The translations under genes were made by a program, and so were the position numbers. From Microlunatus kandeliicorticis (GTDB lineage: Bacteria; Actinomycetota; Actinomycetes; Propionibacteriales; Propionibacteriaceae): a DNA stretch of 64,000 nt. Positions 1-64,000 of this stretch are shown in pieces. Under the pieces are notes generated by a model. It worked only from the letters and a program-made list of their open reading frames with translations. It was not told the origin of the DNA and ran no database searches. Where the stretch lies: contig NZ_JACGWT010000001.1 in assembly GCF_014137855.1 (NCBI RefSeq), positions 62,001 through 126,000 of the forward strand, written 5' to 3'. The first letter of the stretch is position 1; every line of letters starts with the position of its first letter.

Positions 1-3000
1 CCGTCCGGACGGGCCCTGAAGCGGATGGCGATGGGGTGGACCACGCCTTCGGCGTCGGCCACCCGGCCCTGGGCGAGCACCTCCTCGATCCCGGTGCCGT
101 CGCTGAGCGGGGTGATCTTGTCCTGCAACGCCGTCAGCTCGCCCAGGTCGGCCTCGATCGCCGGCCAGACGGTGACCCAGACGTGGTTCATCTCGAGCTG
201 CGACCCCGCCGACCCGCGCTGGGTGCGGACCCGGCGGATCGCCTCCAGGCAGTTCTCCACCGCGCGCTCGGCGTGCGGCAGCGCGACCACCCGGCCCTCG
301 TCGTCGCGGACCACGGCCATCTGCCGCACCTGGGCGGCGGCGACCAGCCGCCGGTCGGACGGGTTCGAGCGGGCCACGCACTCGTAGAGCTGGACGTTGG
401 CCGGCGCCTGCAGCCGGGTGACGTCGAACTCGCGCAGCCGCCAGAGGTTGAGCCGTCGGCCGACCATCGGGTGCATGTCGCGCACCAGCGCGTCCTCGAC
501 CAGCTCGTCGCCGTCGGGCCGGAAGGTGAAGTAGGCCACCGAGCGGTCGCCACCCGGGCAGACCGCCACGGTCACGCGTCGGGCGGCGGTCACCCACGAC
601 TGCCCGGCGAGCAGCTCGATGAGCTGGGCACTGAGGGCGTCGGGATCGGTGGATGGACCGCGGCCCGCCGGGTCGTCCGGCCAGCGCAGGTAGACCTCGA
701 CCACGGTGTCGTGGTCGGGCGCGAGCGCGGCCGAGACGGCCTCGCCCAGGGCCCCGCCGGCACCGAGCTCGTCGATCGCGCCGACCGTCGAGACCACCCG
801 GGTCGGCCCGTGCTCGCCGCTGACGTACTCGGCGCGGACCAGCGGACGCCCGCCGTCCTCGGTGCAGACCAGGTCGTGCAGGTCGTACTCGAGGTAGTGC
901 CGGCGGATCAGCACCTCGAGCAGCGGCTCGCGGCCGCCGATCCCGGCGGCCAGCCGGTCGTTGAGGAAGCCGATCAGCTGCTCCGGGATGGCGGTCAGCG
1001 CCTCGATCCGGACGTCGCGGTCCGGCGCGTCGGGGTCGACCAGCGCCGCCACCTCCTCGGCGACGCCGGCCAGCACCTGCTGGCGCTCCTCGTCGACCTG
1101 GCGCTGGTCGAACCAGCCGAACCGCACCGAACGGGCCAGGTCCCCGATCACCGGGAACCGGCGCTGGGTGACCCGGACCAGCCGTTCGAGCACGGTCCGC
1201 GCCGACCGGGCCACCGCGGCGGACGGCGCGGGCAGGGTCAGCCAGCGCTGCAGCAGCCCGATGACGACGTCGACGTCGTCGTTGCGCTGCTGCACCAGGA
1301 AGATCCGGAACAGCGCCTCGTCGAGCGCCGGCCCGGGCTCGAGCTCGGTCACGTCGTAGTGCGCCAGCACCCGGAGCAGCTTCTCGCGGAAGTGCTCGGG
1401 GAGGCCGGCGCGGTCGAGGTCGAGGGTGCCCAGGTAGGTGTGGAAGTACTCCCGCGGGCTGTGCACCCGCAGCTCGGTGTGCAGCTCCTCGTCGGCGGGT
1501 CGGTTGCGGGTCAGGTCGGCGACGTCGGTGAAGAGCTCGATCAGTGCCGTCTCCTCGGCCAGCACGTCGACGCCGGTGGCCGCCAGCGCGTCCCGGTTCT
1601 CCAGGTAGCTCCGGAGCACCGCGGCCCCGCGGGTCGGGCTGATGTCCCAGCCCAGCAGCAGGTCACGGAGCGCGCTCAGCGCCAGCCGCGCCCGGCCGGC
1701 GGCGTCGAGCTCGGCGGTCGGGTCGGTGGGCAGCTCGATCGGCGGCGGGGTGGGCGCGTCGGCGGCCGCGGCCTCGCCGATCGGCTCGACCCGGGCCAGC
1801 GGTTCGCCGCTGCCCACCTGGGTGCCCGCGCGGACCAGCAGCTCGACCAGCCTTCCGCTGACCGGTGCGGCCAGCACGGTCTCCATCTTCATCGACTCGA
1901 GCACCAGCACCGGCTGGCCGGCCTCGACCTCGGTGCCCACCGCGACCGGAGTGCCGACGACCAGCGCGGGAGTCGGGGCCCGCATCACGCCGCCCTCGTC
2001 GCGGCTGATCCGGTGCGCGACGCCGTTGACCTCGACCAGCCGGGTCGTGCCGTGGGTGGCGAGGACCAGCCGGTAGCGGTCGCGGCCGATGACCAGCCGG
2101 GCGTGGACGTCGTCGATCCGCTCGAGCCGGGCCAGCACCGTGTGGACCCCGTCGGGGGCGTCCGGGTCGTCGATGGCCACCCGGTACTGGGCGGCGCTGA
2201 TCCGGCCGACGGTCATCCGGTAGCCGGTGCCGCGGAGCTCGAGCTCGATCCGGCGCTCGGTCTCGTGCGAGAGCTGCGGACGTCCGCCGCGGGCGGTGGC
2301 CAGAAAGTGGCTGATCTCGTCGCGCTCGGTCTCCGCGTAGGTCTCGATCGCGGCGGCGACCAGCGCGGCCCCCGCGTGCGCGTCGGCGACGAGCCCGCCG
2401 GCGGCGACGGTCCGGTCGATCCAGCCGGTGTCGGCCCAGGCCGGCTCGCCGCGGGTGACCTCGGGGCGGTCGAGCAGGGTCAGCACGAAGCTCTTGTTGG
2501 TGGCGCCGCCGGCGATCACCACGTTGGTCTCGAGCATCGCGCGGCGGAGCCGGGCCAGCGCCTCGTCGCGGGTGGCGCCGTAGGCGATGATCTTGGCGAT
2601 CATCGAGTCGAAGTCGGCCGGGATGGTGTCGCCCTCGGCGACGCCGGTGTCGACCCGGACACCCGGACCGGCCGGGAACTCGAGCCGGGCGATCCGGCCG
2701 GGGGCGGGGGCGAACCCACGGTCGGGGTCCTCGGCGTTGAGCCGGGCCTCGATTGCGTGGCCGCGTTCGACCGGACGGTCGCCGGTCAGCGGGATGCCGT
2801 CGGCGACCTGGAGCTGGAGGGCGACGAGGTCGAGGCCGGTGACTAGCTCGGTGACCGGGTGCTCGACCTGGAGCCGGGTGTTGACCTCGAGGAAGGCGAA
2901 GCTGCGGGTCTCGGGGTGGTAGAGGAACTCGACGGTGCCGGCGCCGGCATAGCCGACGGCCAGCGCGAGCCGTTCGGCGGCCGCCTTGAGCTCGTCGGAC

Positions 3001-3785
3001 TGGGCCGGCTCGAGCAGCGCGGAGGCGGACTCCTCGATCACCTTCTGGTTGCGGCGCTGGACCGAGCAGTCGCGGACGCCGACCGCCCAGGCGGTGCCCT
3101 GGCCGTCGGCGATCACCTGCACCTCGACGTGGCGGGCGCCGGTGATCAGCTTCTCGATGAACACGATCCCGCTGCCGAAGGCGCGGGCGGCCTCGTCCCG
3201 GGTCCGCTGGTAGGCGTCGACGAGGTCCTCGGGCCGGTCGACCCGGCGGATGCCGCGGCCACCGCCGCCGGCGGTGGCCTTGAGCATGAGCGGGTAGCCG
3301 ATCCGCTCGGCCACCTCGAGGGCCTGTTCGAGGGTGTCGACCGGGCCGCGGCTCCACGGCGCGATCGGGACGCCGGCCTCCTCGGCGATCAGCTTCGAGC
3401 CGATCTTGTCGCCGAGTCGGCGCATCGCCTCGGCGCTCGGGCCGATGAAGGTGACGCCGAGCCGGGCGCAGAGGTCGGCGAAGTTCGGGTCCTCGGCGAC
3501 GAAGCCCCAGCCGACCCAGACAGCGTCCGCGGCGGTCTCGCGGAGCGCGGTCTCGAGCCGGGAGAGGTCGAGGTAGGGCCGGTCGGCCGCGTTGCCCAGC
3601 AGGTAGGTCTCGTCGGCCTCGCGGACGAACGCGGCGCCCGCGTCGACGTCGGTGTAGAGCGCGACGGTGCGGAGCGGCTCACCCCCGTCGAGGCTGCGAC
3701 GGGCGTTCAGGTCACGGACGGCGTGGATCAGTCGCATCGCCGCTTCGCCGCGGTTCACGATGACGATCCGGCTCGACTTCGGCAT
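1..3785 (-). CDS. Multidomain biotin-dependent acyl-CoA carboxylase (N-terminal 1261 residues; runs off the left edge)
   Basis: Probably carboxylates acetyl-, propionyl- or a longer acyl-CoA using bicarbonate and ATP. The frame opens at ATG 3785 after a GGAGG-like site and stays open to base 1. An N-terminal biotin carboxylase begins IVIVNRGEAAMR, with the ATP-grasp glycine loop KATAGGGGRGIRR at residues 169-181. The biotinyl motif ESMKMET has its acceptor Lys at residue 633. From about residue 690 to the edge the sequence resembles the central region of eukaryotic-type single-chain ACC (MHPMVGRRLNLWRL, then ALPHAERAVENCLEAIRR). The carboxyltransferase domain is expected beyond the window. 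Its length and the central region differ from the usual actinobacterial AccA3-type alpha subunit of about 600 residues. The substrate cannot be read from sequence. Confidence 0.9.
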   Translation of the reverse strand, partial: MPKSSRIVIVNRGEAAMRLIHAVRDLNARRSLDGGEPLRTVALYTDVDAGAAFVREADETYLLGNAADRPYLDLSRLETALRETAADAVWVGWGFVAEDPNFADLCARLGVTFIGPSAEAMRRLGDKIGSKLIAEEAGVPIAPWSRGPVDTLEQALEVAERIGYPLMLKATAGGGGRGIRRVDRPEDLVDAYQRTRDEAARAFGSGIVFIEKLITGARHVEVQVIADGQGTAWAVGVRDCSVQRRNQKVIEESASALLEPAQSDELKAAAERLALAVGYAGAGTVEFLYHPETRSFAFLEVNTRLQVEHPVTELVTGLDLVALQLQVADGIPLTGDRPVERGHAIEARLNAEDPDRGFAPAPGRIARLEFPAGPGVRVDTGVAEGDTIPADFDSMIAKIIAYGATRDEALARLRRAMLETNVVIAGGATNKSFVLTLLDRPEVTRGEPAWADTGWIDRTVAAGGLVADAHAGAALVAAAIETYAETERDEISHFLATARGGRPQLSHETERRIELELRGTGYRMTVGRISAAQYRVAIDDPDAPDGVHTVLARLERIDDVHARLVIGRDRYRLVLATHGTTRLVEVNGVAHRISRDEGGVMRAPTPALVVGTPVAVGTEVEAGQPVLVLESMKMETVLAAPVSGRLVELLVRAGTQVGSGEPLARVEPIGEAAAADAPTPPPIELPTDPTAELDAAGRARLALSALRDLLLGWDISPTRGAAVLRSYLENRDALAATGVDVLAEETALIELFTDVADLTRNRPADEELHTELRVHSPREYFHTYLGTLDLDRAGLPEHFREKLLRVLAHYDVTELEPGPALDEALFRIFLVQQRNDDVDVVIGLLQRWLTLPAPSAAVARSARTVLERLVRVTQRRFPVIGDLARSVRFGWFDQRQVDEERQQVLAGVAEEVAALVDPDAPDRDVRIEALTAIPEQLIGFLNDRLAAGIGGREPLLEVLIRRHYLEYDLHDLVCTEDGGRPLVRAEYVSGEHGPTRVVSTVGAIDELGAGGALGEAVSAALAPDHDTVVEVYLRWPDDPAGRGPSTDPDALSAQLIELLAGQSWVTAARRVTVAVCPGGDRSVAYFTFRPDGDELVEDALVRDMHPMVGRRLNLWRLREFDVTRLQAPANVQLYECVARSNPSDRRLVAAAQVRQMAVVRDDEGRVVALPHAERAVENCLEAIRRVRTQRGSAGSQLEMNHVWVTVWPAIEADLGELTALQDKITPLSDGTGIEEVLAQGRVADAEGVVHPIAIRFRARPD

Positions 3786-3963
3786 CCTCCGACCTAAGCA
3801 CGCCCGACCCGCTCCGCGCTTGTGAGGGGTCTACAAGGAAGGGCGTGTCTGCTTTGTAGAGATCGGTGCCTCTGGTCGCGGGCGTCCGGATGGGTCAGGC
3901 TGGGGCGCGGGCGACCGGACGAAGCAGCCGTCCGCACGACGCTCGCGAGCACGGAGGACCGCC

Positions 3964-4365
3964 ATGGCGCAGGCGACGCCGTTCCTGACCTTCCAGCCCA
4001 GCCGGGGCCAGAGCGCGGCCGAGGCGATGACCCGCTACCTCGACCTCTTCGGCGGCGAGGTGCTGAGCGACCAGCGCTACGGCCCCGACGGCCCCGGGCC
4101 CGAGGGCTCGGTGATGCTGGCCGAGTTCACCCTGGGCGGGACCCGGGTGCGGTGCAGCGACAGCTTCGTCACCCACGACTGGACGTTCACCCCGGCGGTC
4201 TCGCTCTGGGTGACCGCGGACAGCGAGGACGAGCTGCGGCGCTGGTTCGACGGGCTGGCCGACGGCGGCCACGTCACCATGCCGGTGGACGACTACGGCT
4301 TCGGTCTCTTCGGCTGGGTCGACGACGCCTTCGGCGTCTCCTGGCAGCTGGCGCTGGGCGGCTGA
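3964..4365 (+). CDS. VOC superfamily (PhnB-like) protein
   Basis: A 133-residue protein with the beta-alpha-beta-beta-beta fold pattern of PhnB/glyoxalase-like proteins: TPFLTFQPSRGQSAAEAMTRY at the N-terminus, GSVMLAEFTLGG, and the terminal FGWVDDAFGVSWQL strand. Substrate and activity are unknown; members often bind small molecules or metal. The start is set by the GGAGG at 3955-3959. It stands alone, divergent from the carboxylase, with the 178-bp gap between them holding both promoters. Confidence 0.8.
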   Translation: MAQATPFLTFQPSRGQSAAEAMTRYLDLFGGEVLSDQRYGPDGPGPEGSVMLAEFTLGGTRVRCSDSFVTHDWTFTPAVSLWVTADSEDELRRWFDGLADGGHVTMPVDDYGFGLFGWVDDAFGVSWQLALGG

Positions 4366-4417
4366 CCCTCTGCTCGGGCGTGCTACTCTTCCTCGCTAGG
4401 TACTGGAGGAGGTGCGC

Positions 4418-4747
4418 GTGCCCAAGCTGATGACGGAGATGCTCAAGGGGACGCTCGAGGGCATCGTGCTGGCGATCCTCGGCGCCCGGCCGGCGTACGG
4501 CTACGAGATCACCGCCCGGCTGCGCGACGAGGGGTTCAGTGACCTCGCCGAGGGCACCGTCTACGCCCTGCTGGTGCGGATCGAGCAGCGCGGTCTGGTC
4601 GACGTGACCAAGGTGCCCTCCGAGAAGGGCCCGCCGCGCAAGGTCTACGCGCTCAACCCGCAGGGCCGGGAGTACCTCGACGAGTTCTGGAGGACGTGGA
4701 GCTTCCTGGCAGGACGCCTGGATCAGCTGCGGCAGGAGGGAGCCTGA
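4418..4747 (+). CDS. PadR family transcriptional regulator
   Basis: A winged-helix repressor of 109 residues: LKGTLEGIVLAILG, then AYGYEITARLRDEGF and the wing GTVYALLVRIEQRGLV. PadR proteins usually repress themselves and a neighbouring gene. I chose GTG 4418 because GGAGGAGG lies about 6 nt upstream; an in-frame GTG at 4412 overlaps that ribosome binding site. It ends one base before the DUF1048 gene, the standard PadR/DUF1048 pairing. Confidence 0.9.
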   Translation: MPKLMTEMLKGTLEGIVLAILGARPAYGYEITARLRDEGFSDLAEGTVYALLVRIEQRGLVDVTKVPSEKGPPRKVYALNPQGREYLDEFWRTWSFLAGRLDQLRQEGA

Positions 4748-4748
4748 G

Positions 4749-5117
4749 ATGGCACCGAAGTGGCTCGAGCTGGTCACCGGACCGCTCGAGGAGAAGAAGC
4801 AGTACCGCCAGGCCAAGGCCCGGCTGGAGGCCCTGCCCGAGCCGTACGGCAGCACGGCGAAGGCGTTCCACCGCTATCTGATGATGTACGGCGGGATGGT
4901 CGGGGGGACGACGATCGTCGCCATGCTCGAGGACTTCGCCGACCTCTGGGAGCGGGCCGCCACCGACCGGACCACGCTCCGCGACGTGGTCGGCGACGAC
5001 CCGGTCGAGTTCGCCGAGACCTTCGCGCAGGCGTACAGCGGCAAGCACTGGATCGACAAGGAACGGGCTCGGCTCGTCCAGGCGGTCGGGGCCGCGGAGC
5101 GCAGCCCGTCAAGCTGA
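4749..5117 (+). CDS. DUF1048 family protein
   Basis: A 122-residue, alpha-helical, soluble protein with the DUF1048 look (PLEEKKQYRQAKARLEALP, then FADLWERAATDRTTLRDVVG and WIDKERARL). Its function is unknown. The family is nearly always encoded directly behind a PadR regulator, as here with one base between stop and start, so it probably acts in the same regulatory circuit. Confidence 0.85.
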   Translation: MAPKWLELVTGPLEEKKQYRQAKARLEALPEPYGSTAKAFHRYLMMYGGMVGGTTIVAMLEDFADLWERAATDRTTLRDVVGDDPVEFAETFAQAYSGKHWIDKERARLVQAVGAAERSPSS

Positions 5118-5467
5118 CCGAGCGGCGCGGCGATCCGACGAGATGCCTTGTGGGGGATTGGCGCGATGTCCCCGATTCGTGTTGGATATCTCCTCGGCGC
5201 GTTCGGAGGTCCGGGCGTCTCCCACGATCGTCCGGACCGACCCAGAACCGGACGTCCGCCCACCCAGGGGGTCCGCACGGCTCGGCCTTCCCCCGGCCGG
5301 TCAGCCGTTCGCCTGATCCCTGCCGGACGGGACGTCCCGGGCTCGCGCTCGGGACGCCCCGTCACGGGCTCCGTCTGTTTCGGTCCGTGGGTCCGCGACC
5401 GGTAACCTGACCGGAGGTGTGCCGGGAAGTCTGGTCGGCGTCGACGACCCGACCCCGGAGGTGACCC
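5118..5467. other. Gene-free region holding a strong hairpin upstream of nhaA
   Basis: No convincing gene is seen. Bases 5326-5339 and 5350-5363 form a 14-bp stem (13 pairs, one A/C mismatch) with a 10-nt loop. It could terminate the PadR/DUF1048 transcript, but no T-run follows. It could also be a leader structure for nhaA, 104 bp downstream. GGAGG at 5457-5461 is the nhaA ribosome binding site. Confidence 0.5.
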
Positions 5468-6796
5468 ATGGCGACCGGCTCTCGCAAGCGTGCGCTGACC
5501 CAGGCGCTGTTCAGCCGCGGATCCTGGCCCGAAACCCAGCGCGTCGCCGAGGTGCTCCGGCGCGAAACCGTGGGCGGCGCGTTGCTGCTCGCGGCCACGC
5601 TGGTCGCGCTGATCTGGGCCAACTCGCCGCTCGGCGGTGCCTACACCCGGCTCACCGAGTTCGAGGTCGGACCGCAGGCACTGCATCTCGACCTCTCCCT
5701 CGGGCGGTGGGCCGCCGACGGGCTGCTGGCCATCTTCTTCTTCGTCGCCGGGCTCGAGCTCAAGCGCGAGTTCGTCGCCGGTGACCTCCGTGACCCGCGC
5801 CGGGCGGTGCTGCCGGTGGTCGCGGCGGTCGGCGGCATGGCCGTCCCTGCGGTGATCTTCGTGCTGTTCAACCTGAGGGCCTCGGACGGAGCGCTGAGCG
5901 GCTGGGCCATTCCGACCGCCACCGACATCGCCTTCGCGCTTGCCGTGCTGGCAGTCGTCTCCACCCATCTGCCGACGGGACTGCGGACCTTCCTGCTGAC
6001 CCTCGCCGTGGTCGACGACCTGCTGGCCATCACGGTGATCGCCTTCTTCTACACCCGCGAGCTGCACCCGCTGTTCCTGCTGATGGCGCTGGTGCCGCTG
6101 GGCCTGTTCGGTCTGCTCGTCCAGAAGCGGATCCGGTCGTGGTGGCTGCTCGTCCCGCTGGCGGTCATCACCTGGGCGCTGGTGCACGCCTCCGGGGTGC
6201 ACGCGACCGTGGCCGGGGTGCTGCTGGCCTTCACCGTGCCGGTGATCCGCAGCGAGGCGGCCGGCGGCCCGGAAGCCGGACCCGGTCTGGCCGAGCACTT
6301 CGAGCACCTGCTCAGACCCGTCTCGGTGGGCTTCGCCGTCCCGGTGTTCGCGTTCTTCGCCGCCGGGGTCGAGATCGGCGGACTCCGCGGGCTCGCGGCC
6401 TCGCTCACCGACACGGTCGCCCTCGGCATCGTCGTCGGTCTGGTCGTCGGCAAGGCGGTCGGGATCTTCGGTGCCACCTTCCTGGTCGCCCGCTTCACCC
6501 GCGCCTCCCTCGACGACGCGTTCCGCTGGATCGACGTCGCGGGAGTGGCGGTGCTGGCCGGGATCGGCTTCACCGTCTCGTTGTTGATCGGTGAGCTCGC
6601 CTACGGTGCCGGGAGCGAACGCGAGGCGCACGTCAAGGTCGCCGTGCTGGTGGGCTCGCTGCTGGCCGGGACGATCGCGGCCACGCTGCTGCGGATCCGC
6701 AACCGTGCCTACCGGCGCCTCTGCGCGGCCGAGGAGGTCGACGACGACGGCGACGGCGTCCCGGACGTCTACCAGGGCCGGGCCCAGCTGAACTGA
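5468..6796 (+). CDS. nhaA: Na+/H+ antiporter NhaA
   Basis: An inner-membrane electrogenic sodium/proton exchanger of 442 residues. Diagnostic segments are [18 protein letters not shown], the region [17 protein letters not shown] that carries the first unwound helix, and [17 protein letters not shown] with the paired ion-binding aspartates. About eleven to twelve membrane segments are visible. The tail ends in an acidic loop (DDDGDGVPD) spaced like an EF-hand or thrombospondin-type-3 calcium site. It lies next to a second antiporter gene 75 bp downstream. Confidence 0.96.
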
Positions 6797-6871
6797 CCTG
6801 TCCCGAGTGCGCGCCTCGGCGCGCGAGATGATCATGGCGATCCACGCCGTCCGAACCGGAGAGGGGGAGCG

Positions 6872-8329
6872 GTGAACGAGACGATGCAATACGCCTTCTC
6901 GGTGCTCCTCATCGGGCTGGTCGGTGTCGCCGCACTGCTCTCGAACCGGCTGACCGAACGGATCCGCATCCCCGCCCCGGCCGTGATGTTGGTCGCGGCG
7001 GCTCTGCTGGTCCAGCTGGTCCCGGCGGTCCACGAACCGCCTGAGCTCACCGTCGAGCGGTTGGTCACGCTCGCACTGCTCTTCATCCTCTTCGACGGGG
7101 GCGTGCACATCGGCTGGCGACGCTTCCGGGCCGCCGCCGGACCGATCACGATCATCGGTGTCCTCGGCACCTTCCTCACCGCCGCGGCCGCCGCCGTGTT
7201 ACTGCACGTGGCCTTCGGTCTGCCCTGGTTCGCGGCGCTGCTGGTGGCCACCGCGGTCGCGCCGACCGACCCGGCGATGGTGTTCTCGGTGCTTGGCAAA
7301 CGCGAGATCGAGGGCCGGAGCTCGACGATCCTCGAGGGGGAGTCCGGAGCCAACGACCCGGTCGGCATCGCCCTGATCGCCAGCCTGCTGGCCGCGGGGG
7401 CGGTGAGCGCGAACGCCTTCGCCCACGTCGGGCTCATTTTCCTGCTGCAGATGGTGGTCGGTGGTCTCATCGGGTTGGTCGGCGGTCGCCTGGTGGTGAT
7501 CTTCATCCGACGGGTGCCGCTGCCGAGCGAGGCGCTCTACCCGATCCGGACGCTGGTCTGCGTGCTGCTGCTCTACGGGATCGCCACCCTGGCGCAGGGG
7601 TCGGGGTTCCTGGCCGTCTTCGTCGCGGGGATCGTCGTCGGGGATGCCCGGGCGCCGTACAAGCGCGAGATCGAACGCTTCCACGGTGCGCTCGCCGGGG
7701 TGGCCGAGATCGTGGTCTTCGTGGTGCTGGGGCTCACCGTGCGGCTGTCGAGCCTGGCCGATCCGGCCGTCTGGGTGACCGGTCTGGTCCTCGCGCTGGC
7801 TCTGACGCTGGTGATCCGTCCGGTGCTCGTCGGGCTGTGCGTGATCCCGGCCCGATTACGTCGTAACGAGAACGTCTTCGTCCTCTTCGCCGGCCTCAAG
7901 GGTGCGGTCCCGATCCTGCTGGCGGAGATGCTCCGCAAGGCCGACGTGCCCCAGGCGGAACGGCTCTACGGGATCATCGTCGTGGTCGTGATCTTCTCGG
8001 TGCTGGTGCAGGCGACGCTGACGCCGACCGTGGCACGTGCCCTCGGCCTGCCGATGCGCGTGGTCGAACCCCAGCCCTGGACCCTCGGGGTCCGCCTCCG
8101 GGACGAGCCCGAGGGCGTGCAGCACTACACCATCGGCGAGGGCGCCGACGCCGTCGGTCGGACCGTCGGATCGCTGCACGAGCTCGGCGAGGACGTCTGG
8201 ATCAACCTGCTGGTCCGAGAGCAGCGACTGGTCCCGCTCCACGGCGACGTCGAGCTGCGCAGCGGCGACGAGCTCGTCGTCCAAGTCCCGGAGGACCGCA
8301 AGGAGTCGCTGCAGCGGCTCTTCGGCTGA
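6872..8329 (+). CDS. CPA-type potassium/proton antiporter with TrkA-C domain
   Basis: A 485-residue cation/proton exchanger. The N-terminal 12-13 membrane segments contain the CPA1/KefB-like core (VAPTDPAMVFSVLG and EGESGANDPVGIALI). Residues from about 400 form a cytosolic RCK-C/TrkA-C module (GRTVGSLHELGEDVW, then LRSGDELVVQVPED), which in relatives binds nucleotides and gates transport. The layout matches CvrA/YcgO-type K+/H+ antiporters, but the ion is inferred. GAGAGGGGGAGCGG just before the start is the ribosome binding site. Confidence 0.9.
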   Translation: MNETMQYAFSVLLIGLVGVAALLSNRLTERIRIPAPAVMLVAAALLVQLVPAVHEPPELTVERLVTLALLFILFDGGVHIGWRRFRAAAGPITIIGVLGTFLTAAAAAVLLHVAFGLPWFAALLVATAVAPTDPAMVFSVLGKREIEGRSSTILEGESGANDPVGIALIASLLAAGAVSANAFAHVGLIFLLQMVVGGLIGLVGGRLVVIFIRRVPLPSEALYPIRTLVCVLLLYGIATLAQGSGFLAVFVAGIVVGDARAPYKREIERFHGALAGVAEIVVFVVLGLTVRLSSLADPAVWVTGLVLALALTLVIRPVLVGLCVIPARLRRNENVFVLFAGLKGAVPILLAEMLRKADVPQAERLYGIIVVVVIFSVLVQATLTPTVARALGLPMRVVEPQPWTLGVRLRDEPEGVQHYTIGEGADAVGRTVGSLHELGEDVWINLLVREQRLVPLHGDVELRSGDELVVQVPEDRKESLQRLFG

Positions 8330-8393
8330 CCCGCCCGCATCCACCGCAGAGCAGGGACACGACGACCCTGGGCATCTGCAGGGCGTGCGCGGA

Positions 8394-9134
8394 TCAGGAC
8401 GTCGGGACCGTCGCCCGTGCGTTCGCGCCCGCGTGCAGGCAGCTGAGGTCACGGGTGGTCACCGGCTCGGTGGCCAGGTCGACGATCCGCCGGTTGTTGG
8501 TCTGCGACAGCCGCTGCAGCACCCCGAACGCCCGGTCGGGGTCGAGGGCGAACCGCTCCATCAGGATGCCGATCGCCTGACCGATCACCGTGCGGGACTC
8601 CATCGCGTCCCCGCGCTGCCGGATCTCGCGCGAGGCGGCGAGGGCGATCGCGAGGTGGGTGCTCAGCTCGTGCGCGAGCCGCATCCGCACGTCGTCGAAC
8701 GCGTCGACGTCGTCGGAGTAGAGCGTCAGGGTGCCGAGCGACTGCGCGCGTCCCTGCTGGTCGTAGCCGGTCAGCACGAACGCTGCCGCAGTCCGCACGC
8801 CGAGCTCACGGGCGGCCTGCCGACCCCAGATCGGCCATCTCCGGTCGGACTCGACGTCGTTGCTGGCCACGCTGCACGCGCTGTGCAGGCTGTCCAGCGA
8901 CGGACCCTCCTGGGCGGCCATCTGTCTCGCGATGCTGCCCGGACCGACCTCGTCGGTCCAGGCCCAGGGCCGCAACCCCCGCTTGTCCCGGATCGCTGCT
9001 CCCACGTGGTGGCAGCCAGGAACGAGCTCGGCAACGAGCTCCACGCCGCGCTGCAGGCGTTCGCACTCGTGGGCGGATTCGTTGACGGCCCGGGCGAACT
9101 GCTCGGCCGCCGACATCATCTGGGTGGTGTCCAT
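8394..9134 (-). CDS. GAF-ANTAR antitermination regulator
   Basis: A 246-residue regulator with a GAF sensor (residues about 10-160; GVRTAAAFVLTGYD and SLGTLTLYSDDVDAF) and a C-terminal ANTAR RNA-binding domain (ESRTVIGQAIGILMERF, then AFGVLQRLSQTNNRRI). ANTAR proteins bind paired RNA hairpins to prevent termination. The start is ATG 9134; the open frame extends upstream but as low-complexity Arg/Pro sequence. A second ANTAR-like gene lies upstream on the same strand. Confidence 0.88.
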   Translation of the reverse strand: MDTTQMMSAAEQFARAVNESAHECERLQRGVELVAELVPGCHHVGAAIRDKRGLRPWAWTDEVGPGSIARQMAAQEGPSLDSLHSACSVASNDVESDRRWPIWGRQAARELGVRTAAAFVLTGYDQQGRAQSLGTLTLYSDDVDAFDDVRMRLAHELSTHLAIALAASREIRQRGDAMESRTVIGQAIGILMERFALDPDRAFGVLQRLSQTNNRRIVDLATEPVTTRDLSCLHAGANARATVPTS

Positions 9135-9310
9135 CGGTGGACCCCGTCTCTTCGGTCGCCGCCACCGCGGGCGGCGCGTCCTTCGGCGGCTTTGGTTCAA
9201 CCTCCGAGGAGCTCGGCACGGACGTCGATCGGTCCGGCCGCGTGACACCCGTGACAGATGCCTTGCTGGCAGCTTGCCAGACCGCACCAAACCCGGCAAC
9301 CGGTCGCCGC

Positions 9311-9994
9311 TCAGGCCCCGCCCGCCACCTCGACCGTGGTGGTCCGCCGGGCCACGAGCGCGGCCGCGAGCTCGTCGAGGTCGCGGTCGGTGCGGAAGGC
9401 GAAGCCGCGCAGCATGGCCAGCGCGTCGGAGGAACAGCAGCCGGTGCCCTCCTCGAGCATGCCGATCGCCTGCCAGACCCGCATCCGGTCGACCACCGGT
9501 CGGCGTGCGCACCAGGCCACGGAGCCGTTGCTCTCGGTGGGCGGGCACGCTGGCTGCTCGTCGGCGGCGAGCGAGCGCGACAGCGTGCCGATCGCGCGCC
9601 GAACCAGCGCGGCGGCCTCACGCACCCGGTCCGGAGAGGGGCACCAGCGTCGGTCGGGACGCGGGGAAAAGAGGTCGAGCACGGCCTGCAGGCTCCCGGC
9701 CGCCACCCGGATCGTGACCGTGGAGCGATAGGGCGTCGCCTCGGCCATCACCTGGTGGAAGAGCGGCCAGCGTCGCCGGATCACCGCCTCGTCGAGCGCC
9801 AGGGTCGGCGCCACCGCCGTCTCGAGGCCGGGTGCGTCCCCCAGCGTCGCCGAGGCCTGCTCGAGGCGGCGGACGTGTGCATCGCTCGCCGCCAGCGGCA
9901 CCCGCAGGTCGTCCAGGGCGAGGGTGATCCCGGCGGCCGGCACCTCGAGGAGGTCGAGGCAGTGGTCGATCGGGACTCCCGTCGACGTGCTCAT
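9311..9994 (-). CDS. ANTAR domain-containing regulator
   Basis: About 227 residues. The C-terminal third is an ANTAR-like helical domain (DRMRVWQAIGMLEEGTG, then DALAMLRGFAFRTDRDLDEL). The N-terminal part resembles no named sensor domain. ATG 9994 was chosen over the in-frame ATG 10057 because a GGGAGTGACGGG-type site precedes it; the choice is uncertain. It probably acts with or parallel to the GAF-ANTAR protein 176 bp downstream. Confidence 0.75.
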   Translation of the reverse strand: MSTSTGVPIDHCLDLLEVPAAGITLALDDLRVPLAASDAHVRRLEQASATLGDAPGLETAVAPTLALDEAVIRRRWPLFHQVMAEATPYRSTVTIRVAAGSLQAVLDLFSPRPDRRWCPSPDRVREAAALVRRAIGTLSRSLAADEQPACPPTESNGSVAWCARRPVVDRMRVWQAIGMLEEGTGCCSSDALAMLRGFAFRTDRDLDELAAALVARRTTTVEVAGGA

Positions 9995-10275
9995 CCCGTC
10001 ACTCCCGTCCGCTGCGTCGACACCGACAGTCGACGTGGGCAGCGTCGAGGTCCGCATACCCGAGCCCGGCGGTCTTCAACCGGACCGCGGAGGCGGCGGA
10101 CTAGCCGCGGGCGCCGTTCCCGCGGCCCTCTTGACCGGGTCCTGAGCATCGGCCGAAACGCTGAGCGAGCTTTCGGCTCGCGCGGACGACAGCCGAACCG
10201 CGTCCTGATGTGTTGAATCTTGAATTGTTCTTGTCAGCAGGACCCCCCAAGAACAGCACTCAGGAGCCCCCCGAA

Positions 10276-10908
10276 ATGTCGAACACCACCCCCAAGAACA
10301 CGAACGCCAAGAGCACGACCGTGAAGAAGATCGTCGCCTTCACCGCGATCCCCGCCGCCCTGGTCGTCTCCGGTCTCGCCGTCGCGCAGGCCTCCTACTC
10401 GGCCTACTCCGCGACCACGGTCAACCCGACCTCGAACTGGACCTCCGGCACCGTCGCGCTGTCCGACGACGACGCCAACACCGCCCTGTTCACCGCCTCC
10501 AACCTCAAGCCCGGTGCGACCGGTAGCCAGTGCATCACCGTCACCTCCACCGGCAGCCTCGCCTCCACGGTCAAGCTGTACGGCACGAACTACGCGACGA
10601 CCAATGACCTGGCTTCCCAGATCAGCCTGACCGTGGTCCAGGGCAGCGGCGGCTCGTTCGGCAACTGCACCAACTTCACCGCCTCGACCACCAACCCGAC
10701 CCTGTACTCGGGCAGCCTGGCCGGCTTCGGCACCGGCGCCACCGCCAAGACCAGCTTCGCCACCGGGATCGGGGACTGGGCGCCGACCGGCACCGGGTCG
10801 GAGTCCCGGACGTTCAAGATCAGCTACAGCCTGGCCAGCAACGCCCCGAACTCCAGCCAGGGCGGCACCGCCGCGCTGGGCTTCACCTGGGAAGCCCAGA
10901 ACAGCTGA
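10276..10908 (+). CDS. TasA/camelysin-like secreted protein with SipW-class signal peptide
   Basis: A 210-residue exported protein. After a Lys-rich n-region and a hydrophobic segment (VVSGLAVAQASYSAYSAT) comes the hallmark of SipW-processed TasA/camelysin relatives (NWTSGTVALSDDDANTALF). The mature part is a Thr/Ser/Gly-rich beta sandwich that looks fibre- or matrix-forming. Codon use is extremely biased to ACC, AAC, GGC and AAG, as in highly expressed genes, and the 60 bp upstream are unusually A+T rich. No sipW gene is in the window. A perfect stem-loop lies 102 bp after the stop. Confidence 0.75.
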   Translation: MSNTTPKNTNAKSTTVKKIVAFTAIPAALVVSGLAVAQASYSAYSATTVNPTSNWTSGTVALSDDDANTALFTASNLKPGATGSQCITVTSTGSLASTVKLYGTNYATTNDLASQISLTVVQGSGGSFGNCTNFTASTTNPTLYSGSLAGFGTGATAKTSFATGIGDWAPTGTGSESRTFKISYSLASNAPNSSQGGTAALGFTWEAQNS

Positions 10909-11010
10909 GCCACCGGCCGGCGACCACGATCTCTCCGGGCCCTGCACCTGCTGACACACGCGCAGGGACTGGCCGGCCACCAGGGGGCGGCCGACCGCCG
11001 GAGCACCGCA

Positions 11011-11042
11011 CGACCCGGACCGGCCCGCGCCGGTCCGGGTCG
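11011..11042 (+). terminator. Perfect 13-bp stem-loop, likely terminator of the TasA-like gene
   Basis: CGACCCGGACCGG (11011-11023) and its exact complement (11030-11042) flank a 6-nt loop. It lies 102 bp downstream of the secreted-protein stop in an otherwise empty 315-bp gap. There is only a weak T-tract (TTGCCC) after the stem. Confidence 0.65.
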
Positions 11043-11223
11043 TTGCCCGTCGCCAGAAAGTCCTGATCGAGGAATCGCTACAGATTTCCACTGAGCCGAG
11101 CCTGTGAGCCCATGAGAGGTGACAATGGACAGCGTTTCCCCCCGAAACGGCGCACCGGGCAGCACGCCTGGTGCCGGTCACGGCACGGCACACGGCGTGC
11201 ACAGTCGAAAGGGGGTGAGGCAC

Positions 11224-12063
11224 GTGGCTTCCCCGTTCCGCGTCCACCCGACTCCGTACGTCCAGGTCCGCCGGTCGTGGGTGGCGGACTACGAGATCGG
11301 TGAACGCCGTCAGGAGCTCGAGACTCCGACGATGCGCCGGCTCAAGCCGCTGCTCGCGCCGTGGAGCTCGTTGATCTGCGTCGACACCATCGACCGGGTG
11401 ATGGCCCTGACCTTCGACGACGGTCCGGACCCCGAGCTGACCCCGTCCGTCCTCGACGCCCTCGCGGCCGAGGGTGCGCGGGCGACCTTCTTCATGCTCT
11501 CCGCGACCGCGCGCCGGCACCCCGCGCTGGCTCGGCGGGTGGCCGCCGAGGGACACGAGATCGCCCTCCACGGCGTCGTGCACGAGCGCAGCACGGAGCT
11601 GCCGCTCACCCGCGCCGCGGCCCGGCTGCGCCAGGGCAAGGAGGAGCTCGAGGACGTCGTCGGGCAGGAGATCCGGCTGTTCCGCCCCACCTACGGCGCG
11701 ATCCGGATGGGGCTGTTGCTGCAGGCCCGTCGGCTCGGGCTCGAGACCGTCATCTGGTCGGCCTGGGCCCGCGACTGGCTCGGCGACCCGCCCGAGGAGG
11801 TGGCCGAGCGCGCCTACGTCGCCCGCCATCCGGGGGCGGTCGTGCTGCTGCACGACATCGTCGGGGCCGAGGCCGGCCCTCGCCCGCTGAGCAGCCCGGA
11901 GACCGTCCCGCTGCTTCTCGACAAGCTGCGCCCCGAGGGCTGGCGCTACCTCACCGTCGGTCAGCTCACGGCCCGCTATCCGCACATCCGCTGCCACTGG
12001 TTCCTGCCACCCGGCAAGTCCCGCCCGAACGGCGCGCCGGCGGAGCCGGGTCGCGCGGCCTGA
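11224..12063 (+). CDS. Polysaccharide deacetylase (NodB homology domain)
   Basis: A carbohydrate esterase 4-type protein, predicted to remove N- or O-acetyl groups from a polysaccharide or peptidoglycan. Motif 1 is intact (ALTFDDGPD, catalytic and metal Asp). Motif 2 reads HGVVH, the usual HxxxH metal pair. Motif 3 is RPTYG and motif 5 VVLLHD. No signal peptide is visible, so export or a cytosolic role is open. GTG 11224 follows GGGGGTGAGG; an alternative ATG at 11125 with AGAGGTG would add 33 low-complexity residues. Confidence 0.85.
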   Translation: MASPFRVHPTPYVQVRRSWVADYEIGERRQELETPTMRRLKPLLAPWSSLICVDTIDRVMALTFDDGPDPELTPSVLDALAAEGARATFFMLSATARRHPALARRVAAEGHEIALHGVVHERSTELPLTRAAARLRQGKEELEDVVGQEIRLFRPTYGAIRMGLLLQARRLGLETVIWSAWARDWLGDPPEEVAERAYVARHPGAVVLLHDIVGAEAGPRPLSSPETVPLLLDKLRPEGWRYLTVGQLTARYPHIRCHWFLPPGKSRPNGAPAEPGRAA

Positions 12064-12333
12064 TCCATCGCGTTTCGGCAGGGATCGAAAGGTGACCACG
12101 TCCACGGCTCGCGGCAGGCTCCCGGGTGCGGCCGGCAATGCTGCGCAGACCGCCCGCCGTCGCCCCCGGCTGTCGTACGCTGGCGATCCGAGCTCGGACT
12201 TGGGCAGTCGGACTCCCGTCGTGACGTCGTCGTCAGGACGGTCGAGAGTCGCGTGACCGACCGGTTGCGGGCGGTCACTGCGGCCGGGGCCACCGCTGCG
12301 CCCGAGAGTTCGAACACATCACACGGGGGAGAC

Positions 12334-13074
12334 ATGCCGATGCGCGAGGAGGCGCCGACGACGGCACCGGGCGTGCGGCTCTGCGACGTCTACGGCGCCG
12401 GCGGTCACGCCCAGGTCGTCTCCGACGTGGTGCGCTCCCAGGGCTGGACGGTGCGCCACATCATCAACGACTACCCGGGCAACCACCACCCGGCGAGCCG
12501 CGATCTCGTCCCCGGGATCCGGTTGCTCGGACCCGAGCACTACCCGCCACCGGACGTCCCGGTGGTGATGGCCGTCGGCCGCAACGGCGAGCGCTCCGAG
12601 CTGGTGACCATGCTCGAGGGACTCGACGTCCCGGCCGTCTTCCGGCAGGCCGTCCACCCGAGTGCGCTGATCGCTTCGACCAGCACCCTCGGGGAGGGGA
12701 CGGTGGTGCTGCACGGCGCGGTCGTGCAGCCGAACGCCCGGGTCGGTCGGCACGTGTTGATCAACACCGCGGCCAGCGTCGACCACGACTGCGTCGTCGG
12801 TGACTTCGTGCACGTCAGCCCGCACGCGACGCTCTGCGGCCACGTCGAGGTGGGCGAGGGCACCCATATCGGCGCCGGCGCGGTGGTGATCCCCTCGGTG
12901 CGGATCGGCCGCTGGTGCCGGATCGGTGCCGGCGCCGTGGTCATCTCCGACGTCCCCGACCACGTCACCGTGGTCGGCAACCCGGCCCGGGTGCTGCCGG
13001 ACCGGACCGGTGAGCCCGCGCCCGGATCGGGCGACAGCACCACCACACCTCACGCGTACTGGAGGTCCTCATGA
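12334..13074 (+). CDS. PglD/NeuD-like sugar O/N-acetyltransferase
   Basis: An acetyl-CoA-dependent acyltransferase of 246 residues. An N-terminal Rossmann-like sugar-nucleotide part (DVYGAGGHAQVVSDVV) is followed by a left-handed beta-helix of hexapeptide repeats (VVLHGAVVQPNARVG, VEVGEGTHIGAGAVV, RIGAGAVVISDVPDH). The catalytic His is probably in ASVDHDCVVGDF. The ATG 12334 start follows GGGGGAGAC; longer in-frame starts exist. The stop overlaps the next gene by 4 nt. With the dehydratase and aminotransferase at 15943-18959 it can complete a UDP-diacetamido-sugar pathway. Confidence 0.88.
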   Translation: MPMREEAPTTAPGVRLCDVYGAGGHAQVVSDVVRSQGWTVRHIINDYPGNHHPASRDLVPGIRLLGPEHYPPPDVPVVMAVGRNGERSELVTMLEGLDVPAVFRQAVHPSALIASTSTLGEGTVVLHGAVVQPNARVGRHVLINTAASVDHDCVVGDFVHVSPHATLCGHVEVGEGTHIGAGAVVIPSVRIGRWCRIGAGAVVISDVPDHVTVVGNPARVLPDRTGEPAPGSGDSTTTPHAYWRSS

Positions 13075-14684
13075 CGGTGATCGACGCACCCACCTCGTCG
13101 GCGACCCTCGACCCGACCGGTGCAGCCGGCGCGACCGGCCACGACCTCGTGTTCGTCGGGGCCGGCGCCTCGACCGCCTACACCCTGGTCGCCCTGCTCG
13201 ACGTCCTGGCCGAGCACCCGGTCCCCGAGGTCCCGCTGCGGCTCGCTGCGGTCGACCGGGCGAGCGACGCGTTCTCCGGGCTGCCGTACGGCGACCGGGC
13301 CGCCCGCACCTGCCTGCTGATCACCTCGCTGCACGACTTCCTGCCCGACGAGGAACGCGGTCGCTTCTCGCGCTGGCTGGCCGAAAACAAGCACTGGGTG
13401 TTCGACGAGCTCCACGCCACCGCCGGCGCCTGGGGTCGGACCTGGTGGAGCCGGCACCGCGACGCGATCGCCCGGGACGACTTCGACCTGATCTTCCTGC
13501 CCCGCTACGTCTTCGGGGCCTACCTCAAGGACCTGGCCCGTCGGGCGATCGCGCGCGCGGAGGACTCGGGCCGGGCCCGGGTCAGCGTGCTGCGCGACGA
13601 GGTCCTCGGCGTTCGCCGGGACGGCTCCGGCTACGAGATCGTCGGCGCCGAGTACCGGCTCCGGGCCGACCGGGTGGTGCTCGCGGTGGGTTCGCCGCCG
13701 GCCGCGCCACGGCTCGCGGAGGGCGCGGACGCCGCCGACGCCGTCCTGCTCGACGACCCCTTCGCCGACCTGCCCGCCGCGCTCCGTGCGGTCGGCGCCC
13801 GGCTCGATCGGCAGGCCGACCAGCCTGCGCACCCGGCCCACGTCGTGATCATCGGCGGCAACGCCAGCGCGATGGACGTGCTCTACCAGGTGAACGACCT
13901 GGACGGCGCCGGGACCGCCGTCGTCACCGTCCTCTGCCCGAGCGGCGAGCTGCCCGCCAAGATCGTCGACCACCCGGCGGCGCCGGGCTTCGAGCCGGCG
14001 GAGCTGCAGGCACTGGCCCACAGCGAGACCGTCCGGGCGGCCGAGCTGTACGCCGCCGCGGTTCTCGACATCGGACACGGCCGCGAGGCCGGGTTCACCG
14101 CCGCGGACACGCTGGCGCCGGTCTCCCAGGCGGTCATCGCGCTGCTCCCGCGGCTGTCGCCGGAGGAGACGACCGAGTTCGCCGGACGCTGGGGTGCCCA
14201 GTTGGGCCGGCACCAGCGCCGGGCCGGGGCCGAGTACTGGGAGGTGGTCGAGCGGCTCACCGCCGAGGACCGCTTCGCGCTGGTCGCGGGCTCCTTCACC
14301 GGGCTCGCGGTGGCGTCCGACGGCACCACCGCCGTCGAGTACGTCGGTCCCGACGGGCCGACGCAGCTCGACCGGCCCGCCGACGTGGTCGTCAACTGCG
14401 CCGGTCCCGGCGGGGACCTGCGGCTGGCCGCTCCGCGGCTGCTCGGTCAGCTGATCGAGGACGGGGTGTGTCAGCCGAGCCACCTCGGCGCCGGGATCGC
14501 CGTCGGCGAGGGGCTGCGGGCCGCGGACGGGCTCTGGGTGATGGGCCCGCTGCTGTCGGGCAACGTCGTCGACGGGCGGCCGATCTGGCACATGGAGCAC
14601 TGCGGCCGGATCAGCGCCTACGGCACCGAGCTCGGCCGGCGGCTGGCCGGCGAGCTCGGTGACGCCGAGGACGCCGCGGCCTAG
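13071..14684 (+). CDS. FAD/NAD(P)-binding domain protein
   Basis: A 537-residue flavoprotein-like protein. The N-terminal dinucleotide fold reads LVFVGAGASTAYTLVALL, a second nucleotide fold VVIIGGNASAMDVLYQ, and the C-terminal part ADVVVNCAGPGGDLRL. It resembles the NAD_binding_9-type family of predicted amine or sugar oxidases; the substrate is unknown. It is translationally coupled (ATGA) to the acetyltransferase, so it probably acts on the same sugar or its carrier. Its TAG stop shares the CTAG at 14681-14684 with the convergent glycosyltransferase stop. Confidence 0.82.
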   Translation: MTVIDAPTSSATLDPTGAAGATGHDLVFVGAGASTAYTLVALLDVLAEHPVPEVPLRLAAVDRASDAFSGLPYGDRAARTCLLITSLHDFLPDEERGRFSRWLAENKHWVFDELHATAGAWGRTWWSRHRDAIARDDFDLIFLPRYVFGAYLKDLARRAIARAEDSGRARVSVLRDEVLGVRRDGSGYEIVGAEYRLRADRVVLAVGSPPAAPRLAEGADAADAVLLDDPFADLPAALRAVGARLDRQADQPAHPAHVVIIGGNASAMDVLYQVNDLDGAGTAVVTVLCPSGELPAKIVDHPAAPGFEPAELQALAHSETVRAAELYAAAVLDIGHGREAGFTAADTLAPVSQAVIALLPRLSPEETTEFAGRWGAQLGRHQRRAGAEYWEVVERLTAEDRFALVAGSFTGLAVASDGTTAVEYVGPDGPTQLDRPADVVVNCAGPGGDLRLAAPRLLGQLIEDGVCQPSHLGAGIAVGEGLRAADGLWVMGPLLSGNVVDGRPIWHMEHCGRISAYGTELGRRLAGELGDAEDAAA

Positions 14685-15604
14685 GAGCTCGCGCCGCCGA
14701 TCGTCACCGGTCGCGGTCGAGCGGTGCGGGCCCGGGCTCGGCGCCCGGGCTCGCCCAGCTTGTGGCCGACGTACCAGCCGACCTGCCAGATCAGCGCGCC
14801 CGGGTGCGGGACCGAGCGGACCATCCCGATCAGCACGGCGACCTTGCCGCTCTTCTGCCGGGCGGCCTCCGGCGGAGTGGCCCGCGCGGCCTCCGGGACG
14901 TCCTCAGGACGGACGTGCGCGAAGCGGTGCTCGATCTCGGCCTGCGCTGCCCCGTAGTTGCGGCCCTGGCGCCACATCGAGCGCAGCGTGCTGCGCAGCC
15001 CGACGTGCAGGGTCGCCTCCGGCACGAAGTGCAGCGGGACGCCGGCCAGCTGGACCCGCCAGCAGAAGTCGACGTCCTGCAGACCGATCAGGTCGGGCTC
15101 GAAGCCGCCGACCGCCTCGTAGACCGAGCGTTCGATACCCATGTTGCCGCCGCCCGCGTGCGGCAGCGGCGGCCCGACCGGCCACCACTGCAGACCGTCG
15201 CCCTGGGGCACGGTCCGGCTGATCGCCGACGGCGAGTTCAGTACCTTGGCGTCGAGCCGGCCGGCCACGAACCGGTGCTCGCGCATGGCGCCGGCCATCG
15301 CCTCCAGCCAGCCCGGCGCCACCATGTCGTCGGCGTCGACGAACAGGATCCAGGGCGTGTCACAGGTCGCCACCGCGACGTTGCGGGCGTAGGCGCCGCT
15401 GGGTCGGTCCGGGGCCGAGACCACCCGCAGGTCGAGCCGGTCGGCGAAGCTCTCCGCCACCGCGACCGTGCCGTCGGTGCTGCGGTTGTCGACGACCACG
15501 ACCTCCCAGTCGAGGTCCGGGCCCTGCCCGACGAGAGCCTCCAGCTGCACGCCCAAGGTGTCCTCGGCGTTGTAGGCCGCGATGACGACGCTCAGGTCCT
15601 TCAC
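14681..15604 (-). CDS. Glycosyltransferase family 2
   Basis: A 307-residue GT-A fold transferase: SVVIAAYNAEDTLGVQL at the N-terminus, VVVDNRSTDGTVAVAE, and the DxD-like ILFVDADD for metal and nucleotide-sugar binding. The C-terminal part has no membrane helix, so it is probably a peripheral cytosolic enzyme adding one sugar to a lipid-linked or protein acceptor. GTG 15604 follows GTGGAGACGG; longer in-frame starts are possible. Donor and acceptor are unknown, but the neighbours suggest a cell-surface glycan. Confidence 0.88.
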   Translation of the reverse strand: MKDLSVVIAAYNAEDTLGVQLEALVGQGPDLDWEVVVVDNRSTDGTVAVAESFADRLDLRVVSAPDRPSGAYARNVAVATCDTPWILFVDADDMVAPGWLEAMAGAMREHRFVAGRLDAKVLNSPSAISRTVPQGDGLQWWPVGPPLPHAGGGNMGIERSVYEAVGGFEPDLIGLQDVDFCWRVQLAGVPLHFVPEATLHVGLRSTLRSMWRQGRNYGAAQAEIEHRFAHVRPEDVPEAARATPPEAARQKSGKVAVLIGMVRSVPHPGALIWQVGWYVGHKLGEPGRRARARTARPRPVTIGGASS

Positions 15605-15942
15605 CCGTCTCCACTCTCTTCCTCGTCCGGCCGGCTCACCGGTCCCCCGGGGCCGTCCGGCCCGCCCGGCGACGCCCGCAGGCGGCCGGAGCGCTCGGTG
15701 TCGCACCGTCCCCCACGGACGACCGAGACGACGATAGGCGTTCTCCGGGTCCGGCGGAGCGGGTCACTGACATGCTCGGCAGACTCCCGCGCCGTCATCA
15801 GGTTGCTCTCAGCGAACGGCGTTTTTTCGGAGTCGCCGATGTGACCTACCCCGCTGGCTAGAATCGCCGTGTCTCCACCCGCCCGCAGTCGGGCGCTGGT
15901 GGATCGGCGGCCGCATTCGGCCGTGCAGATGATCGGGGGATC
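15605..15942. promoter_or_regulatory. Divergent promoter region between GT2 and the dehydratase operon
   Basis: The 338-bp gap holds no gene. For the rightward operon a clear -10 TAGAAT lies at 15859-15864, and GGGGG at 15936-15940 is the ribosome binding site of the dehydratase. No comparably clear leftward promoter was found. Confidence 0.5.
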
Positions 15943-17808
15943 ATGAGAGAACGCAGACGGCACCGTGCTGCCGTGATGACGTCCGAGGAGGGCGACGGAG
16001 GCCGCGCGCTACGCCCGGCCGTGCTCCGCGTCGTGGACACGCTCGCGGTCGCGGTGGGCATGGTGCTCGCCCACGCGGCCCGCTACGACGACTCGGCCGA
16101 ACCGATGAACATCGTCGGTCTGGTGATCGGCGTGGTCGTCGCGGCCGCCGTCTTCCTCGCCGTGGCCACGGCGCTGCGACTGCACCAGGGCCGGCACGCG
16201 CTCGGCAGCGCTGACGAGTTCCGGACGCTGGCGGTCGCGGTCGGCTCGGCCACCCTCGCCGTGCTCGCACTCGACTTCGTCACCGGCTCCGCCCGGCTGA
16301 TGCCGCTGAGCGTGCCGGTGGTCGGTGGGCTGATCGCCTTCGTCGTCACCATCGGCTACCGCGCGATCGTCGCCGCCCGGGTGCTGGCCGCGGCTCCGCC
16401 GCGAGCCGGCCGGCGCACGCTGGTCTTCGGCGCCGGAGCCGCCGCCCAGCAGCTGATCCGCTCGATGATCTGGGACGACAGCGGCCACCTGCCGGTCGGT
16501 CTGCTCGACGACGACCCCGCCAAGCGGCACCTGGAGATCAAGGGCGTCCGGATGCTCGGCGGGCGCGAGGACATCGCCGCGGCCGCCGCCCGCACCGAGG
16601 CCGAGGTGTTGATCATCGCGCTGCCGTCGGCCGAGTCCGACCTGGTCCGCGACGTCTCCGAGCGCGCGGTCGCCGCCGGGCTGACCGTCAAGATCCTGCC
16701 GAAGATCTCCGATCTGCTCGACCGGAAGGGGATCGGCATCCGCGACGTCCGCGACATCAACATCGCCGACCTGCTCGGACGCCGCCAGGTGGAGACCGAC
16801 GTCAAGCAGATCAGCGGCTACCTGCGCGGCAAGCGGGTGCTGGTCACCGGTGCCGGCGGGTCGATCGGGTCCGAGCTGACCCGGCAGATCCACAGCGAGG
16901 GGCCGGCCGAGCTGATGATGCTCGACCGCGACGAGTCCGCGCTGCACGCGCTGCAGCTGACCCTGTTCGGGGAGGCCCGGCTCGACCTGCCGCAGGCCAT
17001 CCTCGCCGACATCCGCGACGGCGAGGCGCTCCGCCGGCTGTTCGAGGAGCGGCGTCCCGAGGTGGTGTTCCACGCCGCCGCGCTCAAGCACCTCAACATG
17101 CTCGAGCAGTACCCGGACGAGGCGTGGAAGACCAACGTGCTCGGCACCCTTAACGTGCTCGCCGCGGCCACCGCGGTCGGTGTCGACCACTTCATCAACG
17201 TCTCCACCGACAAGGCCGCCGACCCGGTCAACGTGCTCGGCCGGAGCAAGCGGCTGGCCGAGCGGCTGACCGCCACCTTCGGGCAGCACGCCACCGGACG
17301 GTTCCTGTCCGTCCGGTTCGGCAACGTGCTCGGCAGTCGGGGTTCGGTGCTCGAGACCTTTGCGGCGCAGATCGCCCGCGGCGGTCCGGTCACGGTGACC
17401 GACCCCGAGGTCACCCGCTACTTCATGACCATCCCCGAGGCCGTCCAGCTGGTCATCCAGGCCGGCGCGATCGGGGCCGACGGCGAAGCGCTCGTGCTCG
17501 ACATGGGCACGCCGGTGCGGATCGCCGACGTGGCCGAGCAGTTGATCAAGCTCGAGGGCCGTCCGATCGAGATCCGCTACACCGGTCTGCGTCCGGGCGA
17601 AAAGCTGCACGAGGAGCTGTTCGGGGCCGGCGAGCACGACGAGCGCCGGGCGCACCCGTTGATCAGCCACTGCGCGGTGCCGGCCTTCTCGCTGGACGCC
17701 GTCGAGCAGATCCGCACGGCGCACGGCATGGACGACTTCGTCGCCACCGAGGACGCCAAGCCGCTGCCGCTGGAGCGGGCAGCCCAACTGAACGGGGTGA
17801 CCCGATGA
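15943..17808 (+). CDS. Membrane-bound nucleotide-sugar 4,6-dehydratase (PglF/WbpM/CapD-like)
   Basis: A 621-residue integral membrane SDR predicted to convert UDP-GlcNAc to the 4-keto-6-deoxy sugar. It has four N-terminal membrane segments (residues about 25-150), a CoA-binding-like Rossmann domain (TLVFGAGAAAQQLIRS), and the catalytic SDR domain (RVLVTGAGGSIGSELTRQ, HAAALKHLNMLE, STDKAADP). The usual YxxxK is replaced by LGRSK; PglF/WbpM have Met at the Tyr position, here it is Leu. The stop overlaps the aminotransferase start (ATGA). Confidence 0.92.
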   Translation: MRERRRHRAAVMTSEEGDGGRALRPAVLRVVDTLAVAVGMVLAHAARYDDSAEPMNIVGLVIGVVVAAAVFLAVATALRLHQGRHALGSADEFRTLAVAVGSATLAVLALDFVTGSARLMPLSVPVVGGLIAFVVTIGYRAIVAARVLAAAPPRAGRRTLVFGAGAAAQQLIRSMIWDDSGHLPVGLLDDDPAKRHLEIKGVRMLGGREDIAAAAARTEAEVLIIALPSAESDLVRDVSERAVAAGLTVKILPKISDLLDRKGIGIRDVRDINIADLLGRRQVETDVKQISGYLRGKRVLVTGAGGSIGSELTRQIHSEGPAELMMLDRDESALHALQLTLFGEARLDLPQAILADIRDGEALRRLFEERRPEVVFHAAALKHLNMLEQYPDEAWKTNVLGTLNVLAAATAVGVDHFINVSTDKAADPVNVLGRSKRLAERLTATFGQHATGRFLSVRFGNVLGSRGSVLETFAAQIARGGPVTVTDPEVTRYFMTIPEAVQLVIQAGAIGADGEALVLDMGTPVRIADVAEQLIKLEGRPIEIRYTGLRPGEKLHEELFGAGEHDERRAHPLISHCAVPAFSLDAVEQIRTAHGMDDFVATEDAKPLPLERAAQLNGVTR

Positions 17809-18959
17809 CCGCACCGACCCGCCTGCGGGAGCGGATCTACATGTCCTCGCCCGACGTCGGCGCGCGCGAGGAGGAGCTGGTGGTCGAGGCCCTCCGCTCC
17901 GGCTGGATCGCGCCGCTGGGGCCGATGGTCGACGAGTTCGAGCGTCAGCTCGCCGAGCGCTGCGGCCGTCGGTACGCGGTCGCGCTCTCCTCGGGGACGG
18001 CGGCGCTGCACCTGGCGCTGCTCAACGTCGGGGCCGCCCCGGGGACGGTGGTGATCGTCCCGACGATGACCTTCGCGGCGACCGCGAACGCGGTCGTCTA
18101 CACCGGCGCCGAACCCGTGTTCGTCGACTGCGACCCGGCCACCGGCAACCTCGACCCCGCTCTGCTCGACCAGGCCCTCACCGCACTGCGCCGCGAGGGC
18201 GCCCGTGTGGCGGCCGTGGTGCCGGTCGACCTGCTCGGCCGGAGCGTCGACCACACGGCGATCGGCCCGGTCTGCGCGGAGCACGGCGTCCCGGTGATCT
18301 CCGACGCGGCCGAGTCGCTGGGCGCCTCGCACGCCGGGCGTCCGGCGGGCTCGTTCGGGATCGCGGCGGCCGTCTCGTTCAACGGCAACAAGATCATGAC
18401 CACCAGCGGTGGCGGGGTGCTGCTCACCGACGACGCCGCGTTCGCCGACCGGGTGCGCTATCTGAGCACCCAGGCCCGGCAGCCGGCCGTGCACTACGAG
18501 CACACCGAGGTGGGCTACAACTATCGGCTCAGCAACCTGCTCGCCGCGCTCGGTCTGGCCCAGCTCGAACGGCTCGACGCGATGATCGGTCGGCGTCGTG
18601 CGCTGCGCGCGGAGTACGACCGGCTGTTCGCCGACGTCGCCGGGGTGAGCCTCTTCCAGCGCGTCGGCGACCAGTACGACAACTGCTGGCTGACCGCGAT
18701 CCTCGTCGACCCGGCGAGCGCGGGGTGGGCGGCCGACGACCTGCGCTCGGCCCTCGACGTCTGCAACATCGAGTCCCGGCCGCTGTGGAAGCCGATGCAC
18801 CAGCAGCCGGTGTTCGCCGGGGCTCGGTCGTTCCTGACCGGCGCGGCCGACCGCCTGTTCGCCACCGGGCTGACCCTGCCGAGCGGATCCGCGCTCGGGC
18901 CGGAGGAGCGGTCCGAGGTCATGGGTGTGATCGGGGACTTCCTGCGCGATCGTCGCTGA
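17805..18959 (+). CDS. DegT/DnrJ/EryC1/StrS aminotransferase (PglE-like)
   Basis: A PLP enzyme of 384 residues, predicted to transaminate the 4-keto sugar made by the upstream dehydratase, probably with glutamate. ALSSGTAALHLAL binds the cofactor phosphate, VISDAAESLGASHAG contains the PLP Asp, and SFNGNKIMTTSGGG carries the Schiff-base Lys. YNYRLSNLLAALGLAQLE is typical of the family. Coupled by ATGA to the dehydratase, it forms the second step of a bacillosamine-type route whose acetyltransferase is at 12334-13074. Confidence 0.93.
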   Translation: MTAPTRLRERIYMSSPDVGAREEELVVEALRSGWIAPLGPMVDEFERQLAERCGRRYAVALSSGTAALHLALLNVGAAPGTVVIVPTMTFAATANAVVYTGAEPVFVDCDPATGNLDPALLDQALTALRREGARVAAVVPVDLLGRSVDHTAIGPVCAEHGVPVISDAAESLGASHAGRPAGSFGIAAAVSFNGNKIMTTSGGGVLLTDDAAFADRVRYLSTQARQPAVHYEHTEVGYNYRLSNLLAALGLAQLERLDAMIGRRRALRAEYDRLFADVAGVSLFQRVGDQYDNCWLTAILVDPASAGWAADDLRSALDVCNIESRPLWKPMHQQPVFAGARSFLTGAADRLFATGLTLPSGSALGPEERSEVMGVIGDFLRDRR

Positions 18960-19036
18960 CCCCTGCGGCGCTGACCAGCGCGCGCACGGCGGCCAGGACC
19001 TGTGCGGCCACGAAGTGATCCTGCGATCATCAGGGC

Positions 19037-19936
19037 ATGGTCGAGATGACCCGGTTCGTGGGACAGAGTCCGTACTCGTCGCCCGGTCGGGAGGCGGAAC
19101 GGCTGGCCGCGCTTCCCGACGACCTCGCGAGTCTGTGCGCGGCGGCCCGGAACGTGATCGGCCACTACCGCGCCGAGCTGCCGGATCTGCCCGCGGAACG
19201 CCGCGGAGAGATCGACAGCCGCTGGCTCGAGGTCATTCTGGTTCTTGATCATCAGCGGCACCCGGGCGCGCTGCTCGAACCGCGACCGCGAACCGGCCGG
19301 GTGGCCGGCTGCTGCCGGGACCACACCCTCTTCGTGGTCGGTGCCCTTCGCCAACGCGGGGTCCCGGCGCGGAGCCGGGTGGGGTTCGCCCACTACTTCA
19401 GCCCGACCTGGTCCGCCGACCACGTCATCGTCGAACGCTTCGACGGCGGTCGTTGGCGGCGAGCCGATCCCGAGCTCGGGGAGCGGAGCGATCTCGACCG
19501 TCACGACCTGCCGACGGGTCCGGACGCACCGTTCGAGACCGCCGCCGAGGCGTGGCTCGGATGGCGCGCGGGGGCCCGCGACCTCGCCAATTACGGCGTC
19601 GAGGCCGGCTCGGCCGAGCTCAGCGGACCCGGTTTCGTCCGGACTTACGTGGTGTTCGAGGTCGCCCACCGCTACGGCGACGAGATGCTGCTGTGGGACG
19701 GCTGGGCCGGGACCGACGACCCCTCGGACGCAGAGGTGGACGAGCTCGCACGGCTGCTCGTCCGAGCCGATGCCGGTGATGCCCTGGCCGAGCAGGACCT
19801 CTGGGACCGCTACCACCAGGACTCCCGGCTGCGCCCGCAGGGCGAGGTGACCACCTATTCGCCCTACGGTCTCGCGCCACGCCGCACCGACCTCTCCACG
19901 GTCCCCGACCTACCGGTGGTCGATCGGTCGAGGTGA
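19037..19936 (+). CDS. Transglutaminase-like superfamily protein
   Basis: A 299-residue soluble protein with the core of the transglutaminase/cysteine-protease-like fold: GCCRDHTLFVVGALRQRGVP carries the candidate catalytic Cys, and SADHVIVERFDGGRW the His. It may be a peptidase or amidase; no signal peptide is seen. ATG 19037 is used; ATG 19046 is also possible and neither has a good ribosome binding site. It is convergent with the TetR gene 37 bp away. Confidence 0.72.
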   Translation: MVEMTRFVGQSPYSSPGREAERLAALPDDLASLCAAARNVIGHYRAELPDLPAERRGEIDSRWLEVILVLDHQRHPGALLEPRPRTGRVAGCCRDHTLFVVGALRQRGVPARSRVGFAHYFSPTWSADHVIVERFDGGRWRRADPELGERSDLDRHDLPTGPDAPFETAAEAWLGWRAGARDLANYGVEAGSAELSGPGFVRTYVVFEVAHRYGDEMLLWDGWAGTDDPSDAEVDELARLLVRADAGDALAEQDLWDRYHQDSRLRPQGEVTTYSPYGLAPRRTDLSTVPDLPVVDRSR

Positions 19937-19973
19937 TCCCGGTCGGACCCGACGGCCACCCGGGCCGCGAGGT

Positions 19974-20723
19974 TCACGAGGACGGCGACGAGCCTTCGCC
20001 GGCCTGGTGCCGCAGTCCCGCCAGCAGCAGGTCGAGGCCTGAGCGGAACACGTCGAGATCGTCGTGCGTCGCGAACTCGTCGGCCACCTGGTGCGCGAAG
20101 GGGTACCGCTCCGGGTCGAGGGCACGCCAGCGATCGGCGTACATCGACAGGAACTCCGAGGGCTCCATGCCGCTCTCCAGGAACTCGCGGGGCGGCGGCT
20201 CCGCGAGGTCGATGGCGACCCCGACGACGTAGCTGATGATCGACGACACCGCGTGGAAGCGCTGCCGCGGGGTCAGGTCGAGCTTCATGAGCTGCTGTCC
20301 GAATCGGTCGAACATCGACATCGAGTTCGGCTGCAACCCGTTGTTGCGCAGCATGTACTGACCGAACCACGGCCGGCGGACGAACTCGTCGAAGAGGGCC
20401 AGCGCGATCGCGCGGACGTTGGCCACCGGGTCCGGCCCGTGGGTGAGTGGCTCGGTGGCCACCAGGAGCTGGCCCATCACCTCCTCGGTGGCCCGCTCGA
20501 GCAGCTCGTCCCGGCTGGAGACGTACCAGTAGATGCTGGCCACGCCGCCGCCGAGCCGCGCGGCCAGCGTGCGGAAGGTCAGCCCCGGCTCGCCGGACTC
20601 GTCCAGGATCGCGAGGGTCTCGCGGATCACGGCGTCGAGCGAGTGAGCCATCCGCTGACGGCCCCGGGGGCGGGCCCGCGGGGGAGCGGGGCGCTCGTTC
20701 TCCTTCGTCGGGTTCGCAGCCAC
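19974..20723 (-). CDS. TetR family repressor of the divergent MFS exporter
   Basis: A 249-residue regulator. The N-terminal helix-turn-helix reads LTFRTLAARLGGGVASIYWY and a TetR_C-type ligand domain follows. GTG 20723 lies exactly 6 nt after a -10 TAAGAT (complement of 20730-20735), so the mRNA is probably leaderless; an internal ATG (MAHSLDAV) is the alternative. The divergent MFS gene 79 bp away, with palindromes in between, is the obvious target. Confidence 0.9.
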   Translation of the reverse strand: MAANPTKENERPAPPRARPRGRQRMAHSLDAVIRETLAILDESGEPGLTFRTLAARLGGGVASIYWYVSSRDELLERATEEVMGQLLVATEPLTHGPDPVANVRAIALALFDEFVRRPWFGQYMLRNNGLQPNSMSMFDRFGQQLMKLDLTPRQRFHAVSSIISYVVGVAIDLAEPPPREFLESGMEPSEFLSMYADRWRALDPERYPFAHQVADEFATHDDLDVFRSGLDLLLAGLRHQAGEGSSPSS

Positions 20724-20737
20724 GCTTGCATCTTACC

Positions 20738-20792
20738 GAACGCCGTTCTATAGTCTCGAACGCTGTACGATAGTCGTACACCGTTCGATAGC
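20738..20792. promoter_or_regulatory. TetR operator and divergent promoters
   Basis: Bases 20757-20787 form a near-perfect 31-bp palindrome with arms CGAACG-TGTACGA and TCGTACA-CGTTCG. A second, shorter GAAC-GCC-GTTC palindrome sits at 20738-20748. Three related GATAGT/TATAGT hexamers (20749, 20769, 20787) follow each other at about 20-bp steps and include the likely -10 of the MFS gene. Confidence 0.75.
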
Positions 20793-20802
20793 GAGGCGTC
20801 AG

Positions 20803-22287
20803 ATGACCACCACGACCGTGACCCCCAGCACGACCCCGACGTACGGCTCGCTGCGCGCCGCCGCCGTGCCCCTGGCGGCGCTCTGCCTCGCCTTCTTCGT
20901 GGAGATGGTGGACAATACCCTGCTCTCGATCGCCCTGCCCACCATCGGTCGGTCGCTCGAGAGCGGGACGACGGGGCTGCAGTGGGTGACCGGCGCCTAC
21001 TCGCTGACCTTCGGCGGGCTGTTACTGACCGCCGGGTCGGCCGCCGACCGGTTCGGTCGGCGTCGCGTGCTGCTGACCGGGCTGGCGGTCTTCGGTCTGG
21101 TCAGCCTCGCCGTCGTCCTGGTGACCGACATCGGTCAGCTGATCGCCCTGCGGGCGGCGCTGGGCTGTGCCGCGGCGGCGATGGCTCCGGTCACGATGTC
21201 GCTGATCTTCCGGCTCTTCGACGACGAGAAGCTGCGGATGCGTTCGATCACCGTGGTGATGATCGTCGGGATGTCCGGATTCGTCCTGGGTCCGCTGCTG
21301 GGCGGGTCGGTGCTCAGCCACCTGAGCTGGCAGTGGTTGCTCGTCGTCAACGCGCCGATCGCGCTGATCGCCTGGATCGGCGTCCGCGCCGGCGTCCCCG
21401 CCGACCGGCGCGAGGACCTCACCAGCGAGCGACTCGACCTGCTCGGGACCGGGCTCACCGTCGCCGCCATCGGGCTCGGCTGCTACACCCTCACCAGCGG
21501 GGTCCAGTACGGCTGGCTCGCTCCGGTCACCCTGGCCTGCGCGGCCGGCGCTGTCGGGGCGGTCGTCGGGTTCGTGCTCCGCGAACGGCGCGCGGCCTCA
21601 CCGATGATCGACCTGGCGATCTTCCGCACCGGACCGGCCCGGGGCGCGGCGATCACCCAGCTCGGGGCGTCGGTGACGATGGCCAGCGTCATGTTCGGGC
21701 TGATCCTGCACTTCCAGTACGCCTACGGCTGGAGCCCGATGCGGGCCGGTCTGGCCAACCTGCCGCTCATCCTCACCATGATCGCGGCCACCCCGGTCGC
21801 CGAGCAGCTGGCGGCCCGGCTCGGTCACCGCAAGGCGTGCCTGGTCGGGACCGCGCTGCTGGTCGGATCCCTGCTCGGCATGGCCTGGGCGGTCGAACAC
21901 GGCTATCTCGCGATCGCCCTCATGATGGTCGTGCTGACCACCGGGCTGCGGACGATCATGACCATCTGCGCGGTCGCCCTGGTCGAGGCGATGCCCGAGA
22001 ACCGCACCTCGATGGGCGCAGCCCTGAACGACACCTCGCAGGAGATCGGGACCAGCCTCGGGACGGCCGTGGTCGGCACCCTGATCGCGGCGCTGGTGAC
22101 CGCCACCCTCCCGACCGGTGCCTGGAGCCCGACGCTGGTGCACGCGTACTTCGCGGGCGAGCGGGTCACCTACCTGGTCGTGGCGGCGGTGGTCGGACTG
22201 ATCGCGACGTTCGGTTCGCTCTCGCTGACGGACTCCCACGCCACCGAGGAGCCGAAGGCGTCGGACGTCGAGCCCGTCTCGGTCTGA
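20803..22287 (+). CDS. MFS multidrug exporter, DHA2 (14-TMS) type
   Basis: A 494-residue proton-coupled drug exporter. The first helix carries the DHA2 pattern LAFFVEMVDNTLLSIALPTI; loop 2-3 is TAGSAADRFGRRRVLLTG (motif A); helix 5 contains GFVLGPLLGGSVL (motif C, antiporters). About 14 membrane segments are visible. GAGG at 20792-20795 precedes ATG. It is controlled by the divergent TetR. The drug is unknown. Confidence 0.93.
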   Translation: MTTTTVTPSTTPTYGSLRAAAVPLAALCLAFFVEMVDNTLLSIALPTIGRSLESGTTGLQWVTGAYSLTFGGLLLTAGSAADRFGRRRVLLTGLAVFGLVSLAVVLVTDIGQLIALRAALGCAAAAMAPVTMSLIFRLFDDEKLRMRSITVVMIVGMSGFVLGPLLGGSVLSHLSWQWLLVVNAPIALIAWIGVRAGVPADRREDLTSERLDLLGTGLTVAAIGLGCYTLTSGVQYGWLAPVTLACAAGAVGAVVGFVLRERRAASPMIDLAIFRTGPARGAAITQLGASVTMASVMFGLILHFQYAYGWSPMRAGLANLPLILTMIAATPVAEQLAARLGHRKACLVGTALLVGSLLGMAWAVEHGYLAIALMMVVLTTGLRTIMTICAVALVEAMPENRTSMGAALNDTSQEIGTSLGTAVVGTLIAALVTATLPTGAWSPTLVHAYFAGERVTYLVVAAVVGLIATFGSLSLTDSHATEEPKASDVEPVSV

Positions 22288-22393
22288 GCCGGCTCGGGTC
22301 GACGCCCTGAGTCCAGTCCTCGGCCGTGTGATGTCGGGCGCCGTGGTGCCGGGCGCAGTCGTCCTCACGGTGCTCGTCAGCCAGCGGCGTCTC

Positions 22394-22729
22394 TCACACA
22401 CCCGAGACGACCACCCGGTTCCCGTCCGGATCCCGCAGGACCAGGATCCGCGAGGCGGTGACCTGTTCCGGGCCGTCGTCGGCAATGCCGACGGCGATCA
22501 GACGCGCCGCCAGTTGATCAAGGTCGGACTCGTCGAGGACCATGGCGGAGTGACCGGCGTGGTCCGGGTCGTGGAAGACCTGGACGCCGAACGTGTCTCC
22601 CAGGTGCCATTCGATCAGTCCGTCCATTGGCCGTGCGCTCGGTCCGGTCCCGAACAGCAGCGCGTACCAGGACTCCGCCTCGCGCAGGTCCGTGACAGCG
22701 GCTTGAACGAGGACGCGTTCGAAGGTCAT
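22394..22729 (-). CDS. VOC/glyoxalase superfamily protein
   Basis: A 111-residue protein with one VOC repeat pair: FERVLVQAAVTDLREAESWY at the N-terminus and RILVLRDPDGNRVVV at the C-terminus. It could be a small-molecule-binding or resistance protein, or an isomerase; no substrate can be named. It follows the S51 peptidase gene after 30 bp on the same strand and is probably cotranscribed. Confidence 0.82.
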   Translation of the reverse strand: MTFERVLVQAAVTDLREAESWYALLFGTGPSARPMDGLIEWHLGDTFGVQVFHDPDHAGHSAMVLDESDLDQLAARLIAVGIADDGPEQVTASRILVLRDPDGNRVVVSGV

Positions 22730-22759
22730 GCAGGTCGAGACCTGGGTCGACGGGTGAAC

Positions 22760-23455
22760 TCATCGGCTCGACGGGCTCGGGTGGCGCTGGTCCGCGCGAA
22801 ACTCCTCCCAGTGGCCCTCGGACACGACCGTGACGGTGTCCCCGACGACGGCAATCGCCGTGTGGTCGTCGATGGCGTAGGCGGGGCCGCCGATGTCGGC
22901 GGCCCAGGACCGCGCCCGGTCCAGGGTGTTGCCGGCCCAGCCCGGATAGTCGAGGTGGGGAAAGAGGGAGAAGTCCACGACGCCGAGGGTTCGGTCGTCG
23001 GGTGCCGAGGACCACTCGACGAAGTGGTCACCGATGCGCGGTGTCATCACCATGCTGCCGGCGCTGATCCCGACCCAGACCGTGTCGGGCATCGACGGCA
23101 GCAGCCGGGCGAGCCCGGACTCGCGGATCCAGTGGTGCAGATAGGTGGCGTCACCACCGTCGACCAGCAGGACGTCGGCCTCTCGGACCCAGCTCGTCCA
23201 CCGGTCGGCGTCGATGCTCGGGAGTGCGGTCAGCTCGAGGACGCCCACCGACCGCCAGCCCAGCGTGCTCAGCTGTCGCAGGGAGTCGCCGGCGATGAAG
23301 CCGTGGACCGTCGTCGGACCGCACAGGGGGTGACCCCACTGCGCGGTGGGGATGCAGAGGGCGGTGCACTCGCTGATCGGCTTGCCGAGCAGGTCGAGCA
23401 GGGTGGCGTGGATGGTCGGGTTGGTGATCCCGCCGGATGTGAGCAGAAGCTTCAT
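22760..23455 (-). CDS. Peptidase S51 family protein (dipeptidase E-like)
   Basis: About 231 residues. KLLLTSGGI at the start, ADVLLVDGGDATYLHHW, and the nucleophile elbow VWVGISAGSMV with Ser are the S51 (dipeptidase E/cyanophycinase) signatures. It probably cleaves an Asp- or Glu-linked dipeptide in the cytosol. ATG 23455 follows GAGGAGAC; a longer frame upstream is not convincing. It heads a two-gene unit with the VOC gene. Confidence 0.88.
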   Translation of the reverse strand: MKLLLTSGGITNPTIHATLLDLLGKPISECTALCIPTAQWGHPLCGPTTVHGFIAGDSLRQLSTLGWRSVGVLELTALPSIDADRWTSWVREADVLLVDGGDATYLHHWIRESGLARLLPSMPDTVWVGISAGSMVMTPRIGDHFVEWSSAPDDRTLGVVDFSLFPHLDYPGWAGNTLDRARSWAADIGGPAYAIDDHTAIAVVGDTVTVVSEGHWEEFRADQRHPSPSSR

Positions 23456-23652
23456 GTCTCCTCGCGTGGGTCGTCTGTCTCGTGGGGTCGACTCCACTCC
23501 GGGGGCAAAGTCATCGCGCTGTCCCGCTTCGCCTCAGCGCCCTCGCCGCGGCGCTCGGCTGGGCGTGCGCTGAGAAGTCCCTGTCGGCCCTGATCAACCG
23601 CGGTGGCCTCGGCGCTCCGCGGTCGTACAGTGCCTGGGACGAAGGAGTCGCC

Positions 23653-23892
23653 ATGCCGACGTACCGGGTTCGCCCCTCGAAGCCCGTCGCCCTGATCACC
23701 TCGGTCCTCGGGGTGGCGATCGTCGCGTTCGGGGTGTACTCGATGGTCCATCGGGGTCAGATGCACGGGTTCGCGTATCTCTGGCTGGTCTTCGGCGTGG
23801 TGATCATCGGCTTCAACCTCTGGTCGGCGTTCTCGAGCCGCGGTGGCACCCAGGTGATCACCCGTGACGACGATCCGACGCCGCGTCGGTGA
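23653..23892 (+). CDS. Small two-helix membrane protein
   Basis: A 79-residue hypothetical protein with two predicted membrane helices (residues about 11-31 and 40-57) and a charged, Asp/Arg-rich tail. GAAGGAGTCGCC before ATG is a strong ribosome binding site and TACAGT about 25 bp upstream is a plausible -10. The stop overlaps the next start (GTGA). I do not recognise the family; some actinobacterial DUF-type small membrane proteins look similar. Confidence 0.75.
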   Translation: MPTYRVRPSKPVALITSVLGVAIVAFGVYSMVHRGQMHGFAYLWLVFGVVIIGFNLWSAFSSRGGTQVITRDDDPTPRR

Positions 23893-23990
23893 TCAGCACT
23901 CCACGACAGCGGCTCGCGATCTTCGGCGGGTCCTTCGCCCTGGCACTGATCATCATCCTGCTGCTGATGTTCGTCACCGGCGCGCTCTGA
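23889..23990 (+). CDS. 33-residue single-span membrane microprotein
   Basis: GTG 23889 overlaps the preceding stop by 4 nt and its TGA overlaps the next ATG by one base. The product is a basic N-terminus (STPRQRLAIF) followed by one hydrophobic helix (FALALIIILLLMFVTGAL). Coding is supported by the double overlap and by GC-rich third positions. Function unknown; it could be a subunit or regulator of the neighbouring small membrane proteins. Confidence 0.6.
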   Translation: MISTPRQRLAIFGGSFALALIIILLLMFVTGAL

Positions 23991-24214
23991 TGCTCGCCCT
24001 GCCCGCGCCCGAAGCCGTCTCGACCCATCTGCTGATCGGCGGCGTTCTCGCCGTGATGGGCCTGGTCGTGCTCGCCCTGCAACCGGCGCTGAAACGTCGC
24101 CTGATCGCGAACGGAGCCAACCGGACCGGTCTGCGGATCTCTGCGAACGTCCTGTCCGGCGCGGTGATCCTCGCGTTCGGTGTGGCCTTCGCCGCGGGAG
24201 CCTTCTCGTCGTGA
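23990..24214 (+). CDS. Small two-helix membrane protein
   Basis: A 74-residue hypothetical protein: membrane helix LLIGGVLAVMGLVVLAL, a basic cytosolic loop KRRLIANGANRTGLR, and a second helix VLSGAVILAFGVAFAAGAF. ATG 23990 overlaps the preceding TGA (TGATG), which implies coupled translation. No family recognised. Last gene of the three-gene membrane unit; convergent with the MMPL gene. Confidence 0.72.
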   Translation: MLALPAPEAVSTHLLIGGVLAVMGLVVLALQPALKRRLIANGANRTGLRISANVLSGAVILAFGVAFAAGAFSS

Positions 24215-24265
24215 GGTGACGGCTCCCGTGATCCGTGAGCAACCGAGGACGGCCAGTTCGTCGGG

Positions 24266-26383
24266 TCAGGTTCGTGCCGGCCGGTACTCACCGGGCCGGA
24301 GGGCGTGCCGCGGCGGGATGATCGGGCGGCGCGGCCACCAGAACCGGTTCCCCAGCACGAGGGCCAGGGCCGGGACGAGCACCGTCCGGACCACCAGCGT
24401 GTCGAGCAGCACCCCGAGGCAGATCACGACGCCGATCTGGGCCAGCACCACGAGGGGCAGCACGCCGAGGACGGCGAACACCGCGGCGAGCAGGATGCCG
24501 GCACTGGTGATCACCCCGCCGGTGGCGGCGAGGCCGCGCAGCATGCCTTCGCGCGGTCCGTGCAGCAAGGCCTCCTCCCGTGTCCGGGTGACCAGGAAGA
24601 TGTTGTAGTCGACGCCGAGCGCGACGAGGAACAGGAACGCATACAAGGGCACAGTCTGGTCGAGCGCCGAGAAGCCGAGCAGTCCGGTGAAGATCCACCA
24701 GCTCACCCCCATCGCCGCGGCGTAGGTGCCGACCACGGTCGCCACGAGCAGCACCGGCGCGACCAGCGACCGCAGCAGTCCGATCAGGGCTCCGAGGACC
24801 AGCACCAGCACCAGCGGGATCACGACGGTGCGATCCCGGGCCGCCGCCGCGTCGAGGTCGACGGCCTCCGCGGTCACCCCGCCCAGGTAGGTGTCGCCGA
24901 CGCCGCTGAGCGCCGTGCGGGCGGCGATCACCATGTCCCGGGCCGCGGCGGAGTCCGGGTCGGCGTCGAGCACCACCGACAGCTCCGTCCACCCGCCACC
25001 GGTCGCCCCCGCCGTCACGCTGCCGATCCCGGGGACACCGTCGAGCGCCGCCGCGGCCGCCCGGGGGTCACGGGTCAGGACCGAGGCCGGTTGCGCGCTG
25101 CCGGCCGGGAACGACTGGGCCAACCGCTGACCGGCCGCGATCGCCTCGGGCTTCTGGAGGAACTGCTCGGCGGTGGGCAGGCCCAGTCGGGTGGGGAGGA
25201 GCCCCGCCGCGAGCACCGCGAGCACGACGACGACCCCGCCGGCGAAGGCCGCCGGTCGCCGGGCCACGGTGTCGCCGACCCGTCGCCAGACCGTGCGGCC
25301 CTCGGTCAGCACCGCGCTGCCGACGCGCGGCACCCGGGGCCAGAACACCCAGCGTCCGCAGGCCACGAGCAGGCCGGGCAGCGCCACCAGCACGAAGCTC
25401 ATGGCCACCAGGACTCCGACCGCACTGGCGATGCCGAGACCGCGCGTGGAGGGGGTGAGCGACACGGCCAGGCAGAGCACGCCGACCACCACGGTCGAGG
25501 CGCTGGCGAAGACGGCTTCGGCGGCCCGGGCCAGCGCCACCCGCATGGCCTGGTATCGGTCCTCGTGCACCCGGAGCTCGTCGCGGTAACGCGAGATCAG
25601 CAGCAGCGCGTAGTTGGTGCCGGCCCCGAAGACCAGCACCGAGAGGATCCCCGTCGTCGACTCGTCCCAGGGGACGCCGAGCGCGGCGAGCACACGCGTC
25701 GCGGCGACGGCGGCGACCTGGTCGGCCACGCCCACCACCGACAACGGCACGATCCAGAGCACCGGGCTGCGGTAGGCCAGCACCAGGAGCAGGGCGACCA
25801 CCGAGGCCGTCACGGCCAGCAGCCGGATGTCGGCCCCGTCGAAGACCGCGGCCAGGTCGGCCTGGATGCCGGCGGGTCCGGTCACCTGGGCGGTGATCCC
25901 GTCCGGGACCGCCGCGGCCAGGGCCGTGCGCAACGCCCCGACCGCGTCGGAGATCGCCGCGCCGTCGGTGGTGTCGACGGGGAGGATGCTGAGGGCTGCC
26001 GTCCCGTCCTCGCTGGGCACGACGAGCGGCGGACCCTGCGGCGGGCCGGCGGGCACCACGACGTCGGCGACGTCGAGTCCGCGGACCGCTTCGGTGATCG
26101 CGGCGAGCCGGGTCTTGTCCAGGGCGCCGCCGTCGCTGGCGGTGAACAGCACCAACGCGGTCGAGCCCTTGTCGTCGGGCAGCGTGTCTCGGATCTGGGC
26201 CGCCCGCGTGCTGTCGTACCCGGCGGACAGGGCGTCGTCCACGCGAGACACCCGGTCGGCCTGGCCCAGCCCGACGATCGCCCCGACCCCGAGCACCAGG
26301 ACGATCAGGCCGAGCGCCAAGCTCCAGCGCCCGACCAGCAGGTGGAGCAGGCCGTCGCGGCGTCCCGAGGAGGGTGCAGGCAT
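24266..26383 (-). CDS. MMPL/RND-type transporter
   Basis: A 705-residue membrane exporter. Two MMPL repeats are present, each with one membrane helix, an external domain and a five-helix bundle. GAGTNYALLLISRYRDEL in repeat 1 and GVDYNIFLVTRTREEAL in repeat 2 are the signature segments with the proton-relay Asp-Tyr region; in repeat 1 the usual GVDY is GAGTNY, lacking Asp. Likely substrates are lipids or hydrophobic drugs. Divergent from a MarR regulator 38 bp away, which probably represses it. Confidence 0.92.
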   Translation of the reverse strand: MPAPSSGRRDGLLHLLVGRWSLALGLIVLVLGVGAIVGLGQADRVSRVDDALSAGYDSTRAAQIRDTLPDDKGSTALVLFTASDGGALDKTRLAAITEAVRGLDVADVVVPAGPPQGPPLVVPSEDGTAALSILPVDTTDGAAISDAVGALRTALAAAVPDGITAQVTGPAGIQADLAAVFDGADIRLLAVTASVVALLLVLAYRSPVLWIVPLSVVGVADQVAAVAATRVLAALGVPWDESTTGILSVLVFGAGTNYALLLISRYRDELRVHEDRYQAMRVALARAAEAVFASASTVVVGVLCLAVSLTPSTRGLGIASAVGVLVAMSFVLVALPGLLVACGRWVFWPRVPRVGSAVLTEGRTVWRRVGDTVARRPAAFAGGVVVVLAVLAAGLLPTRLGLPTAEQFLQKPEAIAAGQRLAQSFPAGSAQPASVLTRDPRAAAAALDGVPGIGSVTAGATGGGWTELSVVLDADPDSAAARDMVIAARTALSGVGDTYLGGVTAEAVDLDAAAARDRTVVIPLVLVLVLGALIGLLRSLVAPVLLVATVVGTYAAAMGVSWWIFTGLLGFSALDQTVPLYAFLFLVALGVDYNIFLVTRTREEALLHGPREGMLRGLAATGGVITSAGILLAAVFAVLGVLPLVVLAQIGVVICLGVLLDTLVVRTVLVPALALVLGNRFWWPRRPIIPPRHALRPGEYRPART

Positions 26384-26421
26384 GTCGTAGACTCCGAATA
26401 TCTCAGTAGATGACTAAGTAA
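26384..26421. promoter_or_regulatory. Divergent MMPL/MarR control region
   Basis: Only 38 bp separate the two start codons. The A+T-rich stretch contains AGT/ACT triplets at 4-bp steps (26413-26431), a plausible MarR binding site that would cover both promoters. Confidence 0.4.
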
Positions 26422-26886
26422 GTGAGTAACTTGGTGACCGAAGATAGCAGATGGGTGGACGCGTGGGACGCGCCTCGCTCGCTGCACGTGCTGCGTGCGC
26501 TGATCCAGGCCGGCGAGCGGATCGTGCCGACGGTCGCCGCCCGTGCGGGGCTCTCGGTCAACGAGCTGCGCACGCTCGAGCACCTGGTGGAACGACCGAT
26601 GGGCCCCGGCGAGCTGGCCAAGCAGCTCGGCGTCACCTCGGCGGCGTCCTCGGGCATCATCGACCGGCTCCAGGAGCGCGGGCACGCCCGCCGGGTCAGC
26701 CACGCCAGCGACGGTCGGCGGACCGAGGTCACCATCACCGAGTCCGGCCGCGCCGAGGTCATCGGCCACCTGATGCCGATGTTCCGCGAGCTGGCCGAGG
26801 TCGACTCCACCCTGACCGACGCCGAGCGCGAGGTCGTGACCCGTTACCTGGAAGGTGCGCTCACCGCGGTTCGGCATGTGCTCTGA
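26422..26886 (+). CDS. MarR family transcriptional regulator
   Basis: A 154-residue winged-helix dimeric repressor. LSVNELRTLEHLVERPMGPGEL and GVTSAASSGIIDRLQERG form the recognition helix region, and RRTEVTITESGRAEV is the beta wing. GTG 26422 is used. Its position opposite the MMPL exporter suggests local efflux control by a ligand of the pump. Confidence 0.9.
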   Translation: MSNLVTEDSRWVDAWDAPRSLHVLRALIQAGERIVPTVAARAGLSVNELRTLEHLVERPMGPGELAKQLGVTSAASSGIIDRLQERGHARRVSHASDGRRTEVTITESGRAEVIGHLMPMFRELAEVDSTLTDAEREVVTRYLEGALTAVRHVL

Positions 26887-26950
26887 GGAGAGGGGCGCTC
26901 AGCTGACGCCTTTCGGCTGAGCGCGTTGCCTGGCCGAACTTTCGTGGGTC

Positions 26951-26992
26951 TCCCCAACGGGATTCGAACCCGCGCTGCCGCCTTGAAAGGGC
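26951..26992. repeat. Left attachment site (42-bp direct repeat, tRNA-Glu 3' half)
   Basis: Identical to 40891-40932. It begins TCCCCAACGGGATTCGAACC and ends within the anticodon stem (AAAGGGC). Its outer flank would give a tRNA 3' end with G72 and CCC, unlike the copy now in the functional gene. Confidence 0.9.
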
Positions 26993-27374
26993 TTTCAGGC
27001 GCTCCGTGCGCTCTTCTGCTCACTAGCGACGATGACCGGAAAGTAGTGTCTGACTAGGCGATTCGCCGCCACGAGGCTTCGCGTTGTCTCTCACTGCTTT
27101 GCAGCCGTTTCCAGCCAGCTGCCCCATGGGTGCCCCATCACCGATCTTGACGGCTCGGGGTCGACTCTCCGCTACCTCCAGACCGCTCGTCAGGCCTAGA
27201 GGCGGCACAGGTCTCGCCGTCGCCTGCCGTCGAGGTAGGGACTCGCTTGTGGTGCGCCGTTCCCTGACGCCGCGTGCCGAGGCCAGGCACATCAACTTTT
27301 CGATTCTGTGGCGGGTGCAGCGGTATCTCACCAGAATTGAAGGTGCCCCTGTCGGCGAGATGACGCGGAGGTTG
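26993..27374. other. Gene-free left border of the island
   Basis: No convincing gene in either strand. Short open frames here lack ribosome binding sites and any family resemblance. TGCCCCATGGGTGCCCCA (27120-27137) is the only notable repeat. Confidence 0.4.
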
Positions 27375-28325
27375 TCATGACGGCGGAGGTAGTGCCTTGT
27401 CGCGCGCAGCAGCGTAGGTTGAGTAGCTCGCCGCCAGAGCGTCGTCTGGACGCGCTGCCGCAAGGACACCCGTTCGGCGGAAGTGGCCCCGCCGGTGGAA
27501 GTCTGTGGCGTCCAGACCGACATAGCCGTGGATTGACTTAATCAAAATGTCGGAGTAGTCGAGTAGCGGCGCTACGATCATCGTTGCAATTTCCTGACGA
27601 GGCCCCTCCAGGCCGGCAGTGAACCAATGTCGAGAGTGCACTGCCCCAGACGCGATCGACCACATGTAATGCATGCCTGGCATATAGAGACGGCTACTTT
27701 GGGTCATCTGCAGTTTGAGCGGCACTTTCGGACTCTCACCATAACTAACTGTGGTGACGTTGCCAGACTTCGGGCTGCGTCCTAAGTCGAACCCAGTCTG
27801 GATCAGATAGTCCTGCATCTCAGTGAACGCTTCGGAAACCCTTGAGCGATCGTTGGTCTGCTGGTTAGGCAGGTGATCCAATGCGTCGAGCGAGCCTGCG
27901 GGGCTCGCGAGTGATGCTGCCGCAGCGCGAGTTAGCCGCTCCTCCGGCTGCAACGTTGGATCAACCATCCAGCAGGCCGTCAGGAATGCCTCGTGCACTG
28001 AACGCACCAAGGCCATCATCGGCATGGGCAGGATTGCGTCGGCGGCAAGGAGCAGTAGGAGGGCCTCACAGTGCTCATCCGAGACGCGCATGAGCTCGAT
28101 GACTTGACCGAGGCCGACGCCCATGACGCCGTGCAGCGCCTCCCGCCGCCTCCGCGGATGATCCTCGATCCAGGCGAACTCCGTCGCCCGAACTGATCCG
28201 GCCACTGGTTCCCTCCAGGCGTCCAATGCAGGCGCCAACTCCTCGCGAACCGCTCGAGACTGTTGCCGGATCACTCGTGCTCCGAGGTCCTGCGGGCCAT
28301 CTATCGCTAGGCTCGTGGGCGACAC
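27375..28325 (-). CDS. Hypothetical protein (island cargo)
   Basis: A 316-residue, probably soluble, largely helical protein that I do not recognise. Visible features are a hydrophobic helix ILPMPMMALVRSVHEAFLTA, a conserved-looking HSRHWF segment and LDYSDILIKSIHGYVGL near the C-terminus. Base composition is clearly lower in G+C than the surrounding chromosome, supporting recent transfer. GTG 28325 is the start. Cargo of this kind is often defence-related or regulatory, but nothing here proves that. Confidence 0.7.
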   Translation of the reverse strand: MSPTSLAIDGPQDLGARVIRQQSRAVREELAPALDAWREPVAGSVRATEFAWIEDHPRRRREALHGVMGVGLGQVIELMRVSDEHCEALLLLLAADAILPMPMMALVRSVHEAFLTACWMVDPTLQPEERLTRAAAASLASPAGSLDALDHLPNQQTNDRSRVSEAFTEMQDYLIQTGFDLGRSPKSGNVTTVSYGESPKVPLKLQMTQSSRLYMPGMHYMWSIASGAVHSRHWFTAGLEGPRQEIATMIVAPLLDYSDILIKSIHGYVGLDATDFHRRGHFRRTGVLAAARPDDALAASYSTYAAARDKALPPPS

Positions 28326-28708
28326 AGAAATCAGTCCCCGCTAGTTGCACTCTTGATCATCCGATAAGCCTACAGAGCCGGGGCCGGCTACATGTGGCGG
28401 GATAATAGTCTGAGGAAGGAATTTGCTTCCCAATCGGCGCGGCCCGCAGCGCAGCGAGGACACGCGCCGATTGGCCGAGCGCAGCGAGGCCTTGATCTCA
28501 AAGAGCCAGATTCGGCAGTGCTGGTTGCGGATGTCTGCCTGAGCCCGGCGCCCTCCGCTCGGTGCGTGCTGGTGTGGGCCCAGCTGGGAGGTCGCCCGCT
28601 GTCTCGCGAGTACCCAAGGAGAGCGTGGGCGTCCTGACCGGCGTGGTCCTGCGTCCGCTGTACCCCGTGTTACCACCCGGGACGGCCGTTTGAACGCCGC
28701 TGACTCGA
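28326..28708. other. Gene-free 383-bp region with a 12-bp perfect inverted repeat
   Basis: CCAATCGGCGCG (28431-28442) pairs exactly with 28464-28475 across a 21-nt loop; GCGCAGCGAGG occurs in and just after the loop. No gene recognised. The repeat may be a terminator or protein-binding site between the hypothetical gene's promoter and the end of the sigma-factor gene. Confidence 0.4.
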
Positions 28709-29275
28709 CTACTCCGGGGCCGGAAGGACCTCGCGGAGGCGAGCCAGGCCGTCGCGGACTCTCGTCTTCACCGTGCCGAGCGGGATCTGCAGGATCTCCG
28801 CTGTCTGTTGCTGGGTGTGCCCCCCGAGATAGGTCAGCGCGATCGCCTCGCGCTGGACTGGCGTGAGCACACCGAGCGCTCTATGGATCTTTCGCTGATC
28901 GATGGTCTGCTCGACTTGAGACCAGACTAGATCGAACGCGCGCGGTGCGGTCTCCCGGGCGTAACGATCGTCGCGGGCGGTGTCGCTGTTGACCGAGCGC
29001 ACGCGATCGACGGCTCGACGGTGAGCCATGACCGTCATCCAGGTGATGACTGACCCCCGGGCTCGCTGGTAGCGAGAGGCCTGACGCCAGACCTCTAGGT
29101 ACAGCTCTTGGGCGACTTCGTGAGCGTGGTCTACCGCTCTCAGTGTTCGGAGGATGACGCCATACATGCGGGCGTTGGTAGCGTCGTAGAGTTCGGCGAA
29201 CGCGCCCTCATCACCGTCCGACACATCCGCGACCAAGGCCTCCAGGCGCCGGTTGAAAGCAGCGCGCGGGTCCAT
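28709..29275 (-). CDS. sigK: SigK-like ECF sigma factor
   Basis: A 188-residue ECF RNA polymerase sigma factor. Region 2 reads FAELYDATNARMYGVILRTL and EVWRQASRYQRARGSVITWM; MAHRRAVDRVRS matches the mycobacterial SigK segment. Region 4 is GHTQQQTAEILQIPLGTVK. ATG 29275 was chosen because it matches the family length; GTG 29383 would add 36 low-complexity residues. No anti-sigma gene (rskA-like) is adjacent. It probably activates the neighbouring ferritin-like gene and perhaps the divergent operon, but no consensus promoter is certain. Confidence 0.88.
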   Translation of the reverse strand: MDPRAAFNRRLEALVADVSDGDEGAFAELYDATNARMYGVILRTLRAVDHAHEVAQELYLEVWRQASRYQRARGSVITWMTVMAHRRAVDRVRSVNSDTARDDRYARETAPRAFDLVWSQVEQTIDQRKIHRALGVLTPVQREAIALTYLGGHTQQQTAEILQIPLGTVKTRVRDGLARLREVLPAPE

Positions 29276-29585
29276 GTCGTTCCCGCCAGGCTCCGTCGGA
29301 GTGGCCGGGTCGGAGGGCGTGTTCCTCGGTCGGTGAGCGAGCGCGTCGACCGAAGGGCGGACAGGTTCGATCACGTCCGTCACGAGGGTCGGCTCGTGTG
29401 TCTCGAGCGCACAACAGCCTCCAGGTCTCCCCCGAGGCCGATTTCAGCGCGCCTTGGGTGACCAGGCGACGTCCGGAGTGTAGGACACGGTGCCGTCGAG
29501 AAGCGTCGTGCCCGTCGTGTTTCTCCGACGGCGGCAGTGGAGATGAGTCGGCTAGCCGGGCAGCACTGACGGCACCAGTGGGATA

Positions 29586-29629
29586 CTCCAGCGCCGGGCC
29601 GCCCCATCTTCGACGGCCCGGCACTGGAG
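29586..29629 (-). terminator. 15-bp stem-loop between the ferritin-like gene and sigK
   Basis: CTCCAGCGCCGGGCC (29586-29600) pairs with 29615-29629 in 14 of 15 positions around a 14-nt loop, 33 bp after the ferritin-like stop. No T-run follows. It probably ends or attenuates the ferritin-like transcript before sigK. Confidence 0.65.
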
Positions 29630-29661
29630 CTTCTTCGGTCCGGCGAGAAGCCGATGCCGGA

Positions 29662-30594
29662 TCAGCTGTTGTTCTGGCTCACCCGCAGCGTGCCGTTGAT
29701 GCTGTTCGGGAAGAAGCCGCCTTCGCTGACCTGGCCCGGGTTGAGGTAGACCACGTTGAGCACCTGGCCCGGAGCGCGGGAGTAGGCGAGCCCGTTGGCA
29801 TCCGCCGGGACCAGGTTGACCGCACCGGAGGAGCCGGTGATGCCCTGGTCGTCGTCGGTCTTGCCGTCGAGCGAGTCCCGCGCATTCGAGATGGCGTTCG
29901 CCGCTGAGGACAGTCCCTTGTCGAGAAGGGCCTTGCGGATGATCCCGGCGTGGTAGGCCTCGACCGAGAGGATCCCGGCTGCGGCGTCGAGGTAGGTCTT
30001 GTTGCTGATCAGCGGCGCGGCTCCCTTGTAGGCAGTGACACCGACGTCCTCGAAGATGAACGCTCCGAGCAGGAAGCTGTTCTCGTCCTTGAACGGGTCG
30101 AACGTCTGCCCTGCACCGATCAGGCCGGCCGCCCGGGCGGCGGTGGTGAAGCTGTTCTTGAGGTCGATGTTGGGCATCGCCGTCTTGGCGTCACCCAGGG
30201 CGGACCTGAGGAACTTGACGTGGGCCAGCTCGTCACCGGCGATCTCCGTGGCGATGCCCTGCACGGCCTTTGAACTGAAGGGGACCTTCGCGCCGCCGGT
30301 CACCCGGCCGTTCGAGTCCTTGCCGGTGAGCAGCGAGGCGTCGAGCCCGTAACCGTAGACGGCGTAGTGGTAGAACTGCGCTTCCAGGTACTCCAGGTTG
30401 AGCGCGAAGTTCAGGATCGCGCCGTCAGAGATGGTGCCGTCGGCGGCCGCCTTGTCCGCGCCGGCGCCGAGCAACGCGCTGCCGGCGACCACGCCGGCTC
30501 CGGTCAGGCCGGCCGCGCGGAGGAAGTTGCGTCGGTCGGTGCCGTTCTCGGCGCTGCGGCTGATCATGTCAGCCACGGTCTTCTTTCCGAACAT
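29662..30594 (-). CDS. Tat-exported ferritin-like domain protein
   Basis: A 310-residue protein with a twin-arginine signal (DRRNFLRAAGLTGAGVVAG, Arg21-Arg22), so it is exported folded. The ferritin-like four-helix core carries the metal Glu/His pattern: ALNLEYLEAQFYHY, EIAGDELAHVKFLRSALG, FIFEDVGVTAY and GILSVEAYHAGIIRKALL. It resembles the desiccation-related PCC13-62/DUF4439-like group. Probable roles are metal binding or peroxide protection outside the membrane. Pairing with a SigK-type sigma gene suggests stress induction. Confidence 0.85.
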   Translation of the reverse strand: MFGKKTVADMISRSAENGTDRRNFLRAAGLTGAGVVAGSALLGAGADKAAADGTISDGAILNFALNLEYLEAQFYHYAVYGYGLDASLLTGKDSNGRVTGGAKVPFSSKAVQGIATEIAGDELAHVKFLRSALGDAKTAMPNIDLKNSFTTAARAAGLIGAGQTFDPFKDENSFLLGAFIFEDVGVTAYKGAAPLISNKTYLDAAAGILSVEAYHAGIIRKALLDKGLSSAANAISNARDSLDGKTDDDQGITGSSGAVNLVPADANGLAYSRAPGQVLNVVYLNPGQVSEGGFFPNSINGTLRVSQNNS

Positions 30595-30984
30595 GTGTGC
30601 CTCTCATGCAGATCCTGCTAATGGGCACGAGGGACAGTCGCGGGACGGTGGCGTGCGCGAGTTGAGCTGCTCCCCCGAGCGGGACTGGTCGACCAGCCTC
30701 CGATCCGGGCTTCGGTGCGGCTCTGGCCGCGGATGGGCCAAGATCGCTTTCGGTCGGAGCTTCGTGGCGCAACTCTCAGATGATCTGATGATCATGAGGT
30801 CGGCGTGTGCCGGCTGCCGCACTTTGCTTGTGACTCCGCACACACCTGTCATCGCGTCCAGGCGTGAATCGGTGCGGAGATCGCATCGGAACGAAGTTTG
30901 TCCCGGATCGTCCAAACTGCGCATCGACCTCACTCCGTATGACCTGTGTCTTCGCATGATCGACTCTCGGGGGATTGATACATC
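30595..30984. promoter_or_regulatory. Divergent promoter region, ferritin-like gene versus surface operon
   Basis: A 390-bp gene-free region. Leftward, CCGTCC and CCCATT separated by 17 nt (complement of about 30620-30650) resemble an ECF promoter. Rightward, GTCCAAAC (30910-30917) and CCGTAT (30935-30940) have 17-nt spacing. Both are weak pattern calls, not verified SigK sites. Confidence 0.3.
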
Positions 30985-32601
30985 GTGCGCGCTCGCTTGT
31001 CCTGCGCTGTCCGACCGACCGACGAACGACCCTTCCGCTCCGTGCTTCGCCGCATGCCGGCCTTGGCACTCCTTCTCGTCCTGTCCTCCTTCGGCCTCGG
31101 GGCGGCGCTGTCCGCCGCCGGGGATCTGGTCGCGGCTCCGAGTGCTGTCGCCGCGCCGGGCGAGCCGAGCGGCGGGCAGTCGCAGTTGCTGCCTCCGGCC
31201 GGTCAGCCGACGACGACCACCGATGCGCCCAACCGTGGCAACGCGCCGGCTCCGACTGTCGCTCCGGTCGGCACCGGCGATCCGACCCACCTGGGCGGGC
31301 AGATCGGGTTGATCGCCCTCGGCGTCGTGTCGCTCGCGCTCACCGGGGTGGCGCTGACCACGTTGGCCTGGATGCTCCACGCGTGGCGCACGCCGCAGCA
31401 CCTCGAGGCCACTGGTTTCGTGCGGTCGAAACGGCCGCCGACTCTCAGCTTCTCCCTGCTCGTCCCGGCTCGGCATGAGGAGGAGGTGCTGGGAGACACG
31501 CTGGACAAGCTCGCCGAGCTTGACCATCCGGACTACGAGGTCCTGGCGATCATCGGGCACGACGATCCAGGAACCGAAGCCGTGGCGCGTGCCGCCGCTG
31601 ACCGGCACCCCGACATCGTCCGCGTCGTCATGGACTACAGCGTCCCGAAGAACAAGCCCAAGGGCATGAACACCGCGCTGCCGCACTGTCGGGGCGACAT
31701 CATCGGCGTGTTCGACGCCGAGGACGAAGTCCATCCCGAGCTGCTGCGCCTCGTCGACGGACGGTTCGCCGACACCGGTGCCGACGTGGTGCAAGGGGGC
31801 GTCCAGCTGATGAACATCGAGAGCAGCTGGTGGTCGCTGCGCAACTGCATGGAGTACTACTTCTGGTTCCGGAGTCGACTGCACTTCCACGCCGGGGCGC
31901 GCTTCATCCCGCTCGGCGGGAACACCGTGTTCGCGCGAGCCGATGTGCTGCGCGAGGTCGACGGATGGGACTCCGAGTGCCTGGCCGAGGACTGCGAGCT
32001 GGGAGTCCGGCTCTCGACGCGGGGCAAGAAGGTCGTCGTGGCCTACGACCCCGACGTGGTCACGCGCGAGGAGACCCCGCCGACGCTCAAGAGTCTGTAC
32101 AAGCAGCGCACCCGGTGGAACCAGGGCTTCCTGCAGGTGCTGCGCAAGGGGGAGTGGAAGCACCTGCCGACGTGGCGGCAGCGGATGATGGCGCGCTACC
32201 TGCTGTCGATGCCGTTCCTGCAGGCGTTCACCGGCGTGATGATCCCGGTCTCGGTGGCGCTGATGCTCTTCGCGAAGGTGCCGACCACGGTGGCGCTGCT
32301 GACGTTCCTGCCCATCGTGCCGACGTTGCTCACCATCGTGATGGAAACCGCGGGACTCGGCGACTTCCGCCGGGTTTATGGCGTACGGGTACGGCCTCGT
32401 GACTACCTCCGGCTGCTGCTGGGCACCTTCCCCTACCAGGTCTTCCTGGCCGCGGCCGCCGTTCGCTCGGTGATCCGCGAGCTGCGCGGGATCAACGCCT
32501 GGGAGAAGACCGAGCACACCGGAGCTCACCGACCATCGGCCCAGCGCCGCCCTGAACCGGCGTTGGCCGGCACCGCGAGCCGAAGCGAGGCAGCCCGATG
32601 A
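30985..32601 (+). CDS. Processive GT2 (cellulose/hyaluronan synthase-like) membrane glycosyltransferase
   Basis: A 538-residue membrane enzyme. A signal-like helix and a Pro/Thr-rich linker (to about residue 105) precede a membrane helix and the GT-A domain: LLVPARHEEEVLGDTLDKL, the DxD-like GVFDAEDEVHP, the catalytic-base region CLAEDCELGVRL and the QRTRW motif, diagnostic of processive beta-glycan synthases. C-terminal helices form the channel (LLSMPFLQAFTGVMIPVSV). No PilZ domain is seen. The product is unknown; the GH8 gene downstream suggests a beta-1,4-type glucan. GTG 30985 is used; ATG 31054 is an alternative. The stop overlaps the next gene. Confidence 0.88.
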   Translation: MRARLSCAVRPTDERPFRSVLRRMPALALLLVLSSFGLGAALSAAGDLVAAPSAVAAPGEPSGGQSQLLPPAGQPTTTTDAPNRGNAPAPTVAPVGTGDPTHLGGQIGLIALGVVSLALTGVALTTLAWMLHAWRTPQHLEATGFVRSKRPPTLSFSLLVPARHEEEVLGDTLDKLAELDHPDYEVLAIIGHDDPGTEAVARAAADRHPDIVRVVMDYSVPKNKPKGMNTALPHCRGDIIGVFDAEDEVHPELLRLVDGRFADTGADVVQGGVQLMNIESSWWSLRNCMEYYFWFRSRLHFHAGARFIPLGGNTVFARADVLREVDGWDSECLAEDCELGVRLSTRGKKVVVAYDPDVVTREETPPTLKSLYKQRTRWNQGFLQVLRKGEWKHLPTWRQRMMARYLLSMPFLQAFTGVMIPVSVALMLFAKVPTTVALLTFLPIVPTLLTIVMETAGLGDFRRVYGVRVRPRDYLRLLLGTFPYQVFLAAAAVRSVIRELRGINAWEKTEHTGAHRPSAQRRPEPALAGTASRSEAAR

Positions 32602-34658
32602 CCCAGACCATCGAGGACCGTGTCCTCGAATTCGACCGAACGAAGGACCGCCCGCGGGCCGAGCAGCACGAGGACAGCCCGGCCGTCTCGCCGGGGCCGA
32701 CCGGCCCTGATCTCAGAACCGGGCGACACGGGCTCAGTGTGTTCCTCCGGAGCCGACGGCGGTCGATGATCTGGTTCGCGCCGCTGGCGGTCCTCGCCGC
32801 GATCGTCAACTTCGTCAACATGACCGGGTCGCCGCAGCGCATCGACGATGAGGGCACCTACACCGCGCAGGCCTACGCCGTTGATCACCTCGGCTCGCTG
32901 ACCCACTACACCTACTGGTACGACCATCCGCCGCTGGGATGGATCCAGATCGCCGGATGGGTCGGCCTGACCGGTGGCTTCGGTCGTTACACCAGCTCGG
33001 TGATGGCGGGCCGCGAGTTCATGATCGTCTGCGCCCTCGTCTCGTGCGCGCTGCTGTGGATGGTCGCGCGCCGCCTGGAGCTGAGCCGCCCGACCGCTGC
33101 GGCTGCCGTGGCGATCTTCGCCCTGTCCCCGCTCGCGGTTCAGTTCCACCGCACGGTCTTCTTGGACAACGTGGCCACACCGTGGCTGCTCGCCGCCTTC
33201 GTCCTGGTGATGGCGCCCCGCCGTCAACTGCTGGCGTTCGCGGCCGCTGCGTTGTGCTTCGCCGTAGCCGTGCTGAGCAAGGAGACCTATCTGCTGTTCG
33301 GACCGTTCCTGGTCTGGCAGATGTGGCGCGGCGCGCACAGGGGCACCCGTCGCTACACGGTGTCGCTGGCCGGCGGCGTGCTGGTCCTGCTCGGTCTGTC
33401 CTATGTGTTGCTGTCCACGATCAAGGGAGAGCTCTTCCCGGGACCCCGTCGGGTCAGTCTGATGACCGGCATCTATTTCCAGCTCAGTGGCCGGACCGCC
33501 AGCGGAAGCCTGTTCGACGCGACGAGCCAGGCGCGAGTGACCACCGCGCAGTGGTTGCAGCTCGACCCGGTGATCGCCGTGGTCGCGCCGATCGCTGCCC
33601 TCCTCGCGCTGCGCAGTCGGAAGCTGTGGCCGGTGGCCGGAACGCTGATCTTCCTGCTGCTGTTCATGCTGCGGCCGGGCTATCTCCCGGTGCCCTATGT
33701 GATCGGGATGCTGCCGTTCGCCGCGCTGCTCATCCCTGCTGCGGTGGAGGTCTGGCTACGTCGGGCGCGGTCTCTCGTTTCCGCAGTGCGGCGCCGGCTC
33801 GCGATCATGGCCGTGGCGATCATCACCACTGCTGCGGTTGCGGTGACGGCGGCAGCGTGGGGACCCCAGCTACGTGGTCTGCTGCTCTCCGATCTGGACC
33901 AGCCGATGGTGCAGGCCGAGAATTGGGTCGAGGCGAATGTGGGCCGCAACTATCGCGTCGTCGTCGACGACTCGATGTGGACCGATCTCGTCCGTCACGG
34001 CTTCCCGCGTGACAACGTGGTCTGGTACTACAAGGTCGACACCGACCCGGCCGTCGAGGCGCTGGCCCCCAACGGCTGGCGAGATTACGACTACGTCGTC
34101 TCGACCAACTCGATGCGCACGTTCCCTGACGGATCGCCCACCGTGGCAGAGGCGCTGCGGAACTCCACCGAAGTCGCAACGTTCGGCACCGGCGACAAGG
34201 CGGTGACGATCTTCCGGATCCATCCGGAGGGTGCTGCCGAAGTCGGCCGCATCGCGGCGCGGGAGGCCGCAGGACGCGAGGCCGTCGGTACGGCTCTCGC
34301 CCAGAATCCGGCACTCAGCATGCCGACGCCGATGCGCAACCTGATGACCGGCGGACGTGTCGATCCGCGCATCCTGCTCACCCTGCCAGGGGCGACCTCC
34401 GTCGGTCGGCTGACCGTCGCTGATGCTCCGGCGGTCGATGGTGAAGTGACAGAAGCTGCGCCGCGACGGCAGGTGCTGATCAGCGCGATCGACGGCCAAC
34501 CGATCTCGAAGACGCCGGCCAATGCCGCCGCGCTCGAAGCGTTCTACGACCAGGAGAAGCCGCCGTTCCGGCCGGAGGCCATCAGCCGGACTCCCGAGGG
34601 TCTGCTCATCACCTACGACATCGAGATGCCGACCGGGTTGGTCTCGGCGACGACCTGA
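32598..34658 (+). CDS. GT39/ArnT-like polytopic glycosyltransferase
   Basis: A 686-residue GT-C fold enzyme. The first loop carries the catalytic acidic pair in RIDDEGTYTAQAYAV, followed by YDHPPLGWIQIAGW; about ten to twelve membrane helices end near residue 425. The remainder is an extracytoplasmic domain. It uses a polyprenyl-phosphate sugar to glycosylate a protein or glycan outside the membrane. Coupled (ATGA) to the GT2 synthase; the DUF4397 protein encoded next is a likely acceptor (inference). Confidence 0.85.
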   Translation: MTQTIEDRVLEFDRTKDRPRAEQHEDSPAVSPGPTGPDLRTGRHGLSVFLRSRRRSMIWFAPLAVLAAIVNFVNMTGSPQRIDDEGTYTAQAYAVDHLGSLTHYTYWYDHPPLGWIQIAGWVGLTGGFGRYTSSVMAGREFMIVCALVSCALLWMVARRLELSRPTAAAAVAIFALSPLAVQFHRTVFLDNVATPWLLAAFVLVMAPRRQLLAFAAAALCFAVAVLSKETYLLFGPFLVWQMWRGAHRGTRRYTVSLAGGVLVLLGLSYVLLSTIKGELFPGPRRVSLMTGIYFQLSGRTASGSLFDATSQARVTTAQWLQLDPVIAVVAPIAALLALRSRKLWPVAGTLIFLLLFMLRPGYLPVPYVIGMLPFAALLIPAAVEVWLRRARSLVSAVRRRLAIMAVAIITTAAVAVTAAAWGPQLRGLLLSDLDQPMVQAENWVEANVGRNYRVVVDDSMWTDLVRHGFPRDNVVWYYKVDTDPAVEALAPNGWRDYDYVVSTNSMRTFPDGSPTVAEALRNSTEVATFGTGDKAVTIFRIHPEGAAEVGRIAAREAAGREAVGTALAQNPALSMPTPMRNLMTGGRVDPRILLTLPGATSVGRLTVADAPAVDGEVTEAAPRRQVLISAIDGQPISKTPANAAALEAFYDQEKPPFRPEAISRTPEGLLITYDIEMPTGLVSATT

Positions 34659-34704
34659 GCGCTTGGTGCAACCCGACTCAGAAGCCACCATGAGGAGAAT
34701 TTCC

Positions 34705-35694
34705 ATGCGAGACCAGAACCGAACCGACCGAGCCGCGCGACATTCCGCACTCCGACGGCTGGGCACGATCGCCGTTGCCGCGGGCACCCTGACGCTCAGC
34801 CTCGCGGCCTTCGCTGCCCCGGCGCATGCCGAGGGAGCAAGCGGGTCGACCACCGAGGGGACCGGCTGGATCCGGCTCACCCACCTCTCGCCGGACACGT
34901 CGGACGTCAACGTCACCCTGACGTCGCTGGCCGACAGCAAGGCGACGGTGAAGCTGCGTGACGTCGGCTACGGCGACGTGTCGAAGTACTGGAAAGTGCC
35001 GGCGGGCCGATACGTCGCGGCGATGACGCCGGCTGGCGGCAGCGGTTCGAGCAAGCCGGTGATCACGCAATCGGTCACGGTCCAGAACGACTATGCGTAC
35101 ACGGTGGCTGCGATCGGGAAGAACGCCGATCTGAAGGGGCTCGTGCTCAACGATGACCTCCGCCCGCCGAAGAGCGGGCAGGCGAAGATCAGGCTGATCC
35201 AAGCATCAACCAACGCTCCCACCGTCACCGTCACGGCGATGGGTGGGCCGGTGCTGGCCCGTGATGCGGCCTTCGGCTCCGCGACCGGGTACGCGGCGGT
35301 CAGGGCTGGAGTGTGGACGGTGGACCTGGCGCCCGGCAGCGGCTCCAGCGCGAAGTCTGAGTCGGTGAAGGTGACAGCGCGTCCGGGATCGGTGAACACC
35401 ATCGTGCTGCTCAACGGCGCCAACGGCCAGCTGGCCACGAAGGTGTTGCAGGACGCGGGCGGCACGATGACGATGCCGGCCAGGGGCAAAGGTGTGGAGA
35501 CGGGAGGCGGGGGAGCTGCCACGGAGTTCGTCACCGACCCGGTTGCCCACTCGGGCTCAGCTCCTGCCGGTCCGGGCACCGGGGCGGTCGTCGGCCTGGC
35601 TGCAGCCGGCCTGGTGGGCGCCGTCGGCGTCGGTGTGCTGCGCCGTCGTGCTATCCGCAGAACGATTGCGGCATGCCGGGGTGCCGCTGGATGA
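34705..35694 (+). CDS. Exported DUF4397 surface protein, probable sortase F substrate
   Basis: A 329-residue protein with an N-terminal signal (LGTIAVAAGTLTLSLAAFA, cleaved near AHA), two DUF4397 beta-sandwich repeats (WIRLTHLSPDTSDVNVTL and AKIRLIQASTNAPTVTVT), and a C-terminal anchor: membrane helix at residues 293-312 and a basic tail RRRAIRR. There is no LPXTG; VETGGGG at residues 264-270, 25 residues before the helix, is the only TG-type candidate sorting motif. ATG 34705 follows GAGGAG. The stop overlaps the GH8 start. Confidence 0.85.
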   Translation: MRDQNRTDRAARHSALRRLGTIAVAAGTLTLSLAAFAAPAHAEGASGSTTEGTGWIRLTHLSPDTSDVNVTLTSLADSKATVKLRDVGYGDVSKYWKVPAGRYVAAMTPAGGSGSSKPVITQSVTVQNDYAYTVAAIGKNADLKGLVLNDDLRPPKSGQAKIRLIQASTNAPTVTVTAMGGPVLARDAAFGSATGYAAVRAGVWTVDLAPGSGSSAKSESVKVTARPGSVNTIVLLNGANGQLATKVLQDAGGTMTMPARGKGVETGGGGAATEFVTDPVAHSGSAPAGPGTGAVVGLAAAGLVGAVGVGVLRRRAIRRTIAACRGAAG

Positions 35695-36896
35695 GAGCGG
35701 GATCGCGGCACGAGGCGAGACAACACCGTGGCCCGGTGCTCGGCCTGCTCGTCGCGGCGGTGGCTCTCGCTGTCGTCGTAGCGTTGCTTCTTGCGCTGCT
35801 GGCAACCGGGCGTCTGACGTTGGCTGGATCCGGTCCGTCGAGCGGCTCGAGGAGCGGCGGTGATGCCAGTTCGCCCGCTCCGACGGCCGAGCCCACACCG
35901 CGGAACGTCCAGGACGCCGGACGATCCTTTCTTCGCGGCTATGTCGATCCGGACGGTCGCGTGGTCCGGCGAGACCAGGGCGGGGACACGGTCAGTGAGG
36001 GGCAGGCCTATGCCATGTTGATTGCCGTAGGGCTCGGGGATCGCGAGGCCTTCGCGCGGGTGTGGGACTGGACGCGGATGCACTTGCTCCGCCCCGACGG
36101 CACGCTGAGCTGGCGTTGGCAGGACGGACGCGTGCAGGACGCCGAATCGGCCTCGGACGCCGATCTCGACGCCGCGCGCGCCCTGGTCCTGGCCGGCGCG
36201 CGCTTCGGCCAGCCGAACTGGACCCAGGCAGGAACGCAGCTCGGAAAGGCCGTGCTCAACGTCGAGACGGTCCGCACCTCACTCGGCCTGGTGCTCACGG
36301 CGGGAAGCTGGGCTGGGCAACAGCCGTACGCCTACAACCCCAGCTACGCCTCGCCGGTGGCCTACGCCGTGCTGGAGCGCGCGACCGGCGACGCCCGCTG
36401 GAAGCAGCTCGCCGCCGGGAGTCGGGCCGCCACCGCAGGCATCCTGGACAAGACCGACCTACCGCCGGACTGGGCACAGATCCACGCCGACGGAGCGGTG
36501 GATCCGATGCCCGGCGCCGCTGGACGGGGCAACGACGGCGTGCGCTACAGCTACGACGCAGCCCGGCTCCCGATCCGCTATGCCGAGTCCTGTGACGATG
36601 CCGATGTCGCCCAGGCTGCGGCGTTGTCCGGGCCCCTGGAGCGATTCGGCGGGACGCCGGCCGCCCGCGATCTCGGCGGCCGCCCGCTCACCGCCGAGGG
36701 GTCACCGGTGGCCGCTGTCGGCCAGGCCGCGGCCCTCGCCGCCGGCGGAGACGACGAGGGAGCGCGTCGAGCCCTGCTCAGGGCCGACGACTTGGCGCAG
36801 CGCGATCCGACTTACTACGGCGCGGCCTGGGACGCGCTGGGCCGGATGATGCTCGAGCAGAACGTCCTCGGCGGCTGCGGGCGGCTCGAGTCATGA
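35691..36896 (+). CDS. Membrane-anchored glycoside hydrolase family 8 (endoglucanase-like)
   Basis: A 401-residue enzyme with one N-terminal membrane anchor (residues about 16-38), a Ser/Pro linker, and an (alpha/alpha)6-barrel GH8 domain. The acid Glu103 lies in TVSEGQAYAMLIAVGLGD and the second acidic pair in SASDADLDAARALVLAG. Relatives such as BcsZ trim nascent beta-1,4-glucan, so pairing with a processive GT2 synthase implies glycan editing outside the membrane. Coupled by ATGA at both ends. Confidence 0.88.
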   Translation: MRAGSRHEARQHRGPVLGLLVAAVALAVVVALLLALLATGRLTLAGSGPSSGSRSGGDASSPAPTAEPTPRNVQDAGRSFLRGYVDPDGRVVRRDQGGDTVSEGQAYAMLIAVGLGDREAFARVWDWTRMHLLRPDGTLSWRWQDGRVQDAESASDADLDAARALVLAGARFGQPNWTQAGTQLGKAVLNVETVRTSLGLVLTAGSWAGQQPYAYNPSYASPVAYAVLERATGDARWKQLAAGSRAATAGILDKTDLPPDWAQIHADGAVDPMPGAAGRGNDGVRYSYDAARLPIRYAESCDDADVAQAAALSGPLERFGGTPAARDLGGRPLTAEGSPVAAVGQAAALAAGGDDEGARRALLRADDLAQRDPTYYGAAWDALGRMMLEQNVLGGCGRLES

Positions 36897-37570
36897 CCGC
36901 GCGTCCTCGGCTCCGCCAGACCTCCAGCTCGGCCGAGCGCGGTCGGGGCGTGCTGGCGGCCGTGCTGGTGGCATTCGTAGTGACGCTCGCCGGCTGCGGC
37001 ACCTCCGAAGCACCGACGAGCGGCGCACCGACTCCGGTCGCGACGTCGTCCGTCCCGTCGCCGACCTCGTCGGCACCGACGTCGCCGGCGCCCTCCGGTC
37101 CGGCTCCGCTGCCGAAGGAACGTCAGGTCTCTGTCACGTCCGTGCGCATCGGATCGATCGGTCTGAAGACGGCGAGCCTGGAAAAGCTCGCCCTCCTGAG
37201 CAATGGTGAGCTCGCTGCGCCAAAGAACCCGGATCGTGCGGGTTGGTTCGCCGGCGGAACCGTGCCGGGACAGGTCGGTCCCGCGGTGATCGCCGGCCAT
37301 ATCGATTCGAAGACCGGTCCGGCTGTGTTCTTCGAGTTGAGACTGGTCAGCAAGGGCGATCAGATCAAGGTCGGACTCTCCGACGGGAGGACGGTCACGT
37401 TCAGGGTCGACCGCGTGATCACGACGGCCAAGAAGGGCTTCCCGACGGACGAGGTGTTCGGCCCAACACCTGACGCGGAACTCCGGCTGATCACGTGCGG
37501 CGGACCCTACGACCGGACCGTGCAGAGCTACCTGGACAACACCATCGTGTTCGCCACCCGCCTGAACTGA
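36893..37570 (+). CDS. Class F sortase with lipobox
   Basis: A 225-residue transpeptidase. The signal ends in LAGC (Cys35), a lipobox, so it is predicted to be a lipoprotein, followed by a Ser/Pro/Thr linker (36-72). The sortase barrel has His135 in VIAGHIDSKTG and the nucleophile Cys202 in RLITCGGPYDR, with Arg208 or Arg223 as third residue. It should attach the DUF4397 protein to the wall or to the glycan made by this operon. Last gene of the operon. Confidence 0.92.
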   Translation: MTARPRLRQTSSSAERGRGVLAAVLVAFVVTLAGCGTSEAPTSGAPTPVATSSVPSPTSSAPTSPAPSGPAPLPKERQVSVTSVRIGSIGLKTASLEKLALLSNGELAAPKNPDRAGWFAGGTVPGQVGPAVIAGHIDSKTGPAVFFELRLVSKGDQIKVGLSDGRTVTFRVDRVITTAKKGFPTDEVFGPTPDAELRLITCGGPYDRTVQSYLDNTIVFATRLN

Positions 37571-38010
37571 GTCGTTTTCTGAACGGGGTTCGGGTCGGGG
37601 CGCGATGCGCTCCGGGTGCCAAGGAGGGTAGAACCTGAGATTGATCCAGACGGCAGACCGTGGCCGCGATCATCGTCTAGCCATGGATTATGTGATATAC
37701 GTCACACTGAGTGATCCGCGTCGTCCACCGACAGTCGCGACGGCGCGCGGAAGCGTCTCAGTCCACTGGCGTCCATAGCAGGTCGGCGATGTGCACTGAG
37801 GTCCATAGACGTCGCGGTCTGGAAGCGTGTGAACGCAGACAAGAGTCGTCGGTTCGTCGGTGTCGCGGTCTGAGGTGAGCCTCGTGTTGACGAGCGTGTC
37901 GGTTGGGCGTGGTATTACTGAGACAGGCGTTCCCAAGAAATGGCTAACGGGTCGGAATGGCTCGGCCGAGGGGCGCTGGTAAGTGCGACCGTGATGGCTA
38001 ACGGGTTGGA
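37571..38010. other. Gene-free region upstream of the replication gene, with direct repeats
   Basis: Holds the CRP/GlxR-like site (37691-37706), GTCGCGGTCTG twice (about 37811 and 37862) and an imperfect 35-bp direct repeat (37940-37976 and 37994-38028) whose second copy contains the rep start codon. TTGACG (37887-37892) and TATTAC (37913-37918) form a weak promoter with a 20-nt spacer. A leftward frame here looks spurious. Confidence 0.5.
37691..37706. promoter_or_regulatory. CRP/GlxR-type operator
   Basis: TGTGATATACGTCACA matches the actinobacterial CRP/GlxR consensus TGTGANNTANNTCACA at every fixed position. It lies 120 bp after the sortase stop and about 305 bp before the rep start, so its regulated gene is unclear. 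Confidence 0.6.
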
Positions 38011-39248
38011 ATGGCCCGGCTGAGGCGCACAGCAATCGATGTACTCGAACCTTCCCGCTCGGCTGCGGTGCCGCGGATCACCGCGGAGATGGCGCACGAG
38101 CTGGCGGTGGCGCAGAAGGTGTGCGTGCGTCCGCTGGTCCGGCGGGTCATCGACCAGGTCGACGGCACCGAATCGAAGGTCGCGCTGCCGTGCAACAGCA
38201 CGCGGGAGGATGTGTGCCCGTCGTGCGCGGACAAGAACCGCCGGCTGCGCATGCAGCAGTGCGCCGAAGGCTGGCACCGCACAGACGACCCCGAACGCCT
38301 GGTGTTAGCCGATGCCGAGACTCTCCACCAGTTCGACGATGATGCTGGCGACCAGGTCGAGGATGAGGGCGCCCGGCGGGTGCGGTCGACGCGTCGGCGT
38401 GATGATGTGCCGGATTTGCCGCGGGTGCCGTGTGAGGACCGGACTGTCGGTCGGGCGTTTGAGACTCCGGACGGCAAGATCTACCGGCCCTCGATGTTCC
38501 TGACCCTGACGATGCCGTCCTACGGGCCGGTCAAGGCCAACGGAACACCGCTGGATCCGAGCAGCTACAACTATCGGCGGGCGGCGTTGGATGCGTTGCA
38601 TTTCCCGAAGCTGGTGGATCGGTTCTGGCAGCACGTCCGCGGCTGCGCCGGCTACAGGGTCCAGTACTTCGCTGCCGTCGAACCTCAGAAGCGCCTGGCT
38701 CCGCATCTCCATGCCGCGGTCCGCGGTGCGATCCCGCGCAGCTTGTTGCGGCAGATCATGAAGGCCACCTATGCCCAGGTGTGGTGGCCGGCCCTCGACC
38801 GACCGGTTTACGTCCACCGATGCGAACTGGCTGCATTACGGCATCCAACCCAAGAATCCTGGCCCCGGCCTGCGGGCCGGTGACTGCAGCTCGAAGGCAC
38901 ACGACCGGGAACACCTCGGCTTGGGCGGCCGGCGGGTGCTGGTGTCACGTCAGTGGTCACAAAACGCTGCAGGAACATAAAGTTGACCGGGCCACCGTCG
39001 TCCGCGAAGCCCTTCTCAACTCCGGCATCGTGGCGCCGGGGATCGAACGACTCGCCGCCACGGTCACCCTTCCCGACGGGTCTCCACGGTTCGTCTGGAC
39101 CGACACCCGCCCGGATCCGATTACCTACGCCCGCATCATCCTCGAATCCGTTCTCGAGCGGTCGCGCTGGCGCGCGCAGTACGAGCAAGCGAAGCAACAG
39201 CAGGTCGGGGAAACCCATTCAGCAACCGACGGCGACCCGGACGGCTGA
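38011..39248 (+). pseudogene. RepSA-like replication initiator, broken by internal deletion and frameshift
   Basis: Residues from ATG 38011 match the RepSA/pSAM2-type initiator: zinc-ribbon-like CPSCADKNRRLRMQQCAEGW and the rolling-circle HUH-like EPQKRLAPHLHAAVRG. At about 38815 the frame shifts and a middle block well over 100 residues long is missing; it resumes as NWLHYGIQPKNPGPGL and REHLGLGGRRVLVSRQWS. A second shift near 38957 leads to KTLQEHKVDRATVVREAL and YARIILESVLERSRWRAQYE, the normal C-terminus. The intact gene would be about 500 residues or more. Excised DNA should therefore not replicate by this protein. Confidence 0.82.
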
Positions 39249-39275
39249 CATCGACTAGGTCACCTCGGCGTCTGC

Positions 39276-39410
39276 TTCGGCCTCCCCGACCACTGCGAAG
39301 TCTGGTCTCCGACCGGCTGGTCAAGGGTGAGCGAAGCGAATCCATCGGACACGAAGTGCTCTTGACCAGCCGGTCGGAGACCACACCATCACCAACTCGG
39401 GGAGGCCGAA
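39276..39410. repeat. Nested perfect inverted repeats (135 bp), candidate origin or cruciform
   Basis: Inner arms 39304-39325 and 39361-39382 are exact 22-bp complements around a 35-nt loop. Outer arms 39276-39289 (TTCGGCCTCCCCGA) and 39397-39410 are exact 14-bp complements. The unpaired segments between inner and outer arms are 14 nt on each side. It sits between the rep remnant and xis. Candidates are a single- or double-strand origin, an oriT or a strong transcription barrier. Confidence 0.85.
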
Positions 39411-39438
39411 CCCGAACCCCACGTGGAAGGAATTGATC

Positions 39439-39636
39439 ATGGCGACGGAACGGATGATGTCTTTGTCTGACCTGTCGGAGCTGCTGGGCGTTCCGCTCAC
39501 GACGCTGTATGCCTGGCGTCATCGAGGTGAGGGGCCGGCTGGGTACCGCATCGGTGGTCATGTTCGGTTCCGCCGGGTTGATGTCGAAGCGTGGCTTGCG
39601 AGCTGCGCTGAGTCTTCTTCCCCGGCTGGTCGTTGA
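39439..39636 (+). CDS. xis: Excisionase, helix-turn-helix (Xis/AlpA-like)
   Basis: A 65-residue MerR-type winged helix: MSLSDLSELLGVPLTTLYAW and GYRIGGHVRFRRVDVEAWL. Such proteins bend DNA at attachment sites and direct the integrase toward excision. ATG 39439 follows GGAAGG. It ends 2 bp before the integrase ATG, the standard xis-int unit of these elements. Confidence 0.9.
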   Translation: MATERMMSLSDLSELLGVPLTTLYAWRHRGEGPAGYRIGGHVRFRRVDVEAWLASCAESSSPAGR

Positions 39637-39638
39637 AC

Positions 39639-40796
39639 ATGGCGCACATCGAGCGTCGGATGGTCGACCAGCGGGAGAGTTCGGGTCGTGTTCGCAAGGT
39701 GGCGCGGTACAAGATCCGTTATCGCGATCATGCAGGTCGCGAGCACAGCGAGACGAAGCGCCGTCTGGTCGACGCCGAACGACGCAAGGCCGAGATCGAG
39801 ACTGAACTGGCCGGCGGGACCTGGCGTGACCCGCGGCGCGGTCAGGTGCGGCTCTCCGATTGGGCGGAGACGTGGGTGGTGACCCGGCATGATCTTCGGG
39901 CGACGACGCGTCAGCGTTTGGAGGTCACGCTGCGGTGTCAGGTCATTCCGAAGTTCGGGCAGGTGCAGCTTGACCGGATTACGAACGCGGCGGTCCGTGT
40001 GTGGGTGGCTGAGATGCTCGACGGTGGCCTCTCGGCAGCGAGCACTCGGAAGGCAGTCTTTGCTCTGCGTCAGTGTCTAGATGCAGCCGTCGCAGATAAT
40101 CGGCTGGCAGTAAACCCGGCCCTGCGGGTGCCATTGCCGTCGGAGCGGGCCAAGGTGCCGCGATTCTTGTCGCAAGACGAGGTCGAGCGGCTGGTCGAGG
40201 CGATGCCGGCGGAGTATCGGGCGCTCGTGCTGGTCGGTGCCTATGCGGGTCTTCGCTGGGGTGAGGCCGCCGGGCTGACGCGGGCTAATGTCGACGTGAT
40301 GCGCTCGCGCATCTTCGTCCGGACGACGGCTGTCGAAGTCGCTGGGACGGTGACGCTCGGGAATGAGCCGAAGACGACGAGGTCGAAGCGGACCGTTCCG
40401 GTAGCTCGGTCGGTGATGCGTCGGATCGATGAACACCTGGCGACCTATGTCGGCGCTGAGGCCGACGCGCTTCTGTTCGTGGCGCCGAGAGGTGGGCCGT
40501 TGTTCCGGTCGTTCGGACGTCAGGTCTGGCATCCGGCGGTCGAGCGTGCTGGCCTTGGCGACGTCACGTTCCACGGCTTGCGGCATAGCTTCGTCGCGAT
40601 CCTGGTGGCCGCCGGCTGCAACGTGCGGGAGGTCTCTGAGTGGGCCGGGCACAACAGGGTCGCCTTCACGCTGACCCGCTACGGCGGCCTGTTCGAGGAC
40701 GGCTCGGACGCCGCCGTGGACCGGCTGGACGAGCTACTGAGCCCGTCGACAGAGGCTCACGGCCAGGTGTCGCGCTTGACGGGTCGGGACGGGTGA
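39639..40796 (+). CDS. int: Tyrosine-family site-specific integrase
   Basis: A 385-residue recombinase that joins element and tRNA attachment sites. N-terminal arm-binding and SAM-like core-binding domains (LSDWAETWVVTRHDLRATTR) precede the catalytic domain with all expected residues: Arg in YAGLRWGEAAGL, Lys in EPKTTRSKRTVPV, HGLRHS, the His of WAGHNRV and the nucleophile Tyr in LTRYGGLFED. It appears intact. It reads toward the tRNA-Glu copy 90 bp downstream; the attP-like core lies there. Confidence 0.95.
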   Translation: MAHIERRMVDQRESSGRVRKVARYKIRYRDHAGREHSETKRRLVDAERRKAEIETELAGGTWRDPRRGQVRLSDWAETWVVTRHDLRATTRQRLEVTLRCQVIPKFGQVQLDRITNAAVRVWVAEMLDGGLSAASTRKAVFALRQCLDAAVADNRLAVNPALRVPLPSERAKVPRFLSQDEVERLVEAMPAEYRALVLVGAYAGLRWGEAAGLTRANVDVMRSRIFVRTTAVEVAGTVTLGNEPKTTRSKRTVPVARSVMRRIDEHLATYVGAEADALLFVAPRGGPLFRSFGRQVWHPAVERAGLGDVTFHGLRHSFVAILVAAGCNVREVSEWAGHNRVAFTLTRYGGLFEDGSDAAVDRLDELLSPSTEAHGQVSRLTGRDG

Positions 40797-40888
40797 TGCG
40801 TCCCGGCTGCGTCCCAGGCGCCGGTCTGGCCGTTCTGGCTGGGCCGGCGTTCCGGCGTTGTGCCTGGTCAGCGGGTGTTTCTGGGTGG

Positions 40889-40961
40889 TATCCCCAACGG
40901 GATTCGAACCCGCGCTGCCGCCTTGAAAGGGCGGTGTCCTAGGCCGCTAGACGATGGGGAC
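40889..40961 (-). tRNA. tRNA-Glu (anticodon TTC)
   Basis: A complete cloverleaf on the minus strand: acceptor GTCCCCA with TGGGGAT, D-arm GTCTAGCGGCCTAGGAC, anticodon arm CCGCC-CTTTCAA-GGCGG, T-arm GCGGG-TTCGAAT-CCCGT, discriminator A. CCA is encoded next (40886-40888). Its 3' half is the island's right attachment site, so that part is supplied by the integrated element. Confidence 0.95.
40891..40932. repeat. Right attachment site (42-bp direct repeat)
   Basis: Identical to 26951-26992 over 42 bp and contained in the functional tRNA-Glu gene. It spans the tRNA from the anticodon stem to the acceptor stem, as usual for tyrosine integrases targeting tRNA 3' ends. Confidence 0.9.
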
Positions 40962-41010
40962 TCGCGACCGGACGACTATAGCCGCCGGGGGCCGCGGGTA
41001 GCCTCGGACG

Positions 41011-41364
41011 ATGTCGCTCGACCTCGCGCCGGAGCAGTTCGACGCCCTCGTCGACCGGGCCCTCGACCAGATCCCGCCCGAGTTCGCCGAGCAGGTCGGC
41101 ACCTGCGTGGTGCTGATCGAGGACGAACCACCGGCCGAGGACCCCGACCTGCTCGGGCTCTACAAGGGTGTCCCGATCACCGAGCGCGGGGCCAACGACG
41201 GCGGGCTGCTGCCCGACCGGATCTACATCTTCCGCAATCCGCTGCTGGAACGCTGCCAGGACATCGACGAGCTGGTGGACGAGATCCGGATCACCGTCGT
41301 CCACGAGGTCGGGCACGCGTTCGGGCTCGACGACGACCGGCTGCACGAGCTCGGCTACGCCTAG
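41011..41364 (+). CDS. Minimal zincin-type metallopeptidase family protein
   Basis: A 117-residue protein with the zinc motif VVHEVGHAFGLDDDRLHELGY (HExxH plus downstream Asp). Related short actinobacterial zincins are known, but their substrate is not. Start ATG 41011 lies exactly 6 nt after TAGCCT (40999-41004) with no ribosome binding site, predicting a leaderless mRNA. It is divergent from the tRNA-Glu gene. Confidence 0.88.
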   Translation: MSLDLAPEQFDALVDRALDQIPPEFAEQVGTCVVLIEDEPPAEDPDLLGLYKGVPITERGANDGGLLPDRIYIFRNPLLERCQDIDELVDEIRITVVHEVGHAFGLDDDRLHELGYA

Positions 41365-41372
41365 CGCTTCGA

Positions 41373-41405
41373 CAGGCTCAGCGGGCGTGGCAGGCTCAGC
41401 GGGCG
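41373..41405. repeat. Two 15-bp direct repeats, REP-like
   Basis: CAGGCTCAGCGGGCG occurs at 41373-41387 and 41391-41405, preceded by GCTTCGA. The GCTTCGACAGGCTCAGC form resembles dispersed intergenic repeats of actinobacteria. It lies between convergent genes. Confidence 0.5.
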
Positions 41406-41415
41406 CTGAGTCGTG

Positions 41416-41727
41416 TCAGCTGATGACGGTGTAGCAGCCGGCGCCGAGCGCGGTGACCACGATTAGGCCGACCGCGGCCAGCGGCAGCCGCCCGTCGGGC
41501 AGCGGGCGGTCCTCGCTCCACGCCGCACTGCCGCGTCGGTAGCGGCGACGACCGAGCGCGAAGACCGCCGCGGTGGTTAGCAGGGCCAGCGCACTCAGCA
41601 CCACCCCGAGCACCGGCGACCGGCCGGCGACCAGCTTGGCCACCACCAGGCTGCAGGCCAGCCCGGAGAGCGCGGTCCGCTGCCAGGCCAGGCCGGTCCG
41701 CTCGGGCTGCGCCCCGCCGTCGCTCAC
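41416..41727 (-). CDS. DUF202 membrane protein
   Basis: A 103-residue, three-helix membrane protein with the DUF202 start pattern ERTGLAWQRTALSGLACSL. Its start overlaps the stop of the second DUF202 gene by 4 nt. Function unknown; DUF202 proteins often occur in tandem, as here. Confidence 0.85.
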   Translation of the reverse strand: MSDGGAQPERTGLAWQRTALSGLACSLVVAKLVAGRSPVLGVVLSALALLTTAAVFALGRRRYRRGSAAWSEDRPLPDGRLPLAAVGLIVVTALGAGCYTVIS

Positions 41728-42107
41728 AGCGCGAGCAGGGTCGCGACCACGGCGAAGACCACGAGGACCGCGGTCAGCGCCGGGATCAGCTTCGAGGACG
41801 GCAGCGGACGTCCGAGCCGCAGCGCGCGCTCGTAGCGCATCCAGGTGACGAACGACCCGACGGCGCTCACCACCCCGCAGGCGATCAGCAGCAGCGAACC
41901 GACCAGCGCGGCCGCCGACGGCCGGCCGGTGAGCTGGGCGTACGCGGTGAGCGCGACCCCGCCGGCCACGAAAGCCAGCGCAGTCCGGACCCAGGCCAGG
42001 AACGTCCGCTCATTCGCGAAGGTGAACCGGGCGTCCGGTTCGCGACCCACCGCGAACACCGACCGTGGCCAGCGGCGGTCGCGCGGCGGCAGGTCGGCGT
42101 CGGTCAC
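41724..42107 (-). CDS. DUF202 (YidH-like) membrane protein
   Basis: A 127-residue, three-helix membrane protein: FTFANERTFLAWVRTALAF is the DUF202 signature, followed by a small loop with RYERALRLGRPLP. GTG 42107 overlaps the EamA gene's stop by 4 nt. It forms a translationally coupled EamA-DUF202-DUF202 operon. Confidence 0.88.
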   Translation of the reverse strand: MTDADLPPRDRRWPRSVFAVGREPDARFTFANERTFLAWVRTALAFVAGGVALTAYAQLTGRPSAAALVGSLLLIACGVVSAVGSFVTWMRYERALRLGRPLPSSKLIPALTAVLVVFAVVATLLAL

Positions 42108-43030
42108 GAGCCGGAGCGTACCGACGACGACCCGGACGGCGTCCCGACGGCGGTCTCCGGCGGGGCGGACGCGCCCCGGCGCGGGCCGAGCTGGCCGAGC
42201 ACCACCGCCACCAGCACCAGGGCGGCCCCGAACAGCTGCAGCCCGTTGAGCCGCTGGCCGAGGAAGATCCAGCCCAACGCCGCCGCGACCACCGGGTTGA
42301 CCAGCCCGAGGAACATCACCGCGCTCGGGCTCAGTCGCTCCAGCGCCCAGAACCACATCCCGTAGCCCACCACGCCGCTGATCAGCCCCAGGTAGACGAA
42401 GCCGCCGATCTCGCGGCCGCTGAGCTGCGCCGGCAGCCCCTCGAAGATCAACACGAACGGGATCAGCGTCACCCCGCCGATCAGGAAGGTCCAGCCGGTC
42501 ATCCCGCGCGCGGTGAACCCGTCCGGCTTGCCCCAGCGCTTGGTCAGCACCGCCGCCGCCGAGAGCATGATCACGCACGACACCATGGCCAGCACGCCCC
42601 AGCCGTCGAGCCGGGCCGACGAGCTGAGCACCAGCAGCGCCACGCCTCCGACCCCGACCAGCCCGGCGATCACCTGGATCGCGCGGATCGGCGTCCGCAG
42701 CAACCAGATCGACAGCACGGCGGTGGCGATCGGTCCGATCGAGTTGATCACCGCCGCCACCCCGCCCGGCAACCGGTAGGCCGCGACGAACAGCAGGGGG
42801 AAGAACGCCGAGGCGTAGAGCACCGACAGCACCGCGAACTTCCACCACCAGCCCCGCGGCGGCAGCTTCGACCCGATCACCAGCACCACCCCGGTGGGCA
42901 GGCTGCGACCGAGTGCGACCAGCAGCGGACGCCCGGGAGGCAGGAAGTCGGTGGTCAGCAGATAGGTGGTGCCGAAGATGATCGGCGTGATCACCCCGAG
43001 GTAGGCGATCCCGCCCCGGCGTTCGCTCAT
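42104..43030 (-). CDS. EamA/DMT family transporter
   Basis: A 308-residue metabolite exporter with ten membrane helices in two EamA repeats: FGTTYLLTTDFLPPGRPLL and PGGVAAVINSIGPIATAVL in the first, GVVGYGMWFWALERLSPSAV and LGWIFLGQRLNGLQLFGA in the second. Substrates of such proteins include amino acids and nucleobases; none can be assigned here. First gene of the coupled operon with two DUF202 genes. Confidence 0.9.
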   Translation of the reverse strand: MSERRGGIAYLGVITPIIFGTTYLLTTDFLPPGRPLLVALGRSLPTGVVLVIGSKLPPRGWWWKFAVLSVLYASAFFPLLFVAAYRLPGGVAAVINSIGPIATAVLSIWLLRTPIRAIQVIAGLVGVGGVALLVLSSSARLDGWGVLAMVSCVIMLSAAAVLTKRWGKPDGFTARGMTGWTFLIGGVTLIPFVLIFEGLPAQLSGREIGGFVYLGLISGVVGYGMWFWALERLSPSAVMFLGLVNPVVAAALGWIFLGQRLNGLQLFGAALVLVAVVLGQLGPRRGASAPPETAVGTPSGSSSVRSGS

Positions 43031-43078
43031 GATCCGATCACCTGCTCAGGCTATGCCGCGCCCGGCGGCTGATCCGGA

Positions 43079-43768
43079 TCAGTCCACCGGGCCGACGACG
43101 TGGCTGCGCCGGTCGGTCGACACCCAGCGCTCGCAGCGGCCGAGTTCGGCGTCGGTGACGTAGCCCGCCTGCAGGTCGATCCGGCTCACCAGCCGCGCCC
43201 CGGTCGCCGCGCAGACCTCGTCGACCGGACGCGGGTCGCGACCCAGCACCACGACGACCCGGAGCAGCCGCTGGATGCGGTTCACCTCGAGGGTCGCCAG
43301 CACGTCGGCGTCGACCGCCGGGGTGACGATCACCAGCGAGCGGTCGCCGAGCAGGGTCTTCTCCAGCAACCCCACCAGCTCCCGCAGCGAGGTCACCGGC
43401 TCGGCGCAGACCAGCACCGCCGGCTGGTCGAGCACCGCCCACCCGGTCTCGCGGTCGGTGACGAAGTCGCGCGAGGCGTACCCGAGCGGCACGGTGACCG
43501 CGCGGTCGAGCTGGTCACGGAGCCGCCGGCGCTCCTCGTTGCTCAGGCCCGGCGCGGCGCCCTCGGGTTCGCGCCGGGCCTGGAGCTCGGAGAGATAGCG
43601 CGGTGCGGCGGCGGGTTCGGGGCTGAACTGCGGGATCCGTCGGTCGGGCACCGAGGTGAGCTCGGCGACCCGACGTCGGTGCGCGGTCCGGTCCGACAGC
43701 GCCCCGTACAGGATGATCCCGACGCCGGCGACCAGCACCAGCACGAGGCCGATCACCCAGGGCTGCAC
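43079..43768 (-). CDS. Membrane-anchored protein with a GroEL apical-domain-like region
   Basis: A 229-residue protein: one N-terminal membrane helix (residues 5-24), a linker, then residues about 94-225 that can be aligned by eye to the GroEL apical domain. GYASRDFVTDRETGWAVLDQ compares with the GroEL GYLSPYFIN...ETG segment, TSLRELVGLLEK with helix H, and DVLATLEVNRIQ with GEALATLVVN (helix I). The equatorial and ATPase domains are absent. It could bind unfolded peptides at the membrane; this is inference. GTG 43768 is used. It lies 31 bp after a WhiB gene. Confidence 0.75.
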   Translation of the reverse strand: MQPWVIGLVLVLVAGVGIILYGALSDRTAHRRRVAELTSVPDRRIPQFSPEPAAAPRYLSELQARREPEGAAPGLSNEERRRLRDQLDRAVTVPLGYASRDFVTDRETGWAVLDQPAVLVCAEPVTSLRELVGLLEKTLLGDRSLVIVTPAVDADVLATLEVNRIQRLLRVVVVLGRDPRPVDEVCAATGARLVSRIDLQAGYVTDAELGRCERWVSTDRRSHVVGPVD

Positions 43769-43799
43769 CCGGTCCAGACTGCCACAGTCCCGGTGCGGG

Positions 43800-44369
43800 T
43801 CAGGCGGCTCGCGCCCGCGGTCCCTGACGGTTGGCGACCTGCCGGGCCACGGCCAGCACCTGGGTCGGGGTGACGGCCGGGCGGACACTCTGGCGCGGCT
43901 CGTCGAGCCCCAGACGGTCGCGGCGCAGGTGGCGCTTGACGGTCGAGGTGGAGCAGCCGAGCCGCTCGGCCAGCTGGTCGAGCGTGTCGTGCGGCCGCGA
44001 CATCCGCAGCCGCAGCACCTCCTCGCGGTCGATCCGGTGGTGCGGGACGCTGACGCCGGCGAGGGCGTCGAGGTCCTCCGGCTCGACCTTGAGCTTGAGC
44101 CGCCGCCGGATGGCCCGGCGCTGCTTCTCGGTGGTCCCGGCGATGACGCCGGCCACGTCGTGGTCGACGACGGCGGCGAAGAGGCACTTTGCCTGCACCG
44201 GGCAGCTCGCGCAGAGCGCGGTCGCCTCGCGGAGCAGGGTCTCGTAGCGGCGTCGCACCGTCGGGTCGGTCTCGCCGGTCGGCGGCTCCTCGAGGAGCGG
44301 GTGCGTGAACAGCTCGCTGCGGGTGGCGCACGGGGTGAGGGACGGCGCCGGGGGACGCTGACTTGTCAT
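43800..44369 (-). CDS. WhiB-family iron-sulfur regulator with C-terminal HTH
   Basis: A 189-residue protein. Four cysteines (14, 53, 56, 62; CASCPVQAKC) bind the [4Fe-4S] cluster. The usual G(V/I)WGG turn is GVIAG. Unlike most WhiB proteins it has a second half with a helix-turn-helix (LDQLAERLGCSTSTVKRHLR). It probably senses redox or NO and binds DNA directly. The apical-domain protein follows in the same direction. Confidence 0.85.
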   Translation of the reverse strand: MTSQRPPAPSLTPCATRSELFTHPLLEEPPTGETDPTVRRRYETLLREATALCASCPVQAKCLFAAVVDHDVAGVIAGTTEKQRRAIRRRLKLKVEPEDLDALAGVSVPHHRIDREEVLRLRMSRPHDTLDQLAERLGCSTSTVKRHLRRDRLGLDEPRQSVRPAVTPTQVLAVARQVANRQGPRARAA

Positions 44370-44628
44370 CGGTTTGCTCCGGAGTGGTGGGGGCGGTGGT
44401 GATCAGGTCGATCACGGGAACAGTGAAGAACCGCCGCCTCAGTGGTTCGTCGGGACACCGCTTGATTTGTGTTTGTTGTCGCGAGGGATTCGCACAAGAA
44501 AGGGGGAGCGGATTGCTTCACTTCCTCAAGAAGAGCCCAAGCTCCGCTCAAGAGTCGTTATCAGGTGCGGATAGATTGGCGGAACCGATCACCGACGAGC
44601 CGAATCCGGAACGCCCAGGAGGTGCGGC

Positions 44629-45108
44629 ATGCGACCGTACGAGTCCGACGTCGACCGCCAGATCCGCGAGGCGCAGGAGGCCGGGGCCTTCGACAACTTG
44701 AAGGGCTCCGGGAAGCCGCTGCCGGGTCTGACCGGGCGGCACGACCCGAACTGGTGGGTCAACCAGTGGGTGCAGCGCGAGGACCTGTCGGGCGTGCTGC
44801 CGCCGTCGCTGGCGCTGCGCCGGGCGATCGAGGAGCTGCCCGAGACGGTGGCCGGGGAGCGCGACGAGCAGCGGGTGCGCGAGATCGTCGCCGACCTGAA
44901 CAGCCAGATCCGGCACGGCCGGGTGCACGGTCTCGACGGCCCGCCGATCTTCCTGCAGACCCAGGACGTCGAACGGGTGGTGCGCGAGTGGCGGGAGGGG
45001 CGCGCGCGGGCGCAGGCAACGGATCCCGCACCGACCGAGGGCGGCGCCGACCCGGTCGGGCCGTCCGGGCGCTGGGCGCGGTTCCGTGCCTGGCTCACCC
45101 GGCGCTGA
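44629..45108 (+). CDS. DUF1992 (DnaJC28-like) protein
   Basis: A 159-residue soluble protein. VDRQIREAQEAGAFDNLKGSGKPL with GLTGRHDPNWWVN and LPPSLALRRAIEELP is the DUF1992 pattern, shared with the conserved domain of human DNAJC28. Function unknown. GGAGG at 44620-44624 sets the start. Convergent with the ABC transporter operon, 6 bp apart. Confidence 0.9.
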   Translation: MRPYESDVDRQIREAQEAGAFDNLKGSGKPLPGLTGRHDPNWWVNQWVQREDLSGVLPPSLALRRAIEELPETVAGERDEQRVREIVADLNSQIRHGRVHGLDGPPIFLQTQDVERVVREWREGRARAQATDPAPTEGGADPVGPSGRWARFRAWLTRR

Positions 45109-45114
45109 GGACGC

Positions 45115-46817
<1,703 letters not shown>

Positions 46818-46821
<4 letters not shown>

Positions 46822-48497
46822 CGGCTGACCGTCACCCGGAGGTAGTTCGGGTAGGCCGGGAACTCGCCGATGAAGAAGTTCTGCACCTTCGAGCCGTGCA
46901 GGAACGAGTTCTTCGCGTAGCTCAGCGGCACCACCGGGGCGTCGGCCATGATCGCCTTGTCGGCCTCGGCCCACAGCGCCTCCGCCTTGGTCTGGTCGAC
47001 CTCACCGGTGGCCTGTTTGATCAGCGCGTCGACCTTGGCGTTGTCGTAGCGCGAGGTGTTGTACCCGCCGTTGCCGATCTGGCTCGAGTCGAACAGCGGC
47101 TGGATGTTGCCGTTCGCGCTGGGGAAGTCCGGCTGCCAGCTGCCCAGGTAGAGGTCGTAGTCGCCGTTGCCCTGGGTCACCGCGCTGGACAGCGCGTTGT
47201 CGTCGAGCGGACGCAGGGTGATGGTCACCCCGCCGATCCGCTGCAGCGCCTGCTGGATCGCCTGCGCCTGGGCCAGCGCGATCGGCTGGTTCGAGACGAG
47301 CAGGGTGAGCTTCAGGTTGCTCTGGCCCGACTCGCTGAGCAGCTGCTTGGCCTTGGCCACGTCGCCGTCGTCCCCCGCCGGGTAGTCGTCGTAGACCTGA
47401 CGACCGGGGATGCCGGGCGTGATCAACGTCGTCGCCGGGTCACCCGAGACCGAGCCGCCGGAGGCGGTGATGAAGGCCTTGCGGTCGATCGCGTAGTTGA
47501 ACGCCTGACGGACCTTGACGTTCTTGAGCGCGCCGCGCTGGGTGTTCATGCTGAGGAAGTTGAGCGCGCCGTCGGCCGAGGTCACCAGCCGGTTGCCGAC
47601 CTGCGGGTTGCCCTGGGCCTGGGCCAGTTGCGCCGCGGGGACGAAGTCCGCGCCGAAGGAGGTGGCGTTGGCGCCCGAGTCGCTGATCAGGGCCTGGGCC
47701 TGGACCGTCTCGTCCTGACCCATCTTGAAGGTGATGGTGTCGGGACCGGCGGTGCGGGCCTGGTCGGTGGCCTGGCTCCAGTTCGGGTTGCGGCTCATGG
47801 TGAGCGAGACGCCCTGCTGTAGCTTGTCGATCTTGTACGGGCCGGAGGCCGCCGGGTCGTTGCCGTAGGTGGCGGGGTTGGTGTCCTTGGCCTTCGGGAC
47901 CGGCGCGAACGCACCCATCGAGACGATCCACGGCCAGTCCCCGTACGGCGCGTTGAGGTGGAAGACGATCGTCTTGTCGTTCGGGGTCTCGATCGACGAC
48001 AGCTGCTTGCCGTCGTAGGGCCCGCCGTAGCTCGAGCCGCCGACCAGCAGCGACTTGTGGTAGCTCAGGCCGCCGGACAGCTGCGGGGCGAACGAGCGCT
48101 CGACGCCGTACTTGATGTCCTCGCTGGTGATCGGGGTGCCGTCGTCGTACTTGAGGCCGTCCTTGAGCGTGTAGGTCCAGGTGCGCCCGCCGTCGCTGGG
48201 CCGGCCGGTGTCGGTGGCCAGGTCCGGGATCACCTTGGTCGGCGCGTTCGGGCTGGTCTCCCAGCTGGTCAGCCGGCGCAGCACCAGGCCGAGGCTGGTG
48301 ATGGCCAGGCTCTGGCTCTTGGCCGGGTCGAAGTTGAGCTGGGTCGAGGAGGTGAGGATGGTCAGGTCCCCGCCCTTGGTGGCAGCGGTCGTCTGGTTGC
48401 TGCTCGACTGGCTGGGGTTGGCGTTGCAGCCGCTCACCAGCAGCAGGCCGGCGGCGACGACGCCGAGGACCCGCAGTGCGCGGGGCGGTTTCTTCAT
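46818..48497 (-). CDS. Peptide ABC transporter substrate-binding lipoprotein (family 5)
   Basis: A 559-residue exported lipoprotein with lipobox LLLVSGC. LAITSLGLVLRRLTSWET, TYTLKDGLKYDDGTPITSED and VRQAFNYAIDRKAF are SBP_bac_5 signatures, typical of dipeptide, oligopeptide or nickel binding. Start ATG 48497 follows AAAGGGAT. Together with two permeases and the fused ATPase it forms a full importer; the operon reads permease, permease, binding protein, ATPase on this strand. Confidence 0.94.
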
Positions 48498-48523
48498 GGG
48501 GTGATCCCTTTCGGTGGTCGGTC

Positions 48524-49518
<995 letters not shown>

Positions 49519-49522
<4 letters not shown>

Positions 49523-50451
49523 CGGGCCCGCCCCGTGCGCGGGTCGAGGACGTCCCGCAGGCCGTCGCCGAACAGGTTGAAGGCCATGGTGATCAGGAAC
49601 AGCGCGGCTCCGGGGAAGACCAGGAACATCGGGTCGATGCCGACCCAGGCGATCGCGTCGCCGATCGAGCGGCCCCAGGCCGGGGTGGGCGGCGGCACGC
49701 CGACGCCGAGGAACGACAGCGCCGCCTCCGCGCCGATCTTGCCGGGGATCGAGATGGTGGCGAAGACGATGATCGTCGCGGTCAGGTTGGGCAGCAGCTC
49801 CGAGGCCATCACGTGCAGCGGGCCCGCGCCGGAGGCGCGGGCCGCGGTGACGTAGTTGCGCTCCTTGAGCGCCAGGGTCTGGCCGCGCACCACTCGGGCG
49901 ATGGTCGGCCAGCCGAAGAAGCCGATCACCAGCACGATCAGGAACGACTTCGGGAACGAGGCCGGGACGATCGCGCCGAGCGCGATGATGAAGATCAGCG
50001 ACGGGAAGCCGAAGATCACGTCGGTGACCCGGCTGACGATCCGGTCGGTCCAGCCGCCGACGTAGCCGGCGACCACGCCGATGACCACGCCGAGGGCCAC
50101 CGAGACGACGGTGGCGGTGATACCGACCAACAGCGAGGTCCGGGCGCCGTAGACGACGACGGAGAAGAGGTCGCGGCCGGTCAGCGGCTCGACCCCGAAC
50201 CAGTGCCGGGCACTGATCCCGCCACCGAACCCCTTCGGCGCGGTGTTGGGGCCGAGGGCGTCGAGGTCGTAGTCGTAGGGGTTGTTGCCTGAGACCGCGC
50301 TGAGCACCGGGGCCAGCAGGGCGATCAGCACGAACGCGACGATGATGACGCCGCCGGCCACCGCGGCTCGGTCGCGTCGCAGTCGCCGCCAGAAGTCTAC
50401 CCCGGGCCGCGCGACGACCGGGGTCTGTTCGGTGAGCGCGCCGGACGCCAT
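49519..50451 (-). CDS. ABC transporter permease, DppC/OppC type
   Basis: A 310-residue permease with the OppC_N segment FWRRLRRDRAAVAGGVIIVA and the EAA loop ERNYVTAARASGAGPLHVM. Six membrane helices are visible. ATG 50451 follows GGGGAGGAG; an upstream in-frame extension has no support. First gene of the peptide transporter operon. Confidence 0.94.
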
Positions 50452-50592
50452 GCGGACTCCTCCCCGGGTGGATCTGTCGGACGGTTGCGGCGGGTGCCAA
50501 GGGTGCCCAACAGCGTGCCACGGTCCGGCATTCCCGACCACGACGCCCGACTTTCGGACGAGCCGCTGGGAGGCTGAGGGTCGGCTCCGTGG

Positions 50593-51963
50593 TCAGCGGG
50601 CGAAGACCAGCCCGGCGATGGCGGCGTTGGCCAGGTTTGCCAGGGTGGCGGCGAGCAGGGCGCGGACGCCGACCCGGGCCACGAACCCGCGGATCTGGGT
50701 GCGCAGGCTGCCGAGGGCGCCGATGCTGATGGCGATCGAGCCGAAGTTGGCGAACCCGGCGAGCGCGAACGTCACCACCACCACGGTGACCGGCGACAGC
50801 CGCGACACCTGCGGGCCGAACTCGCCGTAGGCCACGAACTCGTTGAGCACGGTCTTGAGGCCGATGAACTGGCCGGCCTCGACCGCCTCTCTCCAGGGCA
50901 CGCCGAGCAGCCAGGCCACCGGGGCCATCGCGTAGCCGAGCAGTTTCTGGAAGGTCAGGCCCTCGACGCCGAACAGCCCGGCGATCCCACCGATGATCCC
51001 GTTGGCCAGCGCGATCAGGGCGACGAAGGCGATCAGCAGGCAGCCGATGGTCACGGCCACCCTGCCGCCGGCCAGGGCGCCGCGGGCGAGCGCGTCGAGG
51101 ATGTTGGTCGACTCGGTGTCGCGCACGTCGCGGACGTCGAAGTCGTCGGCGGTCGTCGCGGCCTCGGCCCGGCTGACCCGGGTGACCTCGAGCCGCGCCC
51201 GCTTCCCACTGTTCGCCTTCGCCGGGGCTGCCTCGGCGTCGGCATCGGCCGACGCCCCGGTCGCCTCGGGTGTGCCGGCGGGGACGCCCTCCACCTCGGC
51301 CCGGACAGTGTCCGGCCAGATGATCTTGGCCATCACCAGCGCGGCCGGGGCGTTCATCACGGTGGCGGCGAGCAGGTAGGGGAGCGGGGCACCGAGCAGG
51401 GCGTAGCCGACCAGTGTCGAGCCGGAGGCCGCGGTGAGGCCGGCGACCACGATGGTGAAGGTCTGCGAGGCGGTCAGCCGCTTCAGATAGGGGCTGATCA
51501 ACAACGGCGCCTCGGACAGCCCGAGGAAGACCACCACGGCGGCGTACATCGACTCGACCTTGCTGACCTTGAGCAGCTTGCCGATCGCCCCGCCGATGAC
51601 GTGCGTGGCGAACTGGATGACCCGCAGATAGAGCAGCAGATAGATCAGCGCGCCGAGGAAGATGATCACCGGCAGCACCTGGAGGGCGAAGGCGACCCCG
51701 CTGGGGGCGCCGACCTTGGCCAGCGGTCCGAACACGAAGTCGGTGCCCGACTGGGTGAAGCCGATCAGCTTCTCCACCTGCCGCGAGAGCCAGTTGAGCA
51801 CGTCGCGGCCGGGGGTGGTGCGGAGCACTAGGAAGGCGAAGATCACCTGGAGCAGCAGCGCGACGATCACCGTGCGCCAGCGGATGCCGCGCCGGTGCCG
51901 GGAGGCCAGCACCGCGATGCCGAGCAGCAGGACCAGGCCCAGGACACCGCGCAGTGCTTCCAT
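50593..51963 (-). CDS. NupC-type concentrative nucleoside transporter
   Basis: A 456-residue CNT family importer with the signatures VVVFLGLSEAPLLISPYL, AASGSTLVGYALLGAP and KTVLNEFVAYGEF. A 60-residue Ala/Asp/Glu-rich cytosolic insertion (about residues 230-290) splits the core and is not usual. ATG 51963 lies 6 nt after TACATT (complement of 51970-51975), predicting a leaderless mRNA. Coupling ion (H+ or Na+) unknown. Confidence 0.93.
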   Translation of the reverse strand: MEALRGVLGLVLLLGIAVLASRHRRGIRWRTVIVALLLQVIFAFLVLRTTPGRDVLNWLSRQVEKLIGFTQSGTDFVFGPLAKVGAPSGVAFALQVLPVIIFLGALIYLLLYLRVIQFATHVIGGAIGKLLKVSKVESMYAAVVVFLGLSEAPLLISPYLKRLTASQTFTIVVAGLTAASGSTLVGYALLGAPLPYLLAATVMNAPAALVMAKIIWPDTVRAEVEGVPAGTPEATGASADADAEAAPAKANSGKRARLEVTRVSRAEAATTADDFDVRDVRDTESTNILDALARGALAGGRVAVTIGCLLIAFVALIALANGIIGGIAGLFGVEGLTFQKLLGYAMAPVAWLLGVPWREAVEAGQFIGLKTVLNEFVAYGEFGPQVSRLSPVTVVVVTFALAGFANFGSIAISIGALGSLRTQIRGFVARVGVRALLAATLANLANAAIAGLVFAR

Positions 51964-52165
51964 GTCCGCAATGTAGCGGCGCCGACCGTCGAGCACGCCG
52001 GGACGGGGCGGTTGGTAGGTCCGTTGCCGAATCGTCACCCGACGCACACCGCCGGACCTTGTCGCGCGGCGGACGAGATCGTTAGGGTCGTGATTCCGCC
52101 AGGCCCGGCCGGCCCCCGACGTCGTTCCGGCCGCGTGGCACGGCGTCCCCCGATCGAAGGAAGCC

Positions 52166-53911
52166 ATGACCCGCTCGTCCGCACGCCGTCCGTCCCGTGC
52201 GCGCGGTCGGTGGTCCGCCGCCGCGCTCGGCCTGGTCTCGTCCGTGCCGCTGGCGGTCCCGGTGCTGACTGCCGCGCCGGCCGAGGCGGCGCCGGCCGTT
52301 CCGCCGGTCACGATCACCACGACGGGTCGGCCGGCGGCTCCGGCGCCGACGGTGCCGAAGATCAGCTGGGCGAGTTGCGGACCGGACTACCCGGCCTTCC
52401 AGTGCGCGACCGTTCGCGTCCCGACCGACTACGACAGGCCGCGGGGGGCGACCACGAAGATCGCGATCACCCGGTTGCCGGCGGCGAGGCCGTCGGAGCG
52501 GATCGGCTCGTTGTTCACCAACCCGGGCGGTCCCGGCGGGTCCGGGGTGGACTTCGTCCAGCAGAACGCGCAGGCCGTCTACAGCCAGACGGTCCGCAAC
52601 CGGTTCGACATCGTCGGGTTCGACCCGCGCGGGGTGAACCGCTCGAATCCGGCGACGTGTTTCCGCGACCCGGTGGAGGAGAGCAGCGCGCTCTCCTCGA
52701 CGCTGCCGTTCCCGCTCAACCCGGGCGCCGAGCCGCGCTACGCGGCCGAGTCGAAGTCGCTGGCCGCCCACTGCGCCGCGACCTCGCCGGGACGGCTCTC
52801 ACACATGTCCACCGCGAACGTCGCGCGCGACCTGGAGCTGCTCCGCCGGGCCGTCGGCGACGCCCGGCTGAACTACGCCGGCTACTCCTACGGCACGTTC
52901 CTCGGCGCGACCTACGCCAAGCTGTTCCCCGGGAAGATTCGCGCGATGGTGCTCGACGGCACCCTCGACCCGCGGGTCTACGTCGGGCGCGACGCGCGCT
53001 ACCGCAACGTGCCGGCCGGGATCCGGATCGGTCAGGACCGCGGCGGGGCGGAGGTGTTCGGGCAGTTCCTGACGCTGTGCGCCCAGGCGGGCCCGGACGT
53101 CTGCTCGTTCGCGCAGCTCGGTCAGCCGTCCACGGTGGCCCGGACGATGTTCGACCGGCTCAAGCAGCGTCCGGCGGTCTACCGGGTGCCGGGGGCGCAG
53201 ACGGTCAGCGTCGACTACCAGCTCGCGGTGGGGACGATCTACAACGGCCTGTACACCCCGACCAACTGGCTCGACCTGGCCGACTTCATGACCAGCGTCG
53301 CCCGGGCGCTCGAGCCGTCCAGCGCGCGGGTCCGCCCGCTGCCCACCGCGGTGCTGCAGCGGGGGAGCGATTACCTGGCGACGGTCCGGCGAGGTCAGGA
53401 CTACCCGTCGATCGGTGGCGCGCTGGGCAGCAGCTGCGTCGACACGGTGACCCCGAACCCGCGGGTCTACCCGGCGGCCGCCGACCGCTCGGACGCGAAC
53501 CACCCGGAGTTCGGGCGCTACCGGACCTGGGAGGACCTGCCCTGCTGGTATCTGCAGCGTGACGGCGTCGTCGACCGCGACGCCTACCGCGGCGGCTGGA
53601 AGCAGACGACCCGGACGCCGGTGCTGGTGCTCGGGACGCGTCACGACCCGGCGACGCCCTACGCCAGCACCAAGCCGTTCGCCTCGCTGTTCCCGAAGGC
53701 CACGGTGATCACCCTCGACGGGTGGGGTCACACCACCCTCGGCCAGAGCGCCTGCACCGACGCCCAGGTGACCAGTTATCTGGTGGCGCCGACGGCGAAG
53801 CGGTCGGCCACGACGTGCCAACCGGACAGCCGGCCGTTCACCTTCACCTTCTCGAGGCGGGCCGAGCAGCGCGCCGCCGCGGGAGCGTGGCTGGCGGCCG
53901 TCGACCGCTGA
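52166..53911 (+). CDS. Secreted alpha/beta hydrolase, tripeptidyl aminopeptidase-like
   Basis: A 581-residue exported enzyme. The signal peptide ends near AEAAPA; the alpha/beta core shows the oxyanion loop FTNPGGPGGSG, DIVGFDPRGVNRS, nucleophile Ser in YAGYSYGTFLG, acid Asp in LVLGTRHDPATPY and His in DGWGHTTLGQS. Homologues (Streptomyces Tap/SlpD group) cleave tripeptides from secreted proteins. GAAGGAAGCC precedes the ATG. Could feed peptides to the nearby importer (inference). Confidence 0.92.
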   Translation: MTRSSARRPSRARGRWSAAALGLVSSVPLAVPVLTAAPAEAAPAVPPVTITTTGRPAAPAPTVPKISWASCGPDYPAFQCATVRVPTDYDRPRGATTKIAITRLPAARPSERIGSLFTNPGGPGGSGVDFVQQNAQAVYSQTVRNRFDIVGFDPRGVNRSNPATCFRDPVEESSALSSTLPFPLNPGAEPRYAAESKSLAAHCAATSPGRLSHMSTANVARDLELLRRAVGDARLNYAGYSYGTFLGATYAKLFPGKIRAMVLDGTLDPRVYVGRDARYRNVPAGIRIGQDRGGAEVFGQFLTLCAQAGPDVCSFAQLGQPSTVARTMFDRLKQRPAVYRVPGAQTVSVDYQLAVGTIYNGLYTPTNWLDLADFMTSVARALEPSSARVRPLPTAVLQRGSDYLATVRRGQDYPSIGGALGSSCVDTVTPNPRVYPAAADRSDANHPEFGRYRTWEDLPCWYLQRDGVVDRDAYRGGWKQTTRTPVLVLGTRHDPATPYASTKPFASLFPKATVITLDGWGHTTLGQSACTDAQVTSYLVAPTAKRSATTCQPDSRPFTFTFSRRAEQRAAAGAWLAAVDR

Positions 53912-53985
53912 CCGGTCGCGGTCGGCGCTCGCCCGCGGTTCGGGCGGACCGGTAGGTTGGGGGCGCGTCCGGCCGTCCGGCTCGC

Positions 53986-54058
53986 GGGCCTCTAGCTCAA
54001 CTGGCAGAGCAGCGGACTTTTAATCCGCGGGTTGTGGGTTCGAGTCCCACGGGGCCTA
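53986..54058 (+). tRNA. tRNA-Lys (anticodon TTT)
   Basis: A 73-nt cloverleaf: acceptor GGGCCTC with GGGGCCT, D-arm GCTCAACTGGCAGAGC, anticodon arm GCGGA-CTTTTAA-TCCGC, T-arm GTGGG-TTCGAGT-CCCAC and discriminator A. No encoded CCA. Its last three bases double as the stop codon of the convergent TetR gene. Confidence 0.95.
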
Positions 54059-54763
54059 CCGAGTGCCGCCCCGCTGGATCTCGCCGACCCTTCCCGACGT
54101 TCGCGGCCTCGTGGGTGCCATCACCGCGTGAGTCTGGTCGCTCGTCAGCGGCCCGACCGGCAGCGGTGTCGCGGGCCCCGGGTGGGCGCGCAGGCCGTCC
54201 AGCATGAGGTGGAGATACCGGCGGTAGAGCTCGGGATGGGCGTCCCGGGATCGCGTCATGATGGCGTTGAGCCCGATCTGGATGAAGGTCAGATCGGTGC
54301 CGGTGACGTCGCTCCGCAGCTGACCTGCCTCCTGGGCCCGCGCGACGAGAGCGCGGTTCTTGGGGGCAGTGACCTCGCGGTTCCAGTCGTGTTGCTCCTG
54401 GCTGATCCGGTCTCCGCTCACGATCTGCGCAAGACCCTTGTCGCGGAGCTGCAGCGCGAGCGAGGTCTCCAGATAGCCGACCAGACCCTGCCAGGGATCC
54501 GGATCCGCGAGGCCGGCGTCTGCGGCAGCGGCCAGTTCGATGGTCTGCTCGGCGAAGAGGGCGTCGAGCAGCTCGCCCTTGTTGGCGAACCGACGGTAGG
54601 CGGTGCCCACGCCGAGGCCGGCGTGCCGGGCGATGTCGTCGAGGGTGACGTCGAAGCCCTGGTCCGCCAGCAGCTCGCGAGCGGCGGCCAGCAGACGGCG
54701 CCGGTTCTGCGCGGCGTCGCGTCGCAGGGTGCGCGGTCCCTGTGCTGCTGCGCCTCCGGCCAT
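54056..54763 (-). CDS. TetR family repressor of the divergent MFS exporter
   Basis: A 235-residue regulator with the HTH VTLDDIARHAGLGVGTAYRR and a SbtR/TetR_C-like ligand domain. ATG 54763 lies 6 nt after TACAGT (complement of 54770-54775), predicting a leaderless mRNA. The TAG stop is contributed by the tRNA-Lys 3' end, giving an extended basic tail. The divergent MFS gene 103 bp away is the probable target. Confidence 0.9.
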   Translation of the reverse strand: MAGGAAAQGPRTLRRDAAQNRRRLLAAARELLADQGFDVTLDDIARHAGLGVGTAYRRFANKGELLDALFAEQTIELAAAADAGLADPDPWQGLVGYLETSLALQLRDKGLAQIVSGDRISQEQHDWNREVTAPKNRALVARAQEAGQLRSDVTGTDLTFIQIGLNAIMTRSRDAHPELYRRYLHLMLDGLRAHPGPATPLPVGPLTSDQTHAVMAPTRPRTSGRVGEIQRGGTR

Positions 54764-54783
54764 GCCTCGACTGTAGCCGATCC

Positions 54784-54845
54784 GGAGACCGCTTCTCCGT
54801 TTCTGTGGTAGCGTCGGCGCGGAAGCGGAGGCGTTGGCTCCGTTT
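54784..54845. promoter_or_regulatory. Paired TetR operators upstream of the MFS gene
   Basis: Palindrome 1 is GGAGACCGCTTCTCC (54784-54798). Palindrome 2 (54823-54845) has arms AAGCGGAG and CTCCGTTT. Both share a CGGAG/CTCCG core, and CTCCGTTT occurs in each. They flank the MFS promoter. Confidence 0.65.
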
Positions 54846-54866
54846 ATGACCAGGAGGAGAGACGCG

Positions 54867-56264
54867 ATGTCCGTCCGCACCGGCAGCCGCCTGGCGCCTC
54901 CGGTCGTCAGGTCGCCGAACGGGCCACGGGCGCGGGTCGTGATCGCGGTCGCCTCGATGGGGTTCTTCCTGATCACGCTGGACATCTCCATCGTGAACGT
55001 GGCGCTGGCCCGGATCCGGGCCGAGCTGGGCGGCGGCACCGTGGGCCAGCAGTGGATCATCGACGGCTACACCCTGCTCTTCGCCGCCCTGTTGCTGTTC
55101 GCCGGGAACCTGTCCGACCGGATCGGCGCCAAGAGGGCCATGACCCTGGGCATCACGATCTTCACCGTCACGTCGGCGGCCTGCGCTTTCGCCCCGAGCG
55201 CCGCCGTGCTCATCGCCGCACGTTGTGTCCAGGGTGCCGGAGCAGCGATCATGCTGCCCGCCTCGATGGCGCTGGTCCGGGAGGCCTTTCCCGACCCGGC
55301 GCGACGCGCCAGGGCGCTCGGCGTGTGGGCGGTCGGCGGCGCCGTGGCGGGCCTGATCGGTCAGCCGTTGGGCGGGTTGCTGACCACCGTCGACTGGCGA
55401 TGGGTCTTCACCATCAACCTGCCGGTCTGCGTCGGCATGCTGATCTTCCTCCGGGCGGTCGGCTCCTCGCCGACGCAGCCGGCCCCCTTCGACTGGGCCG
55501 GTCAGGGCCTCGCCGTCCTCGGACTGGCCACCCTGGTCTACGGCCTGATCGAGGGTGGGCACTCGGGGTTCGGTTCGTGGCCGGTGCTGGCGGCGCTGGT
55601 GCCCGCAGTCGTGGCGCTGATCGGTTTTCTGCTGGTCCAGTCCCGGGTCCGCCACCCGATGATGCCGCTCGGTCTCTTCCGGGCCCGCGGGGTGCGGCTG
55701 GCCCTGCCGGTCGGGTTCGCGTTCATGATCGGCAACTACGGCAACGTCTTCGTGGTCAGCCTCTTCCTCCAGCAGCAGCTCCGGCTGCCCCCGCTCCGCG
55801 CCGGTCTGGTGTTCCTGCCGGCAGCGTTCTTCGCGATCGCCGGCAACCTGGCCTCCGGGCCGGTGACCAACCGCTACGGCGCCCGGCTGCCCGTCGTGTC
55901 CGGCTTGGTCGCCATGGCGGTCGGCCTGGCGGCGATGCTGATCATCGCTCCGCTGGGGCAACCGCTCGCGATCGCTGCCTGTCTCGTCCCGGTCGGGGCC
56001 GGTGGTGCGCTGGCCATGCCCTCGGTCACCGGCGTCGTCCTCGACGGTGTGCCCGCCCGCCAGGCCGGAACGGCCTCTGCGGTGTTCAACACCTTCCGAC
56101 AGGTGGGTGGGGCCGTCGCCATCGCCGTCTTCGGCGCGCTCATCGCCGATCCGGGCCGGGTGGTTTTCGGGCTGCGTCTCAGCCTCGGCATCGCCGCCGC
56201 GCTCCTGCTCCTCGCGGCGCTCAGCAGTCTTCGCATCCACGCACGCCCCGACGTCACACCCTGA
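54867..56264 (+). CDS. MFS multidrug exporter, DHA2 type
   Basis: A 465-residue, about 14-helix exporter: SMGFFLITLDISIVNVALARI in helix 1, FAGNLSDRIGAKRAMTLG (motif A), and GAVAGLIGQPLGGLLT (motif C). ATG 54867 follows AGGAGGAGAG; an upstream in-frame ATG at 54834 lies inside the operator. Same antiporter group as the exporter at 20803, but a distinct sequence. Drug unknown. Confidence 0.93.
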   Translation: MSVRTGSRLAPPVVRSPNGPRARVVIAVASMGFFLITLDISIVNVALARIRAELGGGTVGQQWIIDGYTLLFAALLLFAGNLSDRIGAKRAMTLGITIFTVTSAACAFAPSAAVLIAARCVQGAGAAIMLPASMALVREAFPDPARRARALGVWAVGGAVAGLIGQPLGGLLTTVDWRWVFTINLPVCVGMLIFLRAVGSSPTQPAPFDWAGQGLAVLGLATLVYGLIEGGHSGFGSWPVLAALVPAVVALIGFLLVQSRVRHPMMPLGLFRARGVRLALPVGFAFMIGNYGNVFVVSLFLQQQLRLPPLRAGLVFLPAAFFAIAGNLASGPVTNRYGARLPVVSGLVAMAVGLAAMLIIAPLGQPLAIAACLVPVGAGGALAMPSVTGVVLDGVPARQAGTASAVFNTFRQVGGAVAIAVFGALIADPGRVVFGLRLSLGIAAALLLLAALSSLRIHARPDVTP

Positions 56265-56297
56265 CCCAACCGACCCATCGAGAACAAGGAGCACAAC

Positions 56298-57317
56298 ATG
56301 CGCCACAACATGCTCGGACGCAGCGGCGTCTCCGTCAGCCGGTTCTGCCTCGGCGCCATGATGTTCGGTGCCTGGGGCAACCCGCATCACGACGAGTCCA
56401 TCCGCATCATCCACACCGCCCTTGACGCCGGGATCAACATCATCGACACCGCCGACGTCTACGCCCAGGGCGAATCCGAGGAGATCGTCGGCAAAGCCAT
56501 CGAGGGCCGTCGCGACGACATCATCCTGGCGACCAAGTTCCACGGCGCGATGGGCGACGATCCCAACCGGCAGGGCAGTTCCCGCCGCTGGATCATCCGG
56601 GCCGTCGAGGACTCACTCCGTCGGCTCCGCACCGACTACATCGACCTCTACCAGGTGCACCGGCCCCGTACCGACACCGACATCGAGGAGACCCTCGGCG
56701 CCCTCACCGACCTCGTCCACCAGGGCAAGATCCGCTACCTCGGCGCCTCGACGTTCCCGGCGAGCCAGATCGTCGAAGCGCAGTGGGTGGCCCGCGAACG
56801 CGGCCTGCAGCGCTTCCTGACCGAGCAGCCCGCCTACTCGATCCTCGTCCGACGGGTCGAGGACGACATCCTGCCGACCTGCCAGAGGCACGGGATGGGC
56901 GTGCTCTCCTACAGCCCACTGACCGGGGGCTGGCTCTCCGGACGCTGGCGCAAGGACGCCGGCCAGCAGGAGTCGTCGCGCGCCAGCCGGCTCCCGCAGC
57001 GTTTCGACCTCTCGCAACCCGCCAACCAGCGGAAACTCGATGCGGTCGAGGAACTCGCCCAGCTCGCCGACGCCTGCGGGCTGACCCTCATCCAACTCGC
57101 CATCGCCTTCGTCCTCACCCATCCGGCGATCACCTCGGCGATCATCGGACCCCGGACGCTGGAGCAGCTCGAAGGGCAACTGGCGGCCGCCGACGTCGTC
57201 CTCGAGCCCGACGTTCTCGACCGGATCGACCAGATCGTGGCCCCCGGCACCACGGTCAATCCCGTCGACAACTCCTTCGACAACCCGGCACTCGCCCCTG
57301 CGGCTCGTCGACGCTGA
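56298..57317 (+). CDS. Aldo/keto reductase
   Basis: A 339-residue NADPH-dependent (alpha/beta)8 oxidoreductase. The tetrad is complete: Asp and Tyr in NIIDTADVYAQG, Lys in ILATKFHG and His in DLYQVHRPR. AITSAIIGPRTLEQLEG binds the cofactor. It follows the MFS gene by 33 bp with AACAAGGAGCACAAC before the ATG, so both are probably cotranscribed under the TetR; it may detoxify the same carbonyl compound. Confidence 0.93.
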   Translation: MRHNMLGRSGVSVSRFCLGAMMFGAWGNPHHDESIRIIHTALDAGINIIDTADVYAQGESEEIVGKAIEGRRDDIILATKFHGAMGDDPNRQGSSRRWIIRAVEDSLRRLRTDYIDLYQVHRPRTDTDIEETLGALTDLVHQGKIRYLGASTFPASQIVEAQWVARERGLQRFLTEQPAYSILVRRVEDDILPTCQRHGMGVLSYSPLTGGWLSGRWRKDAGQQESSRASRLPQRFDLSQPANQRKLDAVEELAQLADACGLTLIQLAIAFVLTHPAITSAIIGPRTLEQLEGQLAAADVVLEPDVLDRIDQIVAPGTTVNPVDNSFDNPALAPAARRR

Positions 57318-57397
57318 CCTGGCCCGCTCGGAGGACCGCTCGCGGTCACCACACCTCTCGCAGGCTCGGGTGCTGTCGACCAGGTGGCTTCAGGGAT

Positions 57398-58063
57398 TCA
57401 GCCGGCTCGATCCGGGCCGATCAGCGCGTCGGTCATCGTCCGGGCGAGCCAGTGCTCGTAGGCGTCCCAGCTCCAGCCGCGCCGCCGCACGAGCCGATCG
57501 GCGACCTCGGGGGCGGTGAGCACCCAGAGCACGTCGGCCGCCGCTGTCTCGTCCAGCTCCGGACGGAGGCCGAAGGTGGCCGCGAGGTGGTGCGCGGTCG
57601 CCGTGGTCCCGAACCCGCGTTCCCGTTCGACGGTGTCGGCGAGCTCGGTCAGCAGGGGGTCGCCGGCGGCCGCCTGCGCGAGAATCACGCTGATGATGGC
57701 CGCGGTGCGTTCGCCGATCTGGCGGGCGAGCTGCGCATAGAGCCCGAGTGCGGTGCGGGCGTCCGGCGCGCTGGTCATCGCCTGGATGATCGGCCGCTGC
57801 GCCATCGGGACCTCGGCGTCATCGCCGGCCACCGACCGGTCGTAGACCGCCTTGAGCAGCGCCGGCTTGCCGCCGACGAGGTTGTACACCGTCTGGACGC
57901 TGACGCCGGCGGAGCTGGCTACGTCGGCCAGCGTCGTCCCGAGATAGCCCTGGGAGCGGAACAACGCATCAGCCGACTCGAGGACACGCCGTCGCGCCGC
58001 GTCCGACTGCCGTGCTCGGCTCTCACTGTTGTACCGACGTTCCGCCACGCTGCCCCTTGACAT
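57398..58063 (-). CDS. TetR family regulator
   Basis: A 221-residue regulator with the HTH TTLADVASSAGVSVQTVYNL. A -10 TAGATT (complement of 58081-58086) lies inside the palindromic operator, so autorepression is likely. Divergent from an NTF2-like gene. Ligand unknown. Confidence 0.9.
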   Translation of the reverse strand: MSRGSVAERRYNSESRARQSDAARRRVLESADALFRSQGYLGTTLADVASSAGVSVQTVYNLVGGKPALLKAVYDRSVAGDDAEVPMAQRPIIQAMTSAPDARTALGLYAQLARQIGERTAAIISVILAQAAAGDPLLTELADTVERERGFGTTATAHHLAATFGLRPELDETAAADVLWVLTAPEVADRLVRRRGWSWDAYEHWLARTMTDALIGPDRAG

Positions 58064-58068
58064 TTGCT

Positions 58069-58101
58069 GGAACCAAGTTCAATCTAATTGAACGAGATTC
58101 C
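58069..58101. promoter_or_regulatory. TetR operator over overlapping divergent promoters
   Basis: GTTCAATCTAATTGAAC (58077-58093) is a perfect 17-bp palindrome, extended by GGAA (58069-58072) and TTCC (58098-58101). A consensus -35 TTGACA (58057-58062) and -10 CAATCT at 17-nt spacing drive the rightward gene. Confidence 0.75.
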
Positions 58102-58120
58102 AATGTATCGGGAGGTCACG

Positions 58121-58528
58121 GTGCTCAGTGTCGAACGCGCGGCGCGCGAGGTCGAGGAGATCCTGGCGACGCGGGCCTATGACCGGCTTCGTGACGTCGT
58201 GACCGAGGACTTCGTCGATCACGGCGCTCCTCCCGGCGCGTCGACGGGCGCCGACGGGTACGTCGCGACCCTGCGCTTCGTCGGCGAGCAGCTCGGCATC
58301 GCCTACCAGGTCGTCGGCGTGATCGCTTCGGGCGACGACGCGGTCGTCCACACGATCGCCCGCGGCAGCTACACCGCGCCGCTGCTCGGGATCCCCGCCA
58401 CCGGGCGCCCGTTCGCGGTGCCCGCGATGCACTGGTACCGAGCACGAGGCGACCGGCTGGCCGAGCACTGGGGCGTCATCGACCAGCTGGGCATGTTGAC
58501 CCAGGCGGGGGCGCTCCCGCTGACCTGA
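58121..58528 (+). CDS. NTF2-like/SnoaL-type ester-cyclase family protein
   Basis: A 135-residue cone-shaped NTF2-like protein: VVTEDFVDHGAPPG and VPAMHWYRARGDRLAEHWGVID match the SnoaL-type polyketide-cyclase-like family. Activity unknown. GTG 58121 is chosen because GGGAGG lies 5 nt upstream; ATG 58103 and TTG 58088 lie closer to or within the operator. Confidence 0.82.
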   Translation: MLSVERAAREVEEILATRAYDRLRDVVTEDFVDHGAPPGASTGADGYVATLRFVGEQLGIAYQVVGVIASGDDAVVHTIARGSYTAPLLGIPATGRPFAVPAMHWYRARGDRLAEHWGVIDQLGMLTQAGALPLT

Positions 58529-58575
58529 CTATTTGGCCTGACTGTTTGGCCTGACTGCTGACCTGACTGGAGCGA
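58521..58575. repeat. Short imperfect tandem repeats
   Basis: The unit CTGACTGTTTGGC and its variants (GACCTGACT, GGCCTGACTG) recur four to five times just after the NTF2-like stop. Looks like slippage-prone sequence; no function evident. Confidence 0.5.
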
Positions 58576-58659
58576 CTGCTGGCCCGACCGATGACTCCGG
58601 CTTGTCCCGAGGGTCCACCACGGTGAGTGCCCGTCGCCGAACCCTCCGCAGGAGCAGTC

Positions 58660-59490
58660 GTGAGTGATCTGGTCGTCGTCATGTCCATGTCCCTGGACGG
58701 CTTCGTCGCCGCGCCCGGCGACGGCTCCGGGGCCGGTCTCGGGGTCGGCGGCAAGGCGCTGCACGCCTGGCTCGCTCCCGGCGACGCCGACCCGACCACG
58801 CACCGTCCGGCCGGCGGTGCCGACGCCGCGATCTTCGACGAACTGCTGGCCACCGGCGCGGTGCTCACCGGTCACCACACCTCCGCCTGGGCCGGGGAGT
58901 GGGGTGGTGATCATCACGACGGCGTGCCCGTGTTCGTGCTGACGAGGACCCCGCCGGCGACACCCGTGCAGGGCTTGGTGCACTACGTCAGCGATCCGGC
59001 CGACGCCGCCGCGCGCGCCAAGGCGGCGGCCGGCGACCGGGACGCCCTGGTCCACGGCGCGTCCTCGGTGCAGGCTCTGCACGCCGCCGGGCTGGTCGAT
59101 CGCTACCTGATCACCCTGGTGCCGATCGTCCTGGGCGCAGGGAAGCGGCTGTTCGCCGCCGAGCCCGAGTCCGGACGTCTGCAGCTGACCGAAGCGGTGC
59201 CGGGTCGGGACGTCCTCCACCTGCGCTACCGCGTCGGCCCGCGCTGTCGCCCGGTCGCCCGGTCGCCCGGTCGCCCGGTTGCCCCGTCGCCTGGTCAGCC
59301 CGTCAGGAAGTCGGCGAACGGTGCGACGACGCCGGGGCGGGCGACGTTCAACGCGTTGTGGGTCCCGCGGGGGATCCGGACGCTGACGGCATCCGGCATT
59401 GCGGCGGCGAGGGCAGCGCAGACCGTGCCGAAGTACCGGGCGCTGCGCGCGCCGGCGGCCAGCAGGGTCGGCGCACTGATCGCGGCGTAG
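58660..59490 (+). CDS. RibD C-terminal (dihydrofolate reductase-like) domain protein with aberrant C-terminal extension
   Basis: Residues 1-190 are a RibD_C/DHFR-like reductase: VVVMSMSLDGFVAAPGDG, then VHGASSVQALHAAGLVDR and ITLVPIVLGAGKRLF. After HLRYRVG the frame enters a GGTCGCCC-type repeat and runs 195 nt antisense over the hydrolase gene, with no recognisable domain. The true end was probably near 59250 and the stop lost. GTG 58660 follows AGGAG. Confidence 0.8.
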   Translation: MSDLVVVMSMSLDGFVAAPGDGSGAGLGVGGKALHAWLAPGDADPTTHRPAGGADAAIFDELLATGAVLTGHHTSAWAGEWGGDHHDGVPVFVLTRTPPATPVQGLVHYVSDPADAAARAKAAAGDRDALVHGASSVQALHAAGLVDRYLITLVPIVLGAGKRLFAAEPESGRLQLTEAVPGRDVLHLRYRVGPRCRPVARSPGRPVAPSPGQPVRKSANGATTPGRATFNALWVPRGIRTLTASGIAAARAAQTVPKYRALRAPAASRVGALIAA

Positions 59491-60113
59491 TCGGTCGCTG
59501 GTCCGTCGTGCGCGACGATCTGTCCGACCTCGGTCGCCACGGTCGGCAGTTGCTCGGCGATCCGTCTTCCCACCCCGGCGCGGAGCAGCAGCCGGCACAT
59601 CAGCAGCTGGACGGCGAACGGCAGCCGGGCGGCGGCGCCGTCCGGGTCGGCCCCGGCGCCCATCAGCGCCATCGCCCGCGGGGTGTCGCCACGCCGGACG
59701 GCCTCGCGGAACGGCTCGAGCCAGGCGCTCGCGACCGATCCGTCGACGGAGACCCCCGGGTCGTAGACGGCGATCCGTTCGACCGGGAGCCGCAGTCCGG
59801 CGCGCAGGGCGACGAAGGCCCCGCCCGAGTGGCCGAGCAGCCGGCGCGCCCCGGTGCCCTCGAGCACGTGCGCGAGGTCGTCGACGTCGGTCTCGACCGT
59901 GTGCGTGTGGTCGGAGAGGTAGGGCGGTGCCCCGGGACGGCCTCGACGGTCGTAGAGGTGGACGGTGCACCGCTCGCCGAGCACCCGCGCGAGGCGCTCG
60001 TACTCGCGGGAGTCGATACCGCCGCCGTGGAGCACGACCACGCCCGGGCCCTGGCCTGTCGACCGCACCCGGAACCCGCCGCCGCGACCGTCCGGAACGC
60101 TGATCTCGTCCAC
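59295..60113 (-). CDS. Alpha/beta hydrolase
   Basis: A 272-residue cytosolic hydrolase: VVVLHGGGIDSREYERLA (oxyanion), nucleophile Ser in LLGHSGGAFVAL, Asp region IAVYDPGV and terminal His in RIPRGTHNALN. Substrate unknown. GTG 60113 follows TAGGAGG. The 3' end is overlapped antisense by the reductase frame. Divergent from a TetR gene with a clear operator between. Confidence 0.88.
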   Translation of the reverse strand: MDEISVPDGRGGGFRVRSTGQGPGVVVLHGGGIDSREYERLARVLGERCTVHLYDRRGRPGAPPYLSDHTHTVETDVDDLAHVLEGTGARRLLGHSGGAFVALRAGLRLPVERIAVYDPGVSVDGSVASAWLEPFREAVRRGDTPRAMALMGAGADPDGAAARLPFAVQLLMCRLLLRAGVGRRIAEQLPTVATEVGQIVAHDGPATDYAAISAPTLLAAGARSARYFGTVCAALAAAMPDAVSVRIPRGTHNALNVARPGVVAPFADFLTG

Positions 60114-60124
60114 TGCGCCTCCTA

Positions 60125-60143
60125 CTGTGAACAGTGTTCGCAG
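60125..60143. promoter_or_regulatory. TetR operator
   Basis: CTGTGAACAGTGTTCGCAG is a 19-bp palindrome with only two mismatched symmetry positions, between the hydrolase and TetR starts. A -10 TAGACT (60146-60151) follows for the TetR gene. Confidence 0.75.
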
Positions 60144-60157
60144 TTTAGACTGCGGGA

Positions 60158-60793
60158 GTGCCGGATCGCCAGCGTGACGAGCGTCGGGGGACGCGCGGGC
60201 CGGCCCGGTCGCGGACGCCGGGCGAGATCGCCGATGCGGCCGTGCGCCTGGCCGACGCCGCCGGTCTCGACGCGGTCACCGTCCGGTCGGTGGCGGGGCG
60301 GCTGGGGCTGGCGCCCGCGGCGCTCTACCGCTATCACCCCTCGAAGGACGCCCTGGTCGAGGCCGCCGCGGACCGCGCCATGGACGACCTCGCCCTCCCG
60401 CCGGTGACCGGGGAGCTGGCCGCGGACCTGCTCGCGCTGGTGCGGGCCCAGATCGACGTCCTGCGTGCCCATCCCTGGCTGATGGACACCCTGCCCGGGA
60501 TCCGTCCGGGCGCCCGGGCGATCGCGGTGCTCGAACAGGGCCTGGTGATCATGGACGACACGACGGCCCCCTCGTCGCGCAAGCTCGAGCTGCTGGGCGT
60601 GCTCACCGGCATCGCGACACTGTTCGCCCGGTCGGGCGGCGCCGCGGCACCGCGCACGCTCGAGGCGCTGGTCGCCGCGGCCCCGACCCACCCGCAGCTC
60701 GCCGCGGCCTTCCGCGAGGGTGCGGGTCCCTCGGCGCCCGACGAGCTGCTGGCGCGGACCACCAAAGCCCTGGTCCGCGCCTTCCTGGACTGA
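60158..60793 (+). CDS. TetR family regulator
   Basis: A 211-residue regulator with the HTH VTVRSVAGRLGLAPAALYRY and a TetR_C-type ligand domain. GTG 60158 lies exactly 6 nt after TAGACT, with no ribosome binding site, predicting a leaderless mRNA. Likely represses itself and the divergent hydrolase. Confidence 0.9.
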   Translation: MPDRQRDERRGTRGPARSRTPGEIADAAVRLADAAGLDAVTVRSVAGRLGLAPAALYRYHPSKDALVEAAADRAMDDLALPPVTGELAADLLALVRAQIDVLRAHPWLMDTLPGIRPGARAIAVLEQGLVIMDDTTAPSSRKLELLGVLTGIATLFARSGGAAAPRTLEALVAAAPTHPQLAAAFREGAGPSAPDELLARTTKALVRAFLD

Positions 60794-60862
60794 CCGGCGC
60801 GGGTCGAGTCCGTCCGGGGCCACGGTGGTAGACAGAACCCGATCAGCTTCGAGGAGGGTGCG

Positions 60863-61240
60863 ATGAAGATCATCCGACGCATCACCGTGTTCGACGCCGC
60901 GGACGTCGAACGGGAGAGCAGCTTCTGGGCCGGACTGCTGGGTGGCACCGTGCACCGCGACGACGACTGGCACAGCATCGTCGTCGACGGGGAGTGGATC
61001 ATGGGCGTCCAGCAGGCGCCGAACCACGTCCCGCCGCAGTGGCCCGACGGCCCGCAGCAGCAGCAGGTCCACCTCGACCTGCACGTCGACGACCTCGAGG
61101 CCGCGGGCCGGCGCGCGCTCGAGTTCGGCGGCCGTCAGCTGCAGTCGGTCCGCGCTCCTGCGGACAACCCCGACGGCGACGAGCGGTTCGCCGTCTGGGC
61201 CAGTCCGGCCGGGCACCCGTTCTGCTTCGGGTCGCACTGA
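60863..61240 (+). CDS. VOC/glyoxalase superfamily protein
   Basis: A 125-residue protein: IIRRITVFDAADVERESSFW at the start, HLDLHVDDLEAAGRRALEFG, and FAVWASPAGHPFCF at the end. This is the common glyoxalase-like_6 pattern. GAGGAGGG precedes the ATG and TAGACA at about 60830 is a plausible -10. Function unknown. Confidence 0.87.
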   Translation: MKIIRRITVFDAADVERESSFWAGLLGGTVHRDDDWHSIVVDGEWIMGVQQAPNHVPPQWPDGPQQQQVHLDLHVDDLEAAGRRALEFGGRQLQSVRAPADNPDGDERFAVWASPAGHPFCFGSH

Positions 61241-61271
61241 CGCCGCCGGGCGCCCGGCCCCGGCCGCGTTC

Positions 61272-62063
61272 TCACACCGTGGGGACCGTCCCGCCGTCGA
61301 TCACGTACTCGGCACCGACGATCGCGCCGGCCCGGTCCGACACCAGGAAGCCGATCAGGTCGGCGATCTCCTGGGTGGTCGCGAAGCGTCCGAGCGGCAC
61401 CCCGCCGAGGGAGTCGAAGATCGTCTGCCGGGCCTGGTCGCGGGTGAGGCCGTTGCCCTCGGCGATCCGGTCGACAAACTGCTCGTAGCCCAGGGTCTGG
61501 ATCCCACCGGGGCTGACCGTGTTGACCCGGACGCCGCGCGGGGCGAGCTCGTTGGCCAGACCCTTGCTGTACGTCCGCAGGGCGGCCTTCGCGGCGGCGT
61601 ACGGCAGGGTCGCCTCGTGCAGCGGCTGCTGGCGCTGGATCGAGCCGACGTGGACCACGACCCCCGACCCGGCCGCGACCATGGCGGGCAGCAGGGCCCG
61701 GTCGAGCCGGACCGCGCCGAGCAGGTTGAGGTGGAGCTCGGTCAGCCAGTGCTCCTCGGTCGCGGCTGCGAAGCCGCCCGGCGGCGTCGAGGAGCCACCG
61801 ACGACGTGCACGAGGACGTCGAGGGCGCCGCCGCCCTCGTCGGCGATGCGGGTGGCGACGGACTCGGCCCCGGCCAGCGTCGAGGTGTCGGCCGCGACGA
61901 ACCGGTCGGGGTGCGGGTAGCCCGCCGGCATCGTGCGGGCCGACACCCAGACGTCGGCCCCCAGCTCACGCAGCCGGTGGGCGACGGCCTCGCCGGCCCC
62001 TTTGGTGCCGCCGGTGACCAGGGCTCTGCGGCCGTCGAGACGGTCCGGGTCTGCGTTCGTCAC
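61272..62063 (-). CDS. Short-chain dehydrogenase/reductase
   Basis: A 263-residue NAD(P)-dependent oxidoreductase: cofactor loop ALVTGGTKGAGEAVA, catalytic Ser in VVVHVGSIQRQ, Tyr-Lys in LPYAAAKAALRTY, and RVNTVSPGGIQTLGYEQ. GTG 62063 follows GGAGGAG. It follows the NTF2-like gene by 54 bp on the same strand, probably in one operon controlled by the divergent MerR protein. Confidence 0.93.
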   Translation of the reverse strand: MTNADPDRLDGRRALVTGGTKGAGEAVAHRLRELGADVWVSARTMPAGYPHPDRFVAADTSTLAGAESVATRIADEGGGALDVLVHVVGGSSTPPGGFAAATEEHWLTELHLNLLGAVRLDRALLPAMVAAGSGVVVHVGSIQRQQPLHEATLPYAAAKAALRTYSKGLANELAPRGVRVNTVSPGGIQTLGYEQFVDRIAEGNGLTRDQARQTIFDSLGGVPLGRFATTQEIADLIGFLVSDRAGAIVGAEYVIDGGTVPTV

Positions 62064-62117
62064 TGTTCTCTCCTCCGTGTGTGTTGCAGGTGTGGGTGGT
62101 GCAGGCGGTGGTGCGGA

Positions 62118-62477
62118 TCAGGCCTCGTGATTGGCGATCACGAGCTCGGCGATGCGGTCGTCGCGCAGCGTGAACCGGTAGTCGAGGTCGGCGAGGCCGC
62201 CCGGGAACGTCCCCTCGAGCCGCAGGGTGACCACCCAGTGGGTGTCGTCGATGCGGCGGGAGCCGATCTGCTCGGTGGTGTAGCTGAACTCGGCGCCGGC
62301 GTCGCGGAGGAACGCGTGGATGTCGTCGTGGCCGCGGAAGGTCTCGCCCTGATCGACGACGACGGCGTCGTCGGCGACGAACCGCATCGCCGTGTCGGCG
62401 TCGTGGACGATCGAGGCGGCGAGGAAGTCGCGCAGCGGGGTCGGGATCGGATCGGTCGGACGGTCGGTGTGGGTCAT
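62118..62477 (-). CDS. NTF2-like (SnoaL/DUF4440-type) protein
   Basis: A 119-residue cone-fold protein: TPLRDFLAASIVHDADTAMR, RGHDDIHAFLRDAG and DYRFTLRDDRIAEL match the NTF2-like group. Activity unknown. First gene of the two-gene operon with the SDR; divergent from merR 78 bp away. Confidence 0.82.
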   Translation of the reverse strand: MTHTDRPTDPIPTPLRDFLAASIVHDADTAMRFVADDAVVVDQGETFRGHDDIHAFLRDAGAEFSYTTEQIGSRRIDDTHWVVTLRLEGTFPGGLADLDYRFTLRDDRIAELVIANHEA

Positions 62478-62517
62478 GCGAGGAGCGTGTGGCCTCGCCG
62501 CGACAGAGGGTCAAGCG

Positions 62518-62549
62518 TTGGACTCTCCCCCGGGGGGAACGTCCAGACT
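62518..62549 (+). promoter_or_regulatory. MerR-type promoter/operator with 20-nt spacer
   Basis: -35 TTGGAC (62518-62523) and -10 CAGACT (62544-62549) are 20 nt apart. The spacer is a GC palindrome (CTCCCCC-GGGGGGAAC flanked by GGAC and GTCC). This long spacing is the hallmark of promoters untwisted by MerR activators. Confidence 0.7.
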
Positions 62550-62555
62550 GCAGAG

Positions 62556-63350
62556 GTGCTGACCATCGGTGAGTTCTCGCGGCTGACCCAGCTGAGCGTG
62601 CGGACGCTGCGGCGCTACCACGAGGGCGCCCTGCTCGAGCCGGCCGTGGTGGACGAGGCCACCGGCTACCGCTACTACAGCCTCGACCAGATCCCCACCG
62701 CACAGGTGATCCACCGGCTGCGCGAGCTCGACGTCCCGCTCGGCGACGTGCAGCGGATCCTCCGCACGCCGGATCCGGAGGTCCGCGCCGGGCTGGTCGC
62801 CGACCATCTGCAACGGCTGGAGGCCGAGCTGGACCGCACGCGGGCCGCCGTCGTCTCGCTGCGTCGGCTGCTGCGACCCGACCCCGCACCGATCGCGGTG
62901 GAGCTCCGCGCCGAACCCGCCCGGACGGTGGCGGCGGTCGAGGCGGTGGTGCGACACGGTGACGTGGCGTCCTGGTTCGCGGGCGCGATGGCCGAGCTCG
63001 GAGCCGCCGTCGGCACGGCGGTCACCGGCCCGCCCGGGGGGACCTTCGAGAACGCGCTGTTCGAGCAGGAACGCGGACGGGCGCTCGTCTATCTGCCGAC
63101 CGACGCGCCGCCCCGCACCGGACGCGTCCACCCGGTCACCCTGCCCGCGGTCGAGCTGGCGGTGACCACCCACGTCGGCGAGCACGACGGGGTCGAGGTG
63201 ACCTACGGGCAGTTCGGCACCTGGGTTATCGAGAACGCGATGTCCGTGGCCGGGCCGGTGCGCGAGCGCTATCTGGTCGGCCCCGCGGACGCCGAGGACC
63301 CCGAGGCGTGGCGCACCGAGATCGGTTGGCCGGTCTTCCGCGTCTCCTGA
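62556..63350 (+). CDS. MerR family regulator with C-terminal effector domain
   Basis: A 264-residue activator. MerR HTH: LTIGEFSRLTQLSVRTLRRY and GYRYYSLDQIPTAQVI; a coiled coil follows (DHLQRLEAELDRTRAAVV). The C-terminal half is a GyrI/BmrR-like ligand-binding domain (residues about 115-260). GTG 62556 lies 6 nt after CAGACT, so it is probably leaderless and autoregulated. The NTF2/SDR operon is the likely additional target. Confidence 0.9.
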   Translation: MLTIGEFSRLTQLSVRTLRRYHEGALLEPAVVDEATGYRYYSLDQIPTAQVIHRLRELDVPLGDVQRILRTPDPEVRAGLVADHLQRLEAELDRTRAAVVSLRRLLRPDPAPIAVELRAEPARTVAAVEAVVRHGDVASWFAGAMAELGAAVGTAVTGPPGGTFENALFEQERGRALVYLPTDAPPRTGRVHPVTLPAVELAVTTHVGEHDGVEVTYGQFGTWVIENAMSVAGPVRERYLVGPADAEDPEAWRTEIGWPVFRVS

Positions 63351-63369
63351 AGGCTTTCGTCGCGGGACC

Positions 63370-64000
63370 TCAGCGACGGAGAACGAAGCCGAGTTGCAAG
63401 CCGTCGCTCTCGAGCACCTCAGGTTCGGCCAGGACGGCGATCTCGTCGAGGAGCTGGTCGCGGGTGAACCAGTGGACGAAGCCAGCCCCGGCACTGAAGG
63501 TGTCCAGAGGTTCCAACGCGTCGAACCGCGCCGCGGCCGCGCGGTGTTCGGCGTCTCCGTCGAGTGCGGCCCGCGCCTCTGCCTCCGACGAGACGACGTG
63601 CGAGGTGAGCGCCAGGATCCCGCCGGGGCGCAGCAGCTCCCACAACCTCGTCAGGTAGTTCTTCCGCAGGTCCGCTCCCGGCAGGTAGCCGTATTGCTTG
63701 CAGGACAGGATGGCGTCGAACGAGGCTGCGGTGAAGGGCATCTCTGTACCCGACACCTGGACCAGGCTCACACGGGTGCCCGCCGCTGTTGCCCAGGCCC
63801 GGGCTTCGTCGAGCATCCGGCGACTGACGTCGGTGCCGGTGACCCGATACCCCTGGCGGGCGAGCGGTACGGCGATGCGTCCGGCGCCACATCCGACGTC
63901 GAGGACATCGGCGGGAGGTGCCGGGAACCTGTTCAGCACTCTCGACTCGAGAGGCGTTGGACCGTGGGCGGCTTCGGCGCGGTAGTGCTCGACCTGATCA
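63370..64000 (-). CDS. Class I SAM-dependent methyltransferase (5' end beyond the window)
   Basis: The frame is open to the right edge (VEHYRAEAAHGPTPLESRVL), so the start is not in the window. Motif I is VLDVGCGAGRIAVPLA, the acidic end of strand 2 VTGTDVSRRMLDEA, and motif III-like LRPGGILALTSHVVS. Substrate unknown. Convergent with merR, 19 bp apart. Confidence 0.87.
   Translation of the reverse strand, partial: DQVEHYRAEAAHGPTPLESRVLNRFPAPPADVLDVGCGAGRIAVPLARQGYRVTGTDVSRRMLDEARAWATAAGTRVSLVQVSGTEMPFTAASFDAILSCKQYGYLPGADLRKNYLTRLWELLRPGGILALTSHVVSSEAEARAALDGDAEHRAAAARFDALEPLDTFSAGAGFVHWFTRDQLLDEIAVLAEPEVLESDGLQLGFVLRR

Follow-up and report, generated by a model that had tools for sequence, protein, structure and literature searches.

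Operons of the bcs type pair a QxxRW GT2 with a GH8 endoglucanase. The window analysed here (the whole 64,000-nucleotide stretch of Microlunatus kandeliicorticis DNA) likewise has both in one operon, but its GT2 scores far below the CelA model, and genes for a GT39 enzyme and a sortase are added. The GT39 enzyme resembles ArnT and the protein O-mannosyltransferases in its GT-C fold, as predicted, and differs from them in a Pfam PMT score under the cut-off and in a C-terminal extension tied to a DUF4397 protein. The operon lies in an element that shares with the pSAM2 type (AICE) a tyrosine integrase adjoining a tRNA, a RepSA initiator and 46-nt end repeats, but in which the ORF of the initiator corresponds to roughly half of the model and the cargo is a surface operon.

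For sortases, the available text of a 2026 paper names the pentapeptides LPXTG, NPXTG, SPXTG, PPXTG, LPXTA and LAXTG, describes what class F sortases do physiologically as still unknown, and reports that deletion of all four class F sortases of Actinoplanes missouriensis caused no phenotypic change, with a substrate search limited to LPXTG-like and LAXTG motifs (PMC13251363). A class F sortase of C. acnes is reported, in the accessible part of its source, to use LPXTG (PMC13257024). Class E sortases (SrtE, chaplins) are actinobacterial and use the non-LPXTG pentapeptide LAXTG (PMC5148588, available text); the system in the window is likewise an actinobacterial sortase with a non-LPXTG pentapeptide, but within the scope of that text it differs in sortase class, in GVxTG instead of LAXTG, in an adjacent substrate gene and in a predicted lipid anchor on the sortase. 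In the GspA/LcpA system of Actinomyces oris, a glycan is placed on a sortase-anchored wall protein (PMC6381275, available text), which parallels the actinobacterial glycosylation of a wall-anchored protein proposed here, except that an LCP phosphotransferase stands where the window has a GT39/GT-C enzyme. We propose, with a probability of about 0.68, that the operon unites a glycan module with a dedicated sortase module, and that the DUF4397 protein would be glycosylated and anchored to the wall by the latter.

Layout of the operon and its two modules

The five genes that the sequence-only reading had grouped into one operon (GT2, GT39, DUF4397, GH8 and a class F-like sortase) are all present in the window on one strand, with the following features (positions are those of the window):

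30985 to 32601, forward: GT2 membrane glycosyltransferase (Pfam match, invariant motifs)
32104 to 32118, forward: QRTRW motif of GT2, residues 374-378 (invariant motif)
32598 to 34658, forward: GT39/ArnT-like GT-C glycosyltransferase (AlphaFold model, fold match)
34233 to 34655, forward: C-terminal extension of GT39, residues 546-686 (linkage to DUF4397)
34705 to 35694, forward: DUF4397 surface protein (export signal by eye, two beta-sandwich domains, sorting tail)
35488 to 35514, forward: candidate sorting motif KGVETGGGG of DUF4397, residues 262-270 (column conservation)
35584 to 35640, forward: C-terminal hydrophobic stretch of DUF4397 (membrane helix), then Arg-rich tail (sequence)
35691 to 36896, forward: GH8 endoglucanase with N-terminal hydrophobic stretch (family match; E109 and D295 kept)
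36893 to 37570, forward: class F-like sortase with His136 and Cys202 (family models, conserved residues)
36986 to 36997, forward: lipobox LAGC of the sortase (predicted lipoprotein)

Five genes have four junctions, so that three of them, and not the four claimed earlier, are 4-nt ATGA overlaps: GT2 with GT39, the end of DUF4397 (35694) with a possible GH8 ATG at 35691 (the longest GH8 frame runs from 35673), and the end of GH8 (36896) with the sortase start (36893). The fourth is the gap of 46 bp already noted before DUF4397, which contains a GAGGAG stretch and would shrink to 31 bp if an alternative in-frame ATG at 34690 were used instead of that at 34705. A promoter scan found none, and terminator-like sites numbered 5 against 2.2 expected.

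The neighbourhood search that had been suggested was run and shows that the families do co-occur elsewhere: of the 21 loci that the window GT2 protein retrieved, 17 keep the five-gene order, which is therefore not due to chance. Thirteen of these 17 loci belong to a single genus, Frigoribacterium, the remainder coming from Nocardioides, Curtobacterium, Lacisediminihabitans and Frondihabitans. At the Frondihabitans locus, GT2 and GH8 were each matched in two pieces.

Two modules meet in the operon at GT39, which both share: GT2-GT39, to which GH8 may be added, and GT39-DUF4397-sortase. The second module also stands alone at 16 loci, while GT2-GT39-GH8 occurs without the sortase module at two (L003 and L149), and GT2 is paired with GT39 in the absence of the other genes at four (L017, L021, L168 and L170). 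At L003, which is the closest relative (sister) of the window, the GT39 extension, DUF4397 and the sortase are jointly absent; locus L148 has a weak DUF4397 remnant without the motif and no sortase in the stretch.

DUF4397 tails and class F sortases

The window DUF4397 protein (family match 6.1e-35) is modelled as a pair of beta-sandwich (Ig-like) domains, and shows the order of a sortase substrate: an N-terminal export signal (by eye), then a C-terminal motif, a helix and a basic tail. The canonical LPXTG was considered as its signal and rejected, being absent from the tail, which has KGVETGGGG and matches none of the six pentapeptides named above. G263 and G267 are invariant, and T266 is kept at 90% or more, in 27 DUF4397 proteins. 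The ending V-x-(T/S/A)-G-x-G, a loose pattern picked after viewing the tails and matched by 28% of shuffled tails, is present in 95 of 98 DUF4397 proteins with a neighbour sortase versus 5 of 19 without, and a membrane helix with basic tail in 77/98 versus 7/19. The 98 are unique genes with a class F-like sortase at most 1.6 kb downstream, the window not counted. Leaving out the 13 Frigoribacterium proteins, all of which are among the 21 tails without clear helix and basic tail, the counts become 82/85 (motif) and 77/85 (helix and basic tail); the stricter pattern GG[VIM]x[TA]G matches 45 of the 98. Identical tails were merged before counting (138 rows to 123, L197 being dropped with its copy L079), and L004, L079, L097 and L211 were left as ambiguous (contig or stretch ends). 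Two apparent DUF4397-sortase fusions (L187 and L230), in which a single open frame spans both, were set aside and not used as evidence; since each retains the sorting tail as well as a lipobox inside the frame, they may represent two genes that lack an intervening stop. The motif was found in none of four DUF4397 proteins of Thermus, haloarchaea and Paraburkholderia.

A signal of this type is already modelled by NCBIfam as the GVDTG sorting domain NF058571 (44 positions), which like the window tail has GVxTG, a helix and a basic tail in the same place; the comparison is by model name, and no sortase class is linked to the model. It gives no hit at E<=1 on the window protein (P0003), whose tail is therefore called GVxTG-type and not a member of NF058571, and 19.8 bits, below the cut-off of 29, on the other DUF4397 protein scanned (L138). 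A literature link of GVxTG-type signals to class F sortases or DUF4397 was looked for and not found. From these tails and the similar endings beside other class F sortases described below, we conclude that the DUF4397 protein is the putative substrate of the neighbour sortase via a GVxTG-type signal, which supports the surface-anchored protein that the sequence-only reading had suggested.

The sortase matches the Pfam family (1.8e-22) and, as best class, the NCBIfam class F model NF033748 at 164.1 and 164.9 bits, 1-2 bits under the cut-off of 166. The catalytic His and Cys are invariant in 27 sequences (H136 and TC202); among Arg columns at the active site none is invariant, with R198 at 90% or more. 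The sortase is also a predicted lipoprotein. That it might be the only one in its genome was dropped, as the Pfam model found one and the class F model three, all three adjoining DUF4397 genes. A sortase at 1e-15 is present in 73 of 78 genomes with DUF4397 versus 125 of 267 others.

A similar signal occurs on non-DUF4397 proteins adjoining other class F sortases. The frame upstream ends in motif, helix and basic tail at 20 of 30 top class F sortases, taken from 25 genomes without DUF4397 and 5 that have it at another place and scored with a pattern fixed beforehand, versus 9 of 965 background genes; these 30 are not independent (24 genomes are of one genus), any open frame was counted, 10 were negative, and 13 of the 20 positives are near-copies, leaving six kinds of tail in all. 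One such protein, adjoining the class F sortase of L106, passes NF058571 (39.3 bits against the cut-off of 29).

Taken jointly, these data suggest, at what we regard as even odds, that the class F sortases found in Actinomycetota constitute a sorting system of their own, in which each enzyme would be dedicated to the protein encoded next door and would cut GVxTG between T and G. In one branch, an extended GT39 and a lipid-anchored sortase would lock a glycosylated Ig-like protein to the wall, and this kit could be carried by integrative elements and become joined to glycan-synthase modules. For many class F sortases, the pairing identifies a probable substrate together with its signal, and DUF4397 would take its place among the surface proteins anchored to the wall. 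We also propose that sortases can be lipid-anchored and that a glycosyltransferase domain can serve a single sortase substrate.

Glycan enzymes and competing readings

GT39 matches PMT (PF02366) at 5.7e-4 and 19.9 bits, under the Pfam cut-off of 22.7, and is therefore filed only as GT-C, ArnT/PMT-like. Its AlphaFold model (pLDDT 89) has ArnT 5f15 as best solved fold (E 3e-9), with Pmt4 among the hits. GT-C folds carry an acidic pair on the first loop; the acidic residues here, D83 D84 E85, which together with the ArnT/Pmt4 match of the predicted structure agree with GT-C, are invariant in 17 sequences, while in a wider set of 28 only E85 is kept at 90% or more. The extension of about 140 residues is seen only adjoining DUF4397 or a DUF4397 remnant, and DUF4397 is adjacent in 14 of 15 genomes with an extended GT39 match versus 0 of 32 with a short one. 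Since the extension is dedicated to DUF4397, GT39 probably glycosylates this protein; the short GT39 adjoins GT2 without DUF4397, so that DUF4397 is not its acceptor there.

GT2 (PF13641, 2.6e-43) had been called processive. The motif part of this claim holds, QRTRW, DD, DAE and ED being invariant in 17 GT2s and corresponding to the processive-type D, D, ED, QxxRW set. Processivity itself does not follow: GT2 reaches 36.7 bits against CelA (cut-off 699.1) and 75.9 against PgaC (cut-off 422.3), and among solved structures it is related at E<=0.01 only to 6yv7 (a family 2 glycosyltransferase) and ceramide glucosyltransferase, which we take not to be polymer-making. HpnI and an XrtP-associated GT are among its NCBIfam hits, all below cut-off. 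GH8 (PF01270, 6.6e-36) has E109 and D295, presumably the catalytic acid and base, invariant in 13 sequences, and CMCax 1wzz as nearest solved structure (E 1.2e-27); its named solved relatives, designed proteins aside, are endoglucanases, cellulases and xylanases, and it scores 110.1 bits with the BcsZ equivalog model (cut-off 299). A CMCax-type GH8 favours a beta-1,4-glycan, and a role of GT2 and GH8 in a beta-glycan is plausible. The genome of the window carries another GH8 gene, which stands by itself. The stretches retrieved around the 16 stand-alone triads gave no GH8 match; three of the genomes concerned have GH8 elsewhere.

From what was computed (gene linkage, motifs, predicted folds, the joint absence in the sister and the mobile island), we infer catalysis, cleavage site, sugar donor and acceptor, and glycan chemistry as follows. 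The glycan module (GT2, GT39, GH8) would be joined to the sortase module (GT39, DUF4397, sortase). Once exported, the DUF4397 protein would have its two Ig-like domains followed by the GVETG-GGG signal, membrane helix and Arg tail at the C-terminus. GT39 would take a sugar from polyprenyl phosphate outside the membrane and probably glycosylate this protein; the sortase, predicted to be lipid-anchored, would cut the signal (the bond from Thr266 to Gly267 being the likeliest site) and link the cut protein to a cell-wall acceptor. At the same surface, GT2 would make, and GH8 trim, a beta-linked glycan or glycolipid.

The same genes could instead form a cellulose-like exopolysaccharide operon, with GT2 and GH8 acting like BcsA and BcsZ, GT39 decorating the polymer, and a sortase-displayed, glycan-binding DUF4397 holding it at the surface. 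This agrees with the invariant GT2 motifs, the CMCax likeness and kept catalytic residues of GH8, the occurrence of GT2-GT39-GH8 without the sortase module, and the beta-sandwich pair of DUF4397, but the CelA and PgaC scores, the lack of GH8 matches beside the stand-alone triads and the second, isolated GH8 leave it a real possibility short of an even chance. A tentative alternative is that GT2, like ceramide glucosyltransferase or HpnI, makes a lipid-linked sugar that serves GT39 as donor for DUF4397, no polymer being formed and GH8 trimming short glycans. The solved relatives of GT2, its sub-threshold HpnI and XrtP-associated hits and the loci where GT2 and GT39 persist as a pair are consistent with it, whereas the named GH8 relatives act on polymers, and the 16 stand-alone triads have GT39 without such a GT2 adjoining.

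Two further readings concern the DUF4397 protein itself. The looseness of the motif pattern and the Frigoribacterium tails without helix would suit a tail that is a mere flexible Gly-rich spacer and membrane anchor, with the sortase targeting other proteins; given the conserved G263, T266 and G267, the similar signal beside other class F sortases, the NCBIfam model of such a tail as a sorting domain and the much rarer motif where no sortase is a neighbour (5/19; 0/4), we consider this unlikely. Ligation of DUF4397 to a GT2-made glycan (e.g., an amino sugar) instead of peptidoglycan, one of two attachments offered by the sequence-only reading, has the linkage of the modules in one operon as its one support. 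The sortase-DUF4397 pair is widespread without this GT2 or GH8 adjoining, so that the usual acceptor must be something else and glycan ligation is very improbable.

The mobile island

An island of 13.9 kb and of the pSAM2 type, inserted in tRNA-Glu, carries the operon; it has an integrase, end repeats at the tRNA and a RepSA initiator that is only partial. Its other features are:

26947 to 26992, no strand: left end repeat of 46 nt, matching the right copy at 98% identity with 42 nt free of mismatches
27375 to 28325, reverse: ORF without Pfam match
28709 to 29383, reverse: ECF sigma factor, SigK-like (NF007228 SigK 216.5 bits, cut-off 226)
29662 to 30594, reverse: ferritin-like protein (PF13668, 7.7e-47)
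38011 to 38883, forward: RepSA (pSAM2-type) replication initiator (PF20199, 9.5e-42; partial, model positions 3-234 of 438)
39633 to 40796, forward: tyrosine integrase (PF00589, 9.2e-23)
40887 to 40932, no strand: right end repeat, inside tRNA-Glu
40886 to 40961, reverse: tRNA-Glu, attachment site

The end repeats are the only direct repeat family of at least 22 nt within 20000-46000. The sister genome G211 was considered as an empty site and rejected, because its tRNA-Glu is occupied too: an integrase (72% identical) and a RepSA of full length lie there, and this operon is missing. The other end of that element was looked for and not found. At L145, an integrase relative lies near the operon and a tRNA-Arg, and a search for repeats of at least 22 nt found none. 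A search of plasmids with GT39 gave nothing at 1e-20, and scanning viral contigs with a pattern revealed no near relative. With DUF4397, 21 plasmid records were matched (Thermus, haloarchaea and one Paraburkholderia), each over less than 80% of the query.

Relatives of the ECF sigma factor were seen near some DUF4397 loci. A linkage of this factor to the sortase was considered and dropped: a SigK-like gene lies within 4.5 kb of DUF4397 at similar frequency with (29/79 loci) and without (7/18) a sortase, and therefore tracks DUF4397, not the sortase.

Gene order and two modules

The + strand of the window carries five genes arranged head to tail, as the sequence-only reading had recognised:

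30985-32601, +, GT2, first gene of the operon
32598-34658, +, GT39, family match below the Pfam cut-off
34705-35694, +, DUF4397
35691-36896 (longest frame from 35673), +, GH8
36893-37570, +, sortase, scoring 1-2 bits under the class F cut-off

Three of the four junctions are ATGA overlaps, and at the remaining one the genes stand 46 bp apart, with a GAGGAG stretch between them; this corrects an earlier count of four overlaps. The neighbourhood search for co-occurrence that had been suggested was run by scanning genome contigs with six GT2 peptides, and all five families are present, identical in order and strand, in 17 of the 21 GT2 loci recovered (Frigoribacterium, 13; Nocardioides, Curtobacterium, Lacisediminihabitans and Frondihabitans, one each). 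Among the others, the Herbiconiux locus (L004) stops six bases past DUF4397, Blastococcus (L003) has GT2-GT39-GH8 alone, and Longispora (L017) and Embleya (L021) have GT2-GT39 alone.

In a class-level draw of 345 genomes, GH8 is present in 21, GT39 (at 1e-40) in 47, DUF4397 in 78 and class F sortases (at 1e-15) in 198, and within the fetched stretches the full operon occurs in at least four (the window, G078, G168 and G295). At 16 loci (L135-L144, L150-L153, L157 and L158) the stretch fetched contains a GT39-DUF4397-sortase triad and matches neither GT2 nor GH8, GH8 lying on a different contig in three triad genomes (G046, G064 and G079); a further locus, L159, has DUF4397-sortase with only a piece of GT39. 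Conversely, GT2-GT39 occurs without the remaining operon genes in L017, L021, L167 (divergent), L168, L170 and L171, and as GT2-GT39-GH8 in L003 and L149. The window operon combines these two modules, which have GT39 in common. A second GT2 (32-35% identical) lies directly upstream of the operon in L005, L007, L008, L011 and L022 (~8.1-9.2 kb; several Frigoribacterium).

The candidate DUF4397 sorting tail and the neighbouring sortase

The window DUF4397 protein is predicted (pLDDT 76 overall) to fold into two beta-sandwich domains (over 90) and to end in a tail modelled with low confidence; among solved structures, its best match is the extracellular Ig-like pair of PepT1/2. In 27 relatives from the same branch the tail follows P-x-G-G-V-x-T-G, with G263 and G267 never varying and T266 conserved in at least 90%. 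All 27 sortases compared share H136 and C202, but no Arg is fully conserved, R198 occurring in at least 90%.

Across 123 unique DUF4397 tails, 98 belong to genes that are followed by a class F-like sortase no more than 1.6 kb downstream and 19 to genes without one. The motif [VIAM]x[TSA]Gx(1-2)G is present in 95/98 of the former, a helix with basic tail in 77/98 and all three elements in 74/98; leaving out the 13 Frigoribacterium gives 82/85 for the motif and 77/85 for helix and basic tail. Without such a neighbour, the motif occurs in 5/19 and helix plus basic tail in 7/19, four of these seven (L222-L225) having an LPXTG-like PDTGG end in place of the motif. The association of motif with sortase adjacency (Fisher p 1.5e-11) is descriptive only, because the pattern was picked after the tails had been seen, the proteins share ancestry, and shuffled tails match at a rate of 28%. 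The motif was found in none of four DUF4397 proteins from Thermus, Halolamina, Natronorubrum and Paraburkholderia, nor, by eye, was a helix with basic tail. L222-L225 come from genomes outside the class, their tails combining PDTGG, a helix and an Arg ending; the sequence fetched around them contains no match to a sortase.

The motif pattern, now fixed beforehand, was applied to a second set of 30 class F sortases (the best match of each of 30 genomes), none of them beside DUF4397 (25 genomes have no DUF4397 match, five have one elsewhere). An upstream frame ending in motif, helix and basic tail was found for 20/30 versus 9/965 in the background, the latter being ORFs from gene calling that lie over 3 kb away from sortases, whereas the second-set test accepted any open frame on that strand; no such frame was found for the other 10. 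These are not 30 varied cases: 24 of the genomes represent one genus, and a single near-identical tail accounts for 13 of the 20 positives, among which six tail kinds occur. A Pfam scan of seven neighbour proteins found DUF4397 in none.

By a rule-based call, a lipobox is predicted for the window sortase. Counted over unique C-terminal 120 residues (23/132 rows uncalled by the rules), lipoboxes occur in 14/18 triads, 2/18 other five-gene loci, 17/66 of the remaining DUF4397-linked set (which takes in the window's copy as L001) and 0/30 of the second set. The triad figure is an undercount, since at least L077 and L082 were labelled as membrane helix despite a visible lipobox.

Among proteins scanned with NCBIfam NF058571, the GVDTG sorting domain (44 positions), L106 passes the cut-off, L117, L105, L129, L131 and the DUF4397 protein of L138 fall below it, and L118, L134 and the window DUF4397 protein have no match; the best match in the window's genome is the tail of a second DUF4397 protein, still under the cut-off. 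Searches of open-licence literature listed no paper connecting DUF4397, class F sortases and GVDTG, those on DUF4397 or GVDTG by themselves being unrelated judging from their titles. PMC13251363 states that class F sortase roles are still unknown.

In L187 and L230, a single open frame spans DUF4397, sorting tail, lipobox-like stretch and sortase, which may represent a fusion or a pair of genes lacking an intervening stop. The window's genome holds two more DUF4397-sortase pairs, L165 (C2:904000-915032, adjoined by an ECF sigma gene) and L166 (C5:359000-378900), with diverged tails (VPGGTGG and VPTGSGG).

GT39 and the proposed glycan module

GT39 is predicted (pLDDT 89) to adopt a GT-C fold, best matched by ArnT (3e-9), and its C-terminal part is folded in the model. 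DUF4397-adjacent GT39 proteins extend ~140 residues further at their C-terminal end: matches reach residue 629 or beyond in 15 genomes, 14 of them adjoined by DUF4397 (the exception, G231, has a weak remnant of 46 bits), and end at or before 573 in 32, none adjacent to DUF4397 by the places listed. DUF4397 went unmatched in 25 of these 32; in the other seven its match lies on a separate contig or at a distance of more than 1.5 Mb, and G301, one of the seven, has a second match outside the rows listed. On a common-core tree of 28 chosen proteins, the extension changes three times (two forced by supported branches) versus 6.4 in shuffles. The sister of the window GT39 is a short Blastococcus protein (support 96/97), at whose locus DUF4397 and sortase are both missing as well.

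GT2 motifs are invariant in 17 proteins, yet GT2 scores short of cellulose and PNAG synthase models, and of the solved structures 6yv7 and ceramide glucosyltransferase come closest to it. The operon GH8 keeps its acid and base, and CMCax is its nearest relative. A beta-1,4-glycan is therefore no more than a plausible product. A second GH8 in the window's genome (L164, 9548-10663), 63% identical to that of the operon, is isolated, without such neighbours.

A mobile island in tRNA-Glu

The operon lies within a larger feature:

26947-40932, integrative element, 13.9 kb in tRNA-Glu, with end repeats, integrase and partial RepSA

Its 46-nt direct repeats (26947-26992 and 40887-40932, the right copy within tRNA-Glu) are the only direct repeat family of at least 22 nt within 20-46 kb. 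Besides the operon, the DNA bounded by these repeats encodes a tyrosine integrase, a SigK-like ECF sigma factor, a ferritin-like protein and a partial pSAM2-type RepSA, and its G+C is 0.61-0.69 versus 0.69-0.74 in the surroundings. G211 belongs to the same genus, and next to its copy of this tRNA-Glu stand an integrase with 72% identity and a full-length RepSA (PF20199, 1.5e-150; both at L249 11973-15121); no GT39 match of the operon kind was found in that genome. The operon is therefore best read as acquired cargo in the window's genome.

The best reading is a private sortase-substrate pair that would use a GVxTG-type signal and be coupled to a GT-C glycosyltransferase (GT39), and in the window also to a glycan module, all carried on a mobile island. 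Of the earlier proposal of a beta-glycan with an attached DUF4397 protein, the operon observation holds and the surface-protein half is the stronger, the beta-glycan half being plausible. SigK-like ECF sigma genes lie within 4.5 kb of DUF4397 in 36/97 loci, namely 29 DUF4397-sortase loci and L163, L191, L197, L222, L223, L224 and L226.
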